Part shown: positions 1 to 46,060 of the stretch, piece after piece
Numbering within the stretch: the stretch's first letter is position 1
Layout: every line of letters begins with the position of its first letter
Assembly: GCA_023488435.1 (NCBI GenBank)
Contig: JAMDCK010000051.1
Coordinates: 1 to 46,060 of the forward strand
Length of the DNA: 46,060 bases
From: Actinomycetota bacterium
GTDB lineage: Bacteria > Actinomycetota > Coriobacteriia > Anaerosomatales > UBA912
Reading direction: 5' to 3'
Program-made: the position numbers and the translations under genes
Notes under the pieces: model-generated
Told to the model about the DNA's origin: nothing
What the model saw: only the letters and a program-made list of their open reading frames with translations
The model's database searches: none

Positions 1-123
1 GGCCATCACTCGGGCAGTGACGCCTTCGTTGACGCCGACGAACCGGAATGATTCGCCTTCGGCGGTGGGGCTTATCGATGTGACCACGCATTCGGTGGCG
101 ATGGGGCAATCGGCTAGTGACAC
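1..123 (-). CDS. FeoA-like domain protein, N-terminal part (cut by window edge)
   Basis: Read on the minus strand, a GTG codon at 123-121 preceded by AGAGGAG opens a frame that runs off the left edge after 41 codons with no stop. The visible protein begins MSLADCPIATECVV and contains the pattern FRFVGVNEGVTARV, which matches the small SH3-like FeoA fold (a hydrophobic strand, then a 'G-hydrophobic-x-x-G' turn before V.V). FeoA proteins act at the cytoplasmic side of ferrous-iron uptake by FeoB. It is transcribed divergently from the CDF-type metal transporter at 345, so a metal-transport context is consistent. The rest of the gene, and any feoB, lie outside the window. Assignment rests on this short N-terminus only; another SH3-like small domain is possible. 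Confidence 0.55.
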   Translation of the reverse strand, partial: MSLADCPIATECVVTSISPTAEGESFRFVGVNEGVTARVMA

Positions 124-155
124 GGTAGCTCCTCTCGGCGGAACGGCTTGTGGTG

Positions 156-171
156 CTTAGCATACACTAAG
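156..171. promoter_or_regulatory. Inverted repeat, candidate metal-regulator operator
   Basis: CTTAG-CATACA-CTAAG is a perfect 5-bp inverted repeat with a 6-bp spacer. It lies between the divergent FeoA-like gene and the CDF transporter gene. Its TTAG/CTAA arms recall the outer arms of DtxR/IdeR-type operators, but it does not match the full 19-bp consensus. The role is inferred from position only. Confidence 0.3.
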
Positions 172-344
172 AGGATATACGAGCGCAAGCTAAGACGCGC
201 CCACACTTTTGCGTCGCCCCGAGGGCTATCCAGTGAGCAACGGCAATGGTACGATGGGCTTGGTGCTCGCTGCGGGTTTCATTGGGGCACAGATGGTGCG
301 GGAAACACAGAGGACTTCTCAGTACGCATCGAGAGGAGCGGGTT

Positions 345-959
345 ATGGGAGAGTGCTGTGACAAAGGTTCCGAGCTTGAGAAATTACGGGAGCGACAGAG
401 CGGAACGCTGAAGATCGTTCTCGCAATCAATGCGGTGATGTTCCTCGTGATCGTCGCGGCTGCACTCTACGCTGGATCTTCGGCGCTGTTGGCGGACAGC
501 CTGGATAATCTCGGTGACGCCTTGACGTACGGTCTCAGTCTTTGGGCGGTCGGTCTCGGTCTTCGCATAAAGGCTCGTATCGCCTACTTCAAAGGACTTC
601 TGATCCTCCTGGCGGCACTCGCTGTACTGGGCCAGATCGTGTACAGGCTTGCGGACCCCACCGTCCCGTTGTTCGAGGTGATGGGAATCTTCAGTCTGAT
701 CGCACTGACAGCTAACGGTGCATGCCTCGCGTTGTTGTGGCGCCACAAGACTGAGGATATCAACATGAGCTCGGTCTGGGAGTGTTCCCGCAACGACATC
801 GTTGCAAACATCTCGGTTTTCGTTGCTGCTGCAGGTGTATGGGCGACGGAATCACGATGGCCGGATCTGCTTGTTGCTTCTTTCCTGGTCATCTTCCTTC
901 TGCGATCCGCCATCCGGGTTCTGGTATCAGCACATGCAGAACTTCGAAGGCACACCTGA
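345..959 (+). CDS. Cation diffusion facilitator-type membrane transporter, short form
   Basis: A 204-residue membrane protein of the CDF (CzcD/ZitB-like) type, which exports divalent metal ions from the cytoplasm in exchange for protons. The start at 345 is set by AGGAG at 334-338; the frame is open upstream but has no other well-placed site. After a Cys-containing N-terminus (MGECCDKG) come about five to six hydrophobic segments. The second carries the family signature LLADSLDNLGDAL with D54-x3-D58, the expected transport-site acidic pair. The matching site in the fifth segment reads RNDIVAN rather than the common HxxxD, so metal preference may differ. There is no C-terminal cytosolic metal-binding domain, so it is shorter than typical CDF proteins (about 300 residues). 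It is divergent from the FeoA-like gene. Confidence 0.75.
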   Translation: MGECCDKGSELEKLRERQSGTLKIVLAINAVMFLVIVAAALYAGSSALLADSLDNLGDALTYGLSLWAVGLGLRIKARIAYFKGLLILLAALAVLGQIVYRLADPTVPLFEVMGIFSLIALTANGACLALLWRHKTEDINMSSVWECSRNDIVANISVFVAAAGVWATESRWPDLLVASFLVIFLLRSAIRVLVSAHAELRRHT

Positions 960-992
960 CATCGTCGCACACCCAGATCGCGAGTCGCTTCC

Positions 993-1022
993 TTGACCCC
1001 GGTCCCCGTATGCGGCTACTAT
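993..1022 (+). promoter_or_regulatory. Candidate sigma70-type promoter of tRNA-Phe
   Basis: TTGACC at 993-998 and TACTAT at 1017-1022 are separated by 18 bp. They lie about 18 bp upstream of the mature tRNA 5' end, a normal spacing for a tRNA promoter. Based on motif match only. Confidence 0.5.
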
Positions 1023-1039
1023 AGTCCGGCGTCGGACGG

Positions 1040-1115
<76 letters not shown>

Positions 1116-1150
1116 TCACCCTCCCGATCAACCATCACGCCGATGCCTTC

Positions 1151-1245
1151 GGGCGGGTCCCGGACGGTGGCAAGCTGTGAACCTGGTCAGATCCGGAAGG
1201 AAGCAGCCATAAGCGGCCTCTGCTGGGTGTCCGGGATCCACCCGA
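1151..1245 (+). ncRNA. ffs: Signal recognition particle RNA, small bacterial (4.5S) type
   Basis: The apical domain contains the conserved SRP core: GGTCAGATCCGGAAGG at about 1185-1200 followed by AAGCAGCC, the Ffh (SRP54) binding site with its GGAA tetraloop. The flanks fold back on each other: CGGGTCCCGGAC on the 5' side pairs with GTCCGGGATCCACCCG on the 3' side. The length of about 95 nt fits the small bacterial form without an Alu domain. It sits directly upstream of dnaX, a common genomic position for this RNA. Ends are approximate. Confidence 0.92.
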
Positions 1246-1324
1246 GGGCATTGAGATCGTGCCTCGTGTCACATCCGAGGGGTATACTGTGATGGCCATT
1301 TCGTCGATCCCTGAAAGGCCTCAA

Positions 1325-3151
1325 GTGACCCACCAGTCCTACTACCGCACGTATCGCCCGCAGGGCTTCGGTGATGTCGTCGGGCAGCAGCACGTGGTTC
1401 GCACGCTGACCAACGCACTCGCCGAGGAAGCCGTCGCGCACGCATACCTGTTCACTGGCCCCAGAGGCACCGGCAAGACCACGGTCGCCCGCATCCTGGC
1501 CAAAGCTCTCAACTGTCCCACGGGTCTCTCGGCAGATGGCGGCGCGACCTGCCAGGATTGCAGCGATATCGCCGAAGGCCGGCACCCGGATGTCTACGAG
1601 CTCGATGCCGCGTCGCGTACGCAGGTGGACAACGTGCGCGAGGAGATCATCGGTCGACTGGCCTACGCGCCGATCCGGGGCACGTGGAAGGTCTACATCA
1701 TCGACGAAGTCCACATGCTCTCGAACCACTCGTTCAATGCGCTGCTCAAGACGCTGGAGGAGCCGCCTCGGCATACGGTGTTCGTGCTGTGCACGACGCA
1801 CCCGCACAAGGTGCCCGATACCATCCACTCGCGCTGCCAGAGGCTGGACTTCCACCGGATCGGCGTGGAGGATATCGTCGGTCGCTTGGAGCACATCTGC
1901 GCCAAGGAGGGGATCACCGTCGCGGAAGGCTCGCTGATGCTGATCGCCCGGCATGCGGCCGGTGGGATGCGCGACGCGATTACTACCCTCGAGCAGCTCT
2001 CGGCGTTCACCAGCAAGAGCATCACGCTCGAAGACGTGGAGAAGCTGCTGGGCGAGGTCGATGTGGCGCTGCTCTTCGAGCTCGCGGACATCGTCACGCA
2101 CCGCGATATCGTCGCGGCGTTCCGATTCGTCGCGCGCATCGCCGAGGCAGGCGTGGACATGACCGAATTCGTCCGCGACTTCACAGCTCACGTGCGCGAC
2201 CTGTATGTGACTTCCGTGGCCGGCGACGCTTCCGGCATAGTCGACACCACCACCGACCAGCTCGCACGCCTGACGACGCAAGCCCGCGGATTGGGCTCCA
2301 CGCGCCTTGTCAGGATACTCGACCTTCTCGGCGTGTTGGCCGGGGAGATCAGGTGGTCGAGCAATCCGCGCCTCACGCTCGAAGTCTCGCTGACGCGCAT
2401 GGCCAGCCCCGATGGCGACCTGACGCTCGAGGCACTCGCCGAGCGGGTGGAGGCCCTGGAGACCGGCTCGATCGCGACACGCGCACCCGCCGCGCCCGCA
2501 CCTGCTCCGCCGTCCGCTCCCCCCGCCGCCGCTGAAAAGCCCGCCGCCGCAACCCCCGCAGCAGTCGCCTCTAGCCCCGCCCCCGCTCCGCCTGTCACCC
2601 CCGTGGCTCCGGTCGACAGGGCGCACGTGAAGCGCGCTTGGCCTGCAGTTGTGGCCGAGATCAAGCGCTTGAAGCCTTCCCGGTCGCAGATCTTCGCCAA
2701 CACCGAGGTCGACATGGATCCGGATGGTAAGACGATCGTCATCGAATTCCCCGCCGACGGCAGATACACCATGGATATGGCCGGCAATCCCGATACACGC
2801 CAACTGTTGCTCGCGGCACTCGGGAAAGTCTTCGGAAGCGTCCCGCCACTGCGATACCAGCTGGGTCGCGGACCGGTAAGGCCAGCTGCGGAGCCCGTGA
2901 AGCCTTCGAAGGCCGAAGTCGCGCCGGCCAAGGCCGAAGTCCAGACTACCGCCTCGCCTTCGGCCAAGACGGAACTCTCGTCGCCTGCACCGCCACCCCG
3001 GGCAGAGGCCCCACCGTCGGCGCCAAACCCAGAGGTAACCTCAAGCTCGGAGAATGTCATTGAGTCCGAGGTAGAGCAGATGTTGATGGCCCAACTGGGC
3101 GCTCAGATGATAGCGGAGCACCCACACCCCGAAGAGAAGGAAGAAGGATAG
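1325..3151 (+). CDS. dnaX: DNA polymerase III subunit gamma/tau
   Basis: Clamp-loader ATPase of the replicative DNA polymerase, 608 residues from the chosen GTG start at 1325. That start has GAAAGG at 1313-1318 and a 6-nt gap; an ATG at 1292 is in frame but the protein homology begins at YYRTYRPQGFGDVVGQ. Visible elements are Walker A (GPRGTGKTT, residues 45-53), DEVH Walker B (127-130) and the SRC sensor region. The zinc module between them has only three cysteines (64, 76, 79); the residue at the usual second cysteine is Gly. After about residue 390 there is a long Ala/Pro-rich linker and a tau-like tail, so the gene could encode tau alone or gamma by frameshifting; I did not identify a slippery site. 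It starts the dnaX-ybaB-recR cluster. Confidence 0.95.
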   Translation: MTHQSYYRTYRPQGFGDVVGQQHVVRTLTNALAEEAVAHAYLFTGPRGTGKTTVARILAKALNCPTGLSADGGATCQDCSDIAEGRHPDVYELDAASRTQVDNVREEIIGRLAYAPIRGTWKVYIIDEVHMLSNHSFNALLKTLEEPPRHTVFVLCTTHPHKVPDTIHSRCQRLDFHRIGVEDIVGRLEHICAKEGITVAEGSLMLIARHAAGGMRDAITTLEQLSAFTSKSITLEDVEKLLGEVDVALLFELADIVTHRDIVAAFRFVARIAEAGVDMTEFVRDFTAHVRDLYVTSVAGDASGIVDTTTDQLARLTTQARGLGSTRLVRILDLLGVLAGEIRWSSNPRLTLEVSLTRMASPDGDLTLEALAERVEALETGSIATRAPAAPAPAPPSAPPAAAEKPAAATPAAVASSPAPAPPVTPVAPVDRAHVKRAWPAVVAEIKRLKPSRSQIFANTEVDMDPDGKTIVIEFPADGRYTMDMAGNPDTRQLLLAALGKVFGSVPPLRYQLGRGPVRPAAEPVKPSKAEVAPAKAEVQTTASPSAKTELSSPAPPPRAEAPPSAPNPEVTSSSENVIESEVEQMLMAQLGAQMIAEHPHPEEKEEG

Positions 3152-3153
3152 CG

Positions 3154-3468
3154 ATGAAACCGAACATGGGTAACATGCTCAAGCAGGCGCAGAAGATGCA
3201 GCAGGATATGGCCCGCGTCCAAGCGGAGCTCGCCGAGGAATCGGTGGAAGCCTCGGTGGGAGGCGGCATGGTGAAGGTCGTGATGACCGGCGACCTCAGC
3301 CTAAAGGGAATCACCATCGATCCCGCGGCGATGGATCCCGATGACGTGACCATGCTAGAGGACATGATAGTCGCTGCGGTCGGCGAGGCTACTCGGCAGG
3401 CCCAGGAGCTTGCCAGCCGCAGGATGTCCGAAGTCACCGGGGGCTTGAATATTCCGGGCCTGATGTAG
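3154..3468 (+). CDS. YbaB/EbfC family nucleoid-associated protein
   Basis: A 104-residue DNA-binding nucleoid protein that acts as a dimer. The sequence starts MKPNMGNMLKQAQKMQQDM, the characteristic amphipathic N-terminal helix of YbaB/EbfC. It continues with the GGGMVKVVMTGDLSLKGITI strand region and the C-terminal helix rich in acidic and alanine residues that precedes MSEVTGGLNIPGL. An AAGGAAGAAGGA purine tract precedes the ATG, and the gene follows dnaX by 2 nt. The dnaX-ybaB-recR order is highly conserved in bacteria, which supports the assignment; the proteins are thought to be linked to replication-associated recombination. Length is normal for the family. Confidence 0.95.
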   Translation: MKPNMGNMLKQAQKMQQDMARVQAELAEESVEASVGGGMVKVVMTGDLSLKGITIDPAAMDPDDVTMLEDMIVAAVGEATRQAQELASRRMSEVTGGLNIPGLM

Positions 3469-3470
3469 GC

Positions 3471-4067
3471 ATGAAGTACGCCGACACGATCGCCCGACTC
3501 ATCACTGAGCTGGAGCGACTTCCGGGCGTCGGGCCCAAGTCCGCCCAGAGAATCGCCTACCACGTGCTCCGCGCAAACCAAGGCGACATCGAAGATCTGG
3601 CGAAGGCTCTAGTGGACGTGAAGCACAACATCAGATTGTGCTCCAGGTGCTTCAATTTCGCCGAAGGCGAACTGTGTGGAGTGTGCATGGATGCCGGTCG
3701 CGACTCAACTTTGATCTGTGTCGTCGAGGAGCCTCGGGATGTGATGGCGATAGAGCGCACCGGCGAGATCCGTGGTACATACCACGTGCTCCATGGTGCG
3801 ATCTCCCCCGTTGACGGTGTGGGTCCAGAGAATCTTCGGATCAAGGGATTGCTCGATCGAATCTCAAACGGTGACGTCGCAGAGATACTGCTCGCAACGA
3901 ACCCTAACGTCGAGGGGGAGACGACAGCTCTCTACCTGGCTCGGATACTAGCGCCTCTCGATGTCAGGGTGACTCGGATTGCTTTAGGGCTTCCGGTGGG
4001 CGGCGACCTTGAGTATGCGGACGAATTGACGCTCGGTAGGGCCCTTGAGGCACGCCGGGAAATGTAG
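3471..4067 (+). CDS. recR: Recombination mediator protein RecR
   Basis: A complete 198-residue RecR, which works with RecF/RecO to load RecA on gapped DNA. Seen in order: the helix-hairpin-helix LPGVGPKSAQRIAYH (residues 17-31); a zinc finger with Cys57, Cys60, Cys69 and Cys72; a Toprim domain starting at LICVVEEPRDVMAIE and containing LLATNPNVEGETTALYL; and the C-terminal GLPVGGDLEYADELTLGRAL Walker B-like segment. It starts 3 nt after the ybaB stop, so the two are probably co-transcribed. Nothing in the sequence looks altered. Confidence 0.97.
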   Translation: MKYADTIARLITELERLPGVGPKSAQRIAYHVLRANQGDIEDLAKALVDVKHNIRLCSRCFNFAEGELCGVCMDAGRDSTLICVVEEPRDVMAIERTGEIRGTYHVLHGAISPVDGVGPENLRIKGLLDRISNGDVAEILLATNPNVEGETTALYLARILAPLDVRVTRIALGLPVGGDLEYADELTLGRALEARREM

Positions 4068-4085
4068 GGTCCTTGTCAAGCATCG

Positions 4086-4111
4086 CATCGTTGATTCCGA
4101 TAGAATCGATG
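4086..4111. other. Intergenic hairpin between recR and the HD-GYP gene
   Basis: CATC and GATTC on the left arm pair with GAATC and GATG on the right around a CGATA loop, with a 3-nt bulge on the left side. There is no run of T after it, so it is not a classical intrinsic terminator. It may end the dnaX-ybaB-recR transcript or sit in the leader of the next gene. Confidence 0.3.
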
Positions 4112-4202
4112 GGAGCAGGGACCTAGCGTGGGTATAGTGTTTGTGGCATCGCGTATGCTGGGACGGCATAGGTAAGTTCGATTGCACACCGATGGTGGTT
4201 CG

Positions 4203-6758
4203 ATGGCTTTTCCGAACTTCGGCAGAAAACTGCATTCACAGATCGTGTGGCCTCTGGTAACAGCCGCCATCATCGCTGGGATCATGGTCACGGTGATGGC
4301 CGTATATTCGGTTTCGAGCGTGACCGATCGCTGGGTTGACCAGGTCGCCGAATACCGAATGCTCGATACCGTGGAGGGTTTTGCTACCCATGTGAAACAC
4401 ATGGAGTACTCCCTTGACCTGCTTTCCACCAATGATGAGCTGATAGCAGCGATAGCAGATGGCGATGAAGAGCGGACAACCGAGATCCTCGAGGCACTGG
4501 CTGTCACAGTTCACTGCGACTACTTGGAGTTATGGAGCGGTGCTGGCGATAAGTTGGCGTCAAGCCAAGTCGGCGCCACGGGGCTCCGATCTATCGATGA
4601 AGGAGCATCGCTAGATCGGCATACGATCGATACCGAACCCGCATTCAGGACTGCGGGGGACGGCCGAATGATTGTGACAGCAAGCCGTCCAATTATCACC
4701 GGCGGATACTCCTACGAACTACGTCTGGTTCACGTGCTTGACTCCGAGATCCTCAAGCAGATCGCAGGCGGTACCGGTGAGTCCACAGCAGTATACGATG
4801 ACCGTTTGAGGCCCGTGGCCTATTTCGTAGACGATGCCTCGCTGGTCGGACTCGACGAATCCCGTGCTATCGAGCAAGCGTTCTTGCAGCGTGATCCGGC
4901 GATCCTGGAGGCCATCGAGAACGTTTCTGCAGACCCGGGTCACGAGACCCTGAGGACCCCGTATGGAGTCTATAGCGTTACTGCGGCGAACATCTCCATG
5001 AAAGACGCGGCTCATGCGATACCGGGAGCCCATCTAGTCACCGTCACAAGCTTGGCATTGAGTGAGGAGACCCGCAACGTGACGGTGGCTTTGGTCGCAC
5101 TCTGGGCAGCCATAGCCCTGGTAGCGATCACCGCCTTGGGCTATTGGATGGACGGCAGAGTATCGACGCCTTTGAAGAAGCTGACAAGTGGAGCGAAAAG
5201 GATCGCTGAAGGCGACTTCAGCACTCGAATCGAGACCGAAGGATCGATTGAGATCGAGGAGCTAGCGGCGTCGTTCAATGACATGACGGACTCTCTTCGT
5301 GAGCGCACCGAATCCTTGACCAAGCGGATGCTGGAAATCGCCCTTCTCTATGAGATGAGCAAATCGCTGGGCTCCACCTTGAACATGTCCACCCTGCTGG
5401 ACTACGTCCTCGATTCGTCCCTACAGGTGTTCCGCGCCGATCTCGGGTACATTGCGCTAGTCGATAGGCAGACCGGCCAACTGGAGCTCAAGGCATGGCG
5501 TGGAGGCGACAGAGAACCTCCGGGAACAGAAGCCCTGAGGTCGTCCTTGTCGGACTGGGTGGTGCGTGAAGGTCGTCCTTTGATTTTCAACCCCACTGAC
5601 ACCCGCTTGGCGGACCGACATGAAACCTTGACCGGCGCTTTGGCAGCCATGTGCGTTCCCCTCATCTCCTCAGAGGGAACCTTTGGGGCCATCACAATCG
5701 GGTTCTCGAGTCAGGACTCTCGGTTCTCTGGCGATGATGTTCGGTTGATGTCAACAATTGCCAATCATGCGAACATCGCCATCGGCAATATCGAGTTGGT
5801 CGAAACGCTGGAGGACTCCTATCTCTCCACGGTGCGCTCACTTGCAGCGGCGGTTGATGCGAAGGACCCGTACACTAAAGGTCACTCGGATCGAGTGGCT
5901 CAGTATGCGACAAAGATCGCGCAACACATGACGTTCTCGCGGGATCAGCAATTGGCACTTGAGATCGCCGCTTACCTGCACGACATCGGCAAGATTGGTA
6001 TCAGGGAGCATATTCTGTCCAAGCCGGGGATCTTGTCCGAAGGGGAGATGGCCGAGATGCGGCATCATCCGCTGATCGGCGCGAACATACTCAAGCCGGT
6101 CGGGTTCCCGTGGTCTGTGGCGCCAATCGTGCGCCATCACCATGAGCGATGGGATGGTACCGGCTATCCGGCGGGACTGAAAGGGGACGAGATTCCGTTT
6201 CTGGCCAGAGTCCTAAGCGTTGCCGATGCTTTCGAGGCGATGACTGCGGATCGGCCATATAGGGCGGCTCGCGCTTTCGAAGACGCGATACGGGAGCTAC
6301 AGCGGAGTGCAGGTACTCATTTCGACCCAGATATCGTTGCATCGTTCGTCGAGATGATCGAGTCGGACGGAAGCGAATCAGGCAGCGCCGCAGGAGTCGA
6401 TGATATCGGCCCTGAAGAAGCGGGTGCGACGTTCATAGTTCTAGCGGAGGGGCTCGTGTCCAGCTTTTCTCGACTTGCGGGACCTCGGATGGCCAGCAGG
6501 GCTGAAACCGAGATAAATGCAGCATTTGCGCTCTCGGATCTGCCATTCAGAATCAACAAGGGGCGGCCCTCGATTTTACAGAACGGAGGGGCCTCCCCCA
6601 GCCATGAGGACTATCGTTCGGCTCTCCAGGTCATCGACGACATCATGGAGAGGATGTCGGGACCCTCTCTACTCGAGCAGTATCATTCCGAGGCAACCTT
6701 GGCCATGTCGCATCGGATGACGAGTGTGGCTCAACAGATGGGCATCATCCGACGCTGA
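4203..6758 (+). CDS. Membrane HAMP-GAF-HD-GYP protein, likely c-di-GMP phosphodiesterase
   Basis: An 851-residue signalling protein. TM1 spans about residues 12-36, followed by an extracytoplasmic sensor of roughly 250 residues, TM2 at about 292-314, a HAMP linker, a GAF domain at about 380-535, and an HD-GYP domain at about 545-715. The HD-GYP domain keeps the metal-binding and signature residues: YTKGHSDRVAQYA, HDIGK (near 593), and HHERWDGTGYP (near 645). Active proteins of this family hydrolyse c-di-GMP. The last 135 residues, containing SALQVIDDIMERMSG, follow the HD-GYP domain and are not recognised by me. ATG 4203 is preferred over the in-frame TTG at 4182 because the TM helix follows closely; neither has a strong ribosome-binding site. 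The gene stands alone, and what it senses is unknown. Confidence 0.9.
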   Translation: MAFPNFGRKLHSQIVWPLVTAAIIAGIMVTVMAVYSVSSVTDRWVDQVAEYRMLDTVEGFATHVKHMEYSLDLLSTNDELIAAIADGDEERTTEILEALAVTVHCDYLELWSGAGDKLASSQVGATGLRSIDEGASLDRHTIDTEPAFRTAGDGRMIVTASRPIITGGYSYELRLVHVLDSEILKQIAGGTGESTAVYDDRLRPVAYFVDDASLVGLDESRAIEQAFLQRDPAILEAIENVSADPGHETLRTPYGVYSVTAANISMKDAAHAIPGAHLVTVTSLALSEETRNVTVALVALWAAIALVAITALGYWMDGRVSTPLKKLTSGAKRIAEGDFSTRIETEGSIEIEELAASFNDMTDSLRERTESLTKRMLEIALLYEMSKSLGSTLNMSTLLDYVLDSSLQVFRADLGYIALVDRQTGQLELKAWRGGDREPPGTEALRSSLSDWVVREGRPLIFNPTDTRLADRHETLTGALAAMCVPLISSEGTFGAITIGFSSQDSRFSGDDVRLMSTIANHANIAIGNIELVETLEDSYLSTVRSLAAAVDAKDPYTKGHSDRVAQYATKIAQHMTFSRDQQLALEIAAYLHDIGKIGIREHILSKPGILSEGEMAEMRHHPLIGANILKPVGFPWSVAPIVRHHHERWDGTGYPAGLKGDEIPFLARVLSVADAFEAMTADRPYRAARAFEDAIRELQRSAGTHFDPDIVASFVEMIESDGSESGSAAGVDDIGPEEAGATFIVLAEGLVSSFSRLAGPRMASRAETEINAAFALSDLPFRINKGRPSILQNGGASPSHEDYRSALQVIDDIMERMSGPSLLEQYHSEATLAMSHRMTSVAQQMGIIRR

Positions 6759-6781
6759 TGTGCCGCACATCGTTCGTGCAG

Positions 6782-6790
6782 TGTTACACT
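6782..6790 (+). promoter_or_regulatory. Candidate extended -10 promoter element before lysC
   Basis: TGT-TACACT fits an extended -10 (TGn-TAnnnT). It lies in the gap upstream of the aspartokinase start at 6869. No convincing -35 is present, which is tolerated with extended -10 elements. Confidence 0.3.
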
Positions 6791-6868
6791 GGGGCAGCAC
6801 CCATGTAGGTACGTCGACGGTCTTGCGCTGTCTCCTCGGCAGCGGTACTTGAAGATGGAGAGCAGCGG

Positions 6869-8128
6869 ATGGCCCTTGTCGTGATGAAGTTCGGAGGCAG
6901 CTCGGTTCAATCACCCGAGCGGATCCTTGCGGTTGCCCGGAGGCTGATCTTGCGCAAGCAGGCGGGGGATCGCGTGGTTGCGGTCGTCTCGGCGATGGGA
7001 GATGTGACCGACGAGCTGGTTGCGCTGTCGAAGGAGATTACCGAAGTCCCGCACGAACGCGAGATGGACATGTTGCTTGCCACCGGCGAGCAGGTCACGA
7101 TCGCGCTGCTTGCGATGGCGATCCATTCGCTGGGACATGAGGCCATCTCGTTCACGGGACCACAGATCGGGATTGTCACCGATTCGGGACATACGAAGGC
7201 CAAGATCAAGGAGATTCGCGGCGATCGTATCGGAGATGCGCTGGATGAAGGCCGGATTGTGATCGTGGCCGGGTTCCAGGGCATGACCTCGGACGGACAT
7301 ATCACCACACTGGGGCGCGGAGGCTCGGACACCACTGCGGTAGCGGTCGCAGCCGGCATTGGTGCAGACAGTTGCGAGATATACTCGGACGTGGACGGGA
7401 TATTCACTGCCGATCCTCGGATCGTCCCAGACGCACGCAAGCTCGATGTGATCTCGTACGAGGAGATGTTGGAGATGTCGGCTTCCGGGGCCCGCGTATT
7501 GCAGCTTCGGAGCGTAGAGTTCGCGCGCAATCACGGCGTGGTCATCCATAGCCGTTCGAGTTTCACTGAGTCTGCAGGAACGATCGTGAAGGAGGTCGAG
7601 GACCAGATGGAGATGGCGATCATCTCGGGAGTCACACACGACATATCCGAGGCGAAGGTCACGATACGCGCGGTGCCGGATACCCCGGGAGTCGCTGCGA
7701 CGGTATTCGGAGCACTGGCCGAGGCGGGCGTCAACGTCGACATGATCATCCAGAACGTCTCCGAACAAGGAACGACGGACATCTCTTTCACCGTGCCCAA
7801 GGACGATCTGCCTAAGGCGCGCTGTAGCACCGAGCAGATTGCGAACAAGCTCAGTGCACCATCTTGGAACGTCGATGAGTCGATCGCAAAGATCTCGCTG
7901 GTGGGTGCTGGGATGAAGACGCACCCGGGCGTGGCGGCTCAGATGTTCGCCGCCCTGGCGGATGCGGAAGTCAACATCGACATGATCTCGACTTCGTCGA
8001 TCCGGATTTCGTGCGTGATCGCCGAAGACCAGACAGAAATCGCTGTGCGCGCTTTGCACGACTCGTTCGGGCTCGCAAGAGATCAGGTTGCTGCCGAGGC
8101 AGGCTCTGTCCACGACAAGGAAGCCTGA
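6869..8128 (+). CDS. lysC: Aspartate kinase
   Basis: A 419-residue aspartokinase, which phosphorylates L-aspartate at the entry to lysine, threonine, methionine and diaminopimelate synthesis. The kinase domain shows KFGGSSV near the N-terminus, LLATGEQV, GFQGMTSDGHITTLGRGGSDTTA in two blocks, and YSDVDGIFTADPR. Two ACT-type regulatory segments follow: VTIRAVPDTPGVAATVFGAL and KISLVGAGMKTHPGVAAQMF with MISTSSIRISCVI. The latter pattern is that of feedback-regulated monofunctional aspartokinases, so inhibition by lysine and/or threonine is expected. A GGAGAG purine stretch precedes the ATG. The asd gene starts 1 nt after the stop, so the first two pathway steps are encoded together. In many organisms this class also yields a beta subunit from an internal start; I did not identify one. 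Confidence 0.97.
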   Translation: MALVVMKFGGSSVQSPERILAVARRLILRKQAGDRVVAVVSAMGDVTDELVALSKEITEVPHEREMDMLLATGEQVTIALLAMAIHSLGHEAISFTGPQIGIVTDSGHTKAKIKEIRGDRIGDALDEGRIVIVAGFQGMTSDGHITTLGRGGSDTTAVAVAAGIGADSCEIYSDVDGIFTADPRIVPDARKLDVISYEEMLEMSASGARVLQLRSVEFARNHGVVIHSRSSFTESAGTIVKEVEDQMEMAIISGVTHDISEAKVTIRAVPDTPGVAATVFGALAEAGVNVDMIIQNVSEQGTTDISFTVPKDDLPKARCSTEQIANKLSAPSWNVDESIAKISLVGAGMKTHPGVAAQMFAALADAEVNIDMISTSSIRISCVIAEDQTEIAVRALHDSFGLARDQVAAEAGSVHDKEA

Positions 8129-8129
8129 A

Positions 8130-9152
8130 ATGATCTGGGACCGCAGGATGCCCGCTTCGCCGGTAGTCGCTGTCGCCGGCGCAACAGGTGCAGTAGGCAT
8201 CGAGATCCTCGACATTCTGGTCCAGCGAAACTTTCCGGCTACAGAGGTGAGGGCTCTCGCCTCCGCGCGATCGGCAGGGCGCGTTCTGCCATTCGGTGAT
8301 ACGACGCTTACCGTTGGGGAGATGACTCCGGGAAGCTTTGAGGGTGTCGACATCGCGCTCTTCAGCGCTGGAGCTTCGGTCAGCAAGGAGTTTCGGCAGG
8401 CGGTGACTGGTGCGGGTGCGGTGATGATTGATAACTCCTCGGCGTTTCGTATGGATGCGGATGTGCCGCTGGTGGTGCCGGAGGTGAACCCCGAGGACAT
8501 CGCGCTGCACAGCGGGGTGATTGCGAACCCCAACTGTTCGACCATCCAGATGGTCGTGACGCTTGCACCGCTGACCAGATTGGCTCGGATTAAGCGAGTG
8601 GTCGTTTCGACCTATCAGGCTGCCAGTGGCGCCGGTCAGGCGGCCATGGACGAGCTCTACGCGCAGACAGGCCAGTTCCTGGGTGGAGCGGACCTCACGG
8701 TCTCACAGTTCGCACACAGGATCGCATTCAACTGCATCCCGCAGATAGACGTCTTCCTCGAGGACGGCTCCACGAAGGAAGAGTGGAAGATGGTCGTCGA
8801 GACACAGAAGATCATGCACGCACCGCACCTACAAGTGAGCGCGACCTGCGTGAGGGTTCCCGTCCTGAGATGTCACAGCGAGTCCATCAATGTTGAATTC
8901 GAGAGTGAGGTTTCGCTGGCCGACGTGCGTAGCGCGCTTGCCGAGGCCCCCGGCGTAACCCTGCTGGATGACCCGGCGAGCCTTGAGTATCCGATGCCGG
9001 CGATGCTGATGGGTAGCGACGATGTGTATGTCGGCCGACTGCGCCTCGATGGCTCCGCTCCGAACTCGATTGCGATGTGGGTCGTCGCCGACCAGCTTCG
9101 GAAGGGTGCCGCCCTCAATGCCGTGCAGATTGCCGAAGCGCTCTTGCCCTGA
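8130..9152 (+). CDS. asd: Aspartate-semialdehyde dehydrogenase
   Basis: A 340-residue NADPH-dependent enzyme that reduces aspartyl phosphate to aspartate semialdehyde, the step after aspartokinase. The N-terminal Rossmann motif is VAVAGATGAVGIEIL. The catalytic cysteine is Cys136 in NPNCSTIQMV. The substrate-binding region includes the YQAASGAGQAAMDEL block and the HRIAFNCIPQID segment. ATG 8130 has AAGGA at 8116-8120 and begins immediately after the lysC stop, indicating coupling; an in-frame ATG at 8148 would also retain the Rossmann fold. Length and motifs are normal for the Gram-positive type. Confidence 0.97.
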   Translation: MIWDRRMPASPVVAVAGATGAVGIEILDILVQRNFPATEVRALASARSAGRVLPFGDTTLTVGEMTPGSFEGVDIALFSAGASVSKEFRQAVTGAGAVMIDNSSAFRMDADVPLVVPEVNPEDIALHSGVIANPNCSTIQMVVTLAPLTRLARIKRVVVSTYQAASGAGQAAMDELYAQTGQFLGGADLTVSQFAHRIAFNCIPQIDVFLEDGSTKEEWKMVVETQKIMHAPHLQVSATCVRVPVLRCHSESINVEFESEVSLADVRSALAEAPGVTLLDDPASLEYPMPAMLMGSDDVYVGRLRLDGSAPNSIAMWVVADQLRKGAALNAVQIAEALLP

Positions 9153-9155
9153 ATC

Positions 9156-9186
9156 TTGCTGCCAGCACGGCATCTGGTGATAACAT
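9156..9186 (+). promoter_or_regulatory. Candidate promoter of the response regulator/kinase pair
   Basis: TTGCTG at 9156-9161 and TAACAT at 9181-9186 have a 19-bp spacer, and TGA just before the -10 gives an extended -10. It lies 33 bp upstream of the response-regulator start. Motif match only. Confidence 0.35.
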
Positions 9187-9218
9187 CTCTTTAGAGGCGA
9201 CGTGGAGGTGCAGCCGAG

Positions 9219-9899
9219 ATGGGCGATGCAAAGGTACTTTTGGTCGAGGACGACTACACGATAGCTGGCTCTGTAGAGCTTGAGCTGAGCCATCAGGGAT
9301 ACTCGGTGGTAAAGGTCTCCGACGGACATGCGGCACTGACAGCCGTCGAAAATGAATCCCCCGACATCGTCATCTTGGACCTCATGATCCCCGGTATCGG
9401 CGGACTCGAAGTAGCCAGCAAGATACGTGAGAGCGGCAACGAGGTTCCTATACTAATGCTCACTGCACTTTCGGAAGCCAGCGATCTGGTCACCGGCTTC
9501 GATGCTGGAGCAGATGACTATCTTCGAAAGCCGTTCGAGATGAGCGAGCTCCTCTCTAGGGTTCGAGCATTGCTGAAGCGCTCAGAGCACGTCCGCGGAT
9601 CATCCTTGTTGGAGGCTTCAGGTGTGGCCATGGATCCCGATTCTAGGCGGGCCACGGTGCACGGAGAGCCCCTAGACCTCACCGCGAAAGAGTACGATCT
9701 GCTCAGTTATCTAGTCGCAAACGCCGGCAGGGTGATCTCGAGGGACGAGATCATCACGTCGGTCTGGGGAGGGCAACACTCGATGGACAGCAATGTCATC
9801 GAGGTGTTCGTCTGCCACCTTCGCAACAAGATCGGGGACCACAACAACACGATCATCCAGACCATCCGAGGCGTCGGTTACTTCTTCGCAAAAGGCTGA
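9219..9899 (+). CDS. OmpR/PhoB-family response regulator
   Basis: A 226-residue two-component transcription factor. The receiver domain occupies residues 1-118 with the acidic pocket ED-D (10-12), phospho-acceptor Asp54 in VILDLMIPG, Thr in MLTALSE and Lys in YLRKPFE. A winged-helix DNA-binding domain follows (about 130-224), with LDLTAKEYDLLSYLVANAG and the wing motif IQTIRGVGYFF typical of the OmpR class. GAGGTG lies upstream of the ATG. The histidine kinase gene starts 4 nt after its stop, so the two form a cognate pair. Targets cannot be read from the sequence; the downstream QueT and hydrogenase-sensor genes on the same strand are candidates. Confidence 0.95.
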   Translation: MGDAKVLLVEDDYTIAGSVELELSHQGYSVVKVSDGHAALTAVENESPDIVILDLMIPGIGGLEVASKIRESGNEVPILMLTALSEASDLVTGFDAGADDYLRKPFEMSELLSRVRALLKRSEHVRGSSLLEASGVAMDPDSRRATVHGEPLDLTAKEYDLLSYLVANAGRVISRDEIITSVWGGQHSMDSNVIEVFVCHLRNKIGDHNNTIIQTIRGVGYFFAKG

Positions 9900-9903
9900 T
9901 GGC

Positions 9904-11367
9904 GTGCATCGCTTCACACTGAGGGTACGCCTGCTAGCAGTCTCGGTACTGTTCTCGCTCCTTACCCTGGGCGGAATCCTGCTGCTCACCTATACGATCG
10001 TTTACGACGGGATGACCCGGGTAGCCGAAACCGGTTTCCAGCAGATGGCTCATGGTCTGACGGGCACCGTAGAATTACATCTCCGCCTCTTCGCCGAGGA
10101 AGCCGCTGAGCTTGACCCAAGCGCGGCCTCTCACGCCGAGCTGGCCTTATACCTGGAGCGAGTTCGAATTGGCGAGGCCGTACCAGAAGTGCGGGTCGCC
10201 CTGTACGACCAGAACCTTGATCTTGTATGGGAGAACACCGCCACCGAGGTCGAGGGACTCGAGCAGTCCAGGGCGCCGGCCATGAGGGGCAGCTCGATCG
10301 AGTTTTTGACCCTAACCGAAGAGGCGCCTCTGCGTGGACTCCTAACGCAGGCGATCCTGCCAGTCTATGTTGCACACGTCCCCATCGAGATGCCAGACGG
10401 CTCCCGGGGGGTTCTCGACATCGTTTCTTATTCGACTCGCGAGGAGCAGATCATCGATGCGATCAGGCCGCCGATGTCGGTCTTGGCACTGGTGTCGATC
10501 ATCACCATGATCCTGATAATGCAGTACAGCATGGCGTGGGTGCTGCGGCTCGTCAAGAATCTGCGCATTGCTGCCGACGCTATCGATACCGGCAAGCTGG
10601 ATGTGCGCCTCCCTGAAGAGGGGGATCATGAGATAACCGCGCTGGCTCGCTCCCTGAACTCGTTGTTAGACAGGTTGCAGAGGAAATCGGAGGCTCAGTC
10701 GCGTTTCATCGCAGATGCCTCGCACGAACTCGCGACGCCTGTCGCTGGGATCAGGGGCTACACCAGCATCCTCAGAGAGTGGGGCCACAGCGATCCGGAT
10801 GTGCAGGCCGAAGCGATAGCTGCCATAGATAGGGAGTCCGGCAGGATGGCTCGCCTATCGAAGGATCTTCTCGCCCTCGTGCGTGACGAAAGGACCTTGC
10901 GCATCAGTAACGTGCGCTTTGATCTGAACGCCAGATGTAGGGAGATACTAGCTGCTGCGGCCACGAGATATATGTCCAAGGGACTGGAGTTTGTTGGCCC
11001 CGATGAAGGTCGGTTGATGATGGTTGGGGATCCTGATCGTATCGAAGACGCCATCTCCATCTTGCTCGACAACGCCGCCAAGTACACGCAGAAGGGCACA
11101 GTTAGCCTGCAGACAAGGTGCAAGCGTGGGGCCATCGTGATAGAGGTGTCAGACACTGGCATCGGCATATCTGAAGAGGATATCCCAAGCATATTCGAGC
11201 GATTCTACCGAACCGATATCTCGCGTTCCCAGGGATCGGGCGGCTTTGGCCTGGGTCTTCCGATTGCAAAGACCATCATCGATGGATTGGGCGGAACAAT
11301 CGAAGTCAAGAGCACACTCGGGGTTGGGAGCGTCTTCATTCTAAGATTGCCCCGTGGTCGGGTATGA
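9904..11367 (+). CDS. Membrane sensor histidine kinase
   Basis: A 487-residue sensor kinase, partner of the preceding response regulator. The start is taken as GTG 9904 (VHRFTLRVRLLAV), 4 nt after the regulator's stop, because upstream in-frame codons overlap the regulator and encode no recognisable sequence. TM1 is at about 7-32, an extracytoplasmic sensor of about 155 residues follows, TM2 is at about 190-215, and then a HAMP domain. The HisKA site is DASHELATPVAG with His274; the usual HELRTPL has become HELATPV. The ATPase domain retains the N box (LLDNAAKYT), G1 (VSDTGIGI), F box (FERFYRTD) and G2 (GGFGLGL). All catalytic elements are present, so it should be active. The signal is unknown. 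Confidence 0.93.
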   Translation: MHRFTLRVRLLAVSVLFSLLTLGGILLLTYTIVYDGMTRVAETGFQQMAHGLTGTVELHLRLFAEEAAELDPSAASHAELALYLERVRIGEAVPEVRVALYDQNLDLVWENTATEVEGLEQSRAPAMRGSSIEFLTLTEEAPLRGLLTQAILPVYVAHVPIEMPDGSRGVLDIVSYSTREEQIIDAIRPPMSVLALVSIITMILIMQYSMAWVLRLVKNLRIAADAIDTGKLDVRLPEEGDHEITALARSLNSLLDRLQRKSEAQSRFIADASHELATPVAGIRGYTSILREWGHSDPDVQAEAIAAIDRESGRMARLSKDLLALVRDERTLRISNVRFDLNARCREILAAAATRYMSKGLEFVGPDEGRLMMVGDPDRIEDAISILLDNAAKYTQKGTVSLQTRCKRGAIVIEVSDTGIGISEEDIPSIFERFYRTDISRSQGSGGFGLGLPIAKTIIDGLGGTIEVKSTLGVGSVFILRLPRGRV

Positions 11368-11441
11368 TGGGGTCCTGGAAATCGGACACTCGCCGGTTCC
11401 CGGATACAATCCCAAAAACCCGAAGAAAGGCTGGCCCGTTG

Positions 11442-11990
11442 ATGCGTTCCCGATTCTTGGCCCAAGCTGGGGTCATCGCTGCTTTGTATGCGGCACTCAC
11501 CCTCGCGATTCTCAACCTTCCCATGTATTTGGGATGGGGACTCGTTCAGTTCAGGCTTAGCGAGGCTCTGACGGTGCTCGCCCTCTTCACGCCTGCGGCT
11601 ATTCCTGGCCTGACCATTGGAACCGCTGTTGCCAATGCCTACCTCATCACGCAGGTGGGGCCTATAGCCCTGCTGGATGTAGGATTCGGGTCCCTCGCCA
11701 CGCTACTGGGGGCCACCTGGGCTTGGAAGATGCGCGGGAAGCCACTTTTGGCTATGCTAGGACCAGTGGTCAGCAATGCGCTGATTGTGCCAGCCTATCT
11801 TCCTATACTGTTGGCCGGCATGGGGCTTTACACAGTTCCTGTGCTCGGCTTGGATTTGGAAGGGAGCTGGCTGGGGATGTATCTACTAGGAGTCGCCTCG
11901 GTTGGGATTGGACAGGCGGTAGTGGTGTATGGCCTAGGCTGGCCACTCTACTCCACATTGAGGCGCACAGGTTTGATCGACAAGGGATGA
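11442..11990 (+). CDS. queT: QueT-family transporter (queuosine precursor uptake)
   Basis: A 182-residue integral membrane protein with about five hydrophobic segments. It matches the QueT family, proposed S-components of ECF transporters that import queuosine precursors such as preQ0/preQ1. Family hallmarks seen are VIAALYAALTL near the N-terminus, VQFRLSEALTVLALFTPAAIPGLTIG, LLDVGFGSLATLLGA, GPVVSNALIVPAYLP, and the C-terminal GIGQAVVVYGLGWPL. ATG 11442 has AGAAAGG at 11424-11430; a TTG immediately before it is also possible. The frame is open upstream to 11364, but that part lacks family similarity and overlaps the kinase gene. In other bacteria queT is often under a preQ1 riboswitch; I could not draw one convincingly here. 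Confidence 0.85.
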   Translation: MRSRFLAQAGVIAALYAALTLAILNLPMYLGWGLVQFRLSEALTVLALFTPAAIPGLTIGTAVANAYLITQVGPIALLDVGFGSLATLLGATWAWKMRGKPLLAMLGPVVSNALIVPAYLPILLAGMGLYTVPVLGLDLEGSWLGMYLLGVASVGIGQAVVVYGLGWPLYSTLRRTGLIDKG

Positions 11991-11997
11991 GCGTGCG

Positions 11998-13854
11998 GTG
12001 AGATCAGTTAGAGCAGGGTTCTGGATGCCTGGACCTGCGGATGCCGAACTTCAATTTGAGGTAGGCAGCCCGCAAGTCCGGACGCCGGACGCCTTCCTCT
12101 TCGCCAAATCTGTCGGTAGCTGTGAACACTGTTTTGGCTGCGTTAGGGCGTGTCCCGCCGATGCAATCAGTGTCGCAGAGGGCGGTGCTCGAGTCATCGA
12201 AGAGCGCTGCGTAAAGTGTGGGATGTGCGTTCAGGGGTGTCCCCGGGGCAGGTTCACTGTAAGGGACGATCTGCCGAAGGTCCGCGATCTTCTTGGTAGT
12301 GGGAACAAGGTCGTCATAGTGTTGGCCACGGAATACCTTGCGGCGCTGCATCCGCGCTCGGCAATCGAAGTTGAGCAGGCGCTGCTCAACCTTGGGTTCT
12401 ACAGTGTTGAGAGCACTTTGCTGGGCGAGGAGCTGGTGGCAGCAGAGTATGAGAAGACCCACTCGCGACAAACAGGAGCTTTTCTTCTACGGTCGACGTG
12501 TCCGGTGGCGGTCGATTGGATCCGCAAGTTCCACCCTGGCATGAGCAAGGCGCTAGCTCCCATATTGCCGCCGTACATTGCGCAGGCCCATCTCGTTCGA
12601 GCGATGTACGACGAAGACCTAGCGGTTGTCTATGCCTCGCCATGCTACGCGCGGAAAGACGAGATATTCGACCCGGCTTTCGGAGACGTTGTGGACGTGG
12701 CGATCGACTTCACCGAACTGGAGTGCTTGTTGGCGGAGAATTCCTCTTTGGTGCAGAGCAAATCGACTGCGAGTTCGCCAGGGCGAAGACCGATGCCGAC
12801 CAAAGAGATCTCGTTGACCGATGGGTTCCCGAGAAAGACGCTGCAGGAGCACTGTCAGATGGACGAGCAGGTCGTGACTGTCCGGGGCCTAAATGAGCTG
12901 GACGCCTTATTGTCAGCGATGGCAAGAGGGGAGACTGCCCCAACAATCGTCGACATGCTGAACTGCGAGAGCTGCATCGACGGACCTGCGGTGAACCCTC
13001 GACTATCAGGATTCGCGAAGAGAAATCTCATCGCCACCGAACGCGAGAAGAACGCCGCTCCCGGCTTGAGCACGCGCGAGATTCTGAAACATTTGCCTTC
13101 GGTGGATTTGCGCAGATCCTTCCGGCCGATTCCAGTCTTTGAGCGCGCGGTCCCGCAGGCTCAGATCGAGGAAGAGCTGCGAAGGGGTGGATTCGCCTCA
13201 ATCGCCGAGGTGATTGATTGTGGAGCCTGCGGCTTCACTAAGTGCGCGGATCACGCCGCCGCGGTCATACGCTCCCATTCGAAGTGGGAGAGGTGCCTGC
13301 CTCAGGAGAAGACTCGGCAAGCTGAATCGATCGAAAGGCTGGAGCGGGATTCGTTGATCGACGGACCCACCGGTGCGTGGAACCGCCGTGCATTCGATAC
13401 GCGGCTGGACGAGGAGATTGCGCGGGCACAGCGGTACGGAGCTGCTCTGTCGCTGTTGATGATCGCGATCGACGACTTCGAGCGCTTCGGAGACCCAGAT
13501 ATGCCTTCGACTGCTGATTCGGCGCTCAAGGCCGTTGCCGACGAACTCCTCGGCGAAGTCAGACAATCCGACTATCTCGCAAGAATCGCTGGAGGAGAGT
13601 TCGCCATCATTCTCCCCTCGACCGGCAAGACTGCAGCGTTCGCTGTCGCCGAGAAGCTGAGAACCTTGATAGCAGCTGCGTCAGCAGAATCTGGCGGCGG
13701 AACGCGTTCGGAGCCTCCGGCCTCCATCTGTGTGGGCGTAGCGGCGCTTTCTGAAAACACTGGTCAAGCCGACCAGCTGTTCAAGGCGGCGAAGGGCGCC
13801 CTGCTAGACGCAAGGCGATCCGGAAGAGATAGGGTGAAGCTGGCCCCAGGATAG
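11998..13854 (+). CDS. [FeFe]-hydrogenase-like sensor fused to degenerate GGDEF domain
   Basis: A 618-residue cytoplasmic protein starting at GTG 11998. Domains in order: a 2[4Fe-4S] ferredoxin module (Cys42/45/48/52 and 71/74/77/81); an H-cluster domain at about 100-370; a PF04060-type Fe-S module (Cys408/411/416/433); and a GGDEF-like domain at about 452-615. The H-cluster loops are variant. L1 reads R-S-T-C-P (Thr167-Cys168) where catalytic enzymes have TSCCP. L2 is SPCYARKDE (Cys216). L3 is LNCESCIDGP (Cys323, Cys326), the CxxC form seen in sensory-type (group C) enzymes. All four H-cluster cysteine ligands remain, but the proton-relay cysteine is Thr. The cyclase signature is AGGEF (531-535), lacking the acidic third residue, and the upstream metal/GTP motif is also eroded. 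I infer a hydrogen or redox sensor with a c-di-GMP/GTP-linked but probably non-cyclase output. Confidence 0.85.
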   Translation: MRSVRAGFWMPGPADAELQFEVGSPQVRTPDAFLFAKSVGSCEHCFGCVRACPADAISVAEGGARVIEERCVKCGMCVQGCPRGRFTVRDDLPKVRDLLGSGNKVVIVLATEYLAALHPRSAIEVEQALLNLGFYSVESTLLGEELVAAEYEKTHSRQTGAFLLRSTCPVAVDWIRKFHPGMSKALAPILPPYIAQAHLVRAMYDEDLAVVYASPCYARKDEIFDPAFGDVVDVAIDFTELECLLAENSSLVQSKSTASSPGRRPMPTKEISLTDGFPRKTLQEHCQMDEQVVTVRGLNELDALLSAMARGETAPTIVDMLNCESCIDGPAVNPRLSGFAKRNLIATEREKNAAPGLSTREILKHLPSVDLRRSFRPIPVFERAVPQAQIEEELRRGGFASIAEVIDCGACGFTKCADHAAAVIRSHSKWERCLPQEKTRQAESIERLERDSLIDGPTGAWNRRAFDTRLDEEIARAQRYGAALSLLMIAIDDFERFGDPDMPSTADSALKAVADELLGEVRQSDYLARIAGGEFAIILPSTGKTAAFAVAEKLRTLIAAASAESGGGTRSEPPASICVGVAALSENTGQADQLFKAAKGALLDARRSGRDRVKLAPG

Positions 13855-13874
13855 GGATCGGTGGGATTGCGACC

Positions 13875-14516
13875 ATGAAGCCTCGTCTGCTGGTTTTCTT
13901 CGACTACACCTGACCGTTCTGCTTCGTCGACCGGTTCAGGTTCGACAGGCTGAAGCGCGAATCCGACCTCGAAATGGTGAGGTGCCCCTTCGAGCTGCGT
14001 CCACAGATGCCCGTCGGGAAACACGCCCCGGACACCGCCGAGACAAGCACCGAGCACTCCCAACGAGTTGTGGAGTACATCCTGCGGCAAGCTGCTGGGG
14101 AGGGTGCGAAGATGGTGATGCCTGAGTTCACCCCAAGCACTCACCTGGCTATGGCCCTGAGCGAGATCGGCAGGGATGGCGGGGAGGAACTTCACGCGGA
14201 GCTACACGCAGCAATCTTCTCGGCGTATTTCGAGCATGCGCTGGATATCGGCAGCCGAGAGGTGCTTCTCGACATCGGCAAGCGCCATGGACTTCGGGAG
14301 CGCGAGGTCAAGAGAGCGTGGGATGACGGCGAGTACGACGCTAGGCTGAGCCGATTTCGGAAGTTTGCGTTAGACTTGGGGGTCGATTCGACGCCGGCGG
14401 CACTGATTTGCAATGAACTTCTGATCGGCGTCCGCCCCTATCGAGTCCTGGAAGAGGCCGTACAGCGCTGCCTGACTCGCCCGGGATCACCGGGCGAAGA
14501 TCGCCCGGATGCCTGA
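13875..14516 (+). CDS. DsbA/FrnE-like thiol-disulfide oxidoreductase, selenoprotein (Sec13)
   Basis: A 213-residue thioredoxin-fold protein with an in-frame TGA at 13911-13913. Reading it as selenocysteine gives FFDYT-U-PFC-FVDRF, exactly where FrnE-like DsbA proteins have DY.CPFC; the first active-site cysteine becomes Sec and the second (Cys16) remains. The frame stays open and family-like on both sides: PFELRPQMPVG, the helical insert with AIFSAYFEHALDIG, VLLDIGKRHGL, and the cis-Pro region DSTPAALICNELLIG. The start ATG 13875 has GGTGGGA upstream. Without recoding only a fragment from ATG 13974 would be found, lacking the active site and first strand. A SECIS-like hairpin follows the UGA. 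The gene lies 20 nt after the hydrogenase-like sensor. The Sec reading is inferred; a nonsense mutation is the alternative, made unlikely by the exact position and hairpin. Confidence 0.87.
13921..13956 (+). promoter_or_regulatory. Bacterial SECIS-like element inside the selenoprotein gene
   Basis: Directly after the UGA codon the RNA can fold into nested stems: GCTTC/GAAGC (13921-13925 with 13952-13956), GTCGA/TCGAC (13926-13930 with 13942-13946), and CC/GG (13931-13932 with 13939-13940). U13941 is bulged and the loop is GGUUCA. The loop begins 20 nt after the UGA, close to the arrangement I recall for E. coli fdhF, whose GGUC loop starts 19 nt after UGA and whose upper stem also has a bulged U. 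In fdhF the bulge is on the 5' arm and here on the 3' arm. This supports SelB-dependent recoding. Confidence 0.72.
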
Positions 14517-14606
14517 CTGCATCCTCGGTAGGCGGTATCATGACATGAAGAGTTCCATCGATTAACCGAATAGAAATCGAACCATCCCGACGAACCAGGA
14601 GTGCCT

Positions 14607-15848
14607 GTGGAACCCTGCGTGATAATACCGACGTTCTGGACTCGCCGAAGAGCGCGGATATCTGAGAATCCTTTGACAGTCTACGATCATCCTACTCCCA
14701 TCGACTCCGACGGGACCTTGCCCGACTGCCTGCGATCCCTAGAGGGAGTCGAGGGCCTCGGCCGAGTCGTGCTTATCGTTGCAGCAACCGACCCCGGCAT
14801 CGAGCATGCTGCCGAGGACAAGGTACGGCAGATTTTGGAGGACTTCCCCTCGATTGATGCGCTGGTCTTCGGCCCAGCTGAACTTGGGTCACTGCATCGG
14901 CGCCTCGAACAGCTCGAATTCGCCGACATGATCGATGGAGTGAGCCTGGTCGGCTACGGCGCGGTGCGCAATGTCGGCCTGATGGCGGCTGCGGTTCTCG
15001 GCTATGAGAGTGTTGTCTTCCTCGATGACGACCAGATCATCACAGACTCCAACTTCCTGAAAGTAGCAATGGAAGGACTGGGCGATAAAATGCCCGATGG
15101 CAAGCCTGTGCTTGCCAAGACTGGGTACTACACGGATGCAGATGGGCGCTATCAGCGTCAGACCCTGCCGCACTGGTCTGACATATTCTGGCGTCAGGAG
15201 GATGCCGTCAATCAGGCTCTTTCGAAGGTCGATGCACCGCCGAGGATTCAGCCGAGCTCAATCGCTTTCGGCGGCTGCCTGGCACTGCACAAGAACATGT
15301 TCTGCAACGTCAGCTTCGATCCTTGGGTCATGCGTGGCGAGGATATCGACTATGTTATCAACGCTAGGATGCATGGCGGCGATGTCTTCCTCGATGGAGA
15401 GTGGCATGTCATCCATCAACCCCCTCAGCCAGCGAATCCGGCAGTGCACTTCCGCCAAGACGTCTATCGCTTCATCTACGAGCACCGCAAGCTGGAGTTC
15501 GCTAAGTCTCAGGTCGACCTTCGGCAGGTCACACCTGAATCGATGATGCCGTATCCGGGTCCCTTCCTTGACTCTTTTGTTCCGCTTAGGGCGATGGCGA
15601 CCGCTGTTTTGCGCGGTCTGTCGCAGCGAGGTGGCGGTCAGTACCTCAAGGTCGCCCGAGTGGCTCTCAAGGACGCGTCCCGTTACTCGCTCGAGCACTG
15701 CCAGCACTACTTCGACTTCCAACGACGCTGGCCCATGCTGATGGATAGGATTTGGGACGATATCGCTCTTAGGCCACTGTTCACCGGTGAGCGTCAGATC
15801 GACCGAACAGCGATAACGGGGCGCTTCCCCGTCATTCGGAGCGACTGA
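14607..15848 (+). CDS. Glycosyltransferase family 2-like protein
   Basis: A 413-residue protein with GT-A fold features and no membrane segment. Seen: N-terminal strand VIIPTFWTRR; the stretch YGAVRNVGLMAAAVLGYESVVFLDDDQII in two parts, where the DDD triad is the expected metal/nucleotide-sugar site; and a later acidic motif RGEDIDYVINARM resembling the ED of inverting family 2 enzymes. It probably transfers a sugar from a nucleotide donor, but donor and acceptor cannot be told. GTG 14607 is chosen because AGGA at 14597-14600 leaves a 6-nt gap; the GTG at 14601 would touch that site. The gene follows the selenoprotein by 90 bp and precedes the TauE gene by 2 nt. Relation to osmolyte synthases such as glucosylglycerate enzymes is possible but untested. 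Confidence 0.6.
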   Translation: MEPCVIIPTFWTRRRARISENPLTVYDHPTPIDSDGTLPDCLRSLEGVEGLGRVVLIVAATDPGIEHAAEDKVRQILEDFPSIDALVFGPAELGSLHRRLEQLEFADMIDGVSLVGYGAVRNVGLMAAAVLGYESVVFLDDDQIITDSNFLKVAMEGLGDKMPDGKPVLAKTGYYTDADGRYQRQTLPHWSDIFWRQEDAVNQALSKVDAPPRIQPSSIAFGGCLALHKNMFCNVSFDPWVMRGEDIDYVINARMHGGDVFLDGEWHVIHQPPQPANPAVHFRQDVYRFIYEHRKLEFAKSQVDLRQVTPESMMPYPGPFLDSFVPLRAMATAVLRGLSQRGGGQYLKVARVALKDASRYSLEHCQHYFDFQRRWPMLMDRIWDDIALRPLFTGERQIDRTAITGRFPVIRSD

Positions 15849-15850
15849 AC

Positions 15851-16621
15851 GTGCTCGAGCCGATCCTGGCAGCTGTGTCAGGGTTTGTAGCCGGTGTGTT
15901 TTCCGGGGCTTTTGGGGTCGGTGGCGGCATGATCACAACACCAGCTGCACGGCTGGTGCTCGGATATCCAGGACTTGTGGCGGTTGGCACATCGCTACTC
16001 GTGGTGATACTCACTGCTGCAGTGGCACTTTGGGCGCATCTGCGAAGGGGCCAAGTCGACCTCTCTGTCGTACCCACGATCGTCGGCTGGGGGATGTTGG
16101 CCGCTATCGCCGGAGCCGGTCTGGGTACAGTGCTAGGGCACAGTGTTGTATTGCTGCTCGTTGCGGGGCTTCTTGTGGTGACCTCGGCGAGCTTCCTGCG
16201 TAAGCCTGTGGATCCACATGTCACTTCAGGGCCTGCCGAGGGAGGGGTGCGGGGCGTGTGGCCGCTGCGACTCACAGGAGTGTTCGCAGGGCTACTCTCG
16301 GGCCTGCTCGGGATAGGGGGAGGGATAGTCATCGTACCGATTCTGGTAAGGCATTTTGGCTACCCTATAAAGCGAGCGATAGGCACAAGTCTGGCCGGAG
16401 TGATCGGTTTGGCGATGCCTGGGGCGGTAGCTCATCATCTGCTGGGAAACGTGGATGTGTCGCTGGCACTTGGATTGGCTATAGGGTCGGTACCGGGCGC
16501 TTTGATGGGGGCATGGCTCACTTCGGTGGCCGCCGATCAGACAGTGCGGGCTGGGTTCGGGGTGTTCCTCGCATTTGCGGGGACCTGGCTTGCATATAGT
16601 GAGCTGGCAGCGCTCCTGTGA
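15851..16621 (+). CDS. TauE/SafE-family membrane exporter
   Basis: A 256-residue integral membrane protein of the TauE/SafE (DUF81) family, which transports small organic or sulfur-containing anions such as sulfite or sulfoacetate. The family's internal duplication is visible: GAFGVGGGMITTPAARLVLGYP in the N-terminal half is echoed by GLLGIGGGIVIVPILVRHFGYP in the second half, each followed by a 'GTSL' segment. About seven to eight hydrophobic helices can be drawn. GTG 15851 has GGAG at 15839-15842. The stop codon overlaps the start of the GNAT gene (GTGA), so translation is coupled. The substrate is unknown. Confidence 0.85.
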   Translation: MLEPILAAVSGFVAGVFSGAFGVGGGMITTPAARLVLGYPGLVAVGTSLLVVILTAAVALWAHLRRGQVDLSVVPTIVGWGMLAAIAGAGLGTVLGHSVVLLLVAGLLVVTSASFLRKPVDPHVTSGPAEGGVRGVWPLRLTGVFAGLLSGLLGIGGGIVIVPILVRHFGYPIKRAIGTSLAGVIGLAMPGAVAHHLLGNVDVSLALGLAIGSVPGALMGAWLTSVAADQTVRAGFGVFLAFAGTWLAYSELAALL

Positions 16622-17352
16622 ACTGGGCAATTCATTGGGACGAGGCGCCGGGCGAGGTCGATGAGCGGCGGGATGTGGTCGTCGGGCGATGGAGGGAGGC
16701 CCTGGACATCCTTGCGATTCGCACTTTACGGGTCCGGGATGCCGAGGTCCCCGCAGTTCTAGAAGCAGTCCGAGAGTCAGCGGACTCGCACGGCCTTCGT
16801 CAGCTTCTGAGCCCGATGGTCGACTCCGCTCGTGCCACCGTCTACGAGGCTGCAGGGATGTGTTTGCACGAGGAGCTTGTGGTCGTACGCATTGAGCTGC
16901 GGCATCTTCGGCGAAGGGCATCCGGCACTTCGGCAGAGTGTGCTTTGCGGATTGCGTGCAGTGGAGATATTCAAGCGATCTACGACCTGGATTCGAACTG
17001 CTTCGACCCGTTCTGGGCATACGATCGCCGCTACTTGGAGGCGCTGGCATCGAGCGGCAGGCTCACGGTGGCGACTGATGGGCCCCGAGTCATCGGTTAT
17101 ACTCACACAGAGGTTATCCGGGGCTGTGCGACCCTTGGACGGATTGCGGTGGCGCCTGAGTTCAGGGGTCAGGGCTTCGGGTCATCTCTGCTGGCGGAGG
17201 CGGGACGTACCCTGGCGGGAACAGGTGCTCGCAGCATGAGCCTGTGTGCCCGGATCGACGACCACGTATCGAGGTCGCTGTACGCACGGCACGGCGGAAT
17301 CGAGCTCGAAGAGACGCTCTCACTGATGATCGGCCCCACATGCAAAGAGTGA
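16618..17352 (+). CDS. GNAT-family N-acetyltransferase
   Basis: A 244-residue protein whose C-terminal half is a GNAT acetyltransferase domain. LGRIAVAPEFRGQGFGSSLL forms motif A with the acetyl-CoA pyrophosphate loop (RGQGFG), and SRSLYARHGGIELEETL is motif B. The order resembles RimI-type protein or small-molecule acetyltransferases. The N-terminal 100 residues (REALDILAIRTLRVRDAEVP...) look like a diverged second GNAT half without the CoA loop, giving a tandem-GNAT shape; that reading is tentative. It begins at GTG 16618, overlapping the TauE stop, and its end overlaps the start of the LytS-like kinase gene. The acceptor substrate is unknown. Confidence 0.8.
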   Translation: MNWAIHWDEAPGEVDERRDVVVGRWREALDILAIRTLRVRDAEVPAVLEAVRESADSHGLRQLLSPMVDSARATVYEAAGMCLHEELVVVRIELRHLRRRASGTSAECALRIACSGDIQAIYDLDSNCFDPFWAYDRRYLEALASSGRLTVATDGPRVIGYTHTEVIRGCATLGRIAVAPEFRGQGFGSSLLAEAGRTLAGTGARSMSLCARIDDHVSRSLYARHGGIELEETLSLMIGPTCKE

Positions 17353-18668
17353 GTAAGTTCAAAGCATTGATGATGTCGCGGCGCACCCTGGTCACTGACA
17401 TGTTGCTCCTGTTCGGTGTGACGGTTCTTGCGATTGTGGCGGCATGGGGATTCATCGCGATCGATCAACCGCGATGGATGATGGCGTTGGCTCTGGGTGG
17501 CCTTTCGGCGGTTGCGCTGGGCAGTGTGGTAATGAGGTTCATCCTGCGACCGGATCATCTCAGGGCACGACAATCGCATCTCATCTTGGAGATCGCGAAC
17601 CAAAGTCTGGCGCACCTTCGGAAGGGGCTTACCGAACAGAGCGCCCAGGCTGTCTGTCAGATAACGCTGGAACACACTGAGGCGGCTGCGGTTGCAATCA
17701 CCGACACCGAGCGGGTGCTCGGCTTCGCAGGGGTCGGCGAAGACCATCACCTCGTGGGCGGCCTGATACTCACCGAGGCTACCCATCAAGCGTTGGATAC
17801 ACGAGAGCATGCTGTAATTCCGCTGAGGGAGGATATCGGATGCCCCGACTACAATTGCGCCCTGCGGGCAGCCATCATTGTGCCGCTTGAGATGCGAGGG
17901 CAGGCTTGCGGGACCCTGAAGTTCTACTACACTGCGCCTCATCTCCTGAACGAGACGCAGCTGGCTATGGCCGAGGGCCTTGCGCGCCTGCTATCCACGC
18001 AACTCGAGCTTTCGGAACTGGAGCGCCAGACAGAACTGGCGTATCGCATGGAACTCAAAGCCCTCCAGGCGCAGATCAACCCACATTTTCTGTTCAACAC
18101 GATCAACACAATCGCCTCGTTGATACGAACGGATCCACCCCACGCACGGGAGCTGCTACGGGAGTTCGCGCACTTCTACAGGCGTACCCTTGAGACCAGC
18201 GAGGAACCGGTCGCGCTTCAATCGGAACTCGAGTATGTCCGCACCTACCTTCACTTCGAACGAGCAAGGTTCGGGGAGCGAATCGTGGTAGCGGAGGACA
18301 TAGACCCGCGGGTCTTGCACTTCCCCGTACCCGCGTTTATCGTTCAACCTGTAGTCGAAAACTGCATCCAACACGGAATGCGAGCCGAGGCGGCGCTTCA
18401 CATCCAAGTCGTGGCGAGCATCGAGGACGACGTCCTGACCCTCTCGGTGATAGACGACGGGATCGGAATCTCCGAAGACAGACTGCCGCACATCTTGGAA
18501 CCGGGCATCGGCGTAGGGATGGGCATCGCCCTGACAAACGTCCACGACAGATTGAAGGGTCACTTCGGACCAGGTTCTGGGCTCAAAGTCGAAAGCGTGG
18601 AAGGCGTTGGGACGACGGTCAAGCTGATCATTCGCGGCGTGGATCTTGAGACGAAAGGCCTACAGTGA
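17340..18668 (+). CDS. LytS-type sensor histidine kinase with GAF-like domain
   Basis: A 442-residue kinase. Two N-terminal TM helices (about 15-65) with almost no external loop are followed by a GAF-like region (about 85-225) and a His_kinase domain of the LytS/YehU type: QAQINPHFLFNTINTI carries the phospho-acceptor His249. The ATPase domain has QPVVENCIQHGM (N box) and VIDDGIGI (G1), ending with GVGTTVKLII. It lacks the five-to-six-TM LytS sensor, so the signal is likely cytoplasmic or sensed in the membrane. ATG 17340 overlaps the GNAT stop; a GTG at 17349 is an alternative. Its last codons overlap the LytTR regulator start, so the two proteins form a pair. Confidence 0.88.
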   Translation: MQRVSKFKALMMSRRTLVTDMLLLFGVTVLAIVAAWGFIAIDQPRWMMALALGGLSAVALGSVVMRFILRPDHLRARQSHLILEIANQSLAHLRKGLTEQSAQAVCQITLEHTEAAAVAITDTERVLGFAGVGEDHHLVGGLILTEATHQALDTREHAVIPLREDIGCPDYNCALRAAIIVPLEMRGQACGTLKFYYTAPHLLNETQLAMAEGLARLLSTQLELSELERQTELAYRMELKALQAQINPHFLFNTINTIASLIRTDPPHARELLREFAHFYRRTLETSEEPVALQSELEYVRTYLHFERARFGERIVVAEDIDPRVLHFPVPAFIVQPVVENCIQHGMRAEAALHIQVVASIEDDVLTLSVIDDGIGISEDRLPHILEPGIGVGMGIALTNVHDRLKGHFGPGSGLKVESVEGVGTTVKLIIRGVDLETKGLQ

Positions 18669-19375
18669 CACTGAAAGCTCTGGTTGTTGACGACGAGGCA
18701 CCCGCCCGTTCGGAGCTTCGATATCTGTTGGACGAGGCCGGGGGGGTAGAGGTCGTCGGCGAGGCGTCCAATGCCTCGGAGGCATCTCAGCTCATCAGGG
18801 CAATCGCTTACGATGTCGTCTTTCTCGACATCGACATGCCTGGAGTCTCTGGGATCGAGCTGGCAGAGATTCTCGCCCAACTCGAGCGTCCGCCGGCGGT
18901 GATCTTTGTGACGGCACACAGCGAGCATGCCGTGAAGGCTTTCGAGGTGGCTGCGACCGACTATCTTATGAAGCCCGTGGATCTCTCGCGCCTCAAGCAG
19001 GCTCTCGCTCGTCTGGTTCCTGCCGAGATAGCTCCGGTGAAGGTGGAGCGGATCTCTGTTGAGAAAGCGGGGAAGAAGCTGCTGCTGCAGGTAGAGGACG
19101 TCTACTACGTCATGGCCAAGGACGACTACGCGTACTTGCACACAGATGCCGAGCGGTACCTCTCGACCAACTCGCTTGCTCAGCTCGAACGGAAGCTTGA
19201 TGCCAGCGGATTCTTCCGAGTGCATCGCAGGTATCTCGTGAACCTGGGGCAGGTCAAGGAAGTGGTACCGATGTACGGCGGCACCCTTCTGCTGACGCTA
19301 TCGGACCGCGCTGGAACCCAGGTGCCGGTGTCGCGCCGCAGAGTCCCTGCGCTGAAGAGGGCTCTAGGTTTGTAG
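18665..19375 (+). CDS. LytTR-family response regulator
   Basis: A 236-residue regulator. The receiver domain (1-118) has DDE at 9-11, phospho-acceptor Asp55 in VFLDIDMPG, Thr in FVTAHSE and Lys in YLMKPVD. A C-terminal LytTR DNA-binding domain (about 130-235) shows the family pattern YYVMAKDDYAYLHT, then FFRVHRRYLVNLGQVKEV and VPVSRRRVPALKRAL. LytTR proteins bind direct-repeat sites and often control cell-envelope or transport genes. It begins at GTG 18665, overlapping the kinase stop, and ends 7 nt from the convergent pgi gene. No target sites were recognised in the window. Confidence 0.93.
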   Translation: MTLKALVVDDEAPARSELRYLLDEAGGVEVVGEASNASEASQLIRAIAYDVVFLDIDMPGVSGIELAEILAQLERPPAVIFVTAHSEHAVKAFEVAATDYLMKPVDLSRLKQALARLVPAEIAPVKVERISVEKAGKKLLLQVEDVYYVMAKDDYAYLHTDAERYLSTNSLAQLERKLDASGFFRVHRRYLVNLGQVKEVVPMYGGTLLLTLSDRAGTQVPVSRRRVPALKRALGL

Positions 19376-19382
19376 CTACAAT

Positions 19383-21029
19383 TCAGCCGAGGGCTGCTTC
19401 GATTGCTAACGCGAGACGCGCGATAGTCGGTTTTCGGGTGTCAGGCAAATCGAGGCGCATCACTCGTCGGTTATGGGCACCTAGGGCCATGAAATCACCC
19501 TCTGCTTGGGCGCGATACAGTTCGCCCAGCGTGTAAGGGCTTCCAGGTACAGGGATCCGCGTCTTATCCCGCGCGGTGATCACCAGGAAGGCGCCGTTGT
19601 CGGGTCCACCCTTGTGGAGCTGCCCGGTGGAGTGCAGGTAGCGGGGGCCAAACTGCAGGATGGATGGGATCGTGGTCGTTGCGGTCACCTTGCGAAGCGC
19701 GGCTCTCAGCGGTTCGACCAGTGCGTCGTCGTAGGGAAGGTACACCAGCACCGCTAAGTAATCCCCCGGACGGCGAGTGGCGGCAAGCGGGGCGAGAGCG
19801 GACGTCAGGTCCGCTGGTGGATTGGCCCCCTCGAAGACTCCGGCGTATGCGGGCCAAACTCCGTCGATGTCGACGACGGCAGGAGGAGGGGATGCTTTGC
19901 CTTCGAGCACCTCCAGGGTCGCTTGCTTGGCTTCGGAGACGTTGGGCTCGTCGAACGGGTCGATTCCCATCAAGAAGCCGAGCAAGCCGGTGGCGTACTT
20001 CCAGCGCACGAACTCTGCACCTAGGGCGAGCCGGTCGTCGATAGTCACTTCGAAGACGGGATGCCCGGCTCCTTGGAGGGCGGCAGTCAGCTCGGCTAGT
20101 GCAGGGTCGTTCGCATCGCGCATGATGAATACCGCGCGGTCTGAGCCCAACCCGGCAAGATCGTCTGCAGGATCGGCGATGACGGGCACGACCCCGATTC
20201 CGCTCTTACCGGTTGACTCGGCGACAAGCTGCTCGACCCACAGGCCGAAGGATTCGAGCCCGGGCGATGCGATGAACGTCAGCTTGTCGCGGCCGTCAGT
20301 GTGGTTGTCCGCGATCCAGGCGGCTAGTTTAGCGGCTGGATTCTCCTCGGCGGGTTTGGCGCACTCGACTTCCATGGCGCGCGCCACCTTGAGCAGCGCC
20401 TTCAGGTCGACACCGAGCAGGCCGGCGGGGGTCAGGCCGAAAAGGCTCAGCGCCGAGTAGCGCCCACCCACGTTGGCTGGTGCGTTGATAGCCATGCGCA
20501 TGAACTCCTTGGTGCGCAGGGCCTGCATTGGGCTGTCAGGATCGGTGATGACAACGAAGCGCTTGCCTGCGGCTGGCCCCTCCATATGTTCGTTCATCCA
20601 CGCCCGGAAGACTCGGTAGAGCGAGAGGGGCTCGATGGTGGCCCCTGACTTACTCGAGAGCAGGAACCACGTGTTCGCAGGGGTGAGTTCGGCCATCAGC
20701 TTCGCCACAGTCTGAGGATCCACTGTGTCGAGGACGTGGAGCTTCAGGCCCTCGACCTGAGTGCCGAACACACGCTCGAACACGAGTGCCGCAAGGGACG
20801 ATCCCCCCATACCCAAAAGGACTACGTCGGTCGCACCCTCCTCAGTGATGGCGCGCTTGAGAGTCTCAACGAGAGGCGCTCGAAGGTCGCCTCTTTCGGC
20901 GAGGTCGGTCCACCCAAGCCGGTTCGATATCGACTTGCGTTTCTCGAAGTCCGGGGCGAACAAGGACGCGTCGCGCCTAACGAGCCTGCTGACGGCATCC
21001 GCTTCGATCAGTCGCTGTATCGCAATCAT
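19383..21029 (-). CDS. pgi: Glucose-6-phosphate isomerase
   Basis: A 548-residue phosphoglucose isomerase interconverting glucose 6-phosphate and fructose 6-phosphate. The SIS fold is seen as VVLLGMGGSSLAALVFERVF, then FLLSSKSGATIEPLS (sugar-phosphate loop) and VGGRYSALSLFGLTPAGL. The long C-terminal part with QFGPRYLHSTGQLHKGGPDNG is typical of the Pgi half of actinobacterial transaldolase-Pgi fusions; here it is a free-standing enzyme with no transaldolase domain. The ATG has GGAGGAG in front of it. Its start overlaps the stop of the EamA gene (ATGA), so it is the last gene of the minus-strand run. The transaldolase partner is not in the window. Confidence 0.93.
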   Translation of the reverse strand: MIAIQRLIEADAVSRLVRRDASLFAPDFEKRKSISNRLGWTDLAERGDLRAPLVETLKRAITEEGATDVVLLGMGGSSLAALVFERVFGTQVEGLKLHVLDTVDPQTVAKLMAELTPANTWFLLSSKSGATIEPLSLYRVFRAWMNEHMEGPAAGKRFVVITDPDSPMQALRTKEFMRMAINAPANVGGRYSALSLFGLTPAGLLGVDLKALLKVARAMEVECAKPAEENPAAKLAAWIADNHTDGRDKLTFIASPGLESFGLWVEQLVAESTGKSGIGVVPVIADPADDLAGLGSDRAVFIMRDANDPALAELTAALQGAGHPVFEVTIDDRLALGAEFVRWKYATGLLGFLMGIDPFDEPNVSEAKQATLEVLEGKASPPPAVVDIDGVWPAYAGVFEGANPPADLTSALAPLAATRRPGDYLAVLVYLPYDDALVEPLRAALRKVTATTTIPSILQFGPRYLHSTGQLHKGGPDNGAFLVITARDKTRIPVPGSPYTLGELYRAQAEGDFMALGAHNRRVMRLDLPDTRKPTIARLALAIEAALG

Positions 21030-22018
21030 GCGTCTCCTCCGTCTGGGGGCTTGGAGTGCGGCTTATATGAGGTATTTTCCCGAATCGGATCGGTTTCTTC
21101 GGGCTGGTCCAGTAAGAGCGGGGGGCCTTCAACAGTGGCTTCCGAGCGCATCTTCGCAACCATGATGCCTCCGACCACGATCGCCAGCCCTCCGAGCGCC
21201 ACCCAAACAGTCAGGCCCTCTCCGAGGAAGGCGGCGGCGAAGACGACCGCACTCAGCGGCTCCGCGTAGGTGATGATCGCAGCATGGTCGGGTCGGACCT
21301 TCCGAAGACCGGACAGGAAGAGCAGGCCGGTCAGTGCGGTATGCACGACGCCCAGGACTAGCAGCGCTCCCCACTCGATCGGGGCCGAAGGGCCATCGAG
21401 GAGGAACACGGCGGGCAGCAAGAGTATGGTGGCGGCAACGTATTGGCCCAGCATGTAGGTAGTCACCGGAATGCCTTTGAGCAGGCGTTTCGTGTTCAGA
21501 ATCAGTGCGGCGTAGGTGATCGCCGAAGCAAAAGCCATCCCAGCTCCAAGCATCTGGGTTCCGCCTGCGATCTCCAGACCTTTCGGGGCGATGATGATGG
21601 TCGTGCCTGTTAGCCCGATGAGAAGAGGCACGATCACGCGCCGGTCGAACGCTTCTCGCATGACAAACGGAGTCAGAGCAGCTACGAATATCGGTCCGCA
21701 GTAGGCCAAAAGGACGGCCACCGCAACATCCACCAGCTGCAACGCGCCCATGAACAGAATCCAGTTAAGTGCGAGCAGGGAGCCCATGGCCGCGACGGCG
21801 GTTTGCTTGCGGCGCGAGAGTGCGAAGAAAGCGAACAATCGCTTGGCTCCGGCTGAGACCGCTGCAATCGCCACAGCGGCGAAAAGTATCCGCCAAAACA
21901 CGATGACCGCGGGATGTGCGTCGATCGCTCGGGCGAATACGCCGATCGATCCCCAAATGGTTGCGGCCAACGCTATGCGGTTGATGCCGGAAAGGCTCAG
22001 GTTCGCGACTGAAGTCAT
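21026..22018 (-). CDS. EamA-family (DMT superfamily) transporter
   Basis: A 330-residue membrane protein with ten predicted TM helices arranged as two EamA repeats. The first begins near ALAATIWGSIGVFAR, with the WR motif in VIVFWRILFAA; the second begins near GAGMAFASAITYAALIL and ends with PLSAVVFAAAFLGEGL, the conserved 'E-P-L' loop of this family. EamA proteins export or import amino acids, nucleosides and other metabolites; the substrate cannot be predicted. A hydrophilic C-terminal tail of about 40 residues follows the last helix. It is 43 bp downstream of hypE and overlaps pgi by 4 nt. A functional tie to hydrogenase maturation is not implied. Confidence 0.88.
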   Translation of the reverse strand: MTSVANLSLSGINRIALAATIWGSIGVFARAIDAHPAVIVFWRILFAAVAIAAVSAGAKRLFAFFALSRRKQTAVAAMGSLLALNWILFMGALQLVDVAVAVLLAYCGPIFVAALTPFVMREAFDRRVIVPLLIGLTGTTIIIAPKGLEIAGGTQMLGAGMAFASAITYAALILNTKRLLKGIPVTTYMLGQYVAATILLLPAVFLLDGPSAPIEWGALLVLGVVHTALTGLLFLSGLRKVRPDHAAIITYAEPLSAVVFAAAFLGEGLTVWVALGGLAIVVGGIMVAKMRSEATVEGPPLLLDQPEETDPIRENTSYKPHSKPPDGGDA

Positions 22019-22061
22019 TCCTGGAAGTGTACTAGAAACGCAGACCCGATTGTGTGAATGA

Positions 22062-23072
22062 TCAGCAGATCCGGGGCAGCTGCTCGCCGACTAGCATGTC
22101 CATGATGCGCGTCGACCCGAATCGGGTGTTCACATAGACCTTGCCTGGAGCACTCTCTTCGACAACGCCGATGATGGCCGCATCCTCGCCGTAGGGGGAT
22201 CGCTTCATGGCTTCGAGCGCCGCTTCGGCCTGCTCGGCAGGTACGACTGCGATCATCTTGCCCTCGTTGGCTACCTGGTAGACGTCGTATCCGAGCATCT
22301 CGCAAGCGCCCTGCACCTGCGCGCGGACGGGTACAGCGGCTTCCTCCACCACGATCGAGACTTCCGAGGCTACCGCAATCTCGTTCAGCGCGCTCGCTAG
22401 GCCGCCCCTGGTGGGATCGCGGAAGCACCGGGCGGCCGGAGCCGCTTCGATGACGTTGGCCACGAGGTGGTTGAGTGGCGCGGCGTCGGTGCGGATGTCG
22501 GTCGAGAAAGCGAGCCCTTCGCGCTGCGAGACGACAGCGATCCCGTGGTCCCCGAGGGTTCCTGAGAGGAGCACCTTGTCGCCGGGCTTGCAGTTGGCGG
22601 CTCTGCGCTCAGCGTCATCGGCGAGGACTCCCACGCCAGTCGTGTTGATGTAGACCCCGTCCCCGTGACCGTGCTCGACGACCTTGGTGTCACCGGTGAC
22701 GATGCGTACGCCTGCCTCGGCAGCCGCCTCGCTCATCGAGACCAACACCCGCTTGAGATCGGCGATGGGAAGCCCCTCCTCGAGGATGAATCCGACGGAG
22801 AGGTAGAGTGGCACGGCCCCGGATGTGGCAACGTCGTTGACGGTCCCGCACACGGCCAGCCTGCCGATATCGCCGCCCGGAAAGAAGATCGGGCTCACCA
22901 CGTAGGTGTCGGTCGACATGGCGATCCTCGACCCGGTCACGGCAAGAGAGGCCGCGTCATCCATGCGGCTGAGCTCGGGGTCGGCGAACTGCTCGACAAA
23001 AAGCTCCTCGATGAGCGCGCGCATCAACGTCCCGCCGCTCCCGTGCGCCAGCACGATCTTGTCTGAAAGCAT
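22062..23072 (-). CDS. hypE: [NiFe]-hydrogenase maturation protein HypE
   Basis: A 336-residue carbamoyl dehydratase of [NiFe]-hydrogenase assembly. It turns the carbamoyl group received from HypF into the thiocyanate that becomes the CN ligand on iron. Landmarks: HGSGGTLMRALIEELF at the N-terminus, SRMDDAASLAVTGSRIAMSTD, GDTKVVEHGHGDGVYI (ATP site), FRDPTRGGLASALNEIA, and the essential C-terminal cysteine in PRIC, the very last residue. ATG 23072 is preceded by AGGAGG; the frame is open upstream to 23336 but antisense to hypD and not homologous. The HypE fold resembles SelD, but the PRIC end settles the assignment. It follows hypD by 43 bp. Confidence 0.97.
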   Translation of the reverse strand: MLSDKIVLAHGSGGTLMRALIEELFVEQFADPELSRMDDAASLAVTGSRIAMSTDTYVVSPIFFPGGDIGRLAVCGTVNDVATSGAVPLYLSVGFILEEGLPIADLKRVLVSMSEAAAEAGVRIVTGDTKVVEHGHGDGVYINTTGVGVLADDAERRAANCKPGDKVLLSGTLGDHGIAVVSQREGLAFSTDIRTDAAPLNHLVANVIEAAPAARCFRDPTRGGLASALNEIAVASEVSIVVEEAAVPVRAQVQGACEMLGYDVYQVANEGKMIAVVPAEQAEAALEAMKRSPYGEDAAIIGVVEESAPGKVYVNTRFGSTRIMDMLVGEQLPRIC

Positions 23073-23115
23073 CGATCCTCCTAGGGGTCCTGATCCAGAT
23101 GGCTCGCGCGTCCGT

Positions 23116-24231
23116 CTACTCCGCCGAGGCGGGCGTAGTCGTCTGCTTGCCGTAGTCGGTGTAGCGGTAGTAGGCGGCGCATGAACCTTCCGAGGAGACC
23201 ATGCACGGCCCCACCGGATGCTCAGGCACACAAGCCCGTCCGAAGTGCTTGCACTCGAATGGCAACGTGATCCCGCGTAGCACCTCTCCGCACTGGCAGC
23301 CCGGAGTGCTGCGCTCCTCAGGCGGCGTGACCTCAAGGCGCCGCATGGCGTCGAAGTCAGCGAACTCGGGGCGGATCGCCAGGCCGGTGGCGGGTATCAC
23401 GCCGATGCCACGCCACTCGGAGTCCGCCGGTTCGAACACGCGCTCCATCATGGCAATCGCCGACGGGTTGCCATCCGGCGGAACCGCGCGCGTGTAGGCC
23501 GTTTCGATCTCGGCGCGCCCCTCGGCGACCTGCTTGGCGAGCATGTAGATGCCTTGCAGCACATCGAGCGGCTCGAATCCGGTGATCACGCTGGGCACCC
23601 CGAATTCCTCGGCGAGGAAGCGGTATGGCTGCACGCCGATGATCGTGGAGACGTGGCCTGGCAGGATGAGTCCGCGAACGGCCACCTGCGGGTCGTTCAC
23701 AAGCGCTCGCAGCGCCTCGGGCACGGTCTTGTGCGCCGAGAAGACCGCGAAGTTCGCGATCCCGCTCTCCTGCGCGCGGACGATGGCGGCCGCGATCAGC
23801 GGGACGGTGGTCTCGAAGCCAACGCCGATGAACACGACGAGCTTGTCGGGGTTACTCTCTGCGATCTGCAGGGCGTCAAGGGGCGAGTAGACGATGCGGA
23901 CATCGCGGCCGTCGGCCTTCTCGGCAGAGAGCGAGGAGTAGGAACCCGGGACCTTCATCATGTCGCCGAAGGTGGCGACGATCACGTCGGTCTGGCGGGC
24001 GTACTCGACGGCGATGTCGATGTCACGGTTGGGGGTCACGCAGACAGGGCATCCGGGTCCAGACATCAGCGTGATGGACTCGGGCATCACTGCCCGCAGC
24101 CCGAACTTGGCGATGGCGACGGTGTGGGTTCCGCAGACTTCCATGAACTTGACCGGGCCTGTGGGGACGGCGCGAATTGCCTCGATTAGCCCGCGGGCGA
24201 TCTGTGGGTCGCGGAATGTGTTGAGATCCAT
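23116..24231 (-). CDS. hypD: [NiFe]-hydrogenase maturation protein HypD
   Basis: A 371-residue iron-sulfur scaffold protein on which the Fe(CN)2CO unit is assembled together with HypC. Conserved motifs are present: FMEVCGTHTVAIAKFG, LMSGPGCPVCVTPNRDID, ATFGDMMKVPGS, FIGVGFETTVPLIA, and the C-terminal [4Fe-4S] region with CQCGEVLRGITLPFECKHFG, CVPEHPVGPCMVS and EGSCAAYYRY. The start lies 2 nt after the hypC stop. All active-site cysteines I know of in this family appear intact, so it should be functional. Confidence 0.97.
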   Translation of the reverse strand: MDLNTFRDPQIARGLIEAIRAVPTGPVKFMEVCGTHTVAIAKFGLRAVMPESITLMSGPGCPVCVTPNRDIDIAVEYARQTDVIVATFGDMMKVPGSYSSLSAEKADGRDVRIVYSPLDALQIAESNPDKLVVFIGVGFETTVPLIAAAIVRAQESGIANFAVFSAHKTVPEALRALVNDPQVAVRGLILPGHVSTIIGVQPYRFLAEEFGVPSVITGFEPLDVLQGIYMLAKQVAEGRAEIETAYTRAVPPDGNPSAIAMMERVFEPADSEWRGIGVIPATGLAIRPEFADFDAMRRLEVTPPEERSTPGCQCGEVLRGITLPFECKHFGRACVPEHPVGPCMVSSEGSCAAYYRYTDYGKQTTTPASAE

Positions 24232-24233
24232 GC

Positions 24234-24488
24234 TCAGGCCTCCTCTTTGAGAGGCTCCGGTTCATCCATTTCGACGACATTGATGGCCTTGAGGATCTCG
24301 AGGGTCTCCTTCGCGTACTCCTCATCGACGACCTGGATCGCGAAACCAGCGTGTACGAGCACCCAATCGCCAACGCTACCTTCGGAAATCAGATCCAGGC
24401 TGACATGCCGGGTGACGCCGAGGATGTTGATCTCGGCCATGTTGTGATCACCGATGCTGGTGATCTGCGCGGGAATTGCCAGACACAT
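24234..24488 (-). CDS. hypC: [NiFe]-hydrogenase maturation chaperone HypC/HybG
   Basis: An 84-residue chaperone that carries the iron unit from HypD to the hydrogenase large subunit. The N-terminal MCLAIPAQ motif, with the essential Cys2, is intact, and the OB-fold core VSLDLISEGSVGDWVLVHAGFAIQVVDEE is typical. AAAGGAGGTAAGG precedes the ATG. The tail is acidic (EMDEPEPLKEEA). It sits between hypF and hypD, the usual order in hyp clusters. Confidence 0.97.
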   Translation of the reverse strand: MCLAIPAQITSIGDHNMAEINILGVTRHVSLDLISEGSVGDWVLVHAGFAIQVVDEEYAKETLEILKAINVVEMDEPEPLKEEA

Positions 24489-24538
24489 GCTCCCTTACCT
24501 CCTTTGCCGGGATGATCCGCCGTAGCTCACGGGGCTCA

Positions 24539-26905
24539 TCACTGCCTGCTTCTGGTCCAGGCGACGACCGCCTGGCCGAACGACACAGCGCCATCATTGG
24601 TGGGCAGCCGCTTGTGGGTGAGCGCCGAGAATCCAGCTTCGCCCAGGTCTCGCAACGCCCCCTCCAGCACTATGCGGTTCATGAACACTCCGCCGGACAA
24701 AGCGACGTCTCGTACGCCGGTGAGATCTGCCGCCCGTCTGGCAAGGTCGACTATAACGCAAACCACAGCAGCGTGGAAGCGCGCCGAGATGACCGCAGCT
24801 GACACGCCGCGAGCTACGTCATCGAGCACTGCCCGCAGCACGGGCTCGGGATCGACCACGGTGGCTTCCCCATCGCCGAGAAACCCGAATGCGTAAGCAC
24901 CAGCCTCTGAGCGGTCGGCGCAAGCTTCGAGCTCGATGGCGGCCTCGCCCTCGTATGCGGCGTCGTCACGCACGCCTGCGATGGCGGCGACGGTGTCGAA
25001 CAGCCGACCCATACTCGATGTGAGCGGAGAGTTGATGCCCTGGTCGACCATCTTGAGCAGCAACTCCTCTTCGCCTTCGCGCAGGCGCTGCCGCAAGGGG
25101 CCGGCTCCCGGGTGATCCAGTAGTCCGGTCGCGTGCAGGGTCCCGATCGCCATACGCGCCGGCCTGCGGATTGCAGCCGCGCCTCCGGGCATGGGCACAT
25201 ACGCCAGGTGCGCGAACCGCTCGAACTCGCTCCAGTCGGCCAGCAGAACCTCCCCGCCCCAGATCCGTCCGTCGCTTCCGAAGCCGGTGCCGTCGAATGC
25301 GATTCCGGTGACCCGGCTAGAGAGCGCGTGCTCCGCGGTGACTGAGACCACGTGGGCGTGATGGTGTTGGACCCCGACCTTCGGCAGATCGAGCTGCGTT
25401 GCGTACTTGGTCGAGAGGTACTCGGGGTGCAGGTCGTGGGAGACAAGCTGCGGCTTCACCCGGAAGAGTTTGCTGTAGAGATCGATCGTCTGCTCGAAGT
25501 GCTCAAGGGTCTGGCGGTTCTCCATATCGCCGATGTGCTGCGATACGAAGGCGTGCTCGGCCCTGACTAGCGTGAACGTGTTCTTCTGCTCGGGGCCTAC
25601 GGCGAGTATGTCGACCTGCGACCGCCCGGGCAACCGCAGGGGATAGGGAGCGTAGCCTCTCGCGCGGCGGACCGGCTCCACGACGTCTGCAACCACGCGG
25701 AACACGCTGTCGTCGTAGCGGGAGTGGATGTCGCGGTCGTGTAGCAGGAAGCCGTCGGCGATGCGCGCCAGGCGGCTGAGCGCCTCGGCGTTCCCGGTCG
25801 CTATCGGCTCCTCCGACAGGTTGCCCGAAGTCATCACGAGCGGCCTGCGCATTCGCGCCAGGAGCAGGTGATGCAGGGGAGTGTACGGCAGCATCACGCC
25901 GATCTCGGGCAGGTCGCCGCTTACCGACGGAGCGAGTCCGCCTTCGCCGTCGTGGCGCCGCATGAGGACGATGGGCCGCGTGGTGCCGGCGAGCAGGGCT
26001 TCCTCGGCATCGCTCACCACACACAGCCTACCCGCCGAGGAGAGATCAGGCACCATGACCGCAAGCGGCTTGCCCCAGCGGTGTTTGCGTTCTCGGAGTC
26101 GCTTGACCGCCGACTCGTTGCTTGCGTCGCACGCAAGGTGGAATCCGCCCAGCCCCTTGATTGCGATGATGGCGCCCTCTTCGAGCAGGGAGATCACCGC
26201 TGTCAGGATGTCGTTGCTGCGCTTTCGCTCGGAGCCGCCGTCACGATGAGGGCGCGGCACCGACTCGACATCCGGCGTCCACTCCCAGGAGCCCGCCTGA
26301 GATCGGTTGTCGCCGGCCTCGGGGTTCGTGACGTTGAGGTACAGACGCGGGCCGCAAACGAAGCAAGCGTCAGGCTGAGCGTGGAACCGACGGTCGGCCG
26401 GATCGGCGTACTCGGCCGAGCAATCCGGGCACATCCCGAAGACCTTCATGGTCGTCGAGGGACGATCGTACGGCACGTCGTCGATGATCGTGAAGCGAGG
26501 ACCGCAGTTGGTGCAGTTGATGAACGGGTAACCCGATCGCCTGTCCGCCGGGTCGAACAGCTCGCTCACACACATATCGCACGTCGCAATGTCGGGCGAC
26601 ACGAGCGTAATGGCGTCCGCCACGGCCTGTGACTCCCCGATCGTGAAGCCACCGAAATCCCCGGGTGGCGCATCTTCGGCAGTTATGTCCTCGATCACCG
26701 ACATCGGTGGAGCTTCTCGCCGAAGCGCTTCGAGGAAGTCTCGCAATGACTCGGGGCTACCTTGGATCAGGCAGTGGACTCCGTCGCTGGAGTTGATGAC
26801 CCAGCCCACGATCCCAAGTCGGACCGCCAGGTTGTACACGAACGGGCGGAATCCGACGCCTTGGACGATGCCGGTTATGTGGACCTTCAGGGCTTGGGTC
26901 TGCAT
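24539..26905 (-). CDS. hypF: Carbamoyltransferase HypF
   Basis: A 788-residue HypF, which makes the CN ligand precursor from carbamoyl phosphate and passes it to HypE. Domains in order: acylphosphatase (GIVQGVGFRPFVYN, 12-25); two zinc-finger motifs (CDMC...CTNC near 108-137; CPDC...CFVC near 158-184); YrdC-like (AIKGLGGFHLACDA onward); and Kae1/TobZ-like carbamoyltransferase with HHHAH near 519, AFDGTGFGSDGRIWGGEV and the C-terminal ALSGGVFMN. Between the second zinc finger and the YrdC domain there is an insert of some 35 residues rich in polar residues (NRSQAGSWEWTPD...), longer than I expect. hypC follows 50 bp downstream. Genes hypA and hypB are not nearby, nor are hydrogenase subunits. 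Confidence 0.97.
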   Translation of the reverse strand: MQTQALKVHITGIVQGVGFRPFVYNLAVRLGIVGWVINSSDGVHCLIQGSPESLRDFLEALRREAPPMSVIEDITAEDAPPGDFGGFTIGESQAVADAITLVSPDIATCDMCVSELFDPADRRSGYPFINCTNCGPRFTIIDDVPYDRPSTTMKVFGMCPDCSAEYADPADRRFHAQPDACFVCGPRLYLNVTNPEAGDNRSQAGSWEWTPDVESVPRPHRDGGSERKRSNDILTAVISLLEEGAIIAIKGLGGFHLACDASNESAVKRLRERKHRWGKPLAVMVPDLSSAGRLCVVSDAEEALLAGTTRPIVLMRRHDGEGGLAPSVSGDLPEIGVMLPYTPLHHLLLARMRRPLVMTSGNLSEEPIATGNAEALSRLARIADGFLLHDRDIHSRYDDSVFRVVADVVEPVRRARGYAPYPLRLPGRSQVDILAVGPEQKNTFTLVRAEHAFVSQHIGDMENRQTLEHFEQTIDLYSKLFRVKPQLVSHDLHPEYLSTKYATQLDLPKVGVQHHHAHVVSVTAEHALSSRVTGIAFDGTGFGSDGRIWGGEVLLADWSEFERFAHLAYVPMPGGAAAIRRPARMAIGTLHATGLLDHPGAGPLRQRLREGEEELLLKMVDQGINSPLTSSMGRLFDTVAAIAGVRDDAAYEGEAAIELEACADRSEAGAYAFGFLGDGEATVVDPEPVLRAVLDDVARGVSAAVISARFHAAVVCVIVDLARRAADLTGVRDVALSGGVFMNRIVLEGALRDLGEAGFSALTHKRLPTNDGAVSFGQAVVAWTRSRQ

Positions 26906-26921
26906 CGGCGGCGCCCTGTGA

Positions 26922-27575
26922 TCAGCCGTGCTTCTGTTGTGGGGTTTTGGGGAAGCTGCCCGCCACGAAGCGGTTGTTGATCAGGACGAACAGCGCGTAT
27001 GCCTGGTCGAGTAGCTCCATCGCCGTGTCGGAGTCCTTCGAAGTAAGTGCCTCCTGCGGACCTCGGAACGGCGAGTCGTGGATGAACGCGTTGCGAACGG
27101 CTCGAGTCGCCCGCCACCGCCGAGGAAAATCGCGGAACCCGAGCTCGGCGGCTACGTCTTCGAAGGACTCGCCCACCAAGCTCGGGAACAGACGTCCGAT
27201 CCGCGCGCCGATGGATCGCTGGCTGTCGAAAACCAACTCCCTGACGTTGAGGCTTGCCCCTTGGGCGGTCAGTATCCGGTCGATGATGTCCTCCAAGATC
27301 GACTCAAGGAAGGTCTCGGCCAAGATGACCACGATCTCGTGTTCGGATTCGCGATAGTATGCGCGGATCCGAGAATCAAGTCTCCTGAGGCGATCCGTGG
27401 GGAACGTCCTTCGGCTATCCCCGAACGCGGCACACACCGGGCAGGCGATCTCATGTGAGCCGAACTTGGGGTCGGCCGTGAGATAACCACACTCCGGGCA
27501 CTCGAAGTATGTGGGCGCAACATCGCTGACTCGCTTGTGCACGACGGCCTTTTTGGAGGCTTTCGCTTTCTTCAT
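26922..27575 (-). CDS. Zinc-ribbon protein with HEPN-like RNxxxH motif, function unknown
   Basis: A 217-residue cytoplasmic protein of unknown function. A basic N-terminus (MKKAKASKKAVVHKR) is followed by a zinc ribbon with Cys26-x2-Cys29 and Cys45-x2-Cys48. The rest is mostly helical and includes RNAFIHDSP, in which R161-N-x3-H166 matches the RNase-type HEPN signature (R, polar residue, three residues, H). HEPN domains with this motif are often metal-independent ribonucleases in toxin-antitoxin or abortive-infection systems, though DUF4145-like proteins with a zinc ribbon also exist. No nucleotidyltransferase antitoxin neighbour is present; the neighbours are a small ORF and hypF. The start ATG 27575 is taken because it begins the basic leader. 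The HEPN reading is a motif inference. Confidence 0.6.
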   Translation of the reverse strand: MKKAKASKKAVVHKRVSDVAPTYFECPECGYLTADPKFGSHEIACPVCAAFGDSRRTFPTDRLRRLDSRIRAYYRESEHEIVVILAETFLESILEDIIDRILTAQGASLNVRELVFDSQRSIGARIGRLFPSLVGESFEDVAAELGFRDFPRRWRATRAVRNAFIHDSPFRGPQEALTSKDSDTAMELLDQAYALFVLINNRFVAGSFPKTPQQKHG

Positions 27576-27606
27576 CGGTCCTGCCGGGTATCCGATGTGC
27601 GCATAC

Positions 27607-27855
27607 CTAGATCCGCTTCACGGTCACGGATGCGCTGGGAGCAACATCGAGCATGTCGACCGCATGCTCGAGTTTGGCTCGCGTCTCGCCGAGCAGCACC
27701 GTCGCTTGTGCGAGCGCCACGCTCGCATCACGCAAAGCGGCATGGTCCGCAAGGTGGTGGAGTTGCTCGAGCCACTGCTGCGACATCGCCAGTGAGTCAT
27801 CAGCCTGCTTGATCATGAACTGGAACTGCTCGGCGTTCAGCCCTTTCTCGCACAT
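27607..27855 (-). CDS. Small helical protein of unknown function
   Basis: An 82-residue protein that I do not recognise. Composition suggests two to three amphipathic helices: NAEQFQFMIKQADDSLAMSQ, then a Leu/His-rich stretch QWLEQLHHLADHAAL, then SVALAQATVLLGETRAKLEHAVDML. A short hydrophilic tail ends in TVKRI. There is one Cys (Cys2) and no signal peptide. An AGGCAAAGGGGC purine tract precedes the ATG. It lies 17 bp downstream of trxA and 31 bp upstream of the HEPN-like gene, so it is probably in the same transcript. It could be an adaptor or small regulator, but nothing shows this directly. Confidence 0.6.
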   Translation of the reverse strand: MCEKGLNAEQFQFMIKQADDSLAMSQQWLEQLHHLADHAALRDASVALAQATVLLGETRAKLEHAVDMLDVAPSASVTVKRI

Positions 27856-27872
27856 ATTCGCCCCTTTGCCTC

Positions 27873-28199
27873 CTAGCCCATCAAGGGCGTCAGTTCCTCT
27901 ACGAGTTTCTTCTTCGGCATCGCGCCAACGAGCTTCTTGACGACCTGTCCATCGACGAAGACGAGCAGGGTCGGGATCGAGAGGATCTCGAAGCGCGTTG
28001 CGATTCCAGGGTTCTCATCGACGTTCAGCTTCGCCACTCGCAGCTTATCGCCATACTCCGAGGCGACCTCTGCCAGTACAGGCTCCATCATCCGACACGG
28101 CCCGCACCATGGTGCCCAGAAATCGAGGACCACCGGCACGCTGCTGTTCGTCACATCTGCCTCGAAGCTGGCATCCGTGACCTTTACTAGCTCTCCCAT
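27873..28199 (-). CDS. trxA: Thioredoxin
   Basis: A 108-residue classical thioredoxin that reduces protein disulfides in the cytoplasm. The active site is WCGPC (31-35) in VLDFWAPWCGPCRMMEP. The downstream KLNVDENPGIATRFEI and cis-Pro IPTLLVF segments are canonical. ATG 28199 gives a normal N-terminus (MGELVKVTDASF); the frame extends in-frame to 28229, but that adds ten atypical residues. It lies 38 bp downstream of trxB, its electron donor, and the two are expected to be co-transcribed. Confidence 0.97.
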   Translation of the reverse strand: MGELVKVTDASFEADVTNSSVPVVLDFWAPWCGPCRMMEPVLAEVASEYGDKLRVAKLNVDENPGIATRFEILSIPTLLVFVDGQVVKKLVGAMPKKKLVEELTPLMG

Positions 28200-28956
28200 G
28201 TATTCCAGTCTCCTCTCGTTGTCATGCATCCGTCGATCTAGATAGCACAGACCTTCTCATCAATATACCTGACCGCTTCAAACGCCGAAGAAGCGCCTTT
28301 CGCGGCAGCGGTGATGACTTGCTTTAGCTCCGAATCGGTCACGTCACCTGCGGCAAATATGCCCGGCCACGAGGTGCGACCGTCATGGTCTATCTTGATA
28401 TACCCGGCATCGTCCAAGTCGAGCACGTCAATTGCCAATTCGTTGACCGGATCGATTCCAACGAATATGAACACCCCGTCCAAGGGGAGAACCACATCCG
28501 CTTCGCCCTTGGTAGACGCCAGAATCACCGATTGAACCTTGCTGTCGCTACCCTGGATCTCGCGGACCGCCCTGCTCCAGTGCACTTCGATCTTATCGTT
28601 GGCGAAGCACTTCTCCTGGATGCACTTGGTGGCGCGAAGTTCATCTCTGCGGTGGACCACGTGTACTCGGGCGGCGAATTTGGTCAGGAACAGGGCTTCC
28701 TCGATCGCAGCGTCACCGCCACCTACTACTGCGACGACCTTGTCTCTGAAGAGCGCTCCGTCGCACGTCGCACACCACGAGACCCCTCGGCCGGTGAATT
28801 CGGCTTCTCCAGGAATGTGGAGTTTCCTGGGCACTGCACCCGTCGCAACGATGACGGATTTCGCCAGGTACCGCTCATCCTCAGAGGTGGTTACCAGGAA
28901 GTCCTGGCCTTCGGATTCGATCTTGGTGACGGAGATGAAGGGCTTGATCTCGGCAC

Positions 28957-30970
<2,014 letters not shown>

Positions 30971-30986
30971 GTGCTCTTCCGCCGGT

Positions 30987-32975
30987 TCACTTCTGACTAC
31001 CTGAGATATTATCAGCACGCAGGGTCGGAAGTACTCTTTTTCGGACGAACAGCAGCAAGCCGAGCATCACGAGGATCACGCTGCCAACGATGACGAGCCT
31101 GTCGATGTAGGAGGCACGCACGGTCGTCTCGGCATGTGCGAGCCTGAGCTCGCCAGCCCAAATCTCGATGCCCAAGCGGCCCGAGATCGAGGATTCGAGG
31201 TCGACCGGGACCGTGATGAAGTTCTCCTGGGGTCGAATCTGTAGCGTCCTTGGCTCATCATTGGCGAGCAGGCCGTCGCCGATGGCCGTGATCCTGAGTT
31301 CGAGGTCGGCACCTGAGTCGTTGGTGATGGAAAGCGGGACTTCGCCTCGGCTCGAGGATAGCGTCAGATCAGCGGGAGCACTGATGGAGACCGCCTCAAA
31401 CACTGACTGTGAATCCCGCAGCGCCGAGTTTGCGAAGGCCAGCCCCCGATCCACCGCCGCCCATCGGCCATCCGGGCCGGCCCACATGCGCCCCTGCGCT
31501 AGCAGCGATGCAGCATCCGCCGAGTGGGCGATGGGGTTGTCAAGACCCGCGACCTCGACCAGGGCTGCCGCATGGATCCGCGCCTCGGTAACAGTCTCCC
31601 AGTAGTCCGCCTTCGCTTCGCTTGCAGGCAGGATCGTTTCGGCAAGCGTTACAGGCTGGGCATCCGGGTGCGCTGAAGCCTTTTCTGCCGATATGGACGC
31701 CATCCATCCTGGATCGAGGAGTGAGAGGATCGCATCCTGGATTTCCTCCGAGTCGGATTGCGGGCCAGAGCCCATCTCGATCACGGCAACGATGGGCATG
31801 GTCGCATCTTCCGATACCGCTCGATCGAAGATGGCATCGAGTGCCGAGTCGGCGTCCGCTGTGCTCAGAGCCTGCGAGATGTTCGAGTCGGAGAGCAGAA
31901 CTCCCATCGCTCCCGACCGGTAGGCTCCCGAGTGAGGAGTGGTCTCGTCGGAAGGCTGGAGTGTACCCACTCCCGAGATCATGAACTCGATCCCGGAGTC
32001 TGCCAGATACTGCGTTGCGGCACCGGGCAGACCTTCGGAGAAGAGGGCGCCGGCGGTCGGTGTAGTCTCGAGTACGGTGCGATACGCATCGGCACCTCGG
32101 CGAAGATGCCGACTCAGATCTCCGAGTCGCCCGGCCTCCTGAAGAACGCCGACATCAGGCAGGCCGTATGGCAGGTGCAGCAACTCGAGTCTTCCAGTAG
32201 CGACGGCGCGTCCGATGAGGTCAAGGGTGGATGCGTATGCTCGAGCCGTGGGATCCTCGGCTGGTACAGCGATGACGCGATCCTCGCGCAGAACTTCGTA
32301 TCCTTGCGCGATGGCGTGCCACTCTTCCAGCAGGAACGGGGGCACGGCCAGAGTCAGCCGGAGCCGCGGGTTGTCGATCACAAGCTGGGCTATCCGTTGC
32401 GCGTCCAGTCGTGCGCGTGATGTCAGGGCGGGATCGCGCACGAACCTGCCGTAAGAGTCGAAGGAGGGCATGCCGTTGATGTTGGCGACAAGAACCACCG
32501 GGGCCGACTCGCGCTCTGGATCCCACACCAGCAGCCGATCGGAGATGTTCCACTCACGGACCTCGGTCGAATCGGATCTGACTCGAAGTTCGATGGGGTA
32601 AGCCCCAGTGTCCATTCCTAGGTCGCTCAAAGCGCGGTCGAAGCGAATATCGATGGTTCCGGTGGTTAGGTTGCTGAAGACTTCGGTCTTCTGGTAGATC
32701 AGTCGCCCTGCCTGAGTGCGCATCTGGAGTCTGGCTTCGAGGTAGCTGGTCGGTCGATCGATCGTGACGGTCACCGTTGCTGCGAGGGATCCATCTTCGG
32801 TGGTGGATATGGCATCCTTCTCAAGCCTGACGAGCCCGTCTTGTGTGATTGAGACCGCTGGATTCGCCCATGCGGAAGCCGCCAGTGCGCCAGCCACCAG
32901 CACGCTTGCCGACAATATGCCGACCAAGAGCAGGTATCGGACTCTTGCCGGTCGAAAGACCGGAGGGTAGGTCAT
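30987..32975 (-). CDS. Secreted, membrane-anchored protein of unknown function
   Basis: A 662-residue protein exported and fixed to the membrane. A signal-anchor or cleavable signal lies at residues 13-37 ([20 protein letters not shown]), and a C-terminal TM helix ([18 protein letters not shown]) is followed by a short basic tail. Between them, residues 45-150 look like a beta-sandwich; the middle ([48 protein letters not shown]) has alternating strands and helices suggesting a barrel of the polysaccharide-deacetylase/glycoside-hydrolase type. A second beta-rich part lies before the anchor. Overall form recalls actinobacterial DUF6049-like envelope proteins, but that link is a guess. No catalytic motif is certain. 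It is divergent from lon and heads the minus-strand run. Confidence 0.6.
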
Positions 32976-33094
32976 CTCATATCTCCTGGAACAGTCATAG
33001 GGTTTCGAATTTTAGTGAACAGTGTCAGCGAGTGTCGTACCATAAGTGCATACAAGCTGATTATCGCATGATGTATCGAAAGGAGCTTGTTCGA

Positions 33095-35467
33095 TTGTCT
33101 GAAGAGAGCAGTTCGAATCAGATGTCCCAAATACTACCGCTGATCCCTCTGCGGGATCTGATACTCTTCCCGCACCTTGTGGTGCCGCTGTTTGTCGGCC
33201 GCGAGCGCTCGATCAAGGCGCTGGAAGAGGCGATGCGCAGCGACCATCAGGTTGCGCTCGTCACACAGCGAAACGCTGAGACAGTGGATCCAGGTGAGGC
33301 GGAGGTCTACTCTATCGGCTGTGTGGCCAACGTGATACAAGAACTCAAGCTGCCAGACGGAACCGCAAAAGCGCTGGTAGAAGGCGGAAAGCGCATCCGC
33401 ATCCTCGAGTGGATCACATCCGAGCCATTCATTCAGGTGCGTGTCGAGTACATCGACGAAGTCCCCGACACCGACGTCGAGACTGAGGCGCTCATGCGGG
33501 CGCTGATCAACGACTTCGAGAAGGCCGGGGGACTCGGCAAGCCGATACCTGCCGAGGTGCTGATGGCCGCCTCCGGTATCGCAGAGCCCGGGAGGCTAGC
33601 CGATTTCGTGGCTTTCCACCTGAACCTCAAGGTCGCCGAGAAGCAAAGCATCCTAGAGGCCATCGACCCCAACACGCGGCTGGAGACTGCAGCCCGCTAT
33701 CTGGGCAAGGAGCTCGAGATTCTAGAGCTCGGGAGTCGAATCCAGGACCGTGTCAAGGATCAGATGACCAAGACCCAGCGCGAGTACTTCTTGCGGGAGC
33801 AACTCAAGGCCATCCAGCAGGAACTCGGTCACTACGACGAGGTTCAGGCCGAGATGGATGACTATCGCACCAGGATCGCTGAAGCGGGCATGCCCGAGCC
33901 GGTCGAAGAGAAGGCGCTCAAGGAGCTATCCCGACTCGAGAAGATGCCTTCGGCGAGTGCAGAGACAGGCGTGATCCGCACCTACCTCGACTGGCTGATC
34001 GGCCTGCCTTGGAACACCGAGTCGGTCGAAGAACTCGATCTGATTGCGGCCCAAGAGATCCTCGACGAGGATCACTACGGTCTCGAGAAGGTCAAGGAGC
34101 GCGTCCTGGAGTACCTTGCGGTCCATAAGCTCACGGACCGGATGCGCGGCCCGATCCTGTGCTTCGTGGGACCCCCCGGAGTTGGGAAGACCTCGATCGG
34201 CAAGTCGATTGCCCGCTCACTCGGCCGCGAGTTCATCCGCATGTCGCTCGGAGGAGTTCGCGACGAGGCCGAGATTCGGGGGCATCGGCGGACGTATGTC
34301 GGAGCGCTACCCGGAAGGATCATCCAATCGATCAACCAGGCGGGAACCAAGAATCCGGTCTTCATGATGGACGAGATCGACAAGGTCGGCCTGGACTTCC
34401 GAGGCGACCCGACGAGCGCGCTGCTTGAAGTCCTCGACCCCGAGCAGAACTACGCATTCCAGGACCACTACTTGGAGGCGCCGTTCGACCTGTCCAACAC
34501 CATGTTCATCACGACCGCCAACCTGCTCGATCCAATCCCTTCGCCATTGCGCGATCGCATGGAGGTCATCCATTTCCCCGGATACACAGAGGACGAGAAG
34601 GCCCGGATCGCGCACGACTACCTGATACCCAAGCAACTCGCAGAGCACGGGCTGAGCAAGGGTAAGCTCGAATTGAGCGAGGACGCCGTGCGAGAGATCG
34701 TGCGCAGATACACTCGCGAAGCAGGCGTCCGTGGGATGGAACGCACTGTCGCCATGATCTGCCGACAGGTCGCCCGCCGAGTGGTCGAAGGCAAGAAGAC
34801 CAAGACGCGAGTGACAGCAAAGACCCTTCACAAGTACCTCGGTCCACCCAAGTTCACCTTCGGACTCGCCGAGGAGAAGGATCAGATCGGTGTAGCTACA
34901 GGACTCGTATGGACCGAGGTCGGTGGCGATGTCATCTTCATCGAGTCGACGAAGATGAAAGGCAAAGGCGGGCTCATCTTGACGGGTCAGCTTGGGGACG
35001 TGATGCGCGAATCGGCGCAAGCCGCGCTCTCTTACATCCGGACGCGAGCACCCGAGCTGGGCTTGGAGTCGGATTTCGCGGAAGAGTTCGACATGCACAT
35101 CCACGTGCCGGCCGCTGCTATCCCTAAAGACGGACCTTCGGCGGGTATAACGATGGCCACCTCGCTCGCATCATGCTTGATGGGATGTCCGGTGCGCCGC
35201 GATATCGCGATGACTGGCGAGATCACTTTGCGTGGACAGGTGTTGCCAGTGGGTGGGATCAAGGAGAAGCTTCTGGCCGCTCACAGGGCGGGAGTCAAAA
35301 CGGTGCTCATACCGCATGGCAGCGTTCGTGACCTAGACCTGTTGCCGGCTCCAATCAAAGAAGAGCTCGACATAATCGCGGTCAAGACGATGGACGAGGT
35401 TCTCGAGCGAGCGTTGGTCGCCGATTGCTCAGCCGGAATCAGCTCCAAAAAGCGCCGCAGTAGGTGA
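33095..35467 (+). CDS. lon: ATP-dependent protease Lon
   Basis: A 790-residue LonA protease that degrades misfolded and regulatory proteins in the cytoplasm. The N-terminal LON domain ([20 protein letters not shown]) is followed by the AAA+ domain with Walker [14 protein letters not shown] (near 358) and Walker [11 protein letters not shown], and the C-terminal serine protease with [13 protein letters not shown] (catalytic Ser near 679) and [14 protein letters not shown] (Lys). TTG 33095 is chosen because AAAGGAG at 33079-33085 lies 9 nt before it; ATG codons at 33068 and 33071 lie upstream of that site and have none of their own. In actinobacteria lon can belong to the HspR regulon, and hspR is in this window, but no HAIR-like site was found upstream. 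The tail is basic (SSKKRRSR). Confidence 0.95.
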
Positions 35468-35473
35468 CAGCCG

Positions 35474-36001
35474 CTATCTGGCGAAGCTGCTGGCGTTGGC
35501 GGGCGGTACGTTCTCGCCCCAGTCGATGCGGTTGTTGTCACGCCAGTCGATGACATGCCAGACCTCGTGCTCGATGATCCTCTCAAGCGATGCAGTGTGC
35601 GTCCTGCTGATGACGATCCGCCCGCTCTGGAAATAGGCGATCGCCTGGAAGCCTCGCGCATTGCCATACTCGACGGTCACACCGCGAAGGATCGGGTAGC
35701 GAGCTTTGAACGAGGCCAGAATCGCCTGCGCTCGGTCATCTGAGGAGCCGATCGCGGCTGTCCCAGGAGCAGGAGCGCTCCTTCTTGCCGAGGCGACCGC
35801 TCCTGCCTGCGGTCGGTCGAGTTGGAGAGGCACCTTCTCAGCGGTTGCTGGTGGGTTGGTCTCGGTGAATCCTGCCGTAAGTCCGGCTGCGGCGGGGGCT
35901 GAGGACAGCGCTGCAACGGCGGATGCCGATCCAGCCAGCAACAGAACGGCAGCCATCACTGCGGCTACCTGCAGGATCGTTCTTTTCGAGTTCAGTCGCA
36001 C
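35474..36001 (-). CDS. Small secreted HExxH-motif protein
   Basis: A 175-residue protein with a Sec-type signal peptide (basic MRLNSKRT, hydrophobic core 9-24, ASA near 27). After an Ala/Pro-rich region of about 60 residues comes a compact domain: AILASFKARYPILRGV, then VEYGNARGFQAIAYFQSGRIVIS in two parts, then LERIIEHEVWHVIDWRDN. HEVWH (145-149) fits the HExxH zinc-peptidase signature, and the short length suggests a minimal gluzincin-like peptidase. Only the HExxH is seen; no clear third zinc ligand, although Glu163 downstream is a candidate. GTG 36001 has AAGGAG 7 nt upstream. It converges with lon, whose stop is 6 nt away, and is divergent from the sortase gene. Activity is unproven. Confidence 0.6.
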   Translation of the reverse strand: MRLNSKRTILQVAAVMAAVLLLAGSASAVAALSSAPAAAGLTAGFTETNPPATAEKVPLQLDRPQAGAVASARRSAPAPGTAAIGSSDDRAQAILASFKARYPILRGVTVEYGNARGFQAIAYFQSGRIVISRTHTASLERIIEHEVWHVIDWRDNNRIDWGENVPPANASSFAR

Positions 36002-36101
36002 TTCGACACTCCTTCTTCCCAGCCCAAAAGCTTTCGGTTTGCGGGCTGCTTGGGCCGGATGGCCTTCACTGCATATATCGGAATTTCGGCGCGCGACATT
36101 A

Positions 36102-36121
36102 GCCCGACCCCCCGAACGGGC
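36102..36121. other. Hairpin upstream of the sortase gene
   Basis: GCCCG-ACCCCCCGAA-CGGGC is a 5-bp inverted repeat, extendable with outer TAG/CTA across a bulge. It lies in the intergenic region between the divergent HExxH and sortase genes, 22 bp before the sortase ATG. Function unknown; it could be an operator or affect translation start. Confidence 0.3.
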
Positions 36122-36142
36122 CTAGGGTGTAAACTCAATGTC

Positions 36143-36829
36143 ATGAAAAGCGACCTCGAACAGGCAGCGGGATCGGCGACACAGAATCGGGCGAGGATCC
36201 GTGTGATTGCCCTGGCGGCTAGCAACGTGCTGCTGGGATTTTCCGCGGGACTACTGCTCTACTACCTGCTGACAGACGTCTTGAACCGCTTCGAGCAATG
36301 GGAGCTGCAGGCCGAGTTCCCCGCAAGGGCAGACACCCTTCCGGTCCCTGACCCCTCACCCGCCGACCCCATCGATCTTGTCGGTTGGGATGAGCAGGAC
36401 CTGCGCTTTTGGACAGAGCAAGCCGAAGGGGCTTCGTTCGGGCGCTTGATCATCGAGCGGATTGATCTCGACCAGGTGGTAGTCAAAGGCCACTCTCGTG
36501 ATGTGCTCCGGCGAGGACCGGGGTGGATAGATTACACTGACGTTCCAGGCGAGACCGGCAACGTAGGCATAGCTGGCCATAGGACTACTTTCGGCGCACC
36601 GTTCAGACGACTGGACGAAGTCCGGGTAGGGGACATCCTCGAGTTGCAATCGCCGTACAGAAGCTATAGGTACAGCGTCGCCGAGGTGTTCAGGGTCACC
36701 CCTGACAGAGTGGATGTGATGCGCCCAACGGATGAGCCGACGCTCACCCTCTCGGCATGCGATCCGCCGTTCAGCGCAGATTACAGGTTGATTGTGCAGG
36801 CACGGCTGGTAGAAGTGACGAAGTTCTAG
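36143..36829 (+). CDS. Sortase family protein (class E/D-like)
   Basis: A 228-residue membrane-anchored transpeptidase. One TM helix at about 20-44 is followed by a Pro-rich stem and a sortase beta-barrel. The catalytic triad is visible: His146 in VGIAGHRTTFGAPF, Cys206 in LTLSACDPP and Arg215 in SADYRLIV. The TLSxC form and short length suggest class E or D, enzymes common in actinobacteria that join LPxTG- or LAxTG-like proteins to the wall. ATG 36143 has no good ribosome-binding site but a TAAACT element lies about 12 bp before it, so a leaderless or near-leaderless transcript is possible. None of the secreted proteins in the window has a sorting signal. Confidence 0.85.
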   Translation: MKSDLEQAAGSATQNRARIRVIALAASNVLLGFSAGLLLYYLLTDVLNRFEQWELQAEFPARADTLPVPDPSPADPIDLVGWDEQDLRFWTEQAEGASFGRLIIERIDLDQVVVKGHSRDVLRRGPGWIDYTDVPGETGNVGIAGHRTTFGAPFRRLDEVRVGDILELQSPYRSYRYSVAEVFRVTPDRVDVMRPTDEPTLTLSACDPPFSADYRLIVQARLVEVTKF

Positions 36830-36851
36830 GGTACGAAGACAGGAGATGTGG

Positions 36852-37817
36852 ATGCGGGTATTGGTGACGGGCGGCGCCGGATTCATCGGATCGCACCTGG
36901 TCGATGCATTGGTTGAGGAGCACGATGTCGCGGTTGTGGACGATCTGTCGACCGGGAATCGCGCCAATCTGAGCGAGGCAGCAAGATTCACGGAGCTAAG
37001 CATCCTCGACCCCCGGTTCGAGGCGGTTGTCGTCGACTTCAAGACCGACGCCATAGTCCATCTCGCAGCCCAGACGAGCGTCGGCGTATCGATTGAGGAC
37101 CCGGTCGCGGATTGGCAGCTCAACGTCGAAGGTACTCGCCGAGTGGCGTTGGCGGCGCTCGCTGCAGGTACCCGGACGGTACTTTCGGCCTCCTCGGCGG
37201 CTGTCTATGGCGATCCGACCTCGATGCCGCTACAGGAGGTCAGCCACAAGCGTCCTATGAGCCCCTACGGCAAGTCGAAGCTCGCCGCCGAAGAGATCCT
37301 TGCGGGAGAGCTGGCCGATACGAGCGTGGACTTTGCGAGTCTTCGCTTCGCGAATGTGTACGGCCCCAGGCAGAGCAGCGAGGGCGAGGGGGGAGTGGTG
37401 GCCATTTTCGCCGCCAAGATCGCTGCCGGCGACCCGATCGTGGTGTACGGCGATGGACATCAGACTCGCGACTTCATCTACGTCAAGGACGTGGTGTCAG
37501 GGATCTTGTTCGCCCTAGCATCCCAGCCGGTGCTCAGGGAAGGCGGAGGCGCTGGCTCGGCATACAATATATCCACCGGGACCGAGACGAGCGTTTCGGA
37601 CATGATCGAAATCATGGCGGTTCGTTCGGCCACGCCAGTACAGGTGCTCTACGAGCCTCCACGGCCGGGTGATATCAGGAGCAGCTATCTGGATTCCGAG
37701 AAAGCGCGGCAGGTTTTCGGCTGGAGTGCGCATATCCCGCTAGCGGAGGGGATTGCTGCGACGCTGGACTGGTACGCTGCGAGACGGAGGCTCGAGGATG
37801 GCCGAGAAAGTACCTGA
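36852..37817 (+). CDS. NAD-dependent sugar-nucleotide epimerase/dehydratase
   Basis: A 321-residue extended short-chain dehydrogenase. The NAD-binding loop is VTGGAGFIGSHLVDAL (5-20), the catalytic residues are Ser in ASSAAVYGDP and Tyr-x3-Lys in PYGKSKLAAE, and the C-terminal substrate domain includes FANVYGPRQ and GDGHQTRDFIYVKDVV. This arrangement is that of UDP-glucose 4-epimerase and close relatives (GalE/WbpP-like). The start is placed at ATG 36852, 6 nt after AGGAG, rather than ATG 36846, which touches that site. It probably supplies a nucleotide sugar for envelope glycans; the exact substrate cannot be stated. It overlaps the next gene by 20 nt. Confidence 0.85.
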   Translation: MRVLVTGGAGFIGSHLVDALVEEHDVAVVDDLSTGNRANLSEAARFTELSILDPRFEAVVVDFKTDAIVHLAAQTSVGVSIEDPVADWQLNVEGTRRVALAALAAGTRTVLSASSAAVYGDPTSMPLQEVSHKRPMSPYGKSKLAAEEILAGELADTSVDFASLRFANVYGPRQSSEGEGGVVAIFAAKIAAGDPIVVYGDGHQTRDFIYVKDVVSGILFALASQPVLREGGGAGSAYNISTGTETSVSDMIEIMAVRSATPVQVLYEPPRPGDIRSSYLDSEKARQVFGWSAHIPLAEGIAATLDWYAARRRLEDGREST

Positions 37818-38352
37818 GGCTCCCGACCTAGAGGGAATCTACGCAGCCAAGATACACGCCGATTTGATGGAGGCGGAGCAGATACTGGGGTTGGCCGGAG
37901 ACGGATACTTCGCCGGCTCAATGTTTGCTCAGGTCATGCTCGCGAAGGGGATTCCGGGACCCGCAGAATCAGCGGGCGGGAGTCCGCTCAGCGGAGCCGA
38001 CGGGGAGGCTATCGGCAAAGCATTGACTGCGCTGGGATTCGATGCGGCAAAAAGCTTCAAGACGCTGACACGGCCATTCGGGAGCGCCCATCCGGACGAC
38101 GCCGTGGCCTCAAGACTGAGATTGCAGATCGAGGCTGTCGACCCATTCTGGATCATTGCGCTCGATCGCATCGCTGCGGCAGATGTGGCGCTAGCACTTG
38201 GAATTGATGTGCCGGATTTCGGCAGACCGATCCACATCAGGGACCGGGTCGTCCACGCAGTCGATGGGTTCGAGGAAGCGCTTTCAGACGAGAGCCGGAA
38301 GCGAGTGATCTGGGGTCAGCTTCGAAAAGTGCCCCGACCCACAGGGCTCTAG
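37798..38352 (+). CDS. Protein of unknown function, faint uracil-DNA-glycosylase-like pattern
   Basis: A 184-residue cytoplasmic protein beginning within the end of the epimerase gene (ATG 37798, with GAGG just before it). I do not recognise it with certainty. The C-terminal half, LRLQIEAVDPFWIIALDRIAAADVAL, then GRPIHIRDRVVHAVDGFEEAL and KRVIWGQLRKV, follows the order of strands and helices in family 4-like uracil-DNA glycosylases (QI..P..IVALG.IA, then a late H-P-S helix, then KR..W.DL). Key catalytic motifs of active UDGs are missing: no GEAPG loop and no HPS. It may be a diverged non-enzymatic member or a coincidence. Its stop overlaps that of the convergent ferredoxin gene. Confidence 0.5.
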   Translation: MAEKVPEAPDLEGIYAAKIHADLMEAEQILGLAGDGYFAGSMFAQVMLAKGIPGPAESAGGSPLSGADGEAIGKALTALGFDAAKSFKTLTRPFGSAHPDDAVASRLRLQIEAVDPFWIIALDRIAAADVALALGIDVPDFGRPIHIRDRVVHAVDGFEEALSDESRKRVIWGQLRKVPRPTGL

Positions 38353-38537
38353 CTTTCTTCGATCTCCTCGATGGCACCCATAGGACACTCTTCCAGGCAT
38401 GCGGAGCAAGCGGTGCAGTCGTCATCGTTGACGGCAACTGCGGTGTCTCCGACTATCTCAAGAACGCTTTCGGGGCATGCGTCGACGCAAATCCCACAAG
38501 CAGAACAGTCGTCAGTGTTGATGATCGGACGGGGCAT
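38349..38537 (-). CDS. 2[4Fe-4S] ferredoxin
   Basis: A 62-residue clostridial-type ferredoxin with two complete CxxCxxCxxxCP motifs: Cys11/14/17/21 and Cys41/44/47/51. Such proteins carry low-potential electrons between oxidoreductases in anaerobes, which suits a hydrogen-metabolising organism. The acidic composition (DDD, EEIEES tail) is typical. AGAAGGAGG precedes the ATG. It is convergent with, and overlaps by 4 nt, the gene of unknown function. Its physiological partner cannot be read from the window; no enzyme gene adjoins it in the same direction. Confidence 0.93.
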   Translation of the reverse strand: MPRPIINTDDCSACGICVDACPESVLEIVGDTAVAVNDDDCTACSACLEECPMGAIEEIEES

Positions 38538-38654
38538 AACGCCTCCTTCTCATGCTGGTCATTCGGCCTTCATCGGAAGCAACTTTATCGGTGCGGGCCG
38601 GTGATGTAAAGGTCGAAACGACATTGTTGTGGGGTTTGTTGGGGGAGAAAGATA

Positions 38655-38670
38655 CCTAGTACTTGCTAGG
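38655..38670. promoter_or_regulatory. Inverted repeat upstream of the dnaK promoter
   Basis: CCTAG-TACTTG-CTAGG is a perfect 5-bp inverted repeat with a 6-bp spacer, centred about 40 bp upstream of the -35 box of dnaK. It could be an operator for a dimeric regulator. It does not match the HspR (HAIR) or HrcA (CIRCE) consensus. Confidence 0.3.
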
Positions 38671-38702
38671 GCCTGATGTAGAGTACGCGCACTTGAGAAA
38701 AC

Positions 38703-38731
38703 TTGACAATGGGTGAGTGAGATTTTATACT
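38703..38731 (+). promoter_or_regulatory. Near-consensus sigma70 promoter of the dnaK operon
   Basis: TTGACA at 38703-38708 and TATACT at 38726-38731 with a 17-bp spacer, about 70 bp before the dnaK ATG. The transcription start is expected near 38738. CTTGAG at 38692 and CTTGAC at 38702, spaced 10 bp, resemble repeated left halves of the HspR-binding HAIR element (CTTGAGT...) and overlap the -35, so repression by the encoded HspR is plausible. Confidence 0.8.
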
Positions 38732-38799
38732 ACGTTCACATGTGAATGCATCCGCGCGGTCGCTGTCATGGCGTCTTCGCGCAATGGAAGGAGATAGAG

Positions 38800-40710
38800 A
38801 TGGGTAAGATTCTCGGAATTGACCTTGGCACGACCAACTCTGCGGTCGCGGTGCTTGAAGGTGGCGAGCCGACGATCATCATCAATGCCGAAGGTGATAG
38901 GACGACCCCTTCGGTCGTGGCTTTCCGCAAGGATGGCGAGCGCGTTCTGGGCAAGTCCGCCAAGAACCAGGCGATAACCAACCCTGAGAACACGATCACT
39001 TCTATCAAGCGATTCATCGGTAGGCGCTTCGAGGAGACGGATTCCGAGCGCAAGACCGTTCCTTACGATGTCCAGAAGGGCAAGGACGGTCGCGTCACCG
39101 TCAAGATCGAGGGTAAGAACTACACGCCCGAGGAGCTTTCGGCGATGATCCTGCAGAAGCTCAAGGCCGACGCAGAGGCTTACCTCGGCGAGACCGTGAC
39201 CGAGGCGGTCATCACCGTTCCCGCATACTTCAATGACATGCAGCGCCAGGCCACCAAGGACGCCGGGAAGATCGCCGGCCTCGACGTGAAGAGGATCATC
39301 AACGAGCCGACCGCTGCAGCGCTGGCGTACGGCCTCGACAAGAGCCACGAGAGCCAGACGATTCTCGTGTTCGATCTCGGCGGCGGGACGTTCGACGTCT
39401 CCGTCCTCGAGCTCGGTGAGGGAGTCTTCGAGGTGAAGTCCACCAGCGGCGACAACCACTTGGGCGGCGACGACTGGGATCAGCGGGTCATCGACTGGAT
39501 CGCCGATAAGTTCAAGTCGGATCAGGGTATCGACCTGCGCGCCGACAAAATGGCCCTGCAGCGCCTGAAAGATGCTGCCGAGAAGGCCAAGATCGAGCTG
39601 TCGACCACGCAGACCACGCAGATCAACCTCCCCTTCGTGACGGCCGATGCCTCGGGCCCCAAGCACCTGGACTACACGCTTACCCGCGCCGAGTTCCAGA
39701 AGATTACCGCCGACCTGCTCGATCGCTGCAAGAAGCCGGTCCAGGCCTCCATCAAGGACGCCGGAATCAAGGCCGCAGACATCGAACACGTGATATTGGT
39801 TGGTGGATCGACCCGCATGCCGGCAGTCGCCGAGATGGTCAAGGGCATCACGGGCAAGGATCCACACAAGGGCGTCAACCCTGACGAGGTCGTCGCCATC
39901 GGTGCGGCCATCCAGGGCGGCGTGCTCGCTGGTGACGTCAAGGACATCCTGCTTCTGGACGTGACCCCGCTCTCGCTGGGCGTCGAGACGCTCGGCGGTG
40001 TGATGACCAAGCTCATCGAGCGCAACACCACGATCCCGACCCGCAAGAGCGAGACCTTCACGACCGCTGCGGACAACCAGACCTCCGTTGAGATCCATGT
40101 GCTGCAGGGTGAGCGCGAGATGGCTTCGGGCAACAAGACGCTCGGCAAGTTCCATCTGATGAACATCCCGGGCGCTCCCCGCGGCATTCCGCAGATCGAG
40201 GTCGCTTTCGACATCGACGCCAACGGTATCGTGAACGTCTCGGCGAAGGACATGGGCACGGGCCAGGAGCAGAAGATCACAATCACCGGCACAACCGCAC
40301 TTTCGGACGAGGAGATCGACCGCATGGTCTCGGACGCCGATGCGCACGCCGATGAGGACAGGGCACGCAAGGAAGCCGCTGAGGCACGCAACACGGCCGA
40401 CACCCTGATCTACCAGAGCGAGAAGACCCTCAAGGACCTCGGCGAGAAGGTTCCCGACGAGACTCGCACAGAGGTCGAAGGCGCTGTCGAGGCATGCAAG
40501 AAGGCACTCGAGGGCGAGGATTCCGATGAGATCAAGTCGGCTACCGAGAACCTTCAGACTGCCAGCTACAAGCTAGCGGAGATCCTGTACTCGGACGCGC
40601 AGGCGGCACACGCCGAGCACGAGGGTGCCGAAGAGGCCAAGGACTCCGATGATGATGTGGTCGAGGCCGACTACGAGGTAGTCGAGGATGACGACAAGGA
40701 CAAGAAATGA
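38800..40710 (+). CDS. dnaK: Chaperone protein DnaK (Hsp70)
   Basis: A 636-residue Hsp70 chaperone. The nucleotide-binding domain begins [17 protein letters not shown] and contains [14 protein letters not shown] and [16 protein letters not shown]; the linker and substrate-binding domain follow with [17 protein letters not shown]; the lid ends in an acidic tail ([20 protein letters not shown]). The N-terminus lacks the extra loop segment of Gram-negative DnaK ([17 protein letters not shown]), as in Gram-positive proteins. ATG 38800 has AAGGAG at 38787-38792. It heads the dnaK-grpE-dnaJ-hspR-clpB block behind a strong promoter, and its last codons overlap grpE (ATGA). Confidence 0.98.
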
Positions 40711-41261
40711 CAGCTGCCCGCAAGCGCGCAGAGGTAGACCCGGAGCTTTCGCAGGATTTAGGGCCCGAACTCGAGCTTCGGGGAGACCAGCTTTCCGCTG
40801 ATCTCGCCGAGGCCCGGGAAGAGGCTGCTCGCAACCTCGAGGTCGCGCAGCGGACCCAGGCGGAGTTCGAGAACTATCGCAAGAGGGTCCAGCGCGAGCA
40901 AGAGGATCTCCTCAAGCGCTCGGGCGAGAGAGTGGTCGTGAGCCTGTTGCCGGCAATCGACAATCTCGAAAGGGCGATAGCCCATGCGGCCGAGTCCGGC
41001 GAGTCACAGCTGCTCACCGGGGTAGAGATGGTGCTTTCGCAGTTGCAAGATGTGATGCGAAAGGAAGGCGTCGCCGCGATCGATCCGACCGGGCAGCCCT
41101 TCGATCCCACCGTGCATCAGGCCGTCGGGCAGCGAGAGGATGTCGACGTCGCCGAAGGAACCGTGCTTGAGGTGTACCAGAAGGGGTACACGCTATCTGA
41201 GCGCGTGATCCGTCCGGCCGCGGTCGTCGTGTCTTTCGGAGGTCCGGCTCAGGAAGGATAG
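40707..41261 (+). CDS. grpE: Nucleotide exchange factor GrpE
   Basis: A 184-residue GrpE, which releases ADP from DnaK. A charged N-terminal tail precedes a long coiled-coil helix ([20 protein letters not shown] and onwards) and the conserved [17 protein letters not shown] motif. The C-terminal beta domain has [20 protein letters not shown] and ends with [12 protein letters not shown]. The start overlaps the dnaK stop in ATGA, so the two are translationally coupled. Nothing is unusual in length or motifs. Confidence 0.96.
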
Positions 41262-41268
41262 AGAGACG

Positions 41269-42369
41269 ATGGCGGCGGGCAAGAACTACTACGAGACACT
41301 AGGCGTCAAGAAGGACGCCACGGCCGAAGAGATAAAGAAGGCCTTTCGCCGCCTGGCGCGGAAGCATCACCCGGATGCGGGCGGCTCCGAGGAGCGCTTC
41401 AAGGAGATCAACGCGGCGTACGAGGTTCTATCGGACACCGAGAAGAGGGCGCAGTACGATCAGTACGGCCAGTACTTCGGCGGGGCGACGCCCCCGGGTG
41501 GGGCTGCTGGATGGCCGCCGGGCGCCGGCGGTGGTTCCGCTGGCGGCTGGAGCACGGGAGGCGTCGACTTGGGCGACCTTTTCGGCGACCTTTTTGGCGG
41601 TGGGAGGCAACAGGCGTCTTCGGCGAGGCGCGGTCGTGATGTCACCTACGAGACGAAGGTCAGCTTCGAGCAGGCGTTCGCCGGTGCTTCGGTGCGACTT
41701 GATGTCCAGCTCACCGAGGAGTGCGATGTCTGCAAAGGCAGCGGGGCCAAACCCGGCACCTCGCCGGTGACTTGCCCCGCGTGCTCGGGAACCGGCCACG
41801 TCAGCCAGGGCGGAGGCATGTTCGCATTCCAGCGCCCATGCCCGAGGTGCGGCGGCGCGCGCACGATCATCAAGGACCCGTGCACGACGTGCAGGGGCAA
41901 CGGTCGCGTGTCGAGGGTCCGCCCGCTGACCGTCAATGTCCCGCCTGGTGCGGTGGATGGCGGAAAGCTGCGCTTCAAGGGCAAGGGACAGCCCGGCGAG
42001 CACGGCGGCCCGCCCGGCGACTTGTACGTCGTGACAAGGGTGAATCCGCATGCCTACTACGTCAGGGATGGCGCCGACGTCCACATGGAAGTGCCGGTCA
42101 CCATCGCCGAGGCGACACTTGGCGCAGCGGTGACGATCCCGACTCCGGATGGCAAGCGTGCGAAGCTCAAGATCGGCGCAGGGACCCAGAACGGCAAGGT
42201 CTTCCGGATGAAAGGCAAGGGTGCCCCCCGACTCAAGGGCTCCGGCCGAGGCGACCTCAACGTGAAGGTGAAGGTCTCCATCCCCACGAAGCTCACCGCC
42301 GAGGAGCGCAAACTCATGGAGAGCCTGGGCGAACTCGCGGATGGCAGTATCCGCGCACACATGACGTGA
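41269..42369 (+). CDS. dnaJ: Chaperone protein DnaJ (Hsp40)
   Basis: A 366-residue type I J-protein that stimulates the DnaK ATPase. The J domain ([20 protein letters not shown]) carries HPD in KHHPDAGG. A Gly/Phe-rich region of about 60 residues follows ([18 protein letters not shown]). Four zinc-binding CxxCxGxG repeats are seen: [24 protein letters not shown] and CTTCRGNG, the third lacking the final glycine. The C-terminal substrate domain has [19 protein letters not shown]. It follows grpE by 7 nt with AGGAAGGA upstream. In actinobacteria with two dnaJ genes this one is the operon copy. Confidence 0.96.
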
Positions 42370-42445
42370 TGGCGAACACGATAGCAGGCGGTGTGCACGC
42401 AACGATGTGTGCGGCCGAGAACGACAAGCCGAAAGGCGGAGGAAG

Positions 42446-42861
42446 ATGAAACGCGGGCGATCGAACAATCGCAGCAGGCCACTGTATATGATCAGCGTGG
42501 CGGCCGACTTGGCGGGCATGCACCCGCAGACGCTGCGTATATACGAGCGCAAGGAACTCGTGATGCCGCAGCGCTCATCGGGCAACACGCGCCTTTACTC
42601 GGACGCGGACATCGACCAGCTGCGACTCATCCAGGAGATGACCGCCGAAGGCGTGAATCTTGCCGGCGTCCTGCGTATCCTCGAGCTCCGGGCGGAGGTA
42701 GAAGGCTTGCGTGCCGAGAGAGACGCACTCAAGTCCGCTCTGGTCCTCAAGGACCACGAGCTGGCCAAAATAGCGAGGAAGACTGCAAGTTCAACGACTA
42801 GAACCGAGCTTGTGATGGTAAGAAGAGGAGGACTTGTTCGGCGCGAGGGAGGCGACCTGGC

Positions 42862-42865
<4 letters not shown>
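42446..42865 (+). CDS. hspR: Heat-shock repressor HspR (MerR family)
   Basis: A 139-residue MerR-type regulator. The winged helix-turn-helix begins [20 protein letters not shown] and continues [20 protein letters not shown], the exact pattern of HspR. It is followed by [23 protein letters not shown] and a coiled-coil helix ([19 protein letters not shown]). In Streptomyces and mycobacteria HspR represses dnaK, clpB and lon via HAIR sites and needs DnaK as co-repressor; all three target genes are in this window. ATG 42446 has GGCGGAGGAAG directly upstream; the frame extends upstream to 42407 but without similarity. The stop overlaps the clpB start (ATGA). Confidence 0.93.
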
Positions 42866-45453
<2,588 letters not shown>

Positions 45454-45472
45454 GCACGCGAGTGAGCGAAGC

Positions 45473-45501
45473 GCTACTGCACTGATCAGTGTTGCAGTAG
45501 C
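45473..45501. terminator. Hairpin between convergent clpB and response regulator genes
   Basis: GCTACTGC pairs with GCAGTAGC around the palindrome ACTGATCAGT, with a 3-nt GTT asymmetry. It lies just after clpB and overlaps the stop codon and last codons of the convergent response regulator. It lacks a clear T tract, so if it ends transcription it probably does so in both directions with help from other factors. Confidence 0.5.
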
Positions 45502-45857
45502 TGGGCGACTGTCTCTTTGAGCTCGGCGTTGTTGAACGGCTTCACGATGTACGCAGCGACCCTGTGCTGCTCGCCTGCGGCTAGATCCGCCTCGGAGGCG
45601 GCGGTCGTCAGCATCACTACGGTAAGGTCCGAGGTCTCGGGTCTCCTTCGTAGCCACTCAAGTACCTCGAAGCCATTGAGCTTGGGCATGACGAGGTCGA
45701 GCAGCACGATATCGGGGCATCGGTCTGCGATGATCGTTATGGCCTCCTCGCCGTCTACAGCCTCGATGAGATCGCAGCCGAGAGGCTGAAGAGCAGCGCT
45801 GACCAAGCGCCGTATGAAGTTGTTGTCATCAGCGATCAGAATAGTCTTGCCACTCAT
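45486..45857 (-). CDS. Single-domain (CheY-like) response regulator
   Basis: A 123-residue receiver domain without an output domain. It has the acidic pocket DDN (10-12), phospho-acceptor Asp54 in VLLDLVMPKLNG, Thr in VVMLTTAAS and Lys in YIVKPFNNAEL. Such proteins relay phosphate or bind a partner such as a motor switch or kinase. ATG 45857 has no strong ribosome-binding site; a TTG at 45872 is in frame and would add five residues. It is convergent with clpB, and no kinase or chemotaxis gene is next to it in the window, so its partner is unknown. Confidence 0.9.
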   Translation of the reverse strand: MSGKTILIADDNNFIRRLVSAALQPLGCDLIEAVDGEEAITIIADRCPDIVLLDLVMPKLNGFEVLEWLRRRPETSDLTVVMLTTAASEADLAAGEQHRVAAYIVKPFNNAELKETVAQLLQH

Positions 45858-45872
45858 ACGACACCGGCCCAA

Positions 45873-46060
45873 AAGCAGCCCCTACGGGCGCGTCGGATGG
45901 ATCCTCCATGGCTCTTTTCTCCGCCAGTAGCCGGTTTCCTACAAGGATTTGCCCACTTCTATGGATTCTTGGCAGGTAGCGGGCGCCAATCGTCGAACCA
46001 GTATCTAGTATGCGCAGATTGGGCGTCCCGCACTTGGGGGTGACGGTGGGATCAGAAGGT
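45873..46060. other. Right-end region with no recognised gene
   Basis: 188 bp upstream of the response regulator. It contains short inverted repeats (for example GCCC-CTAC-GGGC near 45888) and a TAGTAT element near 46006. A frame open to the right edge begins at ATG 46010 but is too short to judge. Nothing can be assigned. Confidence 0.3.

Follow-up and report, generated by a model that had tools for sequence, protein, structure and literature searches.

The window, i.e., the whole stretch of 46,060 nucleotides of DNA that we analysed (contig JAMDCK010000051.1 of an Actinomycetota bacterium), carries on its forward strand a gene that is interrupted by an in-frame TGA shortly after its start. 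Read directly from the ATG, the gene translates as MKPRLLVFFDYTU-PFC..., where U stands for the TGA at codon 13, the place of the first cysteine of the DsbA-type active site (Table 1). If this codon is taken as a residue, the result is a single continuous protein of 213 amino acids with a DsbA fold (PF01323), and the frame shows no other lesion. An earlier note on this DNA had proposed that the TGA falls on the first active-site cysteine, that the protein resembles FrnE and DsbA on both sides of it, and that a reading based on open frames would lose the start, the first strand, and the active site. These points are borne out: the match to the Pfam DSBA profile covers residues 5 to 197 in one frame (75.2 bits for a cut-off of 25.6), while standard ORF calling recovers only 13974-14516, from which the first strand and the active site are missing. 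The comparison of sequences confirmed that the TGA is neither a chance occurrence nor the product of a frameshift.

Table 1. Features of the locus, and of one further gene of the same genome (G000). Coordinates are those of the window unless a contig is given.
Feature	Position	Strand	Basis or remark
Upstream neighbour, [Fe] hydrogenase-like / GGDEF fusion protein	11998..13854	+	Ends 20 bases before the selenoprotein gene (spacer 13855-13874)
Full putative selenoprotein gene, 213-aa cytoplasmic FrnE/DsbA-like oxidoreductase	13875..14516	+	Read through TGA13; stop TGA 14514-14516
TGA codon proposed to encode Sec, residue 13, first of the U-P-F-C active site	13911..13913	+	Alignment of TGA and Cys orthologues
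Resolving Cys16 of U-P-F-C	13920..13922	+	Invariant, 38/38
Predicted bacterial SECIS hairpin	13926..13946	+	7-bp stem GUCGACC/GGU(U)CGAC, one bulged U
Thr173-cisPro174, cis-proline loop of the thioredoxin fold	14391..14396	+	Conserved, 38/38
Cys179, second-pair cysteine	14409..14411	+	Invariant, 38/38
Cys199, second-pair cysteine, last helix	14469..14471	+	Invariant, 38/38
Formate dehydrogenase catalytic subunit (locus L201)	G000:C23:31775-33628	-	In-frame TGA at the canonical Sec site

Conserved genes with an in-frame TGA are also what one would see if this codon had been globally reassigned, to Trp or Gly, in the lineage. However, TGA ends 18 of the 25 genes of the window, and also the frame 13875-14516 itself. 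It is therefore an ordinary stop, which argues against a global reassignment. Furthermore, the internal TGA aligns with Cys only, never with Trp or Gly, and we regard this explanation as vanishingly improbable.

Among 120 relatives, a tblastn-type search located the gene in 40, of which G018 and G030 have only fragments of it. We rebuilt 38 orthologues from the same order, and named records place the clade in the Anaerosomatales, within the Coriobacteriia. The identity to the window protein ranges from 48 to 81% among the 30 aligned orthologues. As the earlier note had anticipated for homologues, position 13 is always U or C: the codon is TGA in 21 of the 38 genes, TGC or TGT in 17, and nothing else. 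Residue 13 and the cysteines at 16, 179, and 199 are the sole cysteines (or Sec) in nearly all of them. The TGA is kept at exactly the same codon in 21 species across several families, including the copy in a genome of the same genus. Codons 1 to 12 of the same-genus copy show two synonymous and no non-synonymous differences to those of the window, and the codons 5' of the TGA are thus under purifying selection. Two more candidates for recoded codons, a TAG (in G050) and a second TGA (in G039), turned out to be terminal stops.

The TGA could in principle be a true premature stop that replaced a TGC or TGT cysteine codon, by pseudogenization or sequencing error. A single base separates these codons, and the machinery for selenocysteine (Sec) is absent from the genome's own assembly (see below). 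Yet the presence of TGA at exactly codon 13 in so many species refutes this explanation in practice. It is also at odds with the purifying selection before the TGA, with the SECIS loop described below, which is found in all TGA genes, and with the lack of any further lesion in the frame. We therefore consider it highly improbable. Instead, the residue seems to have switched between Sec and Cys within the clade. The tree requires six such changes, of which at least two are forced by well-supported branches, and the number of switches is probably about six and at least two.

The hairpin downstream of the TGA has a 6-nt apical loop, GGUUCA (13933-13938), which starts 19 nt past the UGA. The published model of the bacterial SECIS (bSECIS) specifies a loop of 3-9 nt, a stem of 4-16 bp, a G in the first two loop positions, a spacing of 16-37 nt, and an MFE <= -7.5 (PMC13188914). 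The hairpin agrees with all four structural constraints (6 nt, 7 bp with one bulge, GG, and 19 nt), and its folding energy is -9.5 kcal/mol for a 26-mer (z -2.27) and -13.6 kcal/mol for a 39-mer. A search of the gene for Rfam families found none. All TGA genes (21/21) have the loop motif GACC-RGTTCM-GGT, but only one of the Cys genes does (1/17; Fisher p about 8e-10, for sequences that are related and hence not independent). In addition, the Arg of the stem is encoded by CGG or AGG (MGG) in all 18 TGA genes that were scored, compared with 42% elsewhere in these genes (p=2e-7), and the three TGA genes outside this scoring have the same codon. Four genes show a compensatory swap from a C-G to a G-C pair. 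We downgraded the stem alone as evidence of a SECIS because the bare stem pairs in 79.5% of cells among the Cys orthologues too, and it must therefore derive in part from the conservation of the protein or from Sec ancestry. Hence, as judged from these alignments, the discrimination of the SECIS rests on the loop and on the codon constraint, the stem by itself being weakly discriminating.

The RNA element seems to have left a trace in the protein. All Sec forms have Phe at residue 21, as does one Cys form (locus L032, in G027), whereas the remaining 16 Cys forms have His, Pro, Ala, or others there, and this residue thus appears to be dictated by the SECIS. The exception, L032, has a TGC at residue 13 together with the complete loop motif and Phe21. 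It looks like a recent reversion from Sec to Cys.

The weak point of this case is the Sec machinery. The genome of the window (1.70 Mb in 62 contigs, 96% complete) was searched for selB, tRNA-Sec (selC), selD, and selA, and none was found in the assembly. Several candidates were rejected: the RF01852 matches (45 bits) are ordinary tRNA-Ser, the matches to the SelB profile extend over just the GTPase portion of long ORFs, with scores far below the cut-off, and a SelD-like match within the window (22062-23336) is HypE (TIGR02124, 459 bits). The earlier note had made its claim depend on the presence of these genes in the genome. Taken at face value the assembly contradicts it, but searches for the flanking genes show that there is a gap precisely there. 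In relatives, the order selD-selA-selB-selC is conserved and follows genes for FtsB-like, DUF501, Ppx/GppA, B12-binding, TPR, GH-like, and GGDEF/EAL proteins (names read from the sequences and not by profile search). Contig C1 of the window's genome has the FtsB-like, DUF501, and Ppx genes and breaks inside the latter (C1:28037-28891 of 28,891; locus L166). The B12-binding, TPR, GH-like, and GGDEF/EAL neighbours were searched in the same genome and are missing, the other matches being distant paralogues. Since the contig ends in Ppx and four neighbours unrelated to selenium are also missing, the absence of the sel genes is best read as a single assembly gap over the region. This is the simplest reading, and the case for it is strong but indirect. 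Scored by the list of its genes, the assembly would wrongly count as Sec-negative.

In the order as a whole, selB is above the cut-off in 50 of 64 genomes. G001, from the same genus, has a tRNA-Sec (anticodon UCA) whose sequence is the same as in G003, together with part of selA and a SelD that itself contains Sec (...SKAGUAAK). The tRNA-Sec gene of G001 lies at 616-708 of a small contig (G001:C65, locus L155), where it adjoins AAA ATPase-like and RloB-like genes. The selC of this genome may thus be an integration site for islands, which could explain repeated breaks of the assemblies.

We also considered that the species of the window might have recently lost the ability to decode Sec, the TGA genes being dead relics. 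The failure to find the four sel genes in a nearly complete assembly fits with such a loss, as does a genome of the same family (G002, 82% complete) that lacks matches to selB, selC, and selD, and yet keeps the TGA gene. However, the broken contig and its missing neighbours are what one expects of a gap, and the contigs that bear the sel genes in G001 and G003 are 3-11 kb long and easily left unbinned. Moreover, two independent TGA genes of the window's genome, the FrnE-like gene and a formate dehydrogenase, are intact, and so are their SECIS hairpins. We give this loss only a slim chance. The formate dehydrogenase (L201) is the only PF00384 (molybdopterin oxidoreductase) protein found in this genome. 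Its Sec site reads ...RLUHSSTVAGL and is accompanied by a hairpin SECIS with a GGUC loop (-23.3 kcal/mol). At the level of predicted genes, it is independent evidence that the window's own genome uses Sec.

The structure of the protein was predicted by AlphaFold as a confident DsbA fold (pLDDT 89, pTM 0.86). The first five matches in the PDB are all FrnE of Deinococcus radiodurans (TM 0.80-0.82), a protein that was also found by sequence (E 0.007). The features of the DsbA superfamily are present: a predicted thioredoxin fold, a UxxC or CxxC motif at the start of helix 1, and the Thr-cisPro pair in all orthologues. The first strand starts at residue 4 and the Sec is residue 13. There is no room before this strand for a signal peptide, and the protein is therefore expected to be cytoplasmic, like FrnE. 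Judged by the best PDB matches and the lack of a signal peptide, the nearest subfamily is FrnE (COG2761 / cd03024), COG2761 being what we take to be the FrnE orthologous group. The D. radiodurans protein (DR_0659; PDB 5cnw, 5co3, 5cp1, 5coh, 5xwh) shares the cytoplasmic DsbA fold, an active site of the CP(W/F)C type, and extra conserved cysteines in the C-terminal part. It differs by having Cys in the place of Sec, by an identity of about 20%, and by its second motif, which is CXXXXC (C239/C244), whereas the two cysteines of the window protein are 20 residues apart. We looked for a C-terminal CXXXXC in the window's family and found in its place the invariant pair C179/C199 (38/38). This motif occurs in many but not all FrnE and is not a strict requirement (PMC8945050). 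None of the NCBIfam profiles matched the window protein at its cut-off. The Rcas_1661 thioredoxin-like (seleno)lipoprotein family (NF041057, DsbG-like) also has a UxxC motif in a thioredoxin fold, and shows a weak likeness in the C-terminal half. We rejected membership in this family, since the score is 19.7 bits for a cut-off of 190, and the family consists of lipoproteins whereas the window protein has no signal sequence.

Taken together, the product of the locus is very probably a true selenoprotein, namely a cytoplasmic, FrnE-like oxidoreductase of the DsbA family, with UGA13 read as Sec by means of the SECIS. The earlier note's proposal of a hidden UxxC selenoprotein of the FrnE/DsbA type is thereby upheld, given the U/C pairing, the SECIS, the second Sec gene, the machinery in relatives, and the top structural match to FrnE. 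We infer the incorporation of Sec itself from what can be seen directly, i.e., the gene structure, the U/C pairing, the SECIS, the predicted fold, and the Sec genes in the genome and in close relatives. During translation, UGA at codon 13 would be decoded as Sec. The stem-loop, which begins roughly a dozen bases 3' of the UGA and presents its loop at 19 nt, would recruit the SelB-GTP-tRNA-Sec complex. The product would be a thiol/selenol oxidoreductase with the active site Sec13-Pro-Phe-Cys16. We also infer the direction of catalysis and the redox partner. By analogy with the FrnE of D. radiodurans, the enzyme would most likely be a disulfide reductase or isomerase. Sec13 would act as the nucleophile that attacks the substrate disulfide, and Cys16 would resolve the mixed selenenyl-sulfide. 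The enzyme would then be re-reduced by a thioredoxin-type system, for which the window has a thioredoxin gene and a Pyr_redox_2 reductase gene at 27873-29185, and/or via the invariant pair Cys179/Cys199, possibly acting as a relay. The FrnE of D. radiodurans has both disulfide isomerase and reductase activities, and its C-terminal cysteines serve in regeneration (PMC8945050). The lower pKa and higher reactivity that the earlier note expected at this site are general features of Sec chemistry.

The earlier note was wrong in suggesting that no Sec form of the DsbA/FrnE group had been well described. DsbA-like selenoproteins of COG2761 with a UxxC motif were reported from the Sargasso Sea in 2005 (PMC1088965), then from complete genomes in 2006 (PMC1794560) and from the GOS data in 2008 (PMC2398784), and a 2026 review names a "DsbA-like protein form 1" (PMC13188914). 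The 2005 protein (COG2761 / PF01323) shares with ours the PF01323 fold, Sec as the first residue of UxxC, a SECIS directly 3', and widespread Cys homologues. Compared by description, the published examples come from marine metagenomes and elsewhere mainly from Deltaproteobacteria and Firmicutes, whereas the present clade belongs to Anaerosomatales and carries an additional pair of invariant cysteines. The paper on the first cultured Anaerosomatales does not discuss selenoproteins in the passages that were matched, where "selen" occurs in growth tests with selenate and selenite (PMC9686372). Hence, the window gene is a solid new clade of an already known kind of selenoprotein, and not a new kind of system. 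Ordinary annotation would nevertheless truncate an enzyme and remove its active site across a whole order of little-studied, subsurface anaerobic actinobacteria. Furthermore, the orthologues (21 with Sec, 17 with Cys) and the switches between them, the SECIS-bearing L032, and the Phe21 fixed by the SECIS form a compact natural series to study the gain and loss of Sec within one enzyme, and to ask which benefit Sec brings to a cytoplasmic enzyme of the DsbA type.

The neighbourhood of the gene varies within the clade. In 28 relatives, a gene for a radical SAM protein of the AmmeMemoRadiSam type lies directly 5' of the DsbA gene (loci L012-L036; TIGR04337, 317 bits for one of them), and a functional link between the two is possible. 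The genus of the window lacks this gene, and the [Fe]-hydrogenase-like/GGDEF gene abuts instead. The product of the latter is an unusual fusion of a ferredoxin, a domain like the large subunit of iron-only hydrogenases with an Fe-S motif, and a GGDEF diguanylate cyclase. It is possibly a redox-sensing cyclic-di-GMP enzyme. One could define a distinct Sec-FrnE subfamily of Anaerosomatales by Sec13/Cys16 with a Cys179/Cys199 relay, the AmmeMemoRadiSam link, the repeated Sec/Cys switching, and the Phe21 dictated by the SECIS, but we propose it tentatively, as this full combination seems rather doubtful. Further along the window, the hydrogenase maturation genes hypE, hypD, and hypF are found on the reverse strand within 22062-29185, and thioredoxin and thioredoxin-reductase-like (Pyr_redox_2) genes lie near them at 27873-29185.
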